Assembly: GCA_018434325.1 (NCBI GenBank)
Contig: JAHDPO010000026.1
Span: forward strand, 1 to 42,855
From: Clostridia bacterium
GTDB lineage: Bacteria > Bacillota > Peptococcia > DRI-13 > UBA5745
DNA length: 42,855 nt
Direction: 5' to 3'
Part shown: one piece after another, positions 1 to 42,855 of the stretch
Numbering within the stretch: position 1 is the stretch's first letter
How the letters are laid out: each line of letters opens with the position of its first letter
The notes under the pieces: generated by a model
The model's database searches: none
What the model was told of the DNA's origin: nothing
What the model saw: the letters and a program-made list of their open reading frames with translations, nothing else
Made by a program: the position numbers and the translations under genes

Positions 1-60
1 AACGAAAAAATTGTACAGACGCCGACGAGGATCTGCATACAAACGGAAAAATTGAACAGA
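1..60. repeat. Short direct repeat at the window edge (two 19-bp units, 41 bp apart)
   Basis: Positions 1-19 and 42-60 carry the same 19-bp motif with 17 identical bases (core AAAAATTG-ACAGA). Evenly spaced short repeats of this kind are often transposase-binding sites at the end of an insertion sequence. The element, if any, would lie to the left of the window, so this remains a guess. Confidence 0.45.
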
Positions 61-168
61 AACTGACCTGGCTCCGGGAGGCAACTGACCCTGCAGCCAA
101 GACCTCGGCCTGAATTCACACTCTCGGTGAAGGACCTGCAATTTTACGCAAAAGGCTGAAGGTCAGTT
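61..168. repeat. Fragment of the interspersed inverted-repeat family, inside a small inverted repeat
   Basis: Positions 134-159 match 38092-38117, the right arm and flank of the element at 37971-38105, at 23 of 26 bases. The fragment is embedded between AACTGACCT (61-69) and its exact reverse complement AGGTCAGTT (160-168). Only one arm of the family is recognisable, so this is a remnant or a related end. No open frame is present here. Confidence 0.4.
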
Positions 169-171
169 ATC

Positions 172-1023
172 TCATCTGGTCGCCGGCTTGCGGATGACCA
201 GCCGTTCTGCGGATTTGCCAAAGAAGTGATAGCCTGAGCCGCCTTCGGCAATGACCTGCAAAAGCTCCTCCGGCTTAGTGGCCAAGATGCCCCCTAACAG
301 GGTTACGCCTCTTTTGAAAAAAGCGTCGGGCAGCATGCTGGCCGTGGGGCCGGTAACCACGATCCGGGCGCCGGGCTTTGCCATGGCCAACAAATCCGGT
401 AAGGTATCGTTGATGAGGGTGACACCGGTAATCACCAATAAATCGGCGCCAGGCACCACCTCGGCGGCCCGGTCTGCCGGCAGATAATAGGGCAGTTCAT
501 ACTCTTTTAAGGTTTTCGGATCCATCTCCAAAATATGAAAATCGGCGTTTTGCGCCCGCAGCTTCTTGATAATGGGTATCAGAGCCCCCACTACCACAGC
601 CTTCTCACCGGACTTGATCTCGACCTCGTCAAAGGCGTCGATCCCGGTGGCCAGCTCATAGCCGCCGTCAAAAGCAGGATCAATCCAGCAGCCGGCGCTC
701 AGGGCGTTTAGCGCCGCAATGCCCAAGGTCTTCCGGAGGATATTATCGCAAAATATGTCCTTGAGGTATTCCGTCACCGGCCGGCCGGCAAGCCGCCCTG
801 AAAGAGGCATAGCCTTAGCCGAACTGGGACAGCATACCGCCTCCGGCATCTCCTTGATCGGGGTAAAGCATAAACCACCCTGGCCATTGCTAAGGATTAC
901 CCCGGAAAAAAACAAACCCAGCACCGCCTTTTCTACCGTGATGGTTTTGAGGGAATCACCTAAACGCTCTTCAATGAGCGCAACCGTTTCCCGCAAAATA
1001 GGATTGCCTGCCGCCTGCTCCAT
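172..1023 (-). CDS. DUF364/DUF4213 family protein (putative heavy-metal chelation protein)
   Basis: A cytoplasmic protein of 283 residues. The N-terminal part resembles the DUF4213 enolase-like fold and the C-terminal part the Rossmann-like DUF364 domain (from about residue 125, with 'KAVVVGALIPIIKKL' and 'GADLLVITGVTLIND'). Family members are found near metal, molybdenum or corrinoid genes, but no reaction is firmly known. The ATG at 1023 follows AGGAGG by nine bases; a TTG one codon earlier is six bases from the same site. A good promoter lies at 1141-1169, giving a leader of about 110 bases. The gene stands alone. I am confident of the family, not of the function. Confidence 0.85.
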   Translation of the reverse strand: MEQAAGNPILRETVALIEERLGDSLKTITVEKAVLGLFFSGVILSNGQGGLCFTPIKEMPEAVCCPSSAKAMPLSGRLAGRPVTEYLKDIFCDNILRKTLGIAALNALSAGCWIDPAFDGGYELATGIDAFDEVEIKSGEKAVVVGALIPIIKKLRAQNADFHILEMDPKTLKEYELPYYLPADRAAEVVPGADLLVITGVTLINDTLPDLLAMAKPGARIVVTGPTASMLPDAFFKRGVTLLGGILATKPEELLQVIAEGGSGYHFFGKSAERLVIRKPATR

Positions 1024-1140
1024 CAACCTCTGCCTCCTCGTCTATTCTCTAATTCTTCTATATTAATTCATCTATTTATTTCATCTATCCTGATCAATCA
1101 CTACGCGAATAATTTTATAAAACGATTTGATATCTCTACC

Positions 1141-1169
1141 ATTATACGGAAGAGGTGATCTTTAGTCAA
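1141..1169 (-). promoter_or_regulatory. SigA-type promoter of the DUF364 gene
   Basis: On the minus strand TTGACT and TATAAT are separated by 17 bases (the -35 at 1169-1164, the -10 at 1146-1141). Transcription would start near 1134 and run into DUF364. It diverges from the plus-strand promoter at 1178-1206. Confidence 0.7.
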
Positions 1170-1177
1170 TCTTACCC

Positions 1178-1206
1178 TTGCTTTTAATGAATTGGAATGT
1201 TACTAT
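1178..1206 (+). promoter_or_regulatory. Promoter of the candidate small RNA
   Basis: TTGCTT (1178-1183), 17 bases, TACTAT (1201-1206). It sits back to back with the DUF364 promoter and points into the structured stretch that ends with a terminator at about 1362. Confidence 0.5.
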
Positions 1207-1212
1207 ATTTAA

Positions 1213-1362
1213 AGACAAGTTGTTTTTCAAAACAACTTGATCGAAAGCCGATACATGATAGAACGGGTCATCTCGGCATATTGCAATAGAGCATATTCCC
1301 CTTTCTTGGCACGAAAACCTCATGGTTATGTGCAAGACCGACGGGGGTATGCTCTATTTTTT
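1213..1362 (+). ncRNA. Candidate structured small RNA of about 150 nt
   Basis: Downstream of a plausible promoter come three stems in order. The first is AAGTTGTTTT/AAAACAACTT (1217-1238). The second is GCCGA/TCGGC (1247-1277) with an inner ATGA/TCAT pair. The third is a long terminal hairpin, ATAGAGCATA/TATGCTCTAT, whose inside can also pair CCCC/GGGG, CTTG/CAAG, CAC/GTG and ACC/GGT. A run of six T follows. The open frame of 76 codons over this stretch has no ribosome binding site and no protein-like character. I could not match it to a known RNA class. The gene that follows is on the other strand, so it is not an obvious leader. Confidence 0.5.
1286..1362 (+). terminator. Rho-independent terminator of the candidate small RNA
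   Basis: A 10-bp outer stem (1286-1295 with 1348-1357) encloses a 52-base structured loop and is followed by TTTTTT. There is no T run on the minus-strand side, so it works rightward only. Confidence 0.6.
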
Positions 1363-1370
1363 CTGGCCTT

Positions 1371-1441
1371 TTCCACTCCTCTACTCTACTCTACTCTTTA
1401 CTCTGTGTTATCTGCTTTTTGCTCTTTGCTCTTTACTCTGA
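1371..1441. repeat. Pyrimidine-rich simple-sequence tract
   Basis: Degenerate repeats of CTCTA and CTCTTTA fill this stretch between the small RNA and the end of pilT. On the pilT message it reads as a purine-rich 3' tail. No function can be assigned. Confidence 0.6.
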
Positions 1442-1467
1442 AACAAATGCTGAAGCCCGTAAAATAA

Positions 1468-2544
1468 TTATCGCAAAGCAGCCATGGCTTGCAGCCTTTT
1501 CTTGGTCTGCTCGAGGTTGCTGCTGTATTGCAAAGCCTGCTCCGGTGCGATCAAGCCTTCTTTCACCATGTTGATTAAATAAGCATCCATGCTGACCATT
1601 CCCTCGGAGGCTGAAGAAAAAATCACACTGTCTATCTGGTGGGCTTTTGACTCGCGGATTAAATTCCTGATGGCATTATTGGCGATCATGATTTCAAAGG
1701 CCGGTAAAACGCCGCCGTTAAGCTTAGGTACCAGCTGCTGAGAAATCACGCCTTGCATCACCATGCCCAGCTGAACTCTGATTTGCTGCTGCTGGGCGGA
1801 GGGAAAGCTGTCGACAATACGGTCGATGGTGTTGGCCGCCCCGATAGTATGGAGGGTGGAAATCACCAAATGGCCTGTTTCCGCCGCCGTAATTGCCGCT
1901 TTGATGGTTTCGTAATCCCTCATCTCCCCCAGCAGAATCACATCGGGGGCTTGGCGGAGGGCGGCCCGCAAAGCCGCTTCATAGCTTTTGGTATCGCTGA
2001 TCAATTCCCGCTGGGTGACGATGCTCTTATGATGACGGTGCAGAAATTCGATAGGGTCCTCAATGGTGATAATGTGAGCGCTGCGCTGGCGGTTGATGGC
2101 GTCGATCAGGCAAGCCAAAGTAGTGGATTTGCCGCTGCCGGCCGGCCCCGTCACCAGCACCAGGCCTTTGTTGAAGCCGGCAAAATTCATGACGGCGTCG
2201 GGAATATAAAGCTCCTGATAATTGGGCAGCTCAAAAGATACCACCCGGATTACAGCGGCCAGGGAGCCCCTTTGCTTCAAAGCATTGACCCGGAAGCGAT
2301 AACGCTTCGGCACAGAAAAAGAAAAGTCGTCGTCGCCGCTATCCAATAAGTCCTCTATATCGCGATTATCCGCCATCTTATAAATGCTTTTGATCAGCTC
2401 AAAACAGGCTTCCGGCGTCAGTTTTTCTTCGCTTTGCCGCAAGATATCGCCATTTATTTTATAGGAGACAGGAAGGCCTGCAATCAAAAGGATATCTGAG
2501 GCATTGCTTTGTACCGCCTGTTCCAATATATTGTCGATGTCCAT
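1468..2544 (-). CDS. pilT: PilT-like retraction ATPase of a type IV pilus / type II secretion system
   Basis: A cytoplasmic hexameric ATPase family protein of 358 residues, the usual PilT length. Visible motifs are Walker A GPAGSGKST (about 133-141), the Asp-box region ITIEDPIEFLH, Walker B DVILLGEMRD (about 200-209) and the His-box HLVISTLHT. In this family ATP hydrolysis drives pilus disassembly. The frame stays open further upstream, but that part overlaps the preceding gene and reads as non-protein, so I start at the ATG at 2544 behind GGGGAGA. It is the last gene of the pilus operon, 31 bases after its neighbour. No assembly ATPase (PilB/GspE) is present in the window, so a PilB-like role cannot be excluded, though GEMRD favours PilT. 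Confidence 0.92.
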   Translation of the reverse strand: MDIDNILEQAVQSNASDILLIAGLPVSYKINGDILRQSEEKLTPEACFELIKSIYKMADNRDIEDLLDSGDDDFSFSVPKRYRFRVNALKQRGSLAAVIRVVSFELPNYQELYIPDAVMNFAGFNKGLVLVTGPAGSGKSTTLACLIDAINRQRSAHIITIEDPIEFLHRHHKSIVTQRELISDTKSYEAALRAALRQAPDVILLGEMRDYETIKAAITAAETGHLVISTLHTIGAANTIDRIVDSFPSAQQQQIRVQLGMVMQGVISQQLVPKLNGGVLPAFEIMIANNAIRNLIRESKAHQIDSVIFSSASEGMVSMDAYLINMVKEGLIAPEQALQYSSNLEQTKKRLQAMAALR

Positions 2545-2575
2545 CCTCTTATCTCTCCCCATTAAACAATATCGA

Positions 2576-3061
2576 TCAAGGCTGCCATACCGGCAGGAAG
2601 GCCGCATCGCTCTCATCCTGGAGGGCGGGCTCCACCTGCCACTGCCTGATTTCCCATCTTTGGGGCTTTTCCGGCGGCTGTAAATAAAGCGCAAGACGCA
2701 AGACCTGATTTTCCTGCACCGGTATGGCGGCGGACAGCAGCAATCCCTCATCCGCCTCTACCGCATTTACCGTATAGCCGGCAGCAAAAGCCGCAGACAG
2801 CTCTTTGGCTAATATCTCCCCGGCCGGTCTGGCAGCGCCGGCCGGCCACAGCTCTGCCGCCCGTTCCATCAAGGCTACCCCTTGGTTATCCGCCTGATAA
2901 TAAGCCGTAACCGCCTTGGCGTTTTTTTCGCTGAGCCGCCGGTCGGCCTGAGCGGAGCTTAAGGCCAGCACCGCAAACATCGTCAGACACAAAACCAGAA
3001 GAACCGTCAGCAAAGTTACGCCGCCAATACCATATAAAGGGCCCTGCTTTGCCTGGCTCAT
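2576..3061 (-). CDS. Pilus-operon protein with one membrane segment (pilus assembly accessory, PilX-like position)
   Basis: The protein has 161 residues with a single hydrophobic segment near residues 13-38 and a soluble remainder with no recognised motif. The start ATG at 3061 overlaps the stop of the previous gene in an ATGA arrangement, which indicates translational coupling and rules out the seven-codon longer frame. Size and position match the minor pseudopilin/accessory proteins seen between GspF and the ATPase in clostridial pilus operons. It has no prepilin G-F-x-x-x-E cleavage motif. The function is inferred from context. Confidence 0.75.
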   Translation of the reverse strand: MSQAKQGPLYGIGGVTLLTVLLVLCLTMFAVLALSSAQADRRLSEKNAKAVTAYYQADNQGVALMERAAELWPAGAARPAGEILAKELSAAFAAGYTVNAVEADEGLLLSAAIPVQENQVLRLALYLQPPEKPQRWEIRQWQVEPALQDESDAAFLPVWQP

Positions 3062-3483
3062 GACGCCTCCTCCCCTGTCCACACCGAAGTCTCCAGCTTA
3101 AAAATTTCTGCACCCTTACTGTCGGACACCAGGATTTCGGCAAAGCGCAGGCTTGCCCGCTGCTGCGGCACAATGTGCAAGATATAAGCCGCCCCGCCAG
3201 CCGTTGTGGGCTGCCATCCTTCATCGTAATAAACGCGGCAGGCGCCCTCTTCGGCCACCCCTTGCAGAATCAGAGCCATTGCCTGAGCTTCAGGCCGGTT
3301 TTTGAAAGCCTCGGCGCCGCTTTGAGCAACCAGCACCGCCTGATTTAAGCTGCCGCTTTCTTTACTCAGCCGGTAAGCCCGGACTAAAAGACCGGCGCAG
3401 ACGGAAGAGCACATAGCAAAGATCATCAGGGCTAACAACACTTCCGTTAAAAAAACCACCGAGCGGGAATGCTGGCGTTTCAT
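3058..3483 (-). CDS. Pseudopilin-like protein (GspI/PilV type)
   Basis: The protein has 141 residues. The N-terminus is basic (MKRQHSRS), followed by the hydrophobic stretch VVFLTEVLLALMIFAM, which has the glutamate of a prepilin helix at +5 but lacks the usual glycine before the cleavage site. Downstream is a small globular domain. Minor pseudopilins of this type cap the pilus. The gene overlaps both neighbours by four bases, at each end. The missing glycine makes processing by a prepilin peptidase uncertain. Confidence 0.72.
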   Translation of the reverse strand: MKRQHSRSVVFLTEVLLALMIFAMCSSVCAGLLVRAYRLSKESGSLNQAVLVAQSGAEAFKNRPEAQAMALILQGVAEEGACRVYYDEGWQPTTAGGAAYILHIVPQQRASLRFAEILVSDSKGAEIFKLETSVWTGEEAS

Positions 3484-4049
3484 GAAGAACCGGCCTCCCT
3501 TCCCTGACTGCGGCAGGACAGCAGCATCCGCTGACTGCCGCCGGAATCAAAAGCAGCTTCAATGGTCAGCAAGCCCTGATCATCCATCTGAAAATCCAGA
3601 CCCGCCAGTTCAATCAAGGGCAGCCCCGCCTCCGGCCCAAGCTCCGTGTCTTTTTCTACAAAAAGCTCCCGCAAGCTGCCCTCCCAATAATACAAATAGG
3701 TGACGCAAGCTATGCCTTCAAAATCTTGATTGAGTAAAAGAGCCGGCACCGCATCCAGCCGGCCCGTTTCCACGGCGCCATGGCTATCGGCCCGCCGGAT
3801 CTGATTGGCGATATAGGAAAAAGTGGTTCGCAGCTCGTCGTTTTCCGAAGCGGCAGACAGGGTCTGGCTATAAACGGAGCCGCCTAAGAGAACAAGACCG
3901 ATGGACAGAAAAAGAAATACCGCTCCCAATAAAAAGACGGCGGCGCTGTCTGCCTGCAGCCTTGACTTGTTTTTAAGGATACCGATAGGCTCGCCCTCCT
4001 TATCTTTCAATGGGCAATACGGAAATATCCGGCAATAAATTGTCGGCAA
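3480..4049 (-). CDS. DUF4860-like pilus-operon protein; start codon unclear
   Basis: A single membrane segment (AAVFLLGAVFLFLSIGLVLLGG) is followed by an extracytoplasmic domain of about 130 residues. It resembles DUF4860 proteins found beside clostridial type II secretion genes. The coordinates give the full open frame from a TTG at 4049, but that codon has no ribosome binding site and lies inside the previous gene. A strong GGAGGG (3999-3994) follows the stop of that gene. Seven bases later the in-frame codon is ATC (3986); no ATG, GTG or TTG lies close by. Real translation may therefore begin at a rare ATC (168 residues), or the region contains a sequencing or real mutation of the start. 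Confidence 0.7.
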   Translation of the reverse strand: MPTIYCRIFPYCPLKDKEGEPIGILKNKSRLQADSAAVFLLGAVFLFLSIGLVLLGGSVYSQTLSAASENDELRTTFSYIANQIRRADSHGAVETGRLDAVPALLLNQDFEGIACVTYLYYWEGSLRELFVEKDTELGPEAGLPLIELAGLDFQMDDQGLLTIEAAFDSGGSQRMLLSCRSQGREAGSS

Positions 4050-4320
4050 TAAATTGATAATGGATAATAAAACGACTGGTATCGGGACGGATGCCGTAGT
4101 GCTCCATTAAATAATCGATATTTACGGGATAAAAGCCCTCTAGAGCATAGCACTGCACCGCCGCCCGGCGGAGGCTTTCTTCCGTCAGGCGTAAAGCCTG
4201 GCCCGCCGCCTGAATCTCGGCCTGAACGGCGGCCCAGCCCGCGGCCAGTATCACCAAGGCCGTCAGGCTAAGGGGCAATATCAGGCGGATTATCTTACGG
4301 CTCCTGGAGAGGATGAACAT
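4000..4320 (-). CDS. Small single-pass pilus-operon protein (pilin-like)
   Basis: The protein has 106 residues: a short basic N-terminus, one hydrophobic helix (about 11-34), then an amphipathic helix and the motif LEGFYPVNIDYLMEHYGI. That motif I associate with conserved hypothetical proteins of clostridial pilus/secretion operons. The ATG at 4320 follows GGAAG. The alpha-helix plus small globular part resembles a pilin without a recognisable prepilin cleavage site. It lies between gspF and the DUF4860-like gene on the same strand, 21 bases after gspF. Confidence 0.75.
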   Translation of the reverse strand: MFILSRSRKIIRLILPLSLTALVILAAGWAAVQAEIQAAGQALRLTEESLRRAAVQCYALEGFYPVNIDYLMEHYGIRPDTSRFIIHYQFIADNLLPDISVLPIER

Positions 4321-4341
4321 GCTTTTTCTTCCTTTCGTCCC

Positions 4342-5376
4342 CTAGCTGCCAATGGCATTCATCATGGCCAGCAGAGGCAGCATTACGGAAAGCAGCAGCA
4401 TCCCCACCACCAGTACTAACAGGATCACCAATACCGGTTCGATCCTGGCCATGACCTGCGACAGCATCTCCTCCGTCTGGCGATGAAAACGGCGGGAAAG
4501 CTCCAGCATAACCGCTTCACCGGCGCCGGCTCTGAAGCCGGCAGCCACCAGCCCCACTTCCAGCCCTTTAAAAATACCGGCATTTTCCACGGCGGCAGCA
4601 AAAGTCAGGCCTTGTTCTAAAAAGCCGAGGCACTGCTCGATATTTTGGCGCATGGCGGCGTCATCTGCCAAAACATGAGCCTTATCCAAGGCCTCGTTTA
4701 AGTTCAGGCCGCTGGCTAAGCTGAGAGCAAGAGCGGACGAGAATTTTTCTCTGGCCGCCGATAATCCTAAAGCCCCCCGAAAAAACAAGGCATCCGCTAA
4801 ACGCCGCAATTTTTCCTGGCCCGCCGGCCGCCGGGAATTGATAAACAAATAAAAAGCTGCCATCAGCAACAGGGCGGCAAAAATGATAACGCCCCACTTG
4901 CTGAAAATGCCCGACCGCATCAGAGAAGCTGCCCAGGGTGAAAGGCCGGAGCCCAGCTGCTCCAAAACCTGCTGAAAAGCCGGCAAAACCTTGGCCACCA
5001 GGACGAAAGTCACAACGGCAATGATCACAGCCAGCCAAGCGGGATAAAGCACCGCCTGACGCATATTCTGACGCAGCTCATGCTCTTGCTGGTAATACTG
5101 GGTTAAAGCCGTCAGCACCTGCTCCAGGCGGCCGGTTTCCTCACCGATCTGCACCATGCGCCGAGCATGATCCGGAAAGCTGCCGACGGCGGTCATGGCT
5201 GCATACAAAGGCTCGCCTCGTTCCAGAACAATTCTCATTGCCTGCAGCAAGCTTTTTTCTCTTTGAGAAGCGGCCTCAGCTTCTAATAAAGCTATGCCGT
5301 CCACAGACAATATCCCTGATTTTAACATCAGGGATACCTGCAGGAAAAACAAAGACAACTCTTCGGCAGTCAGCAT
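4342..5376 (-). CDS. GspF/PilC-family inner-membrane platform protein
   Basis: The protein has 344 residues and carries two T2SSF domains, each followed by hydrophobic segments (about 112-135, 155-190 and 310-335). The typical sequence GEETGRLEQVLTALTQYY lies in the first domain and GFRAGAGEAVMLELSRRF in the second. It is the membrane platform that couples the ATPase to pilin assembly. The frame is open for 18 codons more, but those overlap the end of the transglutaminase gene; the ATG at 5376 behind AGAGG is the better start. The gap to the transglutaminase gene is 13 bases, so the two are probably co-transcribed. Confidence 0.92.
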   Translation of the reverse strand: MLTAEELSLFFLQVSLMLKSGILSVDGIALLEAEAASQREKSLLQAMRIVLERGEPLYAAMTAVGSFPDHARRMVQIGEETGRLEQVLTALTQYYQQEHELRQNMRQAVLYPAWLAVIIAVVTFVLVAKVLPAFQQVLEQLGSGLSPWAASLMRSGIFSKWGVIIFAALLLMAAFYLFINSRRPAGQEKLRRLADALFFRGALGLSAAREKFSSALALSLASGLNLNEALDKAHVLADDAAMRQNIEQCLGFLEQGLTFAAAVENAGIFKGLEVGLVAAGFRAGAGEAVMLELSRRFHRQTEEMLSQVMARIEPVLVILLVLVVGMLLLSVMLPLLAMMNAIGS

Positions 5377-5389
5377 ATTGGCCTCTGTT

Positions 5390-6289
5390 TTAGTAAGCAA
5401 ATTTTTGGTTGTAGCTATTGCCCTCATCAATAAACTCCTTCACCGCATTGGCCGATTTGGAGGTGGATACAAAGGTGGGATCCATTAAAGACCACTTTTC
5501 ACCGTCAAAATAGATGACTTGATCGATCCAGCCCACATCCTTGATGTAGACGTTGATCCAGGCATGATAAATATTGCCTGCATAGCCGACCACCAGCTTG
5601 GCGGGGATGCCTTCCAGACGCAGCATGGCCGACATCAGGGCGGCATAGTCAAAGCAGATGCCCTTTTTCGACTCCAGTACTTTTTCCACATCAGGCAAAT
5701 AACCGGCCGGTACGGCAGCGGCCAGATTATCATCATAGGTCAGATTCTCGGTAACGTAATAATAAATATTGGTGAGAATCTCCAAATCCTTTTTGGCGTC
5801 TTTGGCCAGCTCTTTGGCCTTTTTGGCGACTTTCGAATCCTCTTTAAAATTGACGTACTGATTGGCATAAAGGTAAGGCAGCAGCTTATCTCTAAGCTTC
5901 ATGTCCAGGGTGGTGCTGTAAGCCTGGGCGTATTTACTGCCGGCAATATTTTCAAAGACAGAAATCGTATATTTGCCGTCGTCTTCCGTCAGGGCAAAAT
6001 GCTCGGCAAGTCCTTTGGAATTGAGATCATAGCTATAAGTGGCCCCGCCCTGCTTGGCGATCTGCACCTTGATCCTGGTGTCCCGGCCGCCGGTATATTT
6101 GATCATCACATAGCCTTCCGCCAGATTGGAAGCGTCGATGGAGACCTTATCATTGCTATAAACGGTAATTCCCGTCCGGACTTCGGCTTTTTGGGCGGCA
6201 GTTTTGGCAAACAAAGGCGCCGCCGGAATCAGACCTAAAATCAAGCTGAGCGCTATGGCCTTCAGAACGGCTTTACCTGCTATTTTCAT
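5390..6289 (-). CDS. Secreted transglutaminase-like protein
   Basis: The protein has 299 residues with a signal peptide (about 1-28, ending PLFA) and a C-terminal transglutaminase-like domain. A catalytic triad is visible: Cys212 in KKGICFDYAALMSAML, His242 in YHAWINVYI and Asp270 in LMDPTF. Family members act as peptidases or cross-linkers at the cell surface; the substrate is unknown. The start at 6289 is preceded by AAAGGA. The gene lies between the regulator and gspF in one transcription unit, which suggests a role with the pilus or its surface. The eight extra codons upstream lack a ribosome site. Confidence 0.88.
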   Translation of the reverse strand: MKIAGKAVLKAIALSLILGLIPAAPLFAKTAAQKAEVRTGITVYSNDKVSIDASNLAEGYVMIKYTGGRDTRIKVQIAKQGGATYSYDLNSKGLAEHFALTEDDGKYTISVFENIAGSKYAQAYSTTLDMKLRDKLLPYLYANQYVNFKEDSKVAKKAKELAKDAKKDLEILTNIYYYVTENLTYDDNLAAAVPAGYLPDVEKVLESKKGICFDYAALMSAMLRLEGIPAKLVVGYAGNIYHAWINVYIKDVGWIDQVIYFDGEKWSLMDPTFVSTSKSANAVKEFIDEGNSYNQKFAY

Positions 6290-6318
6290 GTTGATCAGAT
6301 CCTTTCTATACATTCATA

Positions 6319-7554
6319 TTATTGGTAAACTTTTATTTTATCCAAATCCATTTGCTGAGTCTTATAATTTAAGATCAGAAAACGTTTGCGGTTTTTTTGT
6401 TTAAATGCGTTGATGATGCGTTCAACGATCATGGCGGCATCCTCAGCGGAAGCGGTAGGCAGCAGCAAAACGTACTGGGCGCTGCTGTAGCGGGTAACCA
6501 CATCGCCGCTGCGCAGGCAGCTTTGCATCACTTGCCAGACCTGATTCATGGTCTTGTCCACTAAAGCCGGCGTGGGGCTGCTGCCGTCCGGCAAAGACAG
6601 CGTAATTAAGGCGATCTGAATAATGCCGCCGGAGCGCCTGGCCCGCCGGGCCTCTAGACGATATACTTGCCTGAAAAAAACGTATTCACAGAAAAACGGC
6701 CCCGGAGCGGCTATGGCCTCCCTCAGATCTTGCTGAATCACGCTTAGATCCGTTTCCTGCCCTTTTTGCTCCTTCATGATTTCCTGATAGAGATTTTGCA
6801 GCTCCTCCGAAGGCCTGACGCCCAAAACCCGATAAAGGATATCGCTGACCGTCTCGTAATGGCTGAGAGCCGCCGGGATATTGCCCTGGGCCAGCAGCGC
6901 TTTGATCAGCAGCACGTACAGCTTCTCTTCACAAGGCTCGATTTGAATTGCCTGATTGCACAAATCGGTTATTTTCGTATATTCTTTATCTTGAAGCAGC
7001 AATGCTCCATAGGAGAAAACGGAGTCCAGATATAAATAGTGATAATACGTAGTAAAAGAAATCACCCAGATCTGGTCGGACAGCTTCGGCAAAAAATCAT
7101 GCTGGTACAGCTCCATAGCCTGGCTGTAAAGCTCTTTGCGAACCTGGGAAGGCAGCTGGCGGTCGGCGGCTTTGGTGACCAGCTGGTCAAACTCCTCGGC
7201 GTCGATTCTGCAGGTCAGCTTATGGTTCCAGGAGTAGGAGCCCCGCTGGGAAAGGATCAACTGGCACTCTTCTCCCAAAAGAGGAATCAGGCTGGCCCGG
7301 GTGCGGTAGAGCAAGGTCTTTAAGGCGTTGGCCGGATTATCATTGTCTTCCTCCGGCCATAGCGTGCTGATCAGCTCCTCTTGAGGGATGCTGCGCTGGC
7401 GGTGAATGATCAGATAGGCCAGCAGAGCCCACATTTTGTGGGAGCGGCTTATATTATCATCGATCATTTGATCGCCTATAAAAATCTTAAACTGGCCCAG
7501 CATACAAATGCGTACAACCGCTGCCGCATCGCCTGTGTTTTCAGAAATTGCCAT
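6319..7554 (-). CDS. Transcriptional regulator: OmpR-type winged helix, BTAD domain, degenerate GGDEF-like domain
   Basis: The protein has 411 residues in three parts. Residues of about 13-110 form a winged-helix DNA-binding domain (VRICMLGQFKIFIGD, then SRSHKMWALLAYLIIHRQR and ALKTLLYRTRASL). Residues of about 115-260 form a helical BTAD repeat domain. Residues of about 285-400 resemble a GGDEF/cyclase fold without the signature (CLRSGDVVTRYSSAQYVLLLPT). No receiver domain is present. Such SARP-like proteins control neighbouring genes, here probably the pilus operon that follows after 29 bases. A TATAAT-like -10 is seen upstream at 7629-7634 (minus strand) without a good -35. Confidence 0.85.
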   Translation of the reverse strand: MAISENTGDAAAVVRICMLGQFKIFIGDQMIDDNISRSHKMWALLAYLIIHRQRSIPQEELISTLWPEEDNDNPANALKTLLYRTRASLIPLLGEECQLILSQRGSYSWNHKLTCRIDAEEFDQLVTKAADRQLPSQVRKELYSQAMELYQHDFLPKLSDQIWVISFTTYYHYLYLDSVFSYGALLLQDKEYTKITDLCNQAIQIEPCEEKLYVLLIKALLAQGNIPAALSHYETVSDILYRVLGVRPSEELQNLYQEIMKEQKGQETDLSVIQQDLREAIAAPGPFFCEYVFFRQVYRLEARRARRSGGIIQIALITLSLPDGSSPTPALVDKTMNQVWQVMQSCLRSGDVVTRYSSAQYVLLLPTASAEDAAMIVERIINAFKQKNRKRFLILNYKTQQMDLDKIKVYQ

Positions 7555-7687
7555 CTTTAACCCTTTCTCTTTACCCGGGGCATACCAAGATATAAAAGCT
7601 TGGATGACTTTTGATAATCCTTCCTATCATTATACACAATAACCGCTGGAAAAAAAATAGCATTTTGCCAAATGTTCCATTTTTCTT

Positions 7688-9310
7688 CTATTTTTCTGAT
7701 GAACCGGCAAGAATCTGATCTTGATATTCCATCAACAGCTGCCGGGAACGATAACTGCTTAAAGTCAAACTTCTCCAATCGCCTTCCTGGGCCTCATTAT
7801 AGTATATTCTGGTTTTCAAGATTTGCCTTACCTGCTCTCTGTAGATATCTACTCCGCTCTCATCGGTCAGCATTTTGATCAGATATGGCGTAGCCTCGGA
7901 GCCTAATTCATCCAATAAATAGACGTCCAGCTGCGCCAGTTTGCCCGAGCGGTACCCCTCCACATTGTAGCGGGCAATCAACCTGTCGGTATTGGCATAG
8001 CATAATACGAGGAACATGGCCATCGCTGCTGCCGCCCACCATTTGATCATGTTGAAGGAAGGCCGCCAAAGCCTGATGATCACAAAGAGGAAGACCAGCA
8101 GCAAAAACAGCATGAACCATGAGGTATATAGCCGTTTCGGCGTCAAGCCGTAGATATCGATATAAAGCAGCATTTTGCTTAAAGATATGGCAATCAGAGC
8201 AACGGAAAACAAGGAAAAAAGGCTGCCATAGATCCGGGAAATCAGCCGCCCGCCGCTTTCCTTCGTCAAAAACAGCAGCAGAGCAATAAAGGCCAGATTA
8301 ATGGTGCTGACGGTGCAGAGCTCAAAAAATCCCCGCCGAGCATATTCGGAATAAACCATGCCCTGAGGTAAAAAGCCGCTGAAGGCTGAGAGAAAATAAG
8401 CGGTTTGGGAAAAGAAAAACATCAGGTAAAGGATCAAAAGAGGCGTAATGCCGCCAATAACGAGGTAGAAGGGCAGAAACCGGGACTTTGCCGCCAGCGC
8501 CGCCGCTTTTTCCTCGCCCAGCCAGGCCTTGCCCGTATTTTTGCGGCAGCCGTAAATTAAGCTATAGAGATACATGCTTACGGGGAAGGAAATGAAAATC
8601 TGAAAGGCGGTTATTGCCGCGTCTTGCAAAAAATTTTCCATGATGTAATGCCAAAATTGTTCAAAGGCGGCGTCGGCGCTTTGCAAAAGCAAGCCTACAT
8701 AAATGCAGGCCGGCAGGGCCAGCAGCATTCCCGACAGCAGCATAATAAAGCTGCGGCCATTTTTGCGTTTTTTGACGCCGTCTAACAGTATGGCAAAAAG
8801 CTTGCCGAAATCCCCAAAAGGCAGCTGTACCAAAGCGCCTAAAAGATCCAAGGGCAAATAAGAACCCAGCTGTTTTTCTATGCGGTTTTCCCCCAACACC
8901 AGCACATAGTAAGCAGCCAGACCGATCAAAAATCCCAGAGCCATTCTTTGCAGCATCAGATTTTCATAAATCATAAAATAGCCGCCGGCAAGCAGGATCA
9001 GGGCCAGATATATTGCTGAGACCGGCTGTTTGCGTACTTTGCCGGGGCCAAACCAGGCAAGCACTGCGGCAATGAAGCAAAGGGTAAAAGCGGCAACGCC
9101 CAAGCCCATCTGATTGCCGTCTGTCCAAGGCGCAGCAATCCATTTGATAAATAAGAATCCTAATACAGGTATGGCAAGAGAAAAAAGAAAATCCTCCTTG
9201 CTATATTGTAAAGGTTCCTTAGCCGCCCTCTTTTTTGACAGATCAAAATCAAAATTATTTAATTGAATATTCTGATTTCCTAAAATCGAATCGTTGCTTT
9301 CCTTGTCCAT
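7688..9310 (-). CDS. DUF4173-family polytopic membrane protein
   Basis: The protein has 540 residues with about a dozen hydrophobic segments and a soluble C-terminal tail of roughly 110 residues. The motif GMVYSEYARRGFFELCTVSTIN is typical of the DUF4173/DUF4153 group. Function is unknown. The start at 9310 is preceded by AGAGG. It follows a small Xre-type repressor and a DUF2975 gene on the same strand, a combination that recurs in Bacillota. This suggests the three form a repressor-controlled membrane module. Confidence 0.82.
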   Translation of the reverse strand: MDKESNDSILGNQNIQLNNFDFDLSKKRAAKEPLQYSKEDFLFSLAIPVLGFLFIKWIAAPWTDGNQMGLGVAAFTLCFIAAVLAWFGPGKVRKQPVSAIYLALILLAGGYFMIYENLMLQRMALGFLIGLAAYYVLVLGENRIEKQLGSYLPLDLLGALVQLPFGDFGKLFAILLDGVKKRKNGRSFIMLLSGMLLALPACIYVGLLLQSADAAFEQFWHYIMENFLQDAAITAFQIFISFPVSMYLYSLIYGCRKNTGKAWLGEEKAAALAAKSRFLPFYLVIGGITPLLILYLMFFFSQTAYFLSAFSGFLPQGMVYSEYARRGFFELCTVSTINLAFIALLLFLTKESGGRLISRIYGSLFSLFSVALIAISLSKMLLYIDIYGLTPKRLYTSWFMLFLLLVFLFVIIRLWRPSFNMIKWWAAAAMAMFLVLCYANTDRLIARYNVEGYRSGKLAQLDVYLLDELGSEATPYLIKMLTDESGVDIYREQVRQILKTRIYYNEAQEGDWRSLTLSSYRSRQLLMEYQDQILAGSSEK

Positions 9311-9353
9311 AAGCTCATTCCTCTCATCTATTTTTGTTTTTGTTTTTTGTTAT

Positions 9354-9560
9354 TTACTCCTCTTTATACTCCAGGATATCGCCGGGCTGGCAGTCCAGCA
9401 CCCGGCATATCTCTTCCAGAGTAGAAAAGCGGATAGCCTTGGCTTTATTCGTCTTCAGTATCGATAAATTTGCCTGCGTAATGCCTACCCGGGCAGCCAA
9501 TTCTCCCGAGGACATTTTGCGTTTGGCCAGCATTATGTCAATATTTACGATGATTGGCAC
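9354..9560 (-). CDS. Small Xre/YozG-type helix-turn-helix repressor
   Basis: The protein has 68 residues and is almost entirely one HTH_3/HTH_26 domain: LAKRKMSSGELAARVGITQANLSILKTNKAKAIRFSTLEEICRVLDCQPGDILEY. The GTG at 9560 follows GGGAG at a suitable distance. It lies between DUF2975 and DUF4173 on the same strand. Proteins of this kind usually repress their own operon; the palindromes at 10107-10140 are the likely site. Confidence 0.93.
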   Translation of the reverse strand: MPIIVNIDIMLAKRKMSSGELAARVGITQANLSILKTNKAKAIRFSTLEEICRVLDCQPGDILEYKEE

Positions 9561-9603
9561 TTCTCCACTCCCGTTTCGCTGATTGGCTTACTGATTGCAA
9601 ATG

Positions 9604-10050
9604 CTAAACCGTCAGATCGTTTTCTTCTTTGATCTCAACAGCCTGCTGGAAAACGTTCTTCACCACCCGCAGAATTAGGCCCATAAAAGCCGCCAGTATG
9701 GCGACAATCAGCCCCAGCACGTAATAAAAGAAAAAACAGAGGAAAATCAGGGCTACGGCAAAACAGCACCAGGAGATGATCCGCAAAGCCCGGACATTAT
9801 CCGGAATGAACACGTAATCGCCGGAAATATTTTTGAGCATCCGGCCCAGATAGAACAAGGCAATGAAGGCCGGCAAGGTGCAGGCCCACAAACTGATCAA
9901 GGATGGCAGCATAATAGAGGCGCTTTTGCCGGAATAGCCCACATACCACTTGAGTAAAGCCGGTAAAGCCAAGGAACCTGCGACGAGCAAAGCCAAAAAG
10001 ATCAGGATCATGATCCTGGATAACGCCAGGGAGCGGGATTTCGTCCACAT
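9604..10050 (-). CDS. DUF2975-family membrane protein
   Basis: The protein has 148 residues with four hydrophobic segments, the standard DUF2975 layout, and the typical stretch KNISGDYVFIPDNVRALRIISW between segments two and three. The ATG at 10050 has AAAGGA ten bases upstream; the longer frame starts at a TTG further up. It is the first gene of the unit DUF2975-repressor-DUF4173, directly downstream of a good promoter. Confidence 0.88.
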   Translation of the reverse strand: MWTKSRSLALSRIMILIFLALLVAGSLALPALLKWYVGYSGKSASIMLPSLISLWACTLPAFIALFYLGRMLKNISGDYVFIPDNVRALRIISWCCFAVALIFLCFFFYYVLGLIVAILAAFMGLILRVVKNVFQQAVEIKEENDLTV

Positions 10051-10087
10051 GAAAGAATAATCCTTTCCAATTATTTGCCTCAAGGAG

Positions 10088-10140
10088 AGTATAGCACTTC
10101 AAATATTATATTGCAATATATTTTTATCGATTATCGATAA
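10088..10140 (-). promoter_or_regulatory. Promoter with two overlapping/adjacent palindromes, DUF2975 operon
   Basis: On the minus strand TTGCAA (10116-10111), 17 bases, TATACT (10093-10088). The perfect 14-bp palindrome TATATTGCAATATA (10107-10120) covers the -35. A second near-perfect palindrome, TTATCGAT-T-ATCGATAA (10124-10140), lies just upstream. The arrangement fits an operator for the small Xre repressor in this operon. Confidence 0.65.
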
Positions 10141-10144
10141 ATTT

Positions 10145-10861
10145 TTATCTATTACCGTGATGGCGACGGCGGCTGATCCTCTGATAAATCAGGAGCCCGG
10201 CGCCGCTGATAGCCCCGGTTACGCCAAAGACCAGCAAAGCCATGGGGATATTCTCTGTGCCTAAAGCCGCTCCCCCCGCTGTAGAAGTGATCACCGAGGG
10301 AATACGGGCAATGGAGGTGAGGATCAGAAAATCCGCCAGCTTGATCGGCGTCAGCCCCACAAAATAAGTTAGCACATCTTTAGGAGTACCGGGAATAAAG
10401 AATAAAAGAAAAAGCAGGTTGTTCAGCCGCTTTTCGTTTTTGATAAAACTTAATGAGTTTATTCTTTCCCGGCTGACAAAAGCCTCCGCCATTTTTATGC
10501 CGAACCTTCTTGTAAAGGCAAAAACCACTACCGAGCCCAAAGCCACGCCCACAAGGCAGAGGATCATCCCTTCCACAGCGCCAAAGGCGTAGCCGGCGGC
10601 AATTTCCATCAGCTCTCCGGGTATAATGGCGATGACTACCTGGAAGAACATGATAGCGATCATGATCAGGCGGCCCAGCCAGCCCTTTTGCCCTACCCAG
10701 GCTTGAAAGCGCTCCGGCTCCCCGATAAACTGCAGCAGCTGGCGGCCGATGGTCATGGTAATCAGCAAAAAAAAGGCCAGCAAAGCCAGCAGCGACAGGA
10801 TGCTGACCAGCCGGCGGCGGTATAGATAAGCCTTATCCTCATGCTTTAGGGGACCATTCAT
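10145..10861 (-). CDS. TVP38/TMEM64-family (SNARE-associated, DedA-like) membrane protein
   Basis: The protein has 238 residues with several membrane segments. It carries the family's re-entrant-loop motifs: PGELMEIAAGYAFGAVEGM and, later, LLFLLFFIPGTPKDVLTYFVGL. Family members are membrane proteins with roles proposed in lipid or undecaprenyl-phosphate transport. The ATG at 10861 overlaps the stop of the preceding arsC-like gene (ATGA), so the pair is translationally coupled. Confidence 0.9.
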   Translation of the reverse strand: MNGPLKHEDKAYLYRRRLVSILSLLALLAFFLLITMTIGRQLLQFIGEPERFQAWVGQKGWLGRLIMIAIMFFQVVIAIIPGELMEIAAGYAFGAVEGMILCLVGVALGSVVVFAFTRRFGIKMAEAFVSRERINSLSFIKNEKRLNNLLFLLFFIPGTPKDVLTYFVGLTPIKLADFLILTSIARIPSVITSTAGGAALGTENIPMALLVFGVTGAISGAGLLIYQRISRRRHHGNR

Positions 10862-11211
10862 CTCAACAGCTCTTCTTCCCATTCTTCCTGGCGAAATCCC
10901 ACTAAAGTCCTGGAATCCGTTACCGCTAAAGGCCTTTTTACCAGCATGCCGTCGCTGGCCAAAAGCTTCAGCTGCTCATCCTCGCTCATAGCCGGCAGCT
11001 TATCCTTCAGCGCCATTTCTTTATACAGCTGGCCGCTGGTATTAAAAAACTTCTTTAAAGGCAAACCGCTTTTCTTATACATTTCCTGTAATTCCTCTAA
11101 GGACGGCCGCTGCTCCTTGATATCTCTGCTATCGTAAGAGATTTTATTTTCATCCAGCCATTTTCTGGCCTTTTGGCAGGTACCGCATTTAGGATAACAA
11201 ATAAACAGCAT
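10858..11211 (-). CDS. ArsC/Spx/MgsR-family thioredoxin-fold protein
   Basis: The protein has 117 residues with the redox motif YPKCGTCQKA near the N-terminus and the family's C-terminal VKRPLAVTDSRTLVGFRQEEW. The CxxC fits the Spx/YffB-like branch more than true arsenate reductase, and no ars genes are near. I start at the second ATG (11211), nine bases from AGAGG; the first ATG at 11217 is too close to it. The stop overlaps the start of the TVP38 gene. Confidence 0.88.
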   Translation of the reverse strand: MLFICYPKCGTCQKARKWLDENKISYDSRDIKEQRPSLEELQEMYKKSGLPLKKFFNTSGQLYKEMALKDKLPAMSEDEQLKLLASDGMLVKRPLAVTDSRTLVGFRQEEWEEELLR

Positions 11212-11293
11212 GAACATCTTCCTCTCTAATATTTGCGTACTGGTTTAGATTATACAACTACATTTGCTCCTTGGCAATCGACCGGCTCAACGG

Positions 11294-11330
11294 AAAAAAC
11301 CGGACTCTCCCATTCAGGGGAAAAGTCCGG
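11294..11330 (-). terminator. Terminator of the molybdenum-hydroxylase/TRAP operon
   Basis: CCGGACT (11300-11306) pairs with AGTCCGG (11324-11330). On the minus strand the stem is followed by TTTTTT. It lies 33 bases past the stop of the TRAP permease. Confidence 0.8.
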
Positions 11331-11362
11331 TTTTGATTCTTAAAAATAATCCAAAAAACCCT

Positions 11363-13264
11363 TTATTGGCTGACTTGCTTGCTCATATGCTTATTATCTT
11401 TCTTCAGCCAAACATAGAGCGCGACCATCATGATGATGCCCACTATGCTGAGCAGCAGGTGGGGAATCAGGGCCATTATACCGCCGGCAAAGAATATCAA
11501 GCGCTGGACAATTCCGATATGGCGGTCCACATAGCCTTCCAAAGCAATGCCTATGCCGAAGATTCCTACAAAGGCCGTGATGAAAGCCAGGAAGATCGAT
11601 AAAGGGCTGCCTTGCCACAGCAGGACGGGATCATAGACAAAGATATACGGGATGATATATGCCAATATCCCATAATAGAAAGCCGTCCAGCCCGCTTTAT
11701 TGGGGTCAGTGCCGGCCAGCCCGGCGGCAGCATAAGCCGTTAAGGCTACCGGCGGTGTGATGCAGCTGATGACGCTGAAATAAAAGATAAAGAAATGGGC
11801 GGAAATCGGGGCAATGCCCAGCTTGATCAAGGGCGGCGCCAGCAAAGAGGCCGAAAGGATATACACGGCAGTGGCAGGCATACCCATGCCCAAAACCAGG
11901 CTGGCCAGCATGGCCATGATCAGACCCAGCATCTTTGAACCGCCGGATAAGGCAATGACAGAGCTGGAAAATTTCACGCCCAGGCCGGTGAGAGCCAGGG
12001 TGCCTACAATCAGCCCGGCAGCGGCGCAGGCCACGGCGATGGGAATGGATTCCTTGGCGCCGTCCAGCAGGGTCTTGATTACCTTATCCTTGTTTAAGCG
12101 GGTATCCTTTTTGAACGTGGATACGATAACCAATAAAACGATGGACCAAAATACAGCCTTTGACGCCGACCATTTCATCATCAGAAAAGCTACCAGACCC
12201 ACGATGGGGATCAGCAAATGCCAGCCGGCAGCCATCACCTTGCCTAAAACCGGCAGAGAAGCCTTATCCTCCCCCACCAGTCCCTGCTTCACCGCTTCCA
12301 GATCCACAATGACAAAGATGGAGAGATAAAACAGCACTGAGGGAATAATGGCCGCCAAAACTACCTGGCCGTAGCTCATGGACAGATACTCCGCCATGAT
12401 AAAAGCGGCGGCTCCCATTACCGGGGGCATCAAGATGCCGCCGGCAGAAGCGATGGCGCAAATAGCCGAAGCCAGGTTGGGGGAAAAGCCGCCCCGTTTC
12501 ATCAGAGGGATGGTGAAGGTGCCTGTCGTCACTACATTGGCAATGGGGGAGCCGGAGATCATGCCCATTAACGCACTGGCCATAACCCCGGTTTTAGCAG
12601 TGCCGCCCCTGTATTTACCGGCCAGGGAATAGGTAGCATCAATGAAAAACTGACCGCCGCCGGTGGCATTCAATACGCTGCCAAAGACGACGAATAAGAC
12701 GATCAGCGAAGCCGAAACCCCTAGAGGAACGCCGAAAATCCCCTCGGCAGTGGAAGAAAAGAAAGAAATGATCCGGGTGACGCTATAGCCTCGATGAGCC
12801 AGGCCGCCGGGCAGAAATTTACCGAAATAACAATACAGCACCATTAGCGCTGCAATGCCTGCCAACGCATTGCCGGCAGTACGTCTGGCCCCTTCCAAAA
12901 CGGCCAAAATCAGCACAGCACCAAAAAACAGATCCAGCATGCCGGGATCGCCTACCCGCATGGTTTGCCGGGGCCAGGTGAAAAAGAGATACAGGCAGGC
13001 CGCCAGCACCAAACTGCCCAGCAGGATATCGTACCAGGGTATTTTCTTATATTCTTTATGGGCTGCCCCATACAAAAATATGGCCGGCACCAGCATAAAC
13101 AGAAGATGCAAAGAACGTTGGGACATGGTGGACAACAAACCGAAGCCGCCGGTATAAATATGGAAGACGGAACCGGCAATCATCAGCAGGCTGACAGCCT
13201 TGCCAATCATTCCTGCCGGCATTCTCCGGTTGGTCGCCGGTTTAACAGGCTCATTTTTCATCAT
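11363..13264 (-). CDS. TRAP transporter fused permease (DctQ-DctM type, TAXI partner)
   Basis: The protein has 633 residues with many membrane segments. It is a fusion of the small and large TRAP permease subunits, as in the TAXI group. Signature stretches include GGQFFIDATYSLAGKYRGG, SGSPIANVVTTGTFTIPLM and GMGMPATAVYILSASLLAPP. It imports an organic acid or similar solute using an ion gradient, together with the binding protein encoded 11 bases upstream. Its position after the hydroxylase genes suggests that the transported solute feeds that enzyme. Confidence 0.95.
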   Translation of the reverse strand: MMKNEPVKPATNRRMPAGMIGKAVSLLMIAGSVFHIYTGGFGLLSTMSQRSLHLLFMLVPAIFLYGAAHKEYKKIPWYDILLGSLVLAACLYLFFTWPRQTMRVGDPGMLDLFFGAVLILAVLEGARRTAGNALAGIAALMVLYCYFGKFLPGGLAHRGYSVTRIISFFSSTAEGIFGVPLGVSASLIVLFVVFGSVLNATGGGQFFIDATYSLAGKYRGGTAKTGVMASALMGMISGSPIANVVTTGTFTIPLMKRGGFSPNLASAICAIASAGGILMPPVMGAAAFIMAEYLSMSYGQVVLAAIIPSVLFYLSIFVIVDLEAVKQGLVGEDKASLPVLGKVMAAGWHLLIPIVGLVAFLMMKWSASKAVFWSIVLLVIVSTFKKDTRLNKDKVIKTLLDGAKESIPIAVACAAAGLIVGTLALTGLGVKFSSSVIALSGGSKMLGLIMAMLASLVLGMGMPATAVYILSASLLAPPLIKLGIAPISAHFFIFYFSVISCITPPVALTAYAAAGLAGTDPNKAGWTAFYYGILAYIIPYIFVYDPVLLWQGSPLSIFLAFITAFVGIFGIGIALEGYVDRHIGIVQRLIFFAGGIMALIPHLLLSIVGIIMMVALYVWLKKDNKHMSKQVSQ

Positions 13265-13275
13265 AGACTCTCTCC

Positions 13276-14328
13276 CTATTTAGCGCCGGCTGCTCCCGCT
13301 TCTTTGAAATAGCGCATGGCCCCGGGATGCATGGGGATCATTTCATTGACCGCCGTATCAAGCTTTATGGAGGCAGCCGAAGGATGAACTACATAAATAT
13401 CTTCAAGATTTTCAAAAACGGCCTTTGTCATTTGGTAAACCAACTCTTCATCTACATTGGCGTTGATCACGACTACGTTACTGCTGCCAATAGTCTTGAT
13501 ATCATGGTCTGTACCGTAGACGTCCTTCGGGATATCCACCGGATTATAATAAGGATATTTAGCCAGGAAAGGAGCTCTCTCGGCTTCATCCAGTTCAAGG
13601 AGCCGGAAAGCCACATTGGAGCCTTGAATATTTTTAATGGCAGGAGCCGGATGAGGAGCCTGGATGAAAGCGGCGTCAACATGGCCGTCGATCAGGGCCT
13701 GAACGCCTTCATCATAGGACATGTAATTGGCTTTGATATCTTCCATTGTAAAGTCGTAAATGGCAAAGAGATCGGGTAAAAGGCTCAAGCCGCCGCCGCC
13801 CTGGGGTCCCACGGCCACCTTCTTGCCTTTTAAATCGGCATAGGTCTTAATGGCTGAATCACCCTTCACTACCATATGGATGGTACCGGGGGCCACTCCG
13901 CCAAACATCATGCGCAAATCAGCATATTGGTTGCCTTGGAATATCCCGCTGCCTTCATAAGCGGCATAAGCCAGGTTGGCGTTAGTAATTCCGATATCGG
14001 AATCCCCCGCGCCTACCAGCTTGGGATTTTCCGTAGCGCCGCCGGTAACTTCGACTTTCGGTTCAATATTGCTGATGCACTTCTGGAAAACGTCGGCCAT
14101 GCCTACGCCGATGGGATAATAGGAGCCTCCCATGCTGGCGGTGGCAATGGAGATAAATTGCATTTTGGCAGATTCTTTCGGCTGTTCAGCCGCAGTCTCT
14201 GCCGGAGCAGCGGATGCAGGAGTAGTGGATGCAGGCGCTGAGGAGCCGGAGGTATTACCGCAAGCGGCCATCAGAGTCAATAAAGCAACAAGCAACATGA
14301 CAAGACCTAATTTCATCCCTTTTTTCAT
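13276..14328 (-). CDS. TAXI-family TRAP solute-binding lipoprotein
   Basis: The protein has 350 residues with a lipoprotein signal (LLTLMAAC, cleavage before Cys) and a Ser/Ala/Pro-rich linker. The TAXI domain shows ISIATASMGGSYYPIG, GATENPKLVGAGDSDIGI and KGKKVAVGPQGGG. It captures the substrate outside the membrane for the fused permease. I start at the ATG at 14328 with GGAGG upstream; 65 further codons of open frame overlap the [2Fe-2S] gene and look non-coding. The ligand cannot be read from the sequence; known TAXI proteins bind compounds such as glutamate or other carboxylates. Confidence 0.95.
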   Translation of the reverse strand: MKKGMKLGLVMLLVALLTLMAACGNTSGSSAPASTTPASAAPAETAAEQPKESAKMQFISIATASMGGSYYPIGVGMADVFQKCISNIEPKVEVTGGATENPKLVGAGDSDIGITNANLAYAAYEGSGIFQGNQYADLRMMFGGVAPGTIHMVVKGDSAIKTYADLKGKKVAVGPQGGGGLSLLPDLFAIYDFTMEDIKANYMSYDEGVQALIDGHVDAAFIQAPHPAPAIKNIQGSNVAFRLLELDEAERAPFLAKYPYYNPVDIPKDVYGTDHDIKTIGSSNVVVINANVDEELVYQMTKAVFENLEDIYVVHPSAASIKLDTAVNEMIPMHPGAMRYFKEAGAAGAK

Positions 14329-14342
14329 AAATACTTCCTCCC

Positions 14343-14837
14343 TTAATCTTTTTGATTTCTTATCTCCGCAGTATAAAGAACAGCTTCTATAATTTTTTGG
14401 TAACCGGTACAGCGGCAGAGATTGCCGGCCACGGCCCTTTTTATTTCTTCCGCAGTGGGCTGAGGGTTTTCCGCCAAAAGGCCGGCGGCGGTCATGATCA
14501 TTCCCGGGGTGCAAAAGCCGCATTGAACAGCACCCTTAGCCAGAAAAGCCTCCTGCAGATCCGACATTTTTCCTTCGGCTGCCAGGCCTTCCAGAGTCAC
14601 AATGGAGCTGCCGTCAGCCTCCACCGCCATAATAATACAAGAAACAACGGCTTTACCATCCAGCAATACCGTACAGGCCCCACAATCACCGACACCGCAT
14701 CCCTCCTTAACACTTTTCAGATTCAACCAATCCCGCAAGTAGTCCGCCAGCCGCAAATCCACCGGTACGGTATCTTCGCGGGCTACATTATTTACCAGAA
14801 GCTTGATTTTTCTGCTGTTTGCTTCTTTATGCTCCAT
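14343..14837 (-). CDS. [2Fe-2S] subunit of a molybdenum hydroxylase (XdhC/CoxS type)
   Basis: The protein has 164 residues. A ferredoxin-like cluster site (EGCGVGDCGACTVLLDGK) is followed by the second four-helix cluster site (QCGFCTPGMIM and NLCRCTGYQKI). All eight expected cysteines are present. It passes electrons from the molybdenum centre to the FAD subunit. The ATG at 14837 is behind AAGGAG; a GTG at 14861 is possible. It is flanked by the FAD subunit gene and the TAXI gene in one operon. Confidence 0.95.
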   Translation of the reverse strand: MEHKEANSRKIKLLVNNVAREDTVPVDLRLADYLRDWLNLKSVKEGCGVGDCGACTVLLDGKAVVSCIIMAVEADGSSIVTLEGLAAEGKMSDLQEAFLAKGAVQCGFCTPGMIMTAAGLLAENPQPTAEEIKRAVAGNLCRCTGYQKIIEAVLYTAEIRNQKD

Positions 14838-14871
14838 CAAATCCCCACTCCTTTTTGTCACCTTATACCGA

Positions 14872-15762
14872 TTAACTGAGACGGCTCAAAGCTTTTAGCA
14901 AAACCCGCTCCGTTAGAACCGGTATCGTTGCCAAACGGTATTCCCGGGAAGCCCGGCGGGAGCTTCTGGGGCTGCTCTCCTGGGCTGCCAGTACACCGGC
15001 TTGTGCAAAATGCTCTGCCGTCGCCTCTTTACCCAATAAGAATGCTTCTGCCTGCTTCATCCGCAGAGGTCTCTCTCCGGCGCCGCCTAAGGCGATCCTC
15101 ACCTGGCTGATCCGGCCATCTTCGAGCTCCAAGCTGGCGGCAGCGTTAATAATTGCTATATCCATTGCCTGCCTGGGCCCCAGCTTCATAAAAGCCGTTC
15201 CCCGTCCGGGCGCAAGGGGTAAAGTGATTTGGCGAATAATTTCGTCTGCCGCTAAAAAGGTTTTCCCGGCTTTTTGCCATAGGTCTTCAACAGGTATATG
15301 GCGGCTCCCCGACGGCGACCAAAGTTCTAGAAAAGCATCCAAAACCAGTAAGGGCGCAGCCGTATCGGCCGTAGGTGAAGCATTAGCCAGATTGCCCCCC
15401 AAGGTAGCCCGGTTTCTTACCTGCCGGGAACCCAGCTGGCAGGCAGCCTCCGGCAGCGCCGCCGCTTTTTCCTGCAATAGAGGATTGATTTCCAGCTGGT
15501 GGATGGAAGTTAAGGATCCGATGCAAATCTCGCCTTTCTTACCTTCCTCAGCAGCGGTCTCGGCTATGCCCTGCAATTCTGTCAAACCTTTTAAGTCCAC
15601 CAGATGAGCGCAGCTTTTCTTTCCTGTCCGCAAATCCACAGCTAAATCGGTGCCGCCGGCAAGAAACATAACCCCTGCTTCCGCTTTACATAATATTGCT
15701 GCCAGCTCCTCCCAAGAACCGGGCCGGCAATATTCATAGCCTTTGCCTCTTTGTTCAATCAC
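14872..15762 (-). CDS. FAD-binding subunit of the molybdenum hydroxylase (XdhB/CoxM type)
   Basis: The protein has 296 residues. It shows the CoxM/XdhB signatures: the FAD-binding AGGTDLAVDLRTGKK, and GSRQVRNRATLGGNLANASPTADTAAPLL. The C-terminal CO dehydrogenase flavoprotein domain follows. It starts with GTG at 15762, inside the last codons of the large subunit (8-base overlap), so translation is coupled. Confidence 0.95.
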   Translation of the reverse strand: MIEQRGKGYEYCRPGSWEELAAILCKAEAGVMFLAGGTDLAVDLRTGKKSCAHLVDLKGLTELQGIAETAAEEGKKGEICIGSLTSIHQLEINPLLQEKAAALPEAACQLGSRQVRNRATLGGNLANASPTADTAAPLLVLDAFLELWSPSGSRHIPVEDLWQKAGKTFLAADEIIRQITLPLAPGRGTAFMKLGPRQAMDIAIINAAASLELEDGRISQVRIALGGAGERPLRMKQAEAFLLGKEATAEHFAQAGVLAAQESSPRSSRRASREYRLATIPVLTERVLLKALSRLS

Positions 15763-18091
15763 GCAGTTCAGCCTCCTTCCCTTTTTGCCAGGAAAGCTTC
15801 AGATTTTCCGGCCGCAAAGGCGAGCGCCGCACCGCAATGCCTGTTACCTGATAAACGGCGTTGGCTACTGCGGGAGCTGCCGGGCCCACCGGAGCTTCGC
15901 CCAAGCCCTTTGCTCCATAAGGACCTAAGGGATGAGGCACCTCAACTAAAAGGGGAATAATTTCCGGCACATCTACAGCCGTAGGAATTTTGTAATCATG
16001 GAAGTTGCCATTCAGCAATCTGCCCTTTTCATCAAAAAGCATTTCTTCCATTAAACCGATGCCCAAGCCCATGGTAACGCCTCCCTCTATCTGCTGTCGG
16101 CAGTTTACGGGATTAATAGCTTTGCCCACATCACTGGCGGCATAGATTTTCAGCACCTTGAGCTCACCTGTGCGGGTATCTGTTTCCACCTCGGCAATAT
16201 CGGCGGCATACATCCAGAAGCTGGTGGGATTGGCCCCCTGCCCCGTCTCTTTATCCAGACCGGTGCCGCCCTTCATTCTGGAATGGCCTTTGCCGATGAT
16301 ATCGATGCCGCCCATTACGGCCTGATTGATCAGCTTACCGATGCTGAGACCCTCTCCCGTTTTGGGGTTAAGGACTTTGCCTTCACTGCTTTTGACCTCT
16401 TCAGGCCGGCAGCCGAAAACTTGAGCTCCGTATTCCTGTATCTGCCGCCAGGCATCCTTGGCCGCCTCCATTACCGCCGTGCCGGCATGGAAAGTGCCGC
16501 GGCTGGCGCTGGTGGTTCTGTCGTAGGGCGTGATAAAGGTGTCCGGATGCTGAACCCGGATTTTGCTTAAAGGAATACCGGTTTCCTCAGCTACCATCTG
16601 AGCAAAAATAGTTGAAGAGCCTTGACCCATATCTACATTGCTGACGTTGACCTCTACGGAGCCTTCCTCCATGATCCGTACGGTAGCGCTGGAACCGTAG
16701 TGGCGCATGCTGCCCTTCCAGGAACAGGCCACTCCTAAACTGCGGTAGCGGCCATTGCCTAAATCCACAGGCGCGGGCCTTTGTCCCGGCTGCCAGCCGG
16801 CTGCCTCGGCTACGGCCTCCAGGCAACCTTTCATGCCCACGGCCTGCATCTCCTCACCGGTATGGCTGATATCGCCCGTTTGAATCACATTATCCAGGCG
16901 AAACTGCAAAGGATCTATCCCTGCTTTCTCCGCCAGCCGGTCCGTATGCAGCTCATAAGCCCAAGTAACATGGGGTATGCCGTAGCCTCTGAAGGCTGTG
17001 GCCACCGGCAAATTGGTATATACCGAGTAAGCGTCTAATTTCACATTGTCGATCTTATAAGGGCCGGCGAAGGTAAACCCGGAATTCCTGGCCACCAAAG
17101 GCCCACAATCGGCATAAGCCCCCGTATCCCAATAAGCAGCCATCTGCCGGGCCGTGACCTTGCCCTCCTTAACGCCGGATTTGATTTTGATTTTACAGCC
17201 GTGATTGGTGATGCGGAGAAATTCCTCTTCCCGGGACAACAAAAGCCGTACCGGCCGGTGGTCGGTTTTCTGGGCCAGGGCTACTACCAAGGGCTCTAAG
17301 CTGGGATAAATTTTGGAGCCGAAGCCGCCTCCCAAAGTAGGTATGGTGACCCGCACCTGATTCCAGGATAAGCCGAAGAGAGCCGCCAGATTCCTTTGCA
17401 GCACATAAGGCGACTGGTTGCAGGTCCAGATATGAAGCGTACCCTCTCTCTCCATTTGGGCCACTACTCCGTAAGGCTCGATACAGCAATGATGATTACG
17501 GGGCACTTCATACTCTTCCTCAAGAACAAAATCTGCTTCACTAAAGGCTTTTTCCACATCTCCTTTACGCAGCTTGAAATGGCTGCAAATGTTGCTGCCC
17601 GCCACAGGCATAGCGGTGATCTCCCGCTCATAATCCATCAGATTTTCATGAAGCAGAGGCACAGTCTTTTTGTCCTCTTTCATGCCCGCCGCTTCTTCAG
17701 GATCAAATACTGCGATCGTTTCTTCATACTCCACCCGGATTTTCGTTAAGGCAAGCATTGCCGCCGCCTTATTTATGGCCGCTACCGCCGCCACAGGCTC
17801 TCCTGCATAACGCACTCTATCCCTGGCCAGCACCGGCCGATCCTGGACAGTAGTACCGTACAACCCATCCACGTCCCGGCCGGTAACTACGGCTTTGACG
17901 CCTTCCACCTGCCAGACGCCGCTAACATCGATAGCAAGAATTTTGGCGCTGGCATAGGGACTGGTCAATACGGCAGCTTCCAGAAGATTTGCATATTCCA
18001 AATCCTGCACATACTCGGCCTTGCCCAATACTTTAATATCGCCGTCAATGCGTAAAGGAGCTTCGCCGACGCCTTCATGCTTATATGTCAT
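15755..18091 (-). CDS. Molybdopterin-binding large subunit of a xanthine dehydrogenase-family hydroxylase
   Basis: The protein has 778 residues, the usual length. The N-terminal a/b hammerhead domain is followed by the molybdenum-binding domains with TLGGGFGSKIYPSLEPLV, ATAFRGYGIPHVTWAYE, MGQGSSTIFAQMVAEETGI and KGLGEAPVGPAAPAVANAVY. The Glu of GLGE is the catalytic base in this family. The substrate is not decidable: the FRGYGIPH loop differs from the FRGFGGPQ I associate with classical xanthine dehydrogenases, so an N-heterocycle or aldehyde is as likely as a purine. The ATG at 18091 has a strong GGAGGTG, and a terminator hairpin ends only about ten bases before that site. Confidence 0.93.
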   Translation of the reverse strand: MTYKHEGVGEAPLRIDGDIKVLGKAEYVQDLEYANLLEAAVLTSPYASAKILAIDVSGVWQVEGVKAVVTGRDVDGLYGTTVQDRPVLARDRVRYAGEPVAAVAAINKAAAMLALTKIRVEYEETIAVFDPEEAAGMKEDKKTVPLLHENLMDYEREITAMPVAGSNICSHFKLRKGDVEKAFSEADFVLEEEYEVPRNHHCCIEPYGVVAQMEREGTLHIWTCNQSPYVLQRNLAALFGLSWNQVRVTIPTLGGGFGSKIYPSLEPLVVALAQKTDHRPVRLLLSREEEFLRITNHGCKIKIKSGVKEGKVTARQMAAYWDTGAYADCGPLVARNSGFTFAGPYKIDNVKLDAYSVYTNLPVATAFRGYGIPHVTWAYELHTDRLAEKAGIDPLQFRLDNVIQTGDISHTGEEMQAVGMKGCLEAVAEAAGWQPGQRPAPVDLGNGRYRSLGVACSWKGSMRHYGSSATVRIMEEGSVEVNVSNVDMGQGSSTIFAQMVAEETGIPLSKIRVQHPDTFITPYDRTTSASRGTFHAGTAVMEAAKDAWRQIQEYGAQVFGCRPEEVKSSEGKVLNPKTGEGLSIGKLINQAVMGGIDIIGKGHSRMKGGTGLDKETGQGANPTSFWMYAADIAEVETDTRTGELKVLKIYAASDVGKAINPVNCRQQIEGGVTMGLGIGLMEEMLFDEKGRLLNGNFHDYKIPTAVDVPEIIPLLVEVPHPLGPYGAKGLGEAPVGPAAPAVANAVYQVTGIAVRRSPLRPENLKLSWQKGKEAELRD

Positions 18092-18113
18092 CTATTTCAC
18101 CTCCAAAAAACTA

Positions 18114-18147
18114 CAAAAAAAAGGACCAGGCTATCAGCCTTTGGTCC
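18114..18147 (-). terminator. Intrinsic terminator directly in front of the hydroxylase operon
   Basis: GGACC (18147-18143) and GGCT pair with GCC and GGTCC (down to 18123), followed on the minus strand by eight T (18122-18115). It ends the 204-codon-frame gene at 18184. It also sits only about ten bases before the ribosome binding site of the large subunit, so the operon either starts at a promoter overlapping the hairpin or depends on read-through. Confidence 0.8.
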
Positions 18148-18183
18148 CATTCTAACCAAACCCTGTTGGAAACTTATAAATTT

Positions 18184-18747
18184 TTATGAATAACCTAACT
18201 TTTCGCTATACTTAATTGCTCTTGATATGATTTCCGCCACACTGCGGGAGTCCAAGGCCCGGGGAATTACCACCATCTTTTTTTTGTGACCTTCGTCTTT
18301 GATATATGGTGCAATCTCCTCCGGTAAAACGAACCAATCCACGTTCATTACGGCCATCATATCCTGGGTGCCGGTGCTAAAACGGTAATTTCTTACTCCT
18401 ACATTGACCAGCTGACCTAAAAGATCCGCCGAATCCCACACATGACCGCCGATGACTCCCAGATGGCTGCCTTCCGGCAGCATCAAAACCCGCTTGATCC
18501 CCTGGGGCATAGGAAAGAGTTGGGCAGGAATAATCCGTTCCGTCTCAATGGACTTGTTTAACTGATGAAAAACAATTCCCATAGTGTAGACTATATAAAG
18601 ATCGTAGTGCTTTGCCAAAGCCTGCTTCGTATCGCAAGCTTCCACTACTGCCAGATCCTTTAAGATCCCTCCTACATAGCGCTGCAGCATGGTGCATATT
18701 TCCGGCCGCAGGCTGACTGCCGCCACTGAAAGGCGTTTGATGGCCAT
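18184..18747 (-). CDS. Unknown cytoplasmic protein upstream of the hydroxylase operon
   Basis: The protein has 187 residues from the ATG at 18747. No membrane segment or helix-turn-helix is visible. The sequence alternates hydrophobic beta strands and helices (DLYIVYTMGIVFHQ, KRVLMLPEGSHLGVIGGHVWDS, MAVMNVDWFVLPEEIAPYI), which suggests a Rossmann-like sensor domain such as those at the N-terminus of some regulators. I cannot assign a family. The frame is open for 17 codons more, but those lie inside the structured RNA described next. A strong terminator separates it from the hydroxylase genes. A link to their control is only an inference from position. Confidence 0.65.
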   Translation of the reverse strand: MAIKRLSVAAVSLRPEICTMLQRYVGGILKDLAVVEACDTKQALAKHYDLYIVYTMGIVFHQLNKSIETERIIPAQLFPMPQGIKRVLMLPEGSHLGVIGGHVWDSADLLGQLVNVGVRNYRFSTGTQDMMAVMNVDWFVLPEEIAPYIKDEGHKKKMVVIPRALDSRSVAEIISRAIKYSEKLGYS

Positions 18748-18754
18748 CACTCCC

Positions 18755-18930
18755 TTCTTAGCGGTAATTTTTCCGTCATACATCTGCGCCCTGAACATCT
18801 AAAGATAGCAGATTGACTCCCAGGAGCTGCGTTGACTTCCTCCATCTGTTCAGTCACGTACAATGTAGTACGCTCCTTCACATCTGTCGTTGCCGCCTTG
18901 TCTGACGGAAAAAGTTCCTCGCTAAACCTG
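18755..18930 (-). ncRNA. Structured leader RNA, possibly the raiA motif
   Basis: On the minus strand TTTTTCCGTCA (18913-18903) is perfectly complementary to TGACGGAAAAA (18778-18768), forming an 11-bp closing stem around about 125 bases. Inside are CGTAC/GTACG, GACT/AGTC, CTCC/GGAG and ATCTGC/GCAGAT stems, the last with an inner ATCT/AGAT. The unlikely open frame here has no ribosome site. From memory the sequence resembles the raiA-motif RNA of Bacillota; I could not verify this, and no raiA gene is visible. It lies just upstream of the unknown gene starting at 18747 and just downstream of the priA terminator. Confidence 0.6.
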
Positions 18931-18961
18931 TCCCTGATCCTCCAGCTTGGCAAAATGGGCT

Positions 18962-18996
18962 GAAAAATAGGAACCTTGAAATAATCAGGTCCCTAT
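18962..18996 (-). terminator. Terminator of the yicC-priA operon
   Basis: On the minus strand ATAGGGACCT pairs with AGGTTCCTAT (one G-U pair) around a ten-base loop, followed by a T run. It lies about 65 bases past the stop of priA. Confidence 0.75.
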
Positions 18997-19060
18997 CTAA
19001 CCCACGTTAATAATATATTTGACAAAAGTATCGAAATTCCTGCCTTGTCCTAGTAAAACA

Positions 19061-21319
19061 CTATAATAAACTCTTCGATTCCATATCCAAAATTATCCTG
19101 GGCTCCTCGGGCCAAGCTGCCGCTAACTCCTTAACACAGCCCAGGCAATGGGCCAAGGGCGCCCAGTTGGGGGCCAGCAGGATCAGATGCCAGCGCCAGC
19201 GGTCTTTGATTTTCTCTAAAGGCGCTTTAGCAGGGCCCAGCCAGGTAATGGCCTCCGCCTCCCCCGCCGGCAGGCTTTGGCGGCAGCGAGCCAGGATTTC
19301 TTCCAGCCGCTCTCTCACCTTCTCCTCTTGTAAGCCCGTCACTAATATTCTGGCAATTTTCTTTAAAGGCGGATAATCCAGGACTTGACGAAGAGCGATC
19401 TCGTTGCGGTAAAACCCCATGTAATCGTGATCCTCAACCAGCTTAAACACTGGGTTTTCCGGGTAAAAAGTCTGCACCATCACTTCGCCGGGCCGCTGGC
19501 CCCGGCCTGCCCGGCCGGCAGTCTGCAGGATCAGCTGAAAGGCCCGTTCACTGCTTTGATAATCCGGCAAATTGATAATACCGTCTATATGGAGCACAGC
19601 GGACAAGGTTACCTTGGGGAAGTCAAAGCCTTTGGCTACCATTTGGGTGCCTACCAGCACGTCGGCCTTGCCTTCCTGGAAAGCCTTCAAAATCTCCATA
19701 TGGCTGCCGGCCCGGCCGGTGCTGTCCATGTCCAGGCGCAGAACCGCCAGTTCCGGTATTTCCTTGGTCAGATAATCCACCACCCGCTGCGTACCGGTAC
19801 CCATATATTGCAGCATAGTGCTGCCGCAATGGCTGCAAGCCTGCCACATCGTGCTTTGGTAATCGCAGTAATGGCAGAGCAGACGGCCGGAAAGCCTGTC
19901 TCCTCCCCTAACCGGCTGGCCCTCGGGACGGTGATAGGTTAACGGAATGCTGCACCTGGGGCACTCCAGGCTTTTGCCGCAGTCCCTACATAAAACATAA
20001 GTATGAAAACCCCGGCGGTTCATCAGAAGAATAGCCTGCTCGCCCTTGGCCTTGCGGTCCCGCAAAGCCTCCAGCAAGGGCCGGCTGACGGGATAGGGGT
20101 GACCTTCCTTCATCTCTTTATTCATGTTGATCCATTGAATGGCAGGCATGGCTCTGCCCTCTACCCGTTCCGGCAAAGTCAAAAGCTGTATCCGACCCTT
20201 TTCCGAGCGGTAAAGGCTTTCCAGATCCGGCGTAGCCGAGCCCCGCACCAGCGGAACCTGCCATAGCCTGGCCAGAGTCTCCGCGGTTTTTCTGGCGTCG
20301 TAGCGGGGCTCCGGTTCATTTTGCTTATACGTGTGCTCATGCTCTTCGTCTATAATAATCAGCCCCAGGCCGGCAACCGGCGCAAATAAGGCCGACCGGG
20401 GCCCGATGATCAGCTTAACTTCCCCCTGCCGGATTCTTTCCCATTCGGCAAACCGCTGACTGGGCGTTAAATTGCTGTGGAGAATGGCCACCCGGCCCTC
20501 AAACCACTGCCGGGCTTTGGCCGCCAGCTGAGGCACCAGGCTGATCTCCGGCACCAGATAAATGGTTTGCCTGCCTTTTGCGGCGGCGGTGGCCGCCAGT
20601 CGCAGATAAACCTCGGTTTTACCGCTGCCGGTAACGCCAAAAAGCAAATATTGGTTTCTCGTCCCTTCATCGATATCTCTTTTTATGGTATCAAAGGCTT
20701 GGTGCTGGGCCGGCGATAAGTCCCTGCTGAGACTGGCCTCCATCGTAACGGCTAAGGCTGCCTTCTGAGGCCCTTTGCGGATGTGGCGGAAGCTCTCTTC
20801 CTTTCGCAAATAACCGGCCTGAAACCACTTCTCTGCCTGCTCTGCCGCCTGCTTATTCCAGCGCTGGCCAATCCTTTGCTGCGACATGCCCCGGCTGCCG
20901 GCTTTAACTAAAGCAGTCCAGAGAAACTGCCAGGCCGGGTCCAGAAAAAGAGCCGTCTCGGTCTGAGCTTGGGACTCTGCAAAATAACGAACCTCCTCAA
21001 CCGGCCGCATTGCCGGCGGCAGAAATAAAGCGGCGGCCCGGTTGAGCGGACAAATATAGTAGCGGGCCAGCCAGCGGGCCAAAGCCAGCGCTTGCCTGCC
21101 AACTACAGGATAGGGGAAGATGGCCTCCCCCAGCTCCTGGATTTTAAATTTCTCTTCCCGCCGCCGGCGCAGCCGCAGCACCAGGGCCTCCTCTCTGCGT
21201 CCCCGGACTTTAACGGAAAATAACATACCGGGAAGGCATAATTGACCTTCCCGGATAGCGTATGTCAGTATTAATTCTTTTGCGGATACCGGATTAAGTA
21301 TCAATACGACAGCAAACAT
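19061..21319 (-). CDS. priA: Primosomal protein N' (replication restart helicase PriA)
   Basis: The protein has 752 residues. It has an N-terminal DNA-binding domain, a helicase core with Walker A GVTGSGKTEVY (about 228-238) and Walker B IIIDEEHEHTYKQ (DEEH at about 324-327), a zinc-binding region with four CxxC pairs (CRDCGKSLECPRC, then CHYC and CSHC), and the helicase C domain with QTAGRAGRGQRPGEV. It loads the replicative helicase at stalled forks. The ATG at 21319 is behind GGGAG. It is the last gene of the housekeeping operon. Confidence 0.97.
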   Translation of the reverse strand: MFAVVLILNPVSAKELILTYAIREGQLCLPGMLFSVKVRGRREEALVLRLRRRREEKFKIQELGEAIFPYPVVGRQALALARWLARYYICPLNRAAALFLPPAMRPVEEVRYFAESQAQTETALFLDPAWQFLWTALVKAGSRGMSQQRIGQRWNKQAAEQAEKWFQAGYLRKEESFRHIRKGPQKAALAVTMEASLSRDLSPAQHQAFDTIKRDIDEGTRNQYLLFGVTGSGKTEVYLRLAATAAAKGRQTIYLVPEISLVPQLAAKARQWFEGRVAILHSNLTPSQRFAEWERIRQGEVKLIIGPRSALFAPVAGLGLIIIDEEHEHTYKQNEPEPRYDARKTAETLARLWQVPLVRGSATPDLESLYRSEKGRIQLLTLPERVEGRAMPAIQWINMNKEMKEGHPYPVSRPLLEALRDRKAKGEQAILLMNRRGFHTYVLCRDCGKSLECPRCSIPLTYHRPEGQPVRGGDRLSGRLLCHYCDYQSTMWQACSHCGSTMLQYMGTGTQRVVDYLTKEIPELAVLRLDMDSTGRAGSHMEILKAFQEGKADVLVGTQMVAKGFDFPKVTLSAVLHIDGIINLPDYQSSERAFQLILQTAGRAGRGQRPGEVMVQTFYPENPVFKLVEDHDYMGFYRNEIALRQVLDYPPLKKIARILVTGLQEEKVRERLEEILARCRQSLPAGEAEAITWLGPAKAPLEKIKDRWRWHLILLAPNWAPLAHCLGCVKELAAAWPEEPRIILDMESKSLL

Positions 21320-21333
21320 GGCAGCTCCCGTTT

Positions 21334-21368
21334 AACCTTATTTTTACGTTGAACCTTATTTTACGTTG
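21334..21368. repeat. Tandem duplication of 17-18 bp at the end of metK
   Basis: AACCTTATTTTTACGTTG (21334-21351) is followed at once by the same sequence lacking one T (21352-21368). The second unit contains the metK stop codon, so the last codons of metK are duplicated in the spacer before priA. Confidence 0.7.
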
Positions 21369-22540
21369 AACCAGGATTTCAGCTCTGCTACCTTATCCAG
21401 CTTCTCCCAAGGCAGATCGAGATCCTTGCGGCCGAAATGGCCGTAGGCTGCCGTTTGCTTGTAGATGGGCTGACGCAGCTTCAGATGCGTAATGATGCCG
21501 GAGGGAGTGAAATCAAAAATCTCGCCGATAGCTTTGACGATTGCTTCCTCATCCACATTGGCGGTACCGAAGGTATCCACCATCATGCTGACGGGTCTCG
21601 ATACGCCAATGGCATAAGCCAGCTGCAGCTCGCATTTTTTTGCCAGGCCGGCGGCCACGATATTTTTTGCGGCATAACGGGCGGCATAAGCGGCAGAACG
21701 GTCGACTTTTGTGGGATCCTTGCCGGAGAAGCAGCCGCCGCCGTGGCGGGCCATGCCGCCATAGGTATCGACAATGATCTTGCGGCCGGTAAGACCGGCG
21801 TCACCCATGGGACCGCCAATAACGAAACGGCCGGTGGGGTTCACGAGAAATCTGGTTTTGTCATCCAGCAAATTCATAGGCAAAGCCGGACGAATGACCT
21901 GCTCGATAATTTCGTGGCGCAGCTCCGCCATCTCCACATGCTGATCGTGCTGAGCAGAAATCAACACCGTATCGAGCCTTACGGGGCAGCCGTCTTCATA
22001 CTCTACCGTAACTTGAGCTTTGCCGTCGGGCCGCAAAAAATTCAGCTTTTTTTGGCGGCGGGCCTGTGTCAGCTGGCGGCAAAGAGTATGGGCCAGGCTG
22101 ATGGTCAAAGGCATATATTCTTCCGTTTCATCGGTAGCATAGCCAAACATCATGCCCTGATCGCCGGCGCCTAATTCTTTTTTCTGACTGATGCCTTCTT
22201 TTTCTTCCAGAGCATGATCCACGCCCATGGCAATATCCGCAGACTGCTCGTCGATGGCGGTGATAACGGCGCAGGTGTGGCCGTCAAAGCCCAGCTCGGG
22301 CCGGTCGTAGCCGATATCCAAAATGGTTTGTCTGGCAATTTTCGGTATATCCACATAGGTACTGGTGGATATCTCCCCCATAATCAGGGCCAAACCGGTA
22401 GTTACTGCCGTCTCACAGCCAGACCGGGCATAGGGATCATTGGCCAGCAAGGCATCCAGCACCGCATCGGAAATCTGATCGGCCAGCTTATCCGGATGGC
22501 CTTCCGTGACGGATTCTGAGGTAAATAATTTTCTCACCAT
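21356..22540 (-). CDS. metK: S-adenosylmethionine synthase
   Basis: The protein has 394 residues, the usual length. It makes SAM from methionine and ATP in the cytoplasm. Signature stretches are [32 protein letters not shown] and the phosphate-binding [18 protein letters not shown]. The start at 22540 is preceded by AAAGGTG. It stands between coaBC and priA on the same strand. No SAM riboswitch is present in the 43-base gap upstream, which agrees with expression from the operon promoter. Confidence 0.98.
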
Positions 22541-22583
22541 TTCATTTCACCTTTCTATTCCTATTGCATTTTATCGAGGGATT

Positions 22584-23798
22584 CTATTCTGTTTTGTTTT
22601 TATTCTGCCATATCTCGTAAGCCGCCAAAAGCAGCTGCCGGGCCGCTTCTTCCTTGGTCATCAACGCCAGCTCCCGGCTTTGGCCATCGGCCCAAAGCAG
22701 AAGCAGCTGATTGGTGGCCGCCCCAAAACCGGAACCGGGGCTGGTCAAATCATTGGCCGCCAGCAAATCGGCGTTTTTCTTAATCAGCTTGGCTTTGGCA
22801 TATTCCAGCAGACCTTCCGTCTCAGCGGCAAAGCCCACTAAGACCTGGCCCGGCTGCTTCTGCTGACCTAAAGCCGCCAAAATATCGGTAGTCCGGGTAA
22901 GCTCAAGGGACAACTCCCCTTCTTGCTTCTTTATCTTATGCGGCGCCGCCAGCTTTGGTGTGTAGTCCGCCACCGCCGCCGTCTTAATAATGATCCGGGC
23001 TTCCGGCGCCAAGCACAAAACCGCCGCCGCCATTTCTGCCGCCGACTGCACATTGATTAACCGGCATACTGGGGGCGGCGGCAAAGTCACCGGCCCGCTG
23101 ACTAAAGTCACTTCGGCGCCCAGCAGCCAGGCCTGATATGCTACGGCATAGCCCATGCGGCCGCTGGAATGGTTGGAAATAAAACGAACAGGATCAATGG
23201 TCTCGCGGGTAGGACCTGCCGTTACCAAAAGGGAAATGCCTTGTAAAGGTTTTTCTTCTTGCAGGGCATATTCGATATGCTGCAAGATCACATCCGTATC
23301 AGCCAGTTTGCCTTTGCCCACGTCTCCGCAGGCCAAAAGCCCTGCCTGCGGCTCCGCGATGATACAGCCCCGGCTTTTCAGCCTGGCCTCATTTTCCTGA
23401 GTGGCCGGATTTTCATACATAGCCGTATTCATGGCCGGCGCGATGACCTTCGGCTTAGTGCAAGCCAAAAAAGTAGCGGTCAGGGAATCATCGGCCAGGC
23501 CCCAGGCCAATTTGGCCATGACATTGGCGGTAGCCGGAGCAATGACAAAAACGTCGGCCCACTGGGCCGCGCCCACATGCTCCACATCCCATTGCTTCAC
23601 CTCGTCAAAAAGCCCTTGGATCACCGGCCGGCCGGTAAGGGTTTGCAGCGTCAGAGGCGTAATAAACTCCTTGGCGCCTTCCGTCATCACCACCTGGACC
23701 TGGGCGCCGGCTTTAATCAGCCACCGTGCTAAATCACAGGCCAAATAAGCGGCTATACTGCCGCTTATCCCCAACAGGACTTTTTTTCCTTCAACCAT
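22584..23798 (-). CDS. coaBC: Bifunctional phosphopantothenoylcysteine decarboxylase / phosphopantothenate-cysteine ligase
   Basis: The protein has 404 residues in two domains. The N-terminal FMN-dependent decarboxylase (about 1-180) shows GISGSIAAYLACDLARWL, VEHVGAAQWADVFVIAPATANVMAK, PAMNTAMYENPATQ and CGDVGKGKLAD. The C-terminal ligase (about 190-400) shows VTAGPTRETIDPVRFISNHS. It carries out two steps of coenzyme A synthesis. It lies downstream of rpoZ, as in many Bacillota. Confidence 0.97.
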   Translation of the reverse strand: MVEGKKVLLGISGSIAAYLACDLARWLIKAGAQVQVVMTEGAKEFITPLTLQTLTGRPVIQGLFDEVKQWDVEHVGAAQWADVFVIAPATANVMAKLAWGLADDSLTATFLACTKPKVIAPAMNTAMYENPATQENEARLKSRGCIIAEPQAGLLACGDVGKGKLADTDVILQHIEYALQEEKPLQGISLLVTAGPTRETIDPVRFISNHSSGRMGYAVAYQAWLLGAEVTLVSGPVTLPPPPVCRLINVQSAAEMAAAVLCLAPEARIIIKTAAVADYTPKLAAPHKIKKQEGELSLELTRTTDILAALGQQKQPGQVLVGFAAETEGLLEYAKAKLIKKNADLLAANDLTSPGSGFGAATNQLLLLWADGQSRELALMTKEEAARQLLLAAYEIWQNKNKTE

Positions 23799-23818
23799 GG
23801 TCCGGCCCTCCTTGCAAG

Positions 23819-23857
23819 AACGCGGCCCTTTAACGCTATGCGTTATACTGCCGCGTT
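23819..23857. other. Hairpin between rpoZ and coaBC
   Basis: AACGCGGC/GCCGCGTT (8 bp) encloses TAACGC/GCGTTA (6 bp). On the operon's strand no T run follows, so it is not a standard terminator. It may be an RNA processing or stability element that sets relative levels of rpoZ and coaBC. Confidence 0.55.
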
Positions 23858-23870
23858 TTGGATCTAAACT

Positions 23871-24083
23871 TTATTTGATGCCGCCCTTCGGCTCATCGAT
23901 GTCCAGCCTGCCGCCGGCAATTTCCTCCAAAGCTATGCTTACCGGTTTTTTCATGTCCGGCTGCAGCTCAATACTGGGCTTGCTGCCGTCGGTCAGTTCT
24001 CTGGCTCGTTTGGCGGTGGCTACCACCAGTCCGTATTTGGAATCCAGTTGATCCGTAAGCTTATCGATTGATGGCTGACGCAT
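23871..24083 (-). CDS. rpoZ: DNA-directed RNA polymerase subunit omega
   Basis: The protein has 70 residues, starting [20 protein letters not shown] with the family's VVATAKRARELTDG and KPVSIALEEIAGGRL. It is the small assembly subunit of RNA polymerase. The ATG at 24083 is behind GGAGGAG and overlaps the 3' end of gmk by 23 bases; the seven earlier codons are rejected because they cover the ribosome site. Confidence 0.95.
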   Translation of the reverse strand: MRQPSIDKLTDQLDSKYGLVVATAKRARELTDGSKPSIELQPDMKKPVSIALEEIAGGRLDIDEPKGGIK

Positions 24084-24678
24084 GTTCTTTTCTCTCCTCC
24101 CCAATGATGGCCAAAATATTTTCCACTACTTCATCCAGTTGGTCATTGACAACGGTGTATTGGTATTTTTCTTCCTGGGTCATTTCCCAGCGGGCCGTCT
24201 GCAGCCGCCGCTTGATCTCTTCCGGTTTTTCCCTGTTGCGGCTGGTGATGCGCCGGAGCATTTCTTCCTCGGAAGGGGCTTTAACAAAGATCATGACGCA
24301 GGAGTTTTGCATTTTTTGGTGGACTTGCAAGCCTCCCTGAACATCAATCTCCAGTATGCAATCCTTGCCGGCGTCCATAATCTCCTGAACCCGGTTTTTT
24401 AATGTGCCGTAGTACCGGCCATGGACTTCGGCCCATTCCAGGAAGCCGTCTTTGCCCAGTATCTCCTGAAATTCCTCGTCGCTGTAAAAATAATAATCTC
24501 GTCCGAATTCTTCTCCCGGCCCCGGCTTGCGGGTGGTGGCCGATATGGACAAGGCCAATCCCTCGTCCCGTTTCAGCAGTTCCTTGCATATGGTGCCTTT
24601 GCCTACGCCGGAAGGACCGGAAATAATGATCAATAAGCCGCCGGCCCTCTTTTCTTGATTTCTCTCCTCAGCAGTCAT
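24061..24678 (-). CDS. gmk: Guanylate kinase
   Basis: The protein has 205 residues. The P-loop is [10 protein letters not shown], followed by [21 protein letters not shown] (GMP binding), [10 protein letters not shown] and the lid region [18 protein letters not shown]. It converts GMP to GDP. The start at 24678 has AGAGG six bases upstream and overlaps the remA stop by 11 bases. Confidence 0.97.
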
Positions 24679-24946
24679 TCTTTTCCTCTCCCTGTTTTTC
24701 CGTAGGTCTGCTATCAATCCGTGCCGCCAGCGTCTCTGTCTGCAGCGCCGATAGAATCACATGGCCGCTGTCCATGATCGCCACGGCTCTCGTGCGCCGG
24801 CCCAAAGTGGCGTCGATCAGCTTGCCGGCCTCCCTGGCATCCTGCACCAGACGCTTGATCGGCGCCGATTCCGGATTGACGATGGCCAAAAGCCGGCCGG
24901 CCGATATGATATTGCCATAACCAATATTGGCTAGCTTAACGACCAC
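24668..24946 (-). CDS. remA: RemA-family DNA-binding regulator (DUF370)
   Basis: The protein has 92 residues and matches the RemA/YlzA family: [34 protein letters not shown] and [24 protein letters not shown]. In Bacillus subtilis RemA activates biofilm matrix and osmoprotection genes. The GTG at 24946 is seven bases from GGGAG. Its place between yicC and gmk is the standard one. The C-terminal acidic tail (about the last 15 residues) is not conserved. Confidence 0.95.
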
Positions 24947-24959
24947 AGCTGCTCTCCCG

Positions 24960-25838
24960 TTATTCGATATTTTGCACTTGCTCCCGCAGCTTCTCCAATT
25001 CGCTTTTTACCTCTACCACAATTTTCGTCATGGCCAGATCATTGGCTTTGGAGCCTACGGTATTGATCTCCCGGTTCATCTCCTGGCAGAGGAAATCCAG
25101 CTTCCGGCCCACCGGCTGACTGGATTCTAAAAGCTCCCGGAACTGACGGAAATGGCTGTCTAAGCGGACCAGCTCCTCGTCGACGCTGGCCCTGTCGGCA
25201 AACATAGCAATTTCCTGGACCAGCCGGTTTTCATCCAGGGGCTGCTGGCCCAACAGCTCGCTGATCCTCGCCGTCAGACGCTGACGGTAATTTTCCACCA
25301 CGGCGGGAGCAAACTCCAGCAATTGGCGGCGTAATTCTTCCAGATAGGACAGGCGCTGAAAGAAATCCGCAGCGATCCTGGCTCCCTCTGCTTTGCGCAT
25401 CTCAATGAGGTGGCTGAGAGCTCCGTCCACAGGGGTCTGTAAAAGCTGCCAAACCTCTTCCATTTCCTCAGCGGCCTCTTCTATGGCCATGATACCCGGC
25501 ATAGCCGCCAACTCCGCCACCCCCAGGTTCATGGGGATGTTTAAGGAAGCGGCCAAATCCCGTATCTCATTATGATACTTGAGGGCCAAGCCCTTGTCAA
25601 TGCGCATTTCCTGACTAGAGCCTTCCCGATCTTCCATCTTTATAAACAAGTCGATTTTACCCCTGCTTAAAGCTCCGGCCAAATACTGCCTGAGCTTGTC
25701 CTCCAGGATATTGTACTTTCTGGGCAGTTTAACTTGAATTTCACAATAGCGATGATTGATGGATTTGATTTCGACGGTGATTTGCCGGCCTCCGGCGGCG
25801 ATTTCACCGCGGCCGAAGCCGGTCATGCTCTGGATCAA
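24960..25838 (-). CDS. YicC/YloC-family endoribonuclease
   Basis: The protein has 292 residues. It begins with the conserved SMTGFGRGE and contains [18 protein letters not shown], and near the end [24 protein letters not shown]. Family members are metal-dependent endoribonucleases involved in stationary-phase RNA turnover. A TTG at 25838 is the start, five to six bases after GGAGGGG; the ATG four codons later is less well placed. It is the first gene of the block running to priA. Confidence 0.95.
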
Positions 25839-25873
25839 TGGCGCCCCTCCTATTTCCCTGTCATTTATTTTTA

Positions 25874-25879
25874 ATTATA
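25874..25879 (-). promoter_or_regulatory. Possible -10 element of the yicC-priA operon
   Basis: A perfect TATAAT on the minus strand lies about 35 bases before the yicC start. No good -35 is found at 16-18 bases (only GTTCAA-like sequence), so confidence is limited. Confidence 0.4.
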
Positions 25880-25932
25880 ACAAATTTGACAGGGATTGAA
25901 CAGGGACCCTGCGGTTCTGGCCTCCATTTTGA

Positions 25933-26077
25933 GCAAAATTGCAAGTTTAAAGTGTGCTGCCTATTCAAAATATGGTCTACTCTCTTGCAGATGCACTAGA
26001 TATAGCCAAATACGGTCAAAGGCAGTCAAATAGATTCCCCCAAACGGTGTTCTGACACTTTAAACTTGCAATTTTGC
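25933..26077. repeat. 145-bp element with perfect 23-bp terminal inverted repeats (MITE-like), copy A
   Basis: Positions 25933-25955 are the exact reverse complement of 26055-26077. The inside has no open frame. A related copy in opposite orientation lies at 37971-38105; the best inner block, 25966-26009 against 38029-38072 reversed, agrees at 33 of 44 bases. It sits between the yicC promoter region and the terminator of the Ca2+-ATPase gene, filling most of this 360-base gap. Non-autonomous transposon or IS-derived origin is an inference. Confidence 0.75.
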
Positions 26078-26107
26078 ATATTTTCCGGGCAGCGGACCCT
26101 CTTCAAG

Positions 26108-26163
26108 AAAAAAGAGCTGCTCAAATCAGTTTTCAAAACCAATTTGAGACAGCTCTTTTTTCT
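26108..26163. terminator. Bidirectional terminator after the Ca2+-ATPase gene
   Basis: AAAAAAGAGCTG and AAAT pair with ATTT and CAGCTCTTTTTT around an inner GTTTT/AAAAC pair. There is an A run on one side and a T run on the other, so it can act on both strands. It lies about 35 bases past the ATPase stop. Confidence 0.85.
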
Positions 26164-26198
26164 TAGTGATATTGCCGCCGTCCGCCGCTGCTTGCAGG

Positions 26199-29162
26199 CT
26201 ATTTTTCCTTTTTGACCGCGGCGGAGAAGGTCTGGAGAATCTGCTGCAATATAGTGGCCACGCCGATTGGCAGCAATACCATCAGCCAGGCGGTGGTATC
26301 CAAAGGACTGGTATTAAAGTATTTTTGTAAAAAGGGCAGGTATACTACAGCCAGCTGCATCAAAAAAGAGCTGAGCACCGCCGCCGGCAGCCAGGGATTG
26401 CGGGCGCATTTCCGGAAGATGCCGCGGCTGGCAGCACAGCGAAAAACGTAAACCAGCTGGGCAAAAACCAAGGCGCAAAAAGCCACTGTCCTGGCCACGA
26501 CGATATCTCGGAAATAAAACATGCTGAGGAAATAGGCGGTCATTGTGGCCAGGGCAATGATGATGCCGTCGATGATGATGCGGCTGCCCAGACCGCCGGC
26601 AAAGACGCCGGCTTTGGGATGGCGGGGCTTGCGCAGCATGGTCTGCTCATCACCGGGGTCCATGCCCAAGGCCATAGCCGGCAGACCATCGGTAACCAGG
26701 TTCACCCATAATATTTGAATGGGCAGCAGGGGCAAAGGCACCCCCAAAAGGGTGGTCAGCAGCATCACCAGCACCTCGCCGGTGTTGCTGGCCAAAAGAT
26801 AACGGATAAACCGGCGGATATTGTTATAAATAATCCGGCCTTCTTCTACTGCTGCGGCAATGGTGGTGAAATTATCATCAGCCAAAACCAAGTCTGCCGC
26901 TTCCCGGGTAACGTCGGTGCCGGTTTGCCCCATGGCAATTCCAATATCCGCCGCTTTTACCGCCGGCCCGTCGTTAACACCGTCGCCGGTCATGGCACAG
27001 ATTTCTCCTTTTTCCTTCAGCAGCTGCACCAGCCGCATTTTATGGCGGGGAGAAACCCTGGCAAAAACCGTAGCCTCCTGAAGCCTTACTTTCAACTCTT
27101 CGTCCGTCAGCTCATCCAGCTCGCTGCCGGTAACGGCTTTTTGCCCCTTCTGCATTATGCCGATTTTGCGGGCAATCGCCTCCGCCGTCAGGATGTGATC
27201 ACCGGTGAGCATCAGAGTTTTGATACCGGCCCGATGGCACTTGGCCACCGCTTCTTTTACCCCGTCTCTGGGGGGGTCCATCATACCGGCTAAGGCAAGA
27301 AAGACCAAGCCGTTTTCGGCGCTTTCATCCAGCCAGCGCTCTTCCTTTGCTGTTTCTGCCAAAGGTCTGCTTTCTTCTTCCTTGTTTTTTTCCTCAAAAT
27401 TGGCAGCCGCCTTGCTTCCTAAAAGCACCTTCACCTTGCCGGGCAAGGACAATACCGGCGCCTTGCTCAGCTTATCCCAACCGCTGCTTTTCGGCTTTTC
27501 CTGATTCTTGCGTATGGTCAGGCCGCTGCCGGCGCCGCTAGCTGCCGCCGCCGCTCCATTCTCATTTTCGCCGCTGTCAAAAGGCTTATAGGCCACGGCC
27601 AAAACCCGCAGGGCCCGGCCGGCCATGGCTTCATTGGCGTTAAGGATCTTTTGGGCCAGGGCCGCCGTCAGGGGTCTGACCTCGCCCTGCCACCAGGCAT
27701 GGCTGCAGCGGGCAAGCAGTACGTCCGGCGCGCCTTTGCAATACATCAGCCGGCTGCCGTCGTCCCTTTCCGTCAAAACGCTCATGCGCTTGCGGTCGGA
27801 ATCAAAGGGCAGCTCATCCAGCTTCTTTTCCTTTAAGTTCTCCCGCCAGATGCCGGCTTTGGCCGAGGCTGCCAGCATTGCTCCCTCCGTAGGATCACCC
27901 ATTACCTGCCAGCGGCTCCATTCCTTCTCTCTGCCGTTGCGGAATAATCCATCCACCGCCAGCTGATCTCTGGCCAATCTGGCGTTGCTGCAAAGGGCCG
28001 CTCCGGACAAAGCCAGCCTCAGACCCTCCCGGTTTTCTTCCAGCCATTTCTCCTGATCGGGATATTCGATTTCGCCTTTTGGCTCGTAGCCTTTGCCGCC
28101 AAATTTCACCGTGTCGCCGGCGCAGTAATATTCGGTAACCATCATGGCGCTTTGGGTCAAGGTCCCCGTCTTATCGGAGCAGATGACCGTAGCGCAGCCC
28201 AAGGTCTCCACTGCCGGCAAATGACGGACGATGGCATTGCGTTTGGCCATTCTCTGGATGCCGATAGCTAGGGCCACCGTAACGATAGCCGGCAGGCCCT
28301 CGGGTACGGCGGCTACCGCCAGGCTGATGCCCGTTAAAAACATCAGCTGGAAGCTTTCCCCTCGCAGCCAGCCTAAAAGAACTACGGCTGCCACAATAAC
28401 GCCGCAGATCAGCACCAGCCGGTGGCCCATCTGATCCAGCCTTTTTTCCAAGGGCGTCGGCTCCTGGCCGGCTTCCTGGATACTGGCGGCGATCAGGCCC
28501 ATTTCCGTGCCCATGCCGGTACCTACCACAATGCCTCTGGCCTTGCCCTGAACCATAGTCGTGCCCATATAAGCCATATTGGCCCGGTCGCCTAAAGAGG
28601 CAGCGGCACTGAAAAGAGATTTGGCATTTTTCTCCGCAGGCAGAGATTCCCCTGTCAGCACGCCTTCGTCGACGCTGGTCCGGTGGGTCTCTAAAAGCCG
28701 CAGATCTGCCGGCACAATTACCCCTGTTTCCAAAAGCACCACGTCGCCCTTGACCAGCTCTTCGCTGTTGATCTCGGTAATCATGCCTCCCCGCAGCACC
28801 TGAGCATGGCGGGCGGATAGGTTTTTCAGCTTTTCCAGGGATTCTTCGGCTTTATTCGTCTGCACATAGCCCAGAAAGCCGTTCAGCAAGACGATGGCCA
28901 ATATGGTAACCGTGTCCGCCAATTCACCTACAAAACCGGATACGATTGCCGCCGCCAAAAGAACGAGAACCATAAAGTCCTTGAACTGATCCAAAAACAC
29001 TAAAAACCGGTTTCGCTTCGGCTTGGCAGCCAGGCGGTTCATGCCTCCCGCACCCAACCGGATAGCCGCTTCCCGCACCGACAGCCCTTTTTCGCCGTCG
29101 CTTTGAAGTTTTTCCACCGCCTCAGCAGCCGTCATTTCATGCCATTGCCCTTTAGCCCTCAT
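26199..29162 (-). CDS. P-type cation-translocating ATPase, Ca2+ (type IIA/PMCA-like)
   Basis: The protein has 987 residues with the complete P2 layout. The actuator loop is TGES, the M4 motif is VAAVPEGLPAIV (about 284-294), phosphorylation is at Asp330 in CSDKTGTLTQ, and the hinge is MTGDGVNDGPAVK. M5 SNTGEV and M6 WVNLVTDGLPA are the calcium-site residues of SERCA-type pumps, so Ca2+ export is likely. An extra segment of about 85 residues (about 529-613, Ala/Gly- then Lys/Glu-rich) interrupts the region between the N domain and the DPPR motif, where relatives have only a short link. The start at 29162 is behind GGAGG. It diverges from the NFACT gene. Confidence 0.93.
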   Translation of the reverse strand: MRAKGQWHEMTAAEAVEKLQSDGEKGLSVREAAIRLGAGGMNRLAAKPKRNRFLVFLDQFKDFMVLVLLAAAIVSGFVGELADTVTILAIVLLNGFLGYVQTNKAEESLEKLKNLSARHAQVLRGGMITEINSEELVKGDVVLLETGVIVPADLRLLETHRTSVDEGVLTGESLPAEKNAKSLFSAAASLGDRANMAYMGTTMVQGKARGIVVGTGMGTEMGLIAASIQEAGQEPTPLEKRLDQMGHRLVLICGVIVAAVVLLGWLRGESFQLMFLTGISLAVAAVPEGLPAIVTVALAIGIQRMAKRNAIVRHLPAVETLGCATVICSDKTGTLTQSAMMVTEYYCAGDTVKFGGKGYEPKGEIEYPDQEKWLEENREGLRLALSGAALCSNARLARDQLAVDGLFRNGREKEWSRWQVMGDPTEGAMLAASAKAGIWRENLKEKKLDELPFDSDRKRMSVLTERDDGSRLMYCKGAPDVLLARCSHAWWQGEVRPLTAALAQKILNANEAMAGRALRVLAVAYKPFDSGENENGAAAAASGAGSGLTIRKNQEKPKSSGWDKLSKAPVLSLPGKVKVLLGSKAAANFEEKNKEEESRPLAETAKEERWLDESAENGLVFLALAGMMDPPRDGVKEAVAKCHRAGIKTLMLTGDHILTAEAIARKIGIMQKGQKAVTGSELDELTDEELKVRLQEATVFARVSPRHKMRLVQLLKEKGEICAMTGDGVNDGPAVKAADIGIAMGQTGTDVTREAADLVLADDNFTTIAAAVEEGRIIYNNIRRFIRYLLASNTGEVLVMLLTTLLGVPLPLLPIQILWVNLVTDGLPAMALGMDPGDEQTMLRKPRHPKAGVFAGGLGSRIIIDGIIIALATMTAYFLSMFYFRDIVVARTVAFCALVFAQLVYVFRCAASRGIFRKCARNPWLPAAVLSSFLMQLAVVYLPFLQKYFNTSPLDTTAWLMVLLPIGVATILQQILQTFSAAVKKEK

Positions 29163-29233
29163 TGCGCATACCTCCTTGTCCGTTGCAATCTATGTCCATA
29201 GAGGTAAAAAAATGACAACGACTTTTCGTTTTG

Positions 29234-29242
29234 TGGTATAAT
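29234..29242 (+). promoter_or_regulatory. Extended -10 promoter of the NFACT gene
   Basis: TGGTATAAT (TG at 29234, TATAAT at 29237-29242) lies about 45 bases before the start codon. A weak TGACAA is 18 bases upstream of the -10. Confidence 0.6.
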
Positions 29243-29287
29243 ACCAGCATCGTTTAAGCGATTATTACACGGATCAAAGGAGCATAT

Positions 29288-31123
29288 ATGGCATACGACG
29301 GCCTGGTTATGAGAGGCGTTACCCAGGAGTGCAACAGGCTTTTAGCCGGCGGCCGGGTGGATAAAGTCACTCAGCCCAATAAAAATGAAATCCTTCTGCA
29401 TATTCGCAGTCAGGGAAAAAACTATAAACTGCTTTTATCGGCTTTGGCACAGGAGGCCCGGGTTCATCTCACGTCCACCGCGGCCCCCAATCCCGATCAC
29501 CCGCCGGTGTTCTGTATGGTTTTGCGCAAGCATCTGGAAGGCGGCCGGGTTCTCTCTTTTGAACAGCAGGGTCTAGACAGAATTCTTCACATCAACATCC
29601 AGTCCCTGGATGAGTTTGGCGATTTAAAAGAAAAACGGCTGATTGCCGAGATCATGGGCAAGCACAGCAATCTTATTTTAGTGGACCCCGAGAAAGAGCG
29701 TATCATCGACAGCCTGCGCCGGGTCACTGCCGCCGTCAGCCGCTACCGTCAGGTGCTGCCCGGCGAGCAGTACTTGCCGCCGCCTTCCAAGGAGAAACTG
29801 CCTCTTTGGCTGGAGACCGAGGAGACCATCGCCGGCCGGCTGATGGCTGCCGGTTTGAGCAAGGCTCTCGACCAGGTGATCCTTTCCACTTATGACGGTT
29901 TAGGCCCTTTAAGTGCCCAGGAGCTGATTCACCGGGCCGGCAAAAGCCCTGTGGACACCCTGGAATATTTCGGTCAGACCGATTATTTCCGCCTGTTTCA
30001 AGTCATAGCTTCCCTGGGCAGTGAGCTGCAGGAGGGTTTTTATCAGCCGGAGATTTACTTTCAGGCCGACAGCCCCAAGGATTTTTCCGCCATCGCCCTT
30101 ACCTTATATCCGGAAAAACAGCGCCAAAGCTTTGCTTCCCTCAATGAAATGCTGGACGTTTATTTCCGGGGCCGGGGAACCGCCAACTTATTCCGCCAAA
30201 AGCAAAGCGATCTGGAGCAAATTATCCGCCGGGAGCAAGAGCGCTGCCGCAAGAAAGCCGGCTTGCAGGCCGAGGCCGTATTTGAGGGTCAGGAAGCCAA
30301 AAAATGGCAGACTTACGGCCAGTTGCTGATGGCCAGCCATTACCAGCTGGAGCAGGGTTCAGAGGCTGATGTCACTGATTTTTATGATCCCGAAGGCAAG
30401 ACGGTTACCATTCCTATGGATCCTCAGCTAAGCCCTCTGGAAAATGCCCAGGCTTATTTTCACCGTTATCAGAAGGCTCGCCAAAAGGCGGAAAAAGCCC
30501 AGATCTATTATGACGAGACCATGGAAGAGCTGGCTTATTTGGACAGCCTGGCCCTGTCTCTGCTCACCGTGACCAGTCTGCCGGAATTGGCCGAGGTACG
30601 GGGGGAGCTGCAGGAGACCGGTTACCTCAAGTCTGCTGACAAAGAAGACCGCCGTCAAAAAGCAGGCAGCCAGAAAAACGCCAACAAAAAAACCGGCGCT
30701 AAAAACGCCGGTAAGGCCGGCGCTAAAGCCGGCGATAAGGATAAGGAGTTTTCCTTGGGTTCTCTGTCTTACGAAGGCTTTACCATCCTCTACGGCCATA
30801 ACAACCGGCAAAACGACCACCTGACCATGAAGGTGGCCAAAAGCGGCGATCTCTGGCTCCACGCCCAAAAAATCCCCAGCAGTCATGTGATTATTCGCAA
30901 CCCCGACAAACTGGAGATACCGGAGCGGGTTATTGAAGCAGCAGCCAAGGTCTGCCTCTGGCATTCCCAAGCTAAAGCTGCCGGAAAGGCGGCTGTCGAT
31001 TTTACCAAAAGGCAAAATATCTGGAAGCCAAAGGGCGCTAAACCCGGCATGGTTCTTTACGAACAGTATCAAACCATCTACGTAGCTACCGACGAAGCAG
31101 AAATAGGACGGCTTATCGGTTAA
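29288..31123 (+). CDS. rqcH: NFACT-family protein Rqc2/RqcH (FbpA-like)
   Basis: The protein has 611 residues. NFACT-N begins MAYDGLVMRGVTQEC and shows PPVFCMVLRKHLEGGRV and EIMGKHSNLILVD. A coiled-coil middle follows, then the NFACT-R (DUF814) domain with LYGHNNRQNDHLTMK, DLWLHAQKIPSSHVII and FTKRQNIWKPKGAKPGMVLY. In Bacillota this protein adds alanine tails to stalled nascent chains on 50S subunits. A Lys/Ala/Gly-rich linker of about 40 residues (about 447-487) precedes NFACT-R. The start has AAAGGAG. It is one of few plus-strand genes, and its end overlaps the convergent ytvI-like gene by 11 bases. Confidence 0.95.
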   Translation: MAYDGLVMRGVTQECNRLLAGGRVDKVTQPNKNEILLHIRSQGKNYKLLLSALAQEARVHLTSTAAPNPDHPPVFCMVLRKHLEGGRVLSFEQQGLDRILHINIQSLDEFGDLKEKRLIAEIMGKHSNLILVDPEKERIIDSLRRVTAAVSRYRQVLPGEQYLPPPSKEKLPLWLETEETIAGRLMAAGLSKALDQVILSTYDGLGPLSAQELIHRAGKSPVDTLEYFGQTDYFRLFQVIASLGSELQEGFYQPEIYFQADSPKDFSAIALTLYPEKQRQSFASLNEMLDVYFRGRGTANLFRQKQSDLEQIIRREQERCRKKAGLQAEAVFEGQEAKKWQTYGQLLMASHYQLEQGSEADVTDFYDPEGKTVTIPMDPQLSPLENAQAYFHRYQKARQKAEKAQIYYDETMEELAYLDSLALSLLTVTSLPELAEVRGELQETGYLKSADKEDRRQKAGSQKNANKKTGAKNAGKAGAKAGDKDKEFSLGSLSYEGFTILYGHNNRQNDHLTMKVAKSGDLWLHAQKIPSSHVIIRNPDKLEIPERVIEAAAKVCLWHSQAKAAGKAAVDFTKRQNIWKPKGAKPGMVLYEQYQTIYVATDEAEIGRLIG

Positions 31124-32189
31124 ACAGCTTGATGGTGCCGTTATCGTTGAGGTTTTTCAATATAGTGGCTGCTATGGGCAGGCCCAAAAGCCCCACCACC
31201 CCAAAGAGGGAAGTACCTATGTACATGCACAGCAAGGTGATCAAGGGATGGAGACCGATCTGCTGCCCTACGACTTTAGGCTCCAGCGTATTGCGGACAG
31301 TAGTCACTATGGCATAGAGAATCAATATTTTGACGGCTCTTCTCGTATTGCCGATGATCAGGTCAATGATCACCCAAGGCACCAATATGCCGCCGGTGCC
31401 TAATACAGGTAAAACATCAAATATGGAAATGCCCAAGGCAACCAGCGCCGGCCGGTGTACGCCGACCAGCCATAAGCCGATGGAAAGCTCCACAAAGGTT
31501 AAGGTCATCAACATAGCATAAGCTTTGATGTATTTACCCATAGTTCCTAAAGCATTATCCCTGATCATCCGCAGAATCAGCAGCTGCCGGGGCCTGATCT
31601 GCCGCAGAAGGAAGCTTTGGATGCCGGGAAAATCCACGGAAAGAAAAAAGGATGTAACGATAGCAAAGATAAAGTTAATCAGAAAGCCGGGCACGGCGCC
31701 GGCAAAACTGGTGAGCCAGTTTAAAGCCGAGGTAGAAAAAGAAGTCACCATATTGGCCAAAGAAGAGATGGCGTTGCCGGCCAGGCTCTGAATGGTGGTC
31801 TGGAGGGAAGGATCGAGATTATTGAGCAAAAGAGTAAGGTCAAAAAATAGCTTCTGCAAAGCAGGCTCAATATTGACAATATAATAATTCGGTATGGTGA
31901 CGATGAAGCCTCTGATCAGAGTGACGATTTTGGCGGCGGATAAGAAAAGCAGTATTCCCATGGTGGCATAGAAAAGCAAAAGGATAAGGATAGCCATGAG
32001 CTTGCGGTTAAGCCTTGTGGCCCTGGCCAGCCATTCCGTAAGGGGCCGCAGTATAATGGCTACCAGGGAGCCGATGACAAAAGGCATCAGTAAAGGCACG
32101 CCGTATTTCAGCAAGACGTAAACAATGCCTGCAGCCATCAGCCAATAGATAAATTGAACGATGAAACTTTTCTGCCTTTCAATATCCAT
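31113..32189 (-). CDS. AI-2E-family membrane protein, YtvI-like
   Basis: The protein has 358 residues with about eight membrane segments. The family's conserved part is present: ISIFDVLPVLGTGGILVPWVI followed by TVRNTLEPKVVGQQIGLHP. The closest group from memory is YtvI, a sporulation-associated membrane protein, so a spore-forming ancestor is suggested but not shown. It lies 6 bases downstream of rluD on the same strand, at the end of that operon, with no terminator before the convergent NFACT gene. Confidence 0.88.
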   Translation of the reverse strand: MDIERQKSFIVQFIYWLMAAGIVYVLLKYGVPLLMPFVIGSLVAIILRPLTEWLARATRLNRKLMAILILLLFYATMGILLFLSAAKIVTLIRGFIVTIPNYYIVNIEPALQKLFFDLTLLLNNLDPSLQTTIQSLAGNAISSLANMVTSFSTSALNWLTSFAGAVPGFLINFIFAIVTSFFLSVDFPGIQSFLLRQIRPRQLLILRMIRDNALGTMGKYIKAYAMLMTLTFVELSIGLWLVGVHRPALVALGISIFDVLPVLGTGGILVPWVIIDLIIGNTRRAVKILILYAIVTTVRNTLEPKVVGQQIGLHPLITLLCMYIGTSLFGVVGLLGLPIAATILKNLNDNGTIKLFNR

Positions 32190-32195
32190 TTGCGA

Positions 32196-33200
32196 TTATT
32201 CCTTTCCTTTAGCCGGCTTTACCGCTGCCGCCAGTTCCTTCATTCTCAATAAGGTATTGACCGCACCCTCGCTTTCCAGGGTTTTATGGAAATAGTCCGG
32301 CGCCGGTGCAAAAAAGCTCATCACTTCTCCGCTTACCGGATGGCAAAGTTCCAGACGCCAAGCGTGCAGAGCCTGGCCCGGCCACTGACTTTCGTCCTTG
32401 CGGCGGCCATATTTGGCGTCACCGACTACCGGAAAGCCTAAAAACCGCAGATGAACACGGATCTGATGGGTACGGCCCGTATGCAAATCGCATTGCAGCG
32501 CCGTTTTATCCGCCAGCCGGTCCAGCACTGTATAGGTGGTCATCGCAGGCTTGCCGCCGGCTATGGCCGCCATTTTTTGGCGGTCCTTGGGGTCCCTGCC
32601 GATGGGGGCCTCGATGATGCCCGCCGGTTCGCCGATGGTGCCCCATGCCAGAGCAAGATATTGCCGTTTCATGGTTCTGGCCTGAATCTGCTCCGCCAGT
32701 CCCCTGTGGGCGGCGTCGTTTTTGGCCACCACCAAAAGCCCGGAAGTATCCTTATCCAATCTATGCACAATACCGGGCCGCAAGACGCCGTTGATGCCGG
32801 ATAAATCCCGGCAATGGGCCAAAAGGCCATGAACCAGGGTTTTTTCGGGGCTGCCGGGGGCGGGATGCACAACTAAGCCTTGAGGCTTATTGATCACCAA
32901 AATAGAGGAGTCCTCATAGACGATATCCAACTCCATGGGATAAGGCTCAACCTGCAAATGGGCAGGAGCGGGAATACGGCAGAAAAGCTCGTCCCCTTCC
33001 TCCAGTTTTTTGCCGGCTTTAATAGTCTGGCCATTCAAAAGGATATCGCCGCTTTTGATCAGGCTTTGGATACGGCTGCGGCTGAAATCAGGCAGCATAG
33101 AAGCCAGATAAATGTCGACCCTTTGGCCTTCATCTTCTGCTTCTACCGTAAATGTACAATTGTTTTCTATTCTCTCCAGAAAAGCTCTCTCCTTTACCAA
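32196..33200 (-). CDS. rluD: RluD-family 23S rRNA pseudouridine synthase
   Basis: The protein has 334 residues. An N-terminal S4 domain (RVDIYLASMLPDFSRSRIQSLIKSG) precedes the catalytic domain with the active-site Asp in PGIVHRLDKDTSGLLVVAK and the C-terminal LHTGRTHQIRVHL. It modifies uridines of 23S rRNA. The start is unclear. The TTG at 33200 lies six bases after the lspA stop with no ribosome site, while a good AAAGGAG (33194-33188) stands eight bases before an in-frame CTG at 33179. Gene order lspA-rluD is standard. Confidence 0.95.
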   Translation of the reverse strand: MVKERAFLERIENNCTFTVEAEDEGQRVDIYLASMLPDFSRSRIQSLIKSGDILLNGQTIKAGKKLEEGDELFCRIPAPAHLQVEPYPMELDIVYEDSSILVINKPQGLVVHPAPGSPEKTLVHGLLAHCRDLSGINGVLRPGIVHRLDKDTSGLLVVAKNDAAHRGLAEQIQARTMKRQYLALAWGTIGEPAGIIEAPIGRDPKDRQKMAAIAGGKPAMTTYTVLDRLADKTALQCDLHTGRTHQIRVHLRFLGFPVVGDAKYGRRKDESQWPGQALHAWRLELCHPVSGEVMSFFAPAPDYFHKTLESEGAVNTLLRMKELAAAVKPAKGKE

Positions 33201-33203
33201 TCG

Positions 33204-33734
33204 TCAATGTTTGGGCTTGCCGCCGCTTTTTTGCCATTCTGCATACATATATATAATAGCCAAAAGAATACCGCCGCAAACCACCGCTACGTCTGCCACA
33301 TTAAATATATAGGGCCAAATGCCCCGGAAATCCACAAAATCCACCACAGCCCCAAAGCGGATACGATCCGCCAGGTTGCCTAAAGCGCCGCCGGCAATCA
33401 GCCCCAACAAAATCCTGACCGGCCTGTCCAGGCCCTGCCAGAAAAAAACCGCCCAGATCATGAAAAGAATCACCAAGCTGGTCAATAAGATGAACAGCAG
33501 AGTTTTCTGCTGCAGCATGCCGAAGGAAGCGCCGCTGTTCAAAATGTAGGTCAGGTGAAAAAAACCGGGAATTACGGGTATCGTCTCATAAAGCTCCATA
33601 CGGGTAAGAACAAGGTATTTGCTGATTTGATCGGCAATCAGAACCAAGAGAGCGCCAAGCAAAAAACCGATTTTGCCTTTGGCGTCATTTTTTCTTTGAT
33701 TGCCGTATTTTGCACTTCTGCTTTCCATCATCAT
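33204..33734 (-). CDS. lspA: Lipoprotein signal peptidase (signal peptidase II)
   Basis: The protein has 176 residues with four membrane segments. The two catalytic aspartates lie in GALGNLADRIRFGAVVDFVDF and FNVADVAVVCG. It cleaves the signal peptide of lipoproteins such as the TAXI binding protein. The N-terminus carries an extra basic stretch of about 20 residues. Its ATG overlaps the stop of the DUF5665 gene (ATGATGATG). Confidence 0.97.
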   Translation of the reverse strand: MMMESRSAKYGNQRKNDAKGKIGFLLGALLVLIADQISKYLVLTRMELYETIPVIPGFFHLTYILNSGASFGMLQQKTLLFILLTSLVILFMIWAVFFWQGLDRPVRILLGLIAGGALGNLADRIRFGAVVDFVDFRGIWPYIFNVADVAVVCGGILLAIIYMYAEWQKSGGKPKH

Positions 33735-34174
33735 CGCCGGTACTCCAAATATTGATTGGCCAATACAAATATATCCGCAATAAATTTACTGATCACCGGC
33801 AGGTTAAGCCGGACGAGATACTGCAAGAAGTAGATGATTACTGCGCCGAGAACCGTAAGACCTACGGCAAAGCCGAAGCCACGGGCGGCGCCCATTAGAA
33901 AATTCATACGGATTAAGCGGCCGGGGCTGCTCAAGTAATCCATGTATTCGGCGATCTTGCTCTGCTCCAGTCGCAGGGCAAACTCCTCCAGCCGCCCGAT
34001 GGCCTTTTCCACCATCGCTTGCTGCTCCTCTACGGCTTTGCTTTCCGCCTCGATTTGCTCTTCCGCTTTTTTTAAAGCATTTACAGGAGCCACGCAAATT
34101 TTTTCCTGTAAGGCTTTTTCCATCTCCGCCAATAAGGCTGCCTCGTTTTCTAAAGGGCTCTTTTTTTGGTCCAT
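33731..34174 (-). CDS. DUF5665-family membrane protein
   Basis: The protein has 147 residues. A long helical, probably coiled-coil N-terminal half (about 8-75) is followed by the motif AEYMDYLSSPGRLIRMNFL, a membrane segment GFAVGLTVLGAVIIYFLQYLV and a short tail. The order of these parts matches DUF5665 proteins, which recur next to lspA. Function is unknown. The start is preceded by GGAAGG. It lies 26 bases after the PFL gene and overlaps lspA by four bases. Confidence 0.85.
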   Translation of the reverse strand: MDQKKSPLENEAALLAEMEKALQEKICVAPVNALKKAEEQIEAESKAVEEQQAMVEKAIGRLEEFALRLEQSKIAEYMDYLSSPGRLIRMNFLMGAARGFGFAVGLTVLGAVIIYFLQYLVRLNLPVISKFIADIFVLANQYLEYRR

Positions 34175-34200
34175 TTTCCCTTCCTTCCCGCCGGCTTGAT

Positions 34201-35568
34201 TTAATTGGTCAGGGCATGGATGGGGGCCGGAATTCTGCCGCCCCTGCCGATAAATACGCCGGGATCATACGTATGCAAGGCCATAATGGGCGCCCGGCCC
34301 AGCAGGCCGCCAAACTCCACCTGATCCCCGACCGTTTTTCCCGGTACCGGAATCACCCTGACAGCTGTGGTTTTTTTGTTGATCATGCCGATAGCGGCTT
34401 CGTCGGCAATGATAGCCGACAGCACTTCCGCAGTAGTATTCCCCGGAACGGCAAACATATCTAAGCCGACGGAACAAACGCAAGTCATGGCTTCCAGCTT
34501 ATCCAGGCTCAGCGCCCCTTCGGTCACCGCCCGGATCATGCCGGCATCCTCGCTGACAGGGATGAAAGCCCCCGATAAACCGCCCACATGGGAAGAAGCC
34601 ATGGCGCCGCCTTTTTTGACGGCGTCATTCAGCATAGCCAGGGCCGCTGTGGTGCCGTGGCCCCCGACCCTCTCCAGTCCCATCGCTTCCAGGATATCGG
34701 CCACGCTGTCGCCGATATCCGGCGTAGGGGCCAAAGACAAATCCACGATGCCAAAAGGCACGCCCAGCCGTTTACCGGCTTCCCGGCCTACCAATTCACC
34801 CATCCGGGTGATTTTGAAAGCCGTTCTTTTGATGATAGAGGCCAGCGTACTGAAATCCCATTCCGGATGATTGCGAATGGCGGCCAAAACCACACCGGGG
34901 CCGGACACGCCCACATTGATGACGGTTTCCGGTTCGCCTATGCCATGAAAAGCGCCGGCCATAAAAGGATTATCCTCCGGCACATTGCAGAAAACCACCA
35001 GCTTGGCGCAGCCGAGGGCATCCCGCTCCTTGGTAAGCTCTGCCGCAGCCTTAATAATATGACCCATTTGGGCTACGGCATCCATATTGATGCCGGCTTT
35101 GGTGGTGCCGATATTTACCGAAGAGCAAACACGTTCCGTGACGGCCATGGCCTCGGGAATCGCTTCGATCAATCTGCGGTCGCCATTCGTATAGCCCTTA
35201 TGCACCAAAGCGGAAAAGCCGCCGATAAAATTGACGCCGGTAGCCGCCGCCGCTTTATCCAGGGCCTTGGCCAAATCAACGAAGCTGCCGCCGATGCAGG
35301 ATTCTCCCACCATGGCTATGGGGGTGACGGCAATGCGCTTATTAATAATAGGTATGCCGTATTCCCGTGAGATAGCCTCACCCGTCCCCACTAATTTTTC
35401 TGCTTTGCGGGTTATTTTATCGTAAACCTTCCGGCAGCAGACGGCCATATCCTCATGGGCACAGTCCCTCAGGCTGATCCCCATGGTAATGGTTCTGATA
35501 TCCAGATTCTCCGACTGGACCATCCGAATGGTCTGCATGATTTCTTCTGCTGTATAATTCAAGGCCAT
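34201..35568 (-). CDS. PFL-family protein (DUF711/UPF0210)
   Basis: The protein has 455 residues, typical of UPF0210. It begins [35 protein letters not shown] and contains [20 protein letters not shown] and [20 protein letters not shown]. The fold is related to pyruvate formate-lyase but no glycyl-radical site is evident, and the activity is unknown. The ATG at 35568 has AAGGAG eight bases before it. It is paired with the upstream ACT-domain gene, an arrangement conserved in many bacteria. Confidence 0.95.
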
Positions 35569-35597
35569 ATCACTGACTCCTTCTGCATACAATGGAT

Positions 35598-35641
35598 TAT
35601 CACGATTGTGATACTATAACGCATAGGTGGAAAAATTTCGA
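35598..35641 (-). promoter_or_regulatory. Promoter and operator-like palindrome before the PFL gene
   Basis: On the minus strand TCGAAA (35641-35636), 17 bases, TATAGT (35618-35613). Immediately downstream is the palindrome TATCAC-GATT-GTGATA (35598-35613), placed where a repressor would block the start. The -35 is only a moderate match. Confidence 0.45.
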
Positions 35642-35671
35642 CTGTAGAAATTTTTCTATCCTCTGTGCGTT
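35618..35671. other. Long imperfect hairpin between the ACT and PFL genes
   Basis: AACGCA/TGCGTT, AGG/CCT and GAAAAATTTC/GAAATTTTTC form a 54-base stem-loop with a seven-base loop (GACTGTA). No T run follows on either strand. It overlaps the -35 of the predicted PFL promoter, so it may be a processing site or a structured leader in the longer transcript. Confidence 0.6.
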
Positions 35672-35704
35672 TCAACGAGGCGGGGGATATATCCGGCTTT
35701 CTCG

Positions 35705-35983
35705 TTATATTCTGTGCATAAAACGGAAAATATCCTCGTGCTGAGCCTGAATCTGCATGCCGATCTCCTGGCCCAGCTCCGTCAAAATATCCTGAAGCTC
35801 CTGGATGCCAAGATTGCTTTGCGAAATGTCCGCAATCATCATCATCGTAAAAAATTCCTGCAAAATAGTCTGGCTGATATCCAGAATATTTACCTGATTT
35901 TCCGACAAGGTTTTTGCAACTGCTGCAATTATACCTACACGGTCTTTGCCGATGACCGTGACAATAACCCGTTTCGTTTCCAT
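35705..35983 (-). CDS. ACT-domain protein (UPF0237)
   Basis: The protein has 92 residues forming a single ACT domain: RVIVTVIGKDRVGIIAAVAKTLSENQVNILDISQTI, with the second half MMMIADISQSNLGIQELQDIL. Such small proteins probably bind an amino acid and regulate a partner, most likely the PFL protein encoded next. A TTGCAA-N17-TAGTAT promoter is possible upstream, in the region shared with the divergent gene at 36085. Confidence 0.93.
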   Translation of the reverse strand: METKRVIVTVIGKDRVGIIAAVAKTLSENQVNILDISQTILQEFFTMMMIADISQSNLGIQELQDILTELGQEIGMQIQAQHEDIFRFMHRI

Positions 35984-36084
35984 CTCTATTGCCCCCTATT
36001 CGCTAATCATCTTATAATACTAACTTTTCCGCCTGATTTTTGCAAGCATTCATTTCATTAATATGGGAAGGAGCGGCAATAACT

Positions 36085-37113
36085 ATGTTCTTTCGCCAAC
36101 ATCGGCCGGCCCGCAGATTAAGCTTGCGCCTTGGCGCCTTCTTTTGCCTGCTGGCAGCAGCGGCACTGTTGCCCCAAAATTTGCCCACCGGCCTCAATGA
36201 ACCCTCTCTCTCCGTCTTCCGTTTGGCGCCGCCTTTGCTTACGCTGCCGGAGGTGCAGGTCCAAATGCTCTTCAGCGGCCAGGAAAGCCTGCGCCAAGAT
36301 GCTCTGGAGCTTACGGCCAAGGCTTTGGCTGAAAGGCTGAAGCCGGATTTGGTGGGGGAGCGCTGGGATATTCAGGCTATCCGCCTGCCTTTGCAGGCTG
36401 AGGGGCAGCCAAAAGACGCCTTGGTCGCCGTCGCTTTATCTTTGTCACCGGAGCAAGGCTATCTCTGTCTTTTGGAGCCGGGACGCCAAGGCTATACTTT
36501 GTTTTATGCGGAAAAAAATCTCCTGCCTATCAAGCATATAGCCCTATGGCCTTTAGTCTCGGATGCAGCAAAAGGCCTTCCACCTGAGCTGATCTCTCTT
36601 TGGGAAGACCATGATGAAACCATGGGCGCTTTCTCGTCGGTAGAGCGCTTCTCTCTCTGGCTGTGGCACAACAATAAGCTGCAACAGGTCTTTCAAACCA
36701 ACACCCTCTGGCAGTTGTCTTTTCCCCGGGACAAAACCTGGATCACCGCCCGGCAGCAATACAATATCAAAGGCGGCGGCTCTACCCTGGAGGTCGAAGG
36801 CTACCAGGAATATTTTGAAGGAGCTGCCCCAGCCCCCGGGCCAGGCAGTACCGGCGGCCTTACTCCTTTAGCGGATCTTGGCAGATCAATCCATCAGCAA
36901 TATACTTTTTATCCGGCTTACCTGGCCTTTGGCATCGGCGAGGCTGCCTGGCGGCCTAAGGCAGACAGCAACTCCATCCCCGTGCTACTGCTGCAAGACC
37001 TGACCCAGGAATTGGAGGCGCCTTTCTATAGCAGCCAGGACGAGTATTTGGTAAAAACCCGGGACGGCGCCACGGCAGTGGTTCCGGCAAGCCAGCTTAT
37101 AATTCCGCAATAG
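36085..37113 (+). CDS. Unknown exported or membrane-anchored protein
   Basis: The protein has 342 residues. A basic N-terminus (MFFRQHRPARRLSLRLG) is followed by one hydrophobic segment (about 17-30) and a long extracytoplasmic part rich in Leu, Pro and Gln, without cysteines in recognisable pairs and without a known motif. A Pro/Gly stretch (APAPGPGSTGG) lies at about 249-259. The ATG at 36085 is 11 bases after AAGGAG; the longer frame begins at TTG without a ribosome site. It diverges from the ACT gene. I do not recognise the family. Confidence 0.7.
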   Translation: MFFRQHRPARRLSLRLGAFFCLLAAAALLPQNLPTGLNEPSLSVFRLAPPLLTLPEVQVQMLFSGQESLRQDALELTAKALAERLKPDLVGERWDIQAIRLPLQAEGQPKDALVAVALSLSPEQGYLCLLEPGRQGYTLFYAEKNLLPIKHIALWPLVSDAAKGLPPELISLWEDHDETMGAFSSVERFSLWLWHNNKLQQVFQTNTLWQLSFPRDKTWITARQQYNIKGGGSTLEVEGYQEYFEGAAPAPGPGSTGGLTPLADLGRSIHQQYTFYPAYLAFGIGEAAWRPKADSNSIPVLLLQDLTQELEAPFYSSQDEYLVKTRDGATAVVPASQLIIPQ

Positions 37114-37130
37114 GAAGAAGCCGCTCGAAT

Positions 37131-37238
37131 GGCTGACCAGATGGCTGATTAGTCTGTCGATCAGGTGGCTGACTAGGCTGTTGATTAGACGCTGATCAGG
37201 TCGTTGACTAGACGGCTGATTAGGTCGTTGACCGGTTA
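37131..37238. repeat. Minisatellite: nine degenerate 12-bp units
   Basis: Nine consecutive 12-base units follow the pattern GGCTGAYTAGGY (for example GGCTGACCAGAT, GGCTGATTAGTC, GGCTGACTAGGC, GTTGACTAGACG), with a one-base phase shift after the fifth. It fills the space between two convergent genes. In one frame it would encode a four-residue repeat interrupted by TAG where other units have CAG. Confidence 0.8.
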
Positions 37239-37254
37239 CTACCCGACCACCTTC

Positions 37255-37935
37255 TCATAATTCGACGCTTTCTTCTGGCCCAAGAACGCGGCCGGCCAGA
37301 CCTTGCTTGCCTAATTCAGCGACAAAAGCGTGAGGATCTTGGCGGATTATCGGAAAGGTATTGTAATGCATAGGGATAGTCAAAGCTGCACCGATCATTG
37401 CGGCGGCAGCTAAGGCATCGATGGGATCCATCGTATAATTGCCGCCGATAGGCAAGAGGGCGCAATCAATCCTGGCTCTCCGGCTGAGATTAGCCATATC
37501 GCCGAAAATCCCGGTATCTCCGGCATGATAGACCACTTTGCCCCCTATTTCCAGCACATAGCCGCAGGCCAGGCCTCCATAAAGGGTCTGGCCATTATCT
37601 TTTATATAAGAACCATGGAAGGCCTGAACCATTGTGCAGCGGCCAAAAGGAAAAACCATGCTGCCCATGTACATGGCGTGGCTTTGAGCCCCTTTATCCT
37701 CACACCAATTGGCCAGCTCCGTAGGCGCTATGATCAGCGCCTGATTGGCGGCGGCCAATTCCAGAGCATCACCTAAATGATCGCTGTGGCCGTGAGTCAG
37801 CAGGATGTGGCTGGGATGGCAATCCTCAGCCTTGATTTTGGCCAGGGGATTGCCGCTGAGAAAAGGATCGATGATCAGATGAAAATCGCCGCTAATCAAG
37901 CTGAAAGCCGCATGACCGTGATAAATGAGTCTCAT
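37255..37935 (-). CDS. UPF0173 metal-dependent hydrolase (YtkL-like, metallo-beta-lactamase fold)
   Basis: The protein has 226 residues. It starts MRLIYHGHAAFSL and carries the metal-binding LLTHGHSDHLGDALELAA, then KVVYHAGDTGIFGDM and PMHYNTFPIIRQDP. This matches the UPF0173 family at full length. The substrate is unknown. The ATG at 37935 is seven bases after GAGGAG; the open frame continues upstream only through the repeat element and is rejected. Confidence 0.95.
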   Translation of the reverse strand: MRLIYHGHAAFSLISGDFHLIIDPFLSGNPLAKIKAEDCHPSHILLTHGHSDHLGDALELAAANQALIIAPTELANWCEDKGAQSHAMYMGSMVFPFGRCTMVQAFHGSYIKDNGQTLYGGLACGYVLEIGGKVVYHAGDTGIFGDMANLSRRARIDCALLPIGGNYTMDPIDALAAAAMIGAALTIPMHYNTFPIIRQDPHAFVAELGKQGLAGRVLGPEESVEL

Positions 37936-37970
37936 TAAAATTCTCCTCTCTGTGGGGCCACTGAAAATGC

Positions 37971-38105
37971 GCAAAATTTCAAGTTTAAAGTGTCGGGGAA
38001 ACATTTCGGTGGCTGTATTTGGCTGCGCTTGGTTATATCTAGTGTATCGTCAAGATGATAGGCCCCATTTTAGCTAAGCCACACACTTTAAACCTGCAAT
38101 TTTGC
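37971..38105. repeat. 135-bp element with 23-bp inverted repeats (MITE-like), copy B
   Basis: The arms 37971-37993 and 38083-38105 are inverted repeats with two mismatches and each differs from the copy A arm (25933-26077) at one base. The inside is related to copy A in reverse orientation. Outside the right arm CAAAAGGCTGA is shared with the fragment near position 148-159. It fills the 301-base gap upstream of the UPF0173 gene; only its ribosome site lies between. Confidence 0.72.
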
Positions 38106-38236
38106 TCAAAAGGCTGAGACTTGACCGACTTTTTTCAGCGGCCTCCCTCTCCATCGCTTTTTATCTACAGTATACTGCGGAAGCTATTTATATGGCACGC
38201 GACGTAAATTTCACAATAGCCCATCCACATATTATT

Positions 38237-39220
38237 CTACTTTAACTTTTTTATAGCTTTTATATTGAGTTCAACACCATTAGTTTCTAAAATTTTTTGA
38301 GTTGTTGTGTTAAGAACTAAGGATTCAGTATCAACGCCTTGAGCGCCGATTACCCAATAACGCTGTTGATCTTGATGTATAACCGCATATCTGCCTTCAA
38401 TAATAGGAAAAGCTTTCTTTTGCCGGGCTTCCCATAAGCCGGCAACATATATACCCGCAACATATAGAAAAATCATTATTATAACCTGAGTTGTTGCGAT
38501 GTCTACAAGTGGATTTCTTTGAGAAGATGCTATTTCCTTTTTTACTTTTTCTAAATCCGCTTCTTTATTTGTCAACTTAGTTTGCACTTTAATTTTTTTT
38601 CTTTTTCTACTACTTCCATAAATATAGGAGGCAGTAGTTATTTCTAAAATTAAAAAGCATAATAAAGCAACAGCCCATTCAATTTTTGAGTAGGAAATCA
38701 ACTTTCCAGACGTTTGGAGAGTCAACAAAAGAATATTTACTATCCCAGTTAAAACTAAAACTTTTAGGAGAATTGTTAAAAATTTTATGATATCCGAAAA
38801 AAGAAATTTGATTCTCTGTGAAATGGTTGTCTTGCCTATTATCTTTGCCGCTTTACTAAGATTGTGCTGACGAACCAGAACTTCTATTGCAAGGTAGACA
38901 AGCGAAATAGCAATTGTCCAACCTATAAAAAAGATAATATTTATCAAAAATCCTAAAAAGCCCTGATTTGATGAATATCCCACTCCATCTATAGGTACAG
39001 AAAAAACTGATAGATATCCCCTAAGATATATATAACCAAGAATCTTAATAAGAAGAGAACCTATGGTAATTACGAAGGTTATAAGAGCAATCTTGGTTGA
39101 AGTATCTTTGCTGAAGAACTTAATGATTTTGCTATTCAGCAGTTGCTCCCAATATTTATTCTCAATATCGTCAAAGAGGCTATCTTTTGCTTCTAGATCG
39201 GATAAATTCTTATCAATCAT
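38237..39220 (-). CDS. Unknown multi-pass membrane protein, AT-rich
   Basis: The protein has 327 residues with six or so hydrophobic segments (about 43-68, 88-112, 143-170, 182-202, 248-265). A Lys/Glu-rich segment predicted as coiled coil (about 205-240) precedes the last helix, and a soluble C-terminal domain of about 60 residues follows (GRYAVIHQDQQRYWVIGAQG). The DNA is visibly richer in A+T and in Ile/Lys codons than all neighbours, which suggests recent acquisition. The start is preceded by AAAGGTGG. No family recognised. Confidence 0.75.
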   Translation of the reverse strand: MIDKNLSDLEAKDSLFDDIENKYWEQLLNSKIIKFFSKDTSTKIALITFVITIGSLLIKILGYIYLRGYLSVFSVPIDGVGYSSNQGFLGFLINIIFFIGWTIAISLVYLAIEVLVRQHNLSKAAKIIGKTTISQRIKFLFSDIIKFLTILLKVLVLTGIVNILLLTLQTSGKLISYSKIEWAVALLCFLILEITTASYIYGSSRKRKKIKVQTKLTNKEADLEKVKKEIASSQRNPLVDIATTQVIIMIFLYVAGIYVAGLWEARQKKAFPIIEGRYAVIHQDQQRYWVIGAQGVDTESLVLNTTTQKILETNGVELNIKAIKKLK

Positions 39221-39278
39221 GTAATCGCACCACCTTTTAGACAGCAGTCCATATTATAATTCCGGCCAATCAGCATAA

Positions 39279-40517
39279 TCACGACATTGCCCGTTCCATA
39301 ATCTCCTTGATAATCGTAGTTTTAGCATCCGCATAGTCTTGTACGTTGCGCCAAACATGCCGGGCAAGCTCACGTTTAATGCGGGCATAGTTTTCCCGGT
39401 CGGCGTCATGGGTCCGCAGCCAGTCCCGGAAGCTCAGCATTCGTTTGATCTCAGATGCTCCCTCGCTGAATACGTGTAGATTGACGTCGGTATCAGGGCC
39501 TTTCAGCATGCGATGCTGGAACCAATCCGGTTCTCGTATCCGCAGCGCATAACCGGCTGTCTCCAAATCCGGAACATAAGCCTGCTCCTCCGAAGAGTCC
39601 GCTACAACCAGCAGTATATCTATGATTGGCTTAGCACATAATCCCGGCACTGAGGTTGAGCCCACATGCTCAAGCTGCAATGCTCTGCTGCCAAGTATAG
39701 AACGGATCCGCTTGGCTTCCCTGTCGAACAAATCCGGCCAATGAGGATCGTACTCCATAAGGGTGATCGTGGCGTTATGGGGTTTTCGCTCACCTACTGT
39801 AACACGCTTAAGATAATCATCACTTGACGATGAGACATTGCAATCATTCTCATTCGGTTTTTTCCTGGGAATCCCTATGCCGGCTAAATGCCGAAATCTG
39901 GCCTGCGAGGGCAAATCATCCCGCAGCTCCTTTGGCGCAAAAGCCTTGTCGAATTCTTTACCAGCCGATTCATCCACATGATAAACAGCATCCTCGACAA
40001 ATCTTCCCTCTATATTTGACAAAGCTCCGGCCACTAACTCCAATGCTTGTAATGCAGGGCTGAACATATCATCAGCCGTTCCGATTTTAAAAGTCTCGGC
40101 GGCCACAAAGCCAAATCTGCAATAATATAAGGGATCCCCATAGATTAGGATAGCTTTGTATCCAAGCCCTTTGGCTGCATTTTTCGTAAACTCGATGAGG
40201 GCGCCGCCAATGCCCCTGCCCTGAAACCGTGGCAAAACGGAAAGGGGGCCAAATGAAATCATTTCATGAGATTTGCCGTTATCATCTAATATGATCGCTT
40301 TGGTGTAAACAATATTACCAACGATTTCTCCGCCGACCTCTGCAACCATATCCAGTTCGGGAATGAAAGAATCGCTACTTCTCATCACATGGAGCAGATA
40401 ATGTTCATCACAGCCCGGCACATGACGGTTCCAAAAGGCCTCTCTGGTTAACTCTTCAACGGCTCGATAGTCTTCCGGCTGTTCTTTCCGCAATACGATA
40501 TCCATTTTATTGGACAT
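39279..40517 (-). CDS. Fusion protein: GNAT N-acetyltransferase + GrpB (UPF0157) nucleotidyltransferase-like domain
   Basis: The protein has 412 residues. The N-terminal domain (about 6-165) is a GNAT acetyltransferase with the acetyl-CoA loop LPRFQGRGIGGALIEF and LIYGDPLYYCRFGF. A hydrophilic link (about 195-240) leads to the C-terminal GrpB domain (about 245-410) with EHVGSTSVPGLCAKPIIDI and DVNLHVFSEGASEIKRML. Both domains occur singly as accessory enzymes in Bacillota. The substrate of neither is known. The ATG at 40517 has GAGGTG upstream; a GTG three codons earlier is possible. Confidence 0.88.
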   Translation of the reverse strand: MSNKMDIVLRKEQPEDYRAVEELTREAFWNRHVPGCDEHYLLHVMRSSDSFIPELDMVAEVGGEIVGNIVYTKAIILDDNGKSHEMISFGPLSVLPRFQGRGIGGALIEFTKNAAKGLGYKAILIYGDPLYYCRFGFVAAETFKIGTADDMFSPALQALELVAGALSNIEGRFVEDAVYHVDESAGKEFDKAFAPKELRDDLPSQARFRHLAGIGIPRKKPNENDCNVSSSSDDYLKRVTVGERKPHNATITLMEYDPHWPDLFDREAKRIRSILGSRALQLEHVGSTSVPGLCAKPIIDILLVVADSSEEQAYVPDLETAGYALRIREPDWFQHRMLKGPDTDVNLHVFSEGASEIKRMLSFRDWLRTHDADRENYARIKRELARHVWRNVQDYADAKTTIIKEIMERAMS

Positions 40518-40588
40518 ATCCTTCACCTCATGTCAGATTCGCTGCCAAGATCGATGTTCTCAGAGCCACCTGTAATAGTAGCACACAC

Positions 40589-42145
40589 CTCGGTGTAAAA
40601 TAGATGTAGGATAAAAAAAATAAACAAGAGGCAGCAAAATGTGGTTTAATAAAGTCGCAAAACCATTAAAACACCAAAGGAGGCTGCCCCTTGTGAGAAC
40701 CATTGTACAGGAAATCATGGAGCAATTCCAGCAGAAAATTTTTCGTTTTTTCCAAGGTGATGGGGTAAGGCTAGCGGAAGCAGAAAGCCAACTGTCTCAA
40801 GCCGCAAAAGAGTTTACGGTGGAGATGCTGCAAGCCTATGTCCAACAGTTGTCGGTAAACCTGGAAGAGGATCGTCAGGGGCGTCGAAAAGCAGGTTTAG
40901 TCATTGAGCGCAAACGAGAGGAGAGGCGTCTGCTGACCCAGTTGGGGGAGATCTGTTTTCGGCGGGATTACTATTGGGATAAACATAAACAGTGTTACCG
41001 CTATCCGGTGGATGAAGCCTTGGGGATCGAAAAAGGGATGAGAATTAGCAACAGCCTGGGCTTAGCCTTGGCAGGCGGGGCGGCAGAAATGTCTTACGAC
41101 AAAAGCAGCCGCTATGTTGGGGAAGGCAAAGTCAGCCGGCAGACGGTGATGAATCGGCTGAGAGACTGTCAGGCCAAAGAGGCAATCGCTGGGGAGAAAC
41201 GCTGGGTGGCAGCGCTGCATATTGACGCCGATGAAGATCATGTAACGATGCAAGGTGGCAAAACCAGCGTCCTTCCCTTGATCAGTATTTACGAAGGCAT
41301 CGGGAGCAAGGGGAAACGGCGGTATTGCAAGGAAGTGTTTCATCTGAGCGAATATGGGTTGAGCGGGGATGAATTATGGGAGAAAGTGCTTAGCGTCATG
41401 GAGAGCCGTTACGAGCTGGAGGACACCGTGATCTATCTGCACGGTGATGGGGCCCCTTGGATCAAAACAGGCTTGGAATGGCTGCCCAACTGCCGGTTTG
41501 TGTTGGATAAATACCACAAGAACAAAGCGATCAAAAAGATGTGTGCCGGCCTTGATCAGGGAAGCCTCCGTCAGAGCGTGGAGGGGGCCTTGCGCAGCAG
41601 TCTGGCCCAGGGAAATGAGGAATGCTTCCGGGACATTACGGAAAGCCTGTGTAAGGAAAATCGGAAACGAGAAAAGAATATCCGGGAAGCGGCAAACTAT
41701 TTGCATAACCACCGGGAAGCAATCGCCATATGCTTACAGGAGCAAGAGGCTAACAATGGGGGGTGCACAGAGCCCCATGTGAGTCATATTTTATCCAGCC
41801 GGCTGTCCAGCCGTCCCCTTGCCTGGAGTAAGAAAACGCTGGTTTGTCTGGCCCCGATTCTTGCGGCCAGAGGTGAGCTGGAGAAAAAGAAGGCAACACC
41901 GCCCGTAAAGGATCCCGTGCTGAAGAAGGCTGCGGCAAAAGCGAAGAAGGTCTTTCAGCCGAAATACACCTTGGGCCTGGTTGAGCCGGATGCCATAGGA
42001 GCGTTGACGGCGATTAACCTGGGCAAAAAGACGCCTGCTTTTTCTGCCGTCTATTCTTTTTCCCGCTAGCCTCCGATAGAGGTACCATTCTACCCTCATT
42101 TTGCAGCCTAATTTATTTTTTCTCCTACAACAACTTGACACGGAC
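40589..42145 (+). mobile_element. Complete ISLre2-like insertion sequence, 1557 bp
   Basis: Imperfect terminal inverted repeats are visible: reading inward from 40589 and from 42145 (reversed), 23 of the first 30 bases agree, including the blocks TGTAGGA and AAAAAA. The 9-bp sequence AGCACACAC occurs directly outside both ends (40580-40588 and 42146-42154), which is a target-site duplication. A single transposase gene fills the element. A 9-bp duplication fits what I recall for ISLre2. The right end lies 16 bases before the -35 of the antitoxin promoter. Confidence 0.9.
40693..42069 (+). CDS. ISLre2-family transposase (UPF0236)
   Basis: The protein has 458 residues. It matches the UPF0236/ISLre2 transposase family: RKREERRLLTQLGEICFRRDYY, then SRYVGEGKVSRQTVMNRL, and acidic residues in LHIDADEDHVTMQ and VIYLHGDGAPWIKTGLEWLP that may belong to the catalytic DDE set. 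I start at the GTG at 40693, nine bases after AAAGGAGG; the open frame begins 18 codons earlier. The frame is intact, so the element may be active. Confidence 0.92.
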   Translation: MRTIVQEIMEQFQQKIFRFFQGDGVRLAEAESQLSQAAKEFTVEMLQAYVQQLSVNLEEDRQGRRKAGLVIERKREERRLLTQLGEICFRRDYYWDKHKQCYRYPVDEALGIEKGMRISNSLGLALAGGAAEMSYDKSSRYVGEGKVSRQTVMNRLRDCQAKEAIAGEKRWVAALHIDADEDHVTMQGGKTSVLPLISIYEGIGSKGKRRYCKEVFHLSEYGLSGDELWEKVLSVMESRYELEDTVIYLHGDGAPWIKTGLEWLPNCRFVLDKYHKNKAIKKMCAGLDQGSLRQSVEGALRSSLAQGNEECFRDITESLCKENRKREKNIREAANYLHNHREAIAICLQEQEANNGGCTEPHVSHILSSRLSSRPLAWSKKTLVCLAPILAARGELEKKKATPPVKDPVLKKAAAKAKKVFQPKYTLGLVEPDAIGALTAINLGKKTPAFSAVYSFSR

Positions 42146-42161
42146 AGCACACACATTCTTT

Positions 42162-42190
42162 TTGACAACTGTATAAAATATAGTTATAAT
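42162..42190 (+). promoter_or_regulatory. Consensus SigA promoter of the antitoxin-like RNA
   Basis: TTGACA (42162-42167), 17 bases, TATAAT (42185-42190): a perfect match to consensus. Transcription would begin near 42197. Confidence 0.85.
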
Positions 42191-42196
42191 GGAAGC

Positions 42197-42287
42197 ATAA
42201 AAAGGGCGTTACCGGTAGACGGTTAACCCCTTGGTTTGGCTAAGAGATAGCCGATGCTCTGGGCAGAGGGCGGCTATCTCTTTTTAT
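42197..42287 (+). ncRNA. Antitoxin-like antisense RNA, about 90 nt
   Basis: A short transcript between a perfect promoter and a strong terminator, with no open frame. Its 3' end runs through the terminator and over the last codons of the minus-strand toxin gene, so it would be complementary to the toxin message there. Its 5' part contains the palindromes TACCGGTA and GGTTAACC and nearly repeats the 5' end of the toxin message. This is the layout of a type I antitoxin. Confidence 0.65.
42244..42285. terminator. Terminator shared by the two convergent transcripts
   Basis: GAGATAGCCG (42244-42253) pairs with CGGCTATCTC (42271-42280); the loop holds a further CTCT/AGAG pair. TTTTT follows on the plus strand. 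The toxin stop codon (42276-42274) lies in the right arm. The T run on the minus-strand side is weak. Confidence 0.85.
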
Positions 42288-42363
42288 TTGCCTGTATGAA
42301 CAAGGCAATAACGCCAATGATAACAAGACAAAACTGAAATAGCTCTGTGTATGTCACATTCAT
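42274..42363 (-). CDS. 29-residue membrane peptide, holin-like type I toxin
   Basis: The frame starts ATG at 42363 after a strong AAAGGGGGG and ends TAG at 42276-42274. The peptide begins MNVTYTELFQF, has one hydrophobic stretch (about residues 9-23, FQFCLVIIGVIALFI) and ends in a charged tail NKKR. Length and layout match the small 'putative holin-like toxin' peptides of Bacillota (TxpA/BsrG/Fst-like). In the leader, CCCTCC (42393-42388) can pair with the GGGGGG of the ribosome site and could hide it. The gene is too short for normal gene finding. Toxicity is an inference. Confidence 0.72.
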   Translation of the reverse strand: MNVTYTELFQFCLVIIGVIALFIQANKKR

Positions 42364-42454
42364 AAGCAGCCCCCCTTTCTATAGATTGGAGGGCAAAGAG
42401 TCACCCTCCATCGGAGGGATTAACCGCCTACCGTAAACTGGTAACGCTTTTTAT

Positions 42455-42483
42455 ATGATATCACAGGATATATTTGGAAGCAA
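42455..42483 (-). promoter_or_regulatory. Promoter of the toxin-like gene (extended -10)
   Basis: On the minus strand TTGCTT (42483-42478), 17 bases, TATCAT (42460-42455), with TG one base upstream of the -10. Transcription would begin near 42448 and give a leader of about 85 bases. Confidence 0.65.
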
Positions 42484-42601
42484 CAAAAAAGGTTTCTTTA
42501 AGGCTCACAACTCCAAAATGGTATCAAATACCCCAAATCACTCCAAAACAGCGGCTTTATCGACTCAGCCACTTCCAAGTTAATTCAATAGATATTATCT
42601 G

Positions 42602-42654
42602 ACAAGGGCGTGTCGCAAAACGTTAATAAAAAACGTTGGGCGATACGCCCTTGT
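42602..42654. repeat. 53-bp palindrome
   Basis: ACAAGGGCGT/ACGCCCTTGT with inner AACGTT/AACGTT repeats forms a strong hairpin. The GGGCGTGTCGCAAAACG half resembles ends of some insertion sequences as I recall them, so it may be a short IS-derived element. T runs are weak on both sides. Confidence 0.55.
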
Positions 42655-42724
42655 TTGAGATATTCAGGCAAGAAAACACCTTAAATAGAGGGCTGCATCA
42701 CCATTTTAGCCTTTAATTAGGCAC

Positions 42725-42751
42725 AAAAAACAAGGGGAAGGCCTTTCCCCT
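42725..42751 (-). terminator. Terminator for a leftward transcript from outside the window
   Basis: AGGGGAA (42733-42739) pairs with TTCCCCT (42745-42751); on the minus strand TG and then TTTTTT follow. No gene for it lies in the window. Confidence 0.6.
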
Positions 42752-42855
42752 GTGGATAACTTTTTGCTTTTAATCAGGCTACCCTAGGGCTATGTAAATG
42801 TTTGCCGCAGCGCTTGGATTGAATCTTATTGTGGAGTTTATTTAAGTTAAAGGCC

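Follow-up and report, generated by a model that had tools for sequence, protein, structure and literature searches.

ERIC elements have been in use for typing for decades. According to a 2024 review they still belong to the Enterobacteriaceae and Vibrionaceae alone (PMC10969869). TA at the termini and a TA duplication at the target have been described for these elements, the mechanism of their transfer being unexplained (PMC2759123), and in Yersinia they are reported to act on upstream mRNA by way of an RNase E site (PMC2229807, PMC10969869). Several other MITEs (Correia/NEMIS, RUP, YPAL and BOX) are likewise short, non-autonomous intergenic palindromes, a likeness drawn here by description (PMC2229807). 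REP/BIME sequences, which are moved by RAYT (Y1) transposases, also form intergenic hairpins with a plausible recognition of single-stranded DNA, but REPs measure 20 to 40 bp (PMC3733652) against about 127 bp for the element described below. Our search of the open-access literature found nothing on ERIC-like elements outside the gammaproteobacteria.

The DNA analysed here, which we call the window, is a stretch of 42,855 nucleotides from a Clostridia bacterium (GenBank assembly GCA_018434325.1, contig JAHDPO010000026.1). Between priA and the gene of a 187-residue protein it holds a structured stretch that is very likely one copy of a non-autonomous, mobile, palindromic and intergenic ERIC-like element, inserted after the split from the sister species (G004). 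Like ERIC (also IRU or RU-1) the element is multicopy and intergenic, with five copies in its own genome and 25 in another genome of the genus (G002), and it forms a long imperfect palindrome with a stable stem-loop. Leaving out a nested satellite hairpin, its length is that of ERIC (173 - 46 = 127 bp, by comparison with the unit in G005, another genome of the family). The central core has the form GGAGC.TAC-loop-GTA.GTGAC in both (18853-18876 in the window; GGAGCTTAC-ATAA-GTAAGTGAC in the E. coli ERIC), and 16 of the 18 fixed core letters are common, including the asymmetric GGAG/TGAC. RAGG and AACGC boxes are found near the same distances, and tandem copies at about 125-130 nt occur among the relatives of the window element.

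Differences are also apparent. Whereas ERIC is placed in the two families mentioned, the window element resides in Clostridia, with copies in other phyla as well; it carries a genus-specific nested hairpin, and its closing arms are of the TTTTTTCG./.CGAAAAA type. Neither TA termini nor a TA duplication at the target, as reported for ERIC, is seen here. The link to the E. coli ERIC is made by a covariance model and not by BLAST, which gave no match for the window core in E. coli. Pairwise alignment of the flanks exceeded all 2000 shuffles for 2 of 10 ERICs, and a matrix built on the flanks only scored ERICs at z -0.2 to 2.1, too weak to serve as proof of homology. Because the TA duplication is not seen and the flanks alone are weak evidence, the element is filed as an ERIC-like non-autonomous mobile element and not as an ERIC.

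The case for mobility comes from the comparison of filled and empty sites (Table 1). In the sister species the sequence runs from the end of priA through its terminator-like hairpin to ..GGATTAGG and, with nothing in between, on into AAGAAGGGAGTGATGG, the ribosome site and the start codon; no counterpart of window positions 18760-18932 (173 bp) is present there or in G005. Because of an additional GACAGG in the left flank, the edges of the insertion can be placed only to within a few bases. A second pair of sites is provided by a copy on another contig of the same genome (G000:C64), where in the sister species the stop codon is directly followed by GGAGGGATCCATG. Both insertions lie flush against a ribosome-binding site. 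Neither shows a clear target duplication: a TA duplication is absent at G000:C64 and the window site is ambiguous. The copies within the genome have diverged (76-79% identity), so it is the empty sites that argue for recent transposition. Short and non-coding, with terminal inverted repeats and with both filled and empty sites, the window element has the attributes of a MITE, and we are highly confident that the structured stretch in front of the 187-residue gene is a recently inserted small mobile hairpin.

Table 1. Features of the insertion and its surroundings (window coordinates; all on the minus strand).
Feature	Position	Strand	Basis and remarks
187-residue protein gene, downstream neighbour	18184..18747	-	Orthologs in G004 (95%) and G005 (67%)
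Ribosome-binding site AAGGGAG of the 187-residue gene, downstream flank	18750..18756	-	Sequence; conserved in G004
3' outer arm CGCTAA, abutting the ribosome-binding site	18758..18763	-	Fold
173-bp insertion, very likely a mobile element copy	18760..18932	-	BLAST against G004: flanks join directly; absent in G005 too; edges +/- a few bases
Closing stem, 3' arm	18768..18778	-	TGACGGAAAAA on minus strand; sequence and fold
Nested satellite hairpin (module B, 46 nt), 3' half of element	18781..18826	-	Missing from the otherwise colinear G005 unit
Covariance model R1 match, all 83 positions	18824..18905	-	53.0 bits, E 2.8e-13; window left out of training set
AACGCAG box, conserved internal loop, 3' side	18827..18833	-	RAC[GA] peak 19-21 nt 3' of GTGAC, outside the selecting pattern
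Central hairpin core GGAGCGTAC-TACATT-GTACGTGAC	18853..18876	-	Pattern also in own genome, relatives and other phyla
CAAGG box, conserved internal loop, 5' side	18896..18900	-	RAGG peak 23-25 nt 5' of GGAG, outside the selecting pattern
Closing stem, 5' arm	18903..18913	-	TTTTTCCGTCA on minus strand; sequence and fold
5' outer arm TTAGCG, outermost pairing	18920..18925	-	Fold; other family copies arranged alike
Terminator-like hairpin of priA (AGGGACCT..AGGTTCCTATTTTT), upstream flank	18963..18996	-	Conserved in G004 and G005
priA, upstream neighbour	19061..21319	-	TIGR00595, PriA domains

The location and the folding of the stretch agree with the initial annotation. It had placed the structure directly upstream of the 187-residue gene, and indeed this gene starts with the ATG at 18747 on the minus strand and the base of the stem lies against its ribosome-binding site. 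The exact 11-bp complementarity it described is present as well: the arms of this closing stem (18768-18778, TTTTTCCGTCA; 18903-18913, TGACGGAAAAA) have 124 bases between them and form part of a larger pair (18763-18782 and 18899-18918; 20 nt, 85% complementary). Folded as RNA, the minus strand of 18757-18927 reaches -56.4 kcal/mol (z -3.64, equalled by 1 of 200 dinucleotide shuffles), and folded as single-stranded DNA it yields a z of -5.43 with none of 200 shuffles as good. For a wider stretch of 251 nt the z is -2.34, against -1.04 for its plus strand. The structured stretch in its entirety coincides with the 173-bp insertion.

By the insertion the leader of the 187-residue gene is extended with 173 nt and a long stem is placed against the ribosome site; it is plausible that this influences translation or mRNA processing of the gene. 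An in-frame ATG at 18798, within the satellite hairpin, would lengthen the reading frame to 204 residues, but it is probably not used as a start because the conserved start is the one at 18747. The protein itself has no match in Pfam or NCBIfam and is present in only three of nine family genomes (G000, G004 and G005). A distant paralog (34% identity) is encoded in the same genome at G000:C44:12348-12839, and another in the sister species. Further downstream (11363-18091) are genes for a molybdenum hydroxylase (XdhA/XdhB-like) and a TAXI-type TRAP transporter.

A BLAST search with the region finds 12 matching places in its own genome. Full copies as recognised by the covariance model range from 3 to 25 in four other genomes of the genus, and G005 has five. 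The satellite hairpin (TCAATCTGCTATCCGTAGATACTAAGGGCGCAGATGT), which the ERIC-like element carries nested within it, has 62 matches dispersed over the genome, often in tandem. The two sides of its stem vary together: of 33 distinct copies, 31 have either CTGC/GCAG or CCGC/GCGG. One copy, in the rplF-rplR spacer (G000:C69:20435-20516; orthologs L267, L269, L275 and L284), lies antisense to the ribosomal genes and is shared by five species of two genera, with a double compensatory change at 16 of its 53 predicted pairs. We read this copy as maintained in place, either through selection or through correction of one arm by the other; mobility alone leaves its retention in five species unexplained. 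The window also contains a second, unrelated inverted-repeat family at 25933-26077 and 37968-38108, whose arms (GCAAAATTGCAAGTTTAAAGTGT) pair perfectly over 23 nt in one copy. These two copies share 72% identity over 159 bp in opposite orientation and look like another MITE.

The distribution outside the genus was surveyed with a core pattern (GGAGCGTAC-N2..24-GTACGTGAC) in one genome per species. It is found in at least 119 stretches, and among the matches listed are Clostridia, Bacillaceae, Porphyromonas, Alistipes, Desulfovibrio and Verrucomicrobia, as well as Coriobacteriia, Myxococcales, Alphaproteobacteria and enterobacteria. Although loops of 2 to 24 nt were permitted, all 142 distinct copies counted have a loop of 3 to 8 nt. 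Outside the selected core, boxes recur at fixed distances (RAGG 23-25 nt upstream, RAC[GA] 19-21 nt downstream), and several records hold two or three copies spaced 120-130 nt apart. Viral contigs yielded 11 matches to this pattern, and their loops vary widely, between 4 and 22 nt, as by chance; there is thus no sign of carriage by phages, and the scan serves as a useful null. Nor did BLAST of the element against plasmids yield a match. In Coriobacteriales and Sporosarcina the element is found just before the start of the 16S rRNA (L058, L125 and L126).

The training set of the covariance model (R1, 83 positions) left out both the own genus and known gammaproteobacteria. Under strict filters and a cutoff of E<=1e-4, giving counts that are lower bounds, the model recognises copies in 16 of 249 genomes (13 of 180 genera) of the own phylum, 18 of 198 genomes of the Porphyromonas phylum and 29 of 148 of the Desulfovibrio phylum, many of the matched genomes carrying several copies. 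Applied to the held-out enterobacteria, R1 gives 31.1 bits to the E. coli ERIC that lies between ybhJ and ybhI, and 35 to 55 bits to nine enterobacterial copies; its E-values are rough, and since the core common to ERIC was the selection criterion, this recognition is not fully independent. In Enterobacter cloacae only three copies are found; the model favours a GTAC core and consequently misses ERICs with other stems.

Covariation was evaluated on 91 copies of other taxa, none of them from the own genus or from recognised gammaproteobacteria. The score is 0.283, compared to 0.050-0.113 when the partners are slid by one to three columns, and changes on both sides occur in 534 cells against 262 in shuffles. 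When the search leaves the core stem free, it also covaries (CGTAC, TGTAC, TGTAT, CATAC and CGTAG with their complements), with GGAG and TGAC constant. The closing stem, whose conservation had been put forward as a check of the initial annotation, covaries among related copies. G-T pairs are as depleted in the stems as A-C pairs. This pattern lacks the signature of an RNA strand and gives no indication that selection acts on the RNA strand alone.

How far these results leave room for an RNA identity can be judged as follows. A conserved cis-regulatory leader RNA of the 187-residue gene, riboswitch-like or protein-binding, would fit the good RNA fold, the sense orientation and the stem base against the ribosome-binding site. 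In the own family, too, copies before genes are mostly in sense and most sense copies stop just before the ribosome-binding site. Nevertheless we regard it as very improbable: the sister species has the terminator and a 95% identical ortholog with no such structure in front of it, and this empty site, together with the absence in G005, largely refutes the idea. Moreover, copies precede the unrelated genes rpsP, rplN, rplX and an Orn/Lys/Arg decarboxylase gene (identities read from translated starts), and no Rfam family is recognised. A conserved RNA tied to the 187-residue gene or to the molybdenum-hydroxylase operon, as proposed in the initial annotation, is therefore not upheld. The size and the many stems could also suit a free-standing structured ncRNA, for instance the raiA motif, itself a multi-stem structure of similar size; this too we consider very improbable. 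No relevant Rfam covariance model matched: scanning the window at gathering scores gave nothing relevant, at E<=10 the sole row over 18650-19070 is a eukaryotic snoRNA (7.9 bits), and 14 loci with other family members returned tRNAs only. By these scans raiA or another known Rfam RNA is ruled out as the identity of the stretch. In addition, no sigma-70-like promoter was found inside the element, though this is a weak test. From the structured-leader reading as a whole, the structure, the position in the leader and the covarying stem remain, whereas the likeness to raiA and the link of a conserved RNA to one gene do not.

Two further possibilities accept part of the above. The element might be mobile by origin while its structure is now kept for an RNA role, such as RNase processing or mRNA stability as in the Yersinia ERIC. 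The compensatory changes at the orthologous rplF-rplR copy and the RNase E site reported in Yersinia argue for such a role, but the depletion of G-T pairs argues against it and the orientation to genes varies: among 60 intergenic copies of other taxa, 29 are tandem-antisense and 8 tandem-sense, and yet copies in the own family are mostly in sense. This count was made with a simple ORF caller, by which 21 of 82 copies lie inside a called ORF, some surely by error of the caller. On balance we find an RNA role rather unlikely. It is also somewhat unlikely, in our estimation, that copies outside the enterobacteria have merely converged on the ERIC core and share no descent with ERIC. Convergence would account for the weak flank alignments and for the missing BLAST match in E. 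coli, but leaves aside that core letters, box positions and the 127-bp length all agree with ERIC and that a held-out covariance model recognises ERICs.

Returning to the ERIC-like mobile element, the course of events is very likely as follows. After the split from the sister species, the element inserted into the gap that separates the priA terminator from the ribosome-binding site of the 187-residue gene; its 3' half contains the smaller satellite as a second hairpin. An enzyme encoded elsewhere would move it by recognising the hairpin DNA, perhaps while single-stranded at the replication fork. Once inserted, the hairpin becomes part of the 5' untranslated region, and as a by-product it may alter how the mRNA of the following gene is processed or translated.

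A replication-coupled mechanism is hinted at by the orientation of sites, which in four complete genomes is mostly opposite to the fork (38/52, 12/14, 6/6 and 9/9 sites; 8/13 in a fifth; the genomes include G135, G099, G556 and G635). Position 1 served as the origin here (a sequence check places dnaA there in three of the five genomes), and the directions of gene and fork are confounded. A neighbourhood of rRNA or tRNA genes was rejected as the cause of the orientation bias, as 24 regions scanned contain no tRNA and the regions checked no 16S start. We tentatively propose a single pan-bacterial family of mobile hairpins in which ERIC would be the branch found in enterobacteria; the family would share a GGAG/TGAC core with tandem G-A mismatches, would have spread across phyla by transfer or be very old, and would be moved by a replication-coupled mechanism on single-stranded DNA. 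We hold this to be possible rather than probable.

Summarizing, a strongly folded leader beside a gene can be a recent insertion, which should be kept in mind when such leaders are interpreted. A core with covarying stems across many phyla also provides a far larger comparative set for ERIC. Such a set permits a co-occurrence search for the mobilising enzyme and tests of function as RNA versus DNA. It likewise permits asking if ERIC-PCR bands obtained in other bacteria can have true targets.
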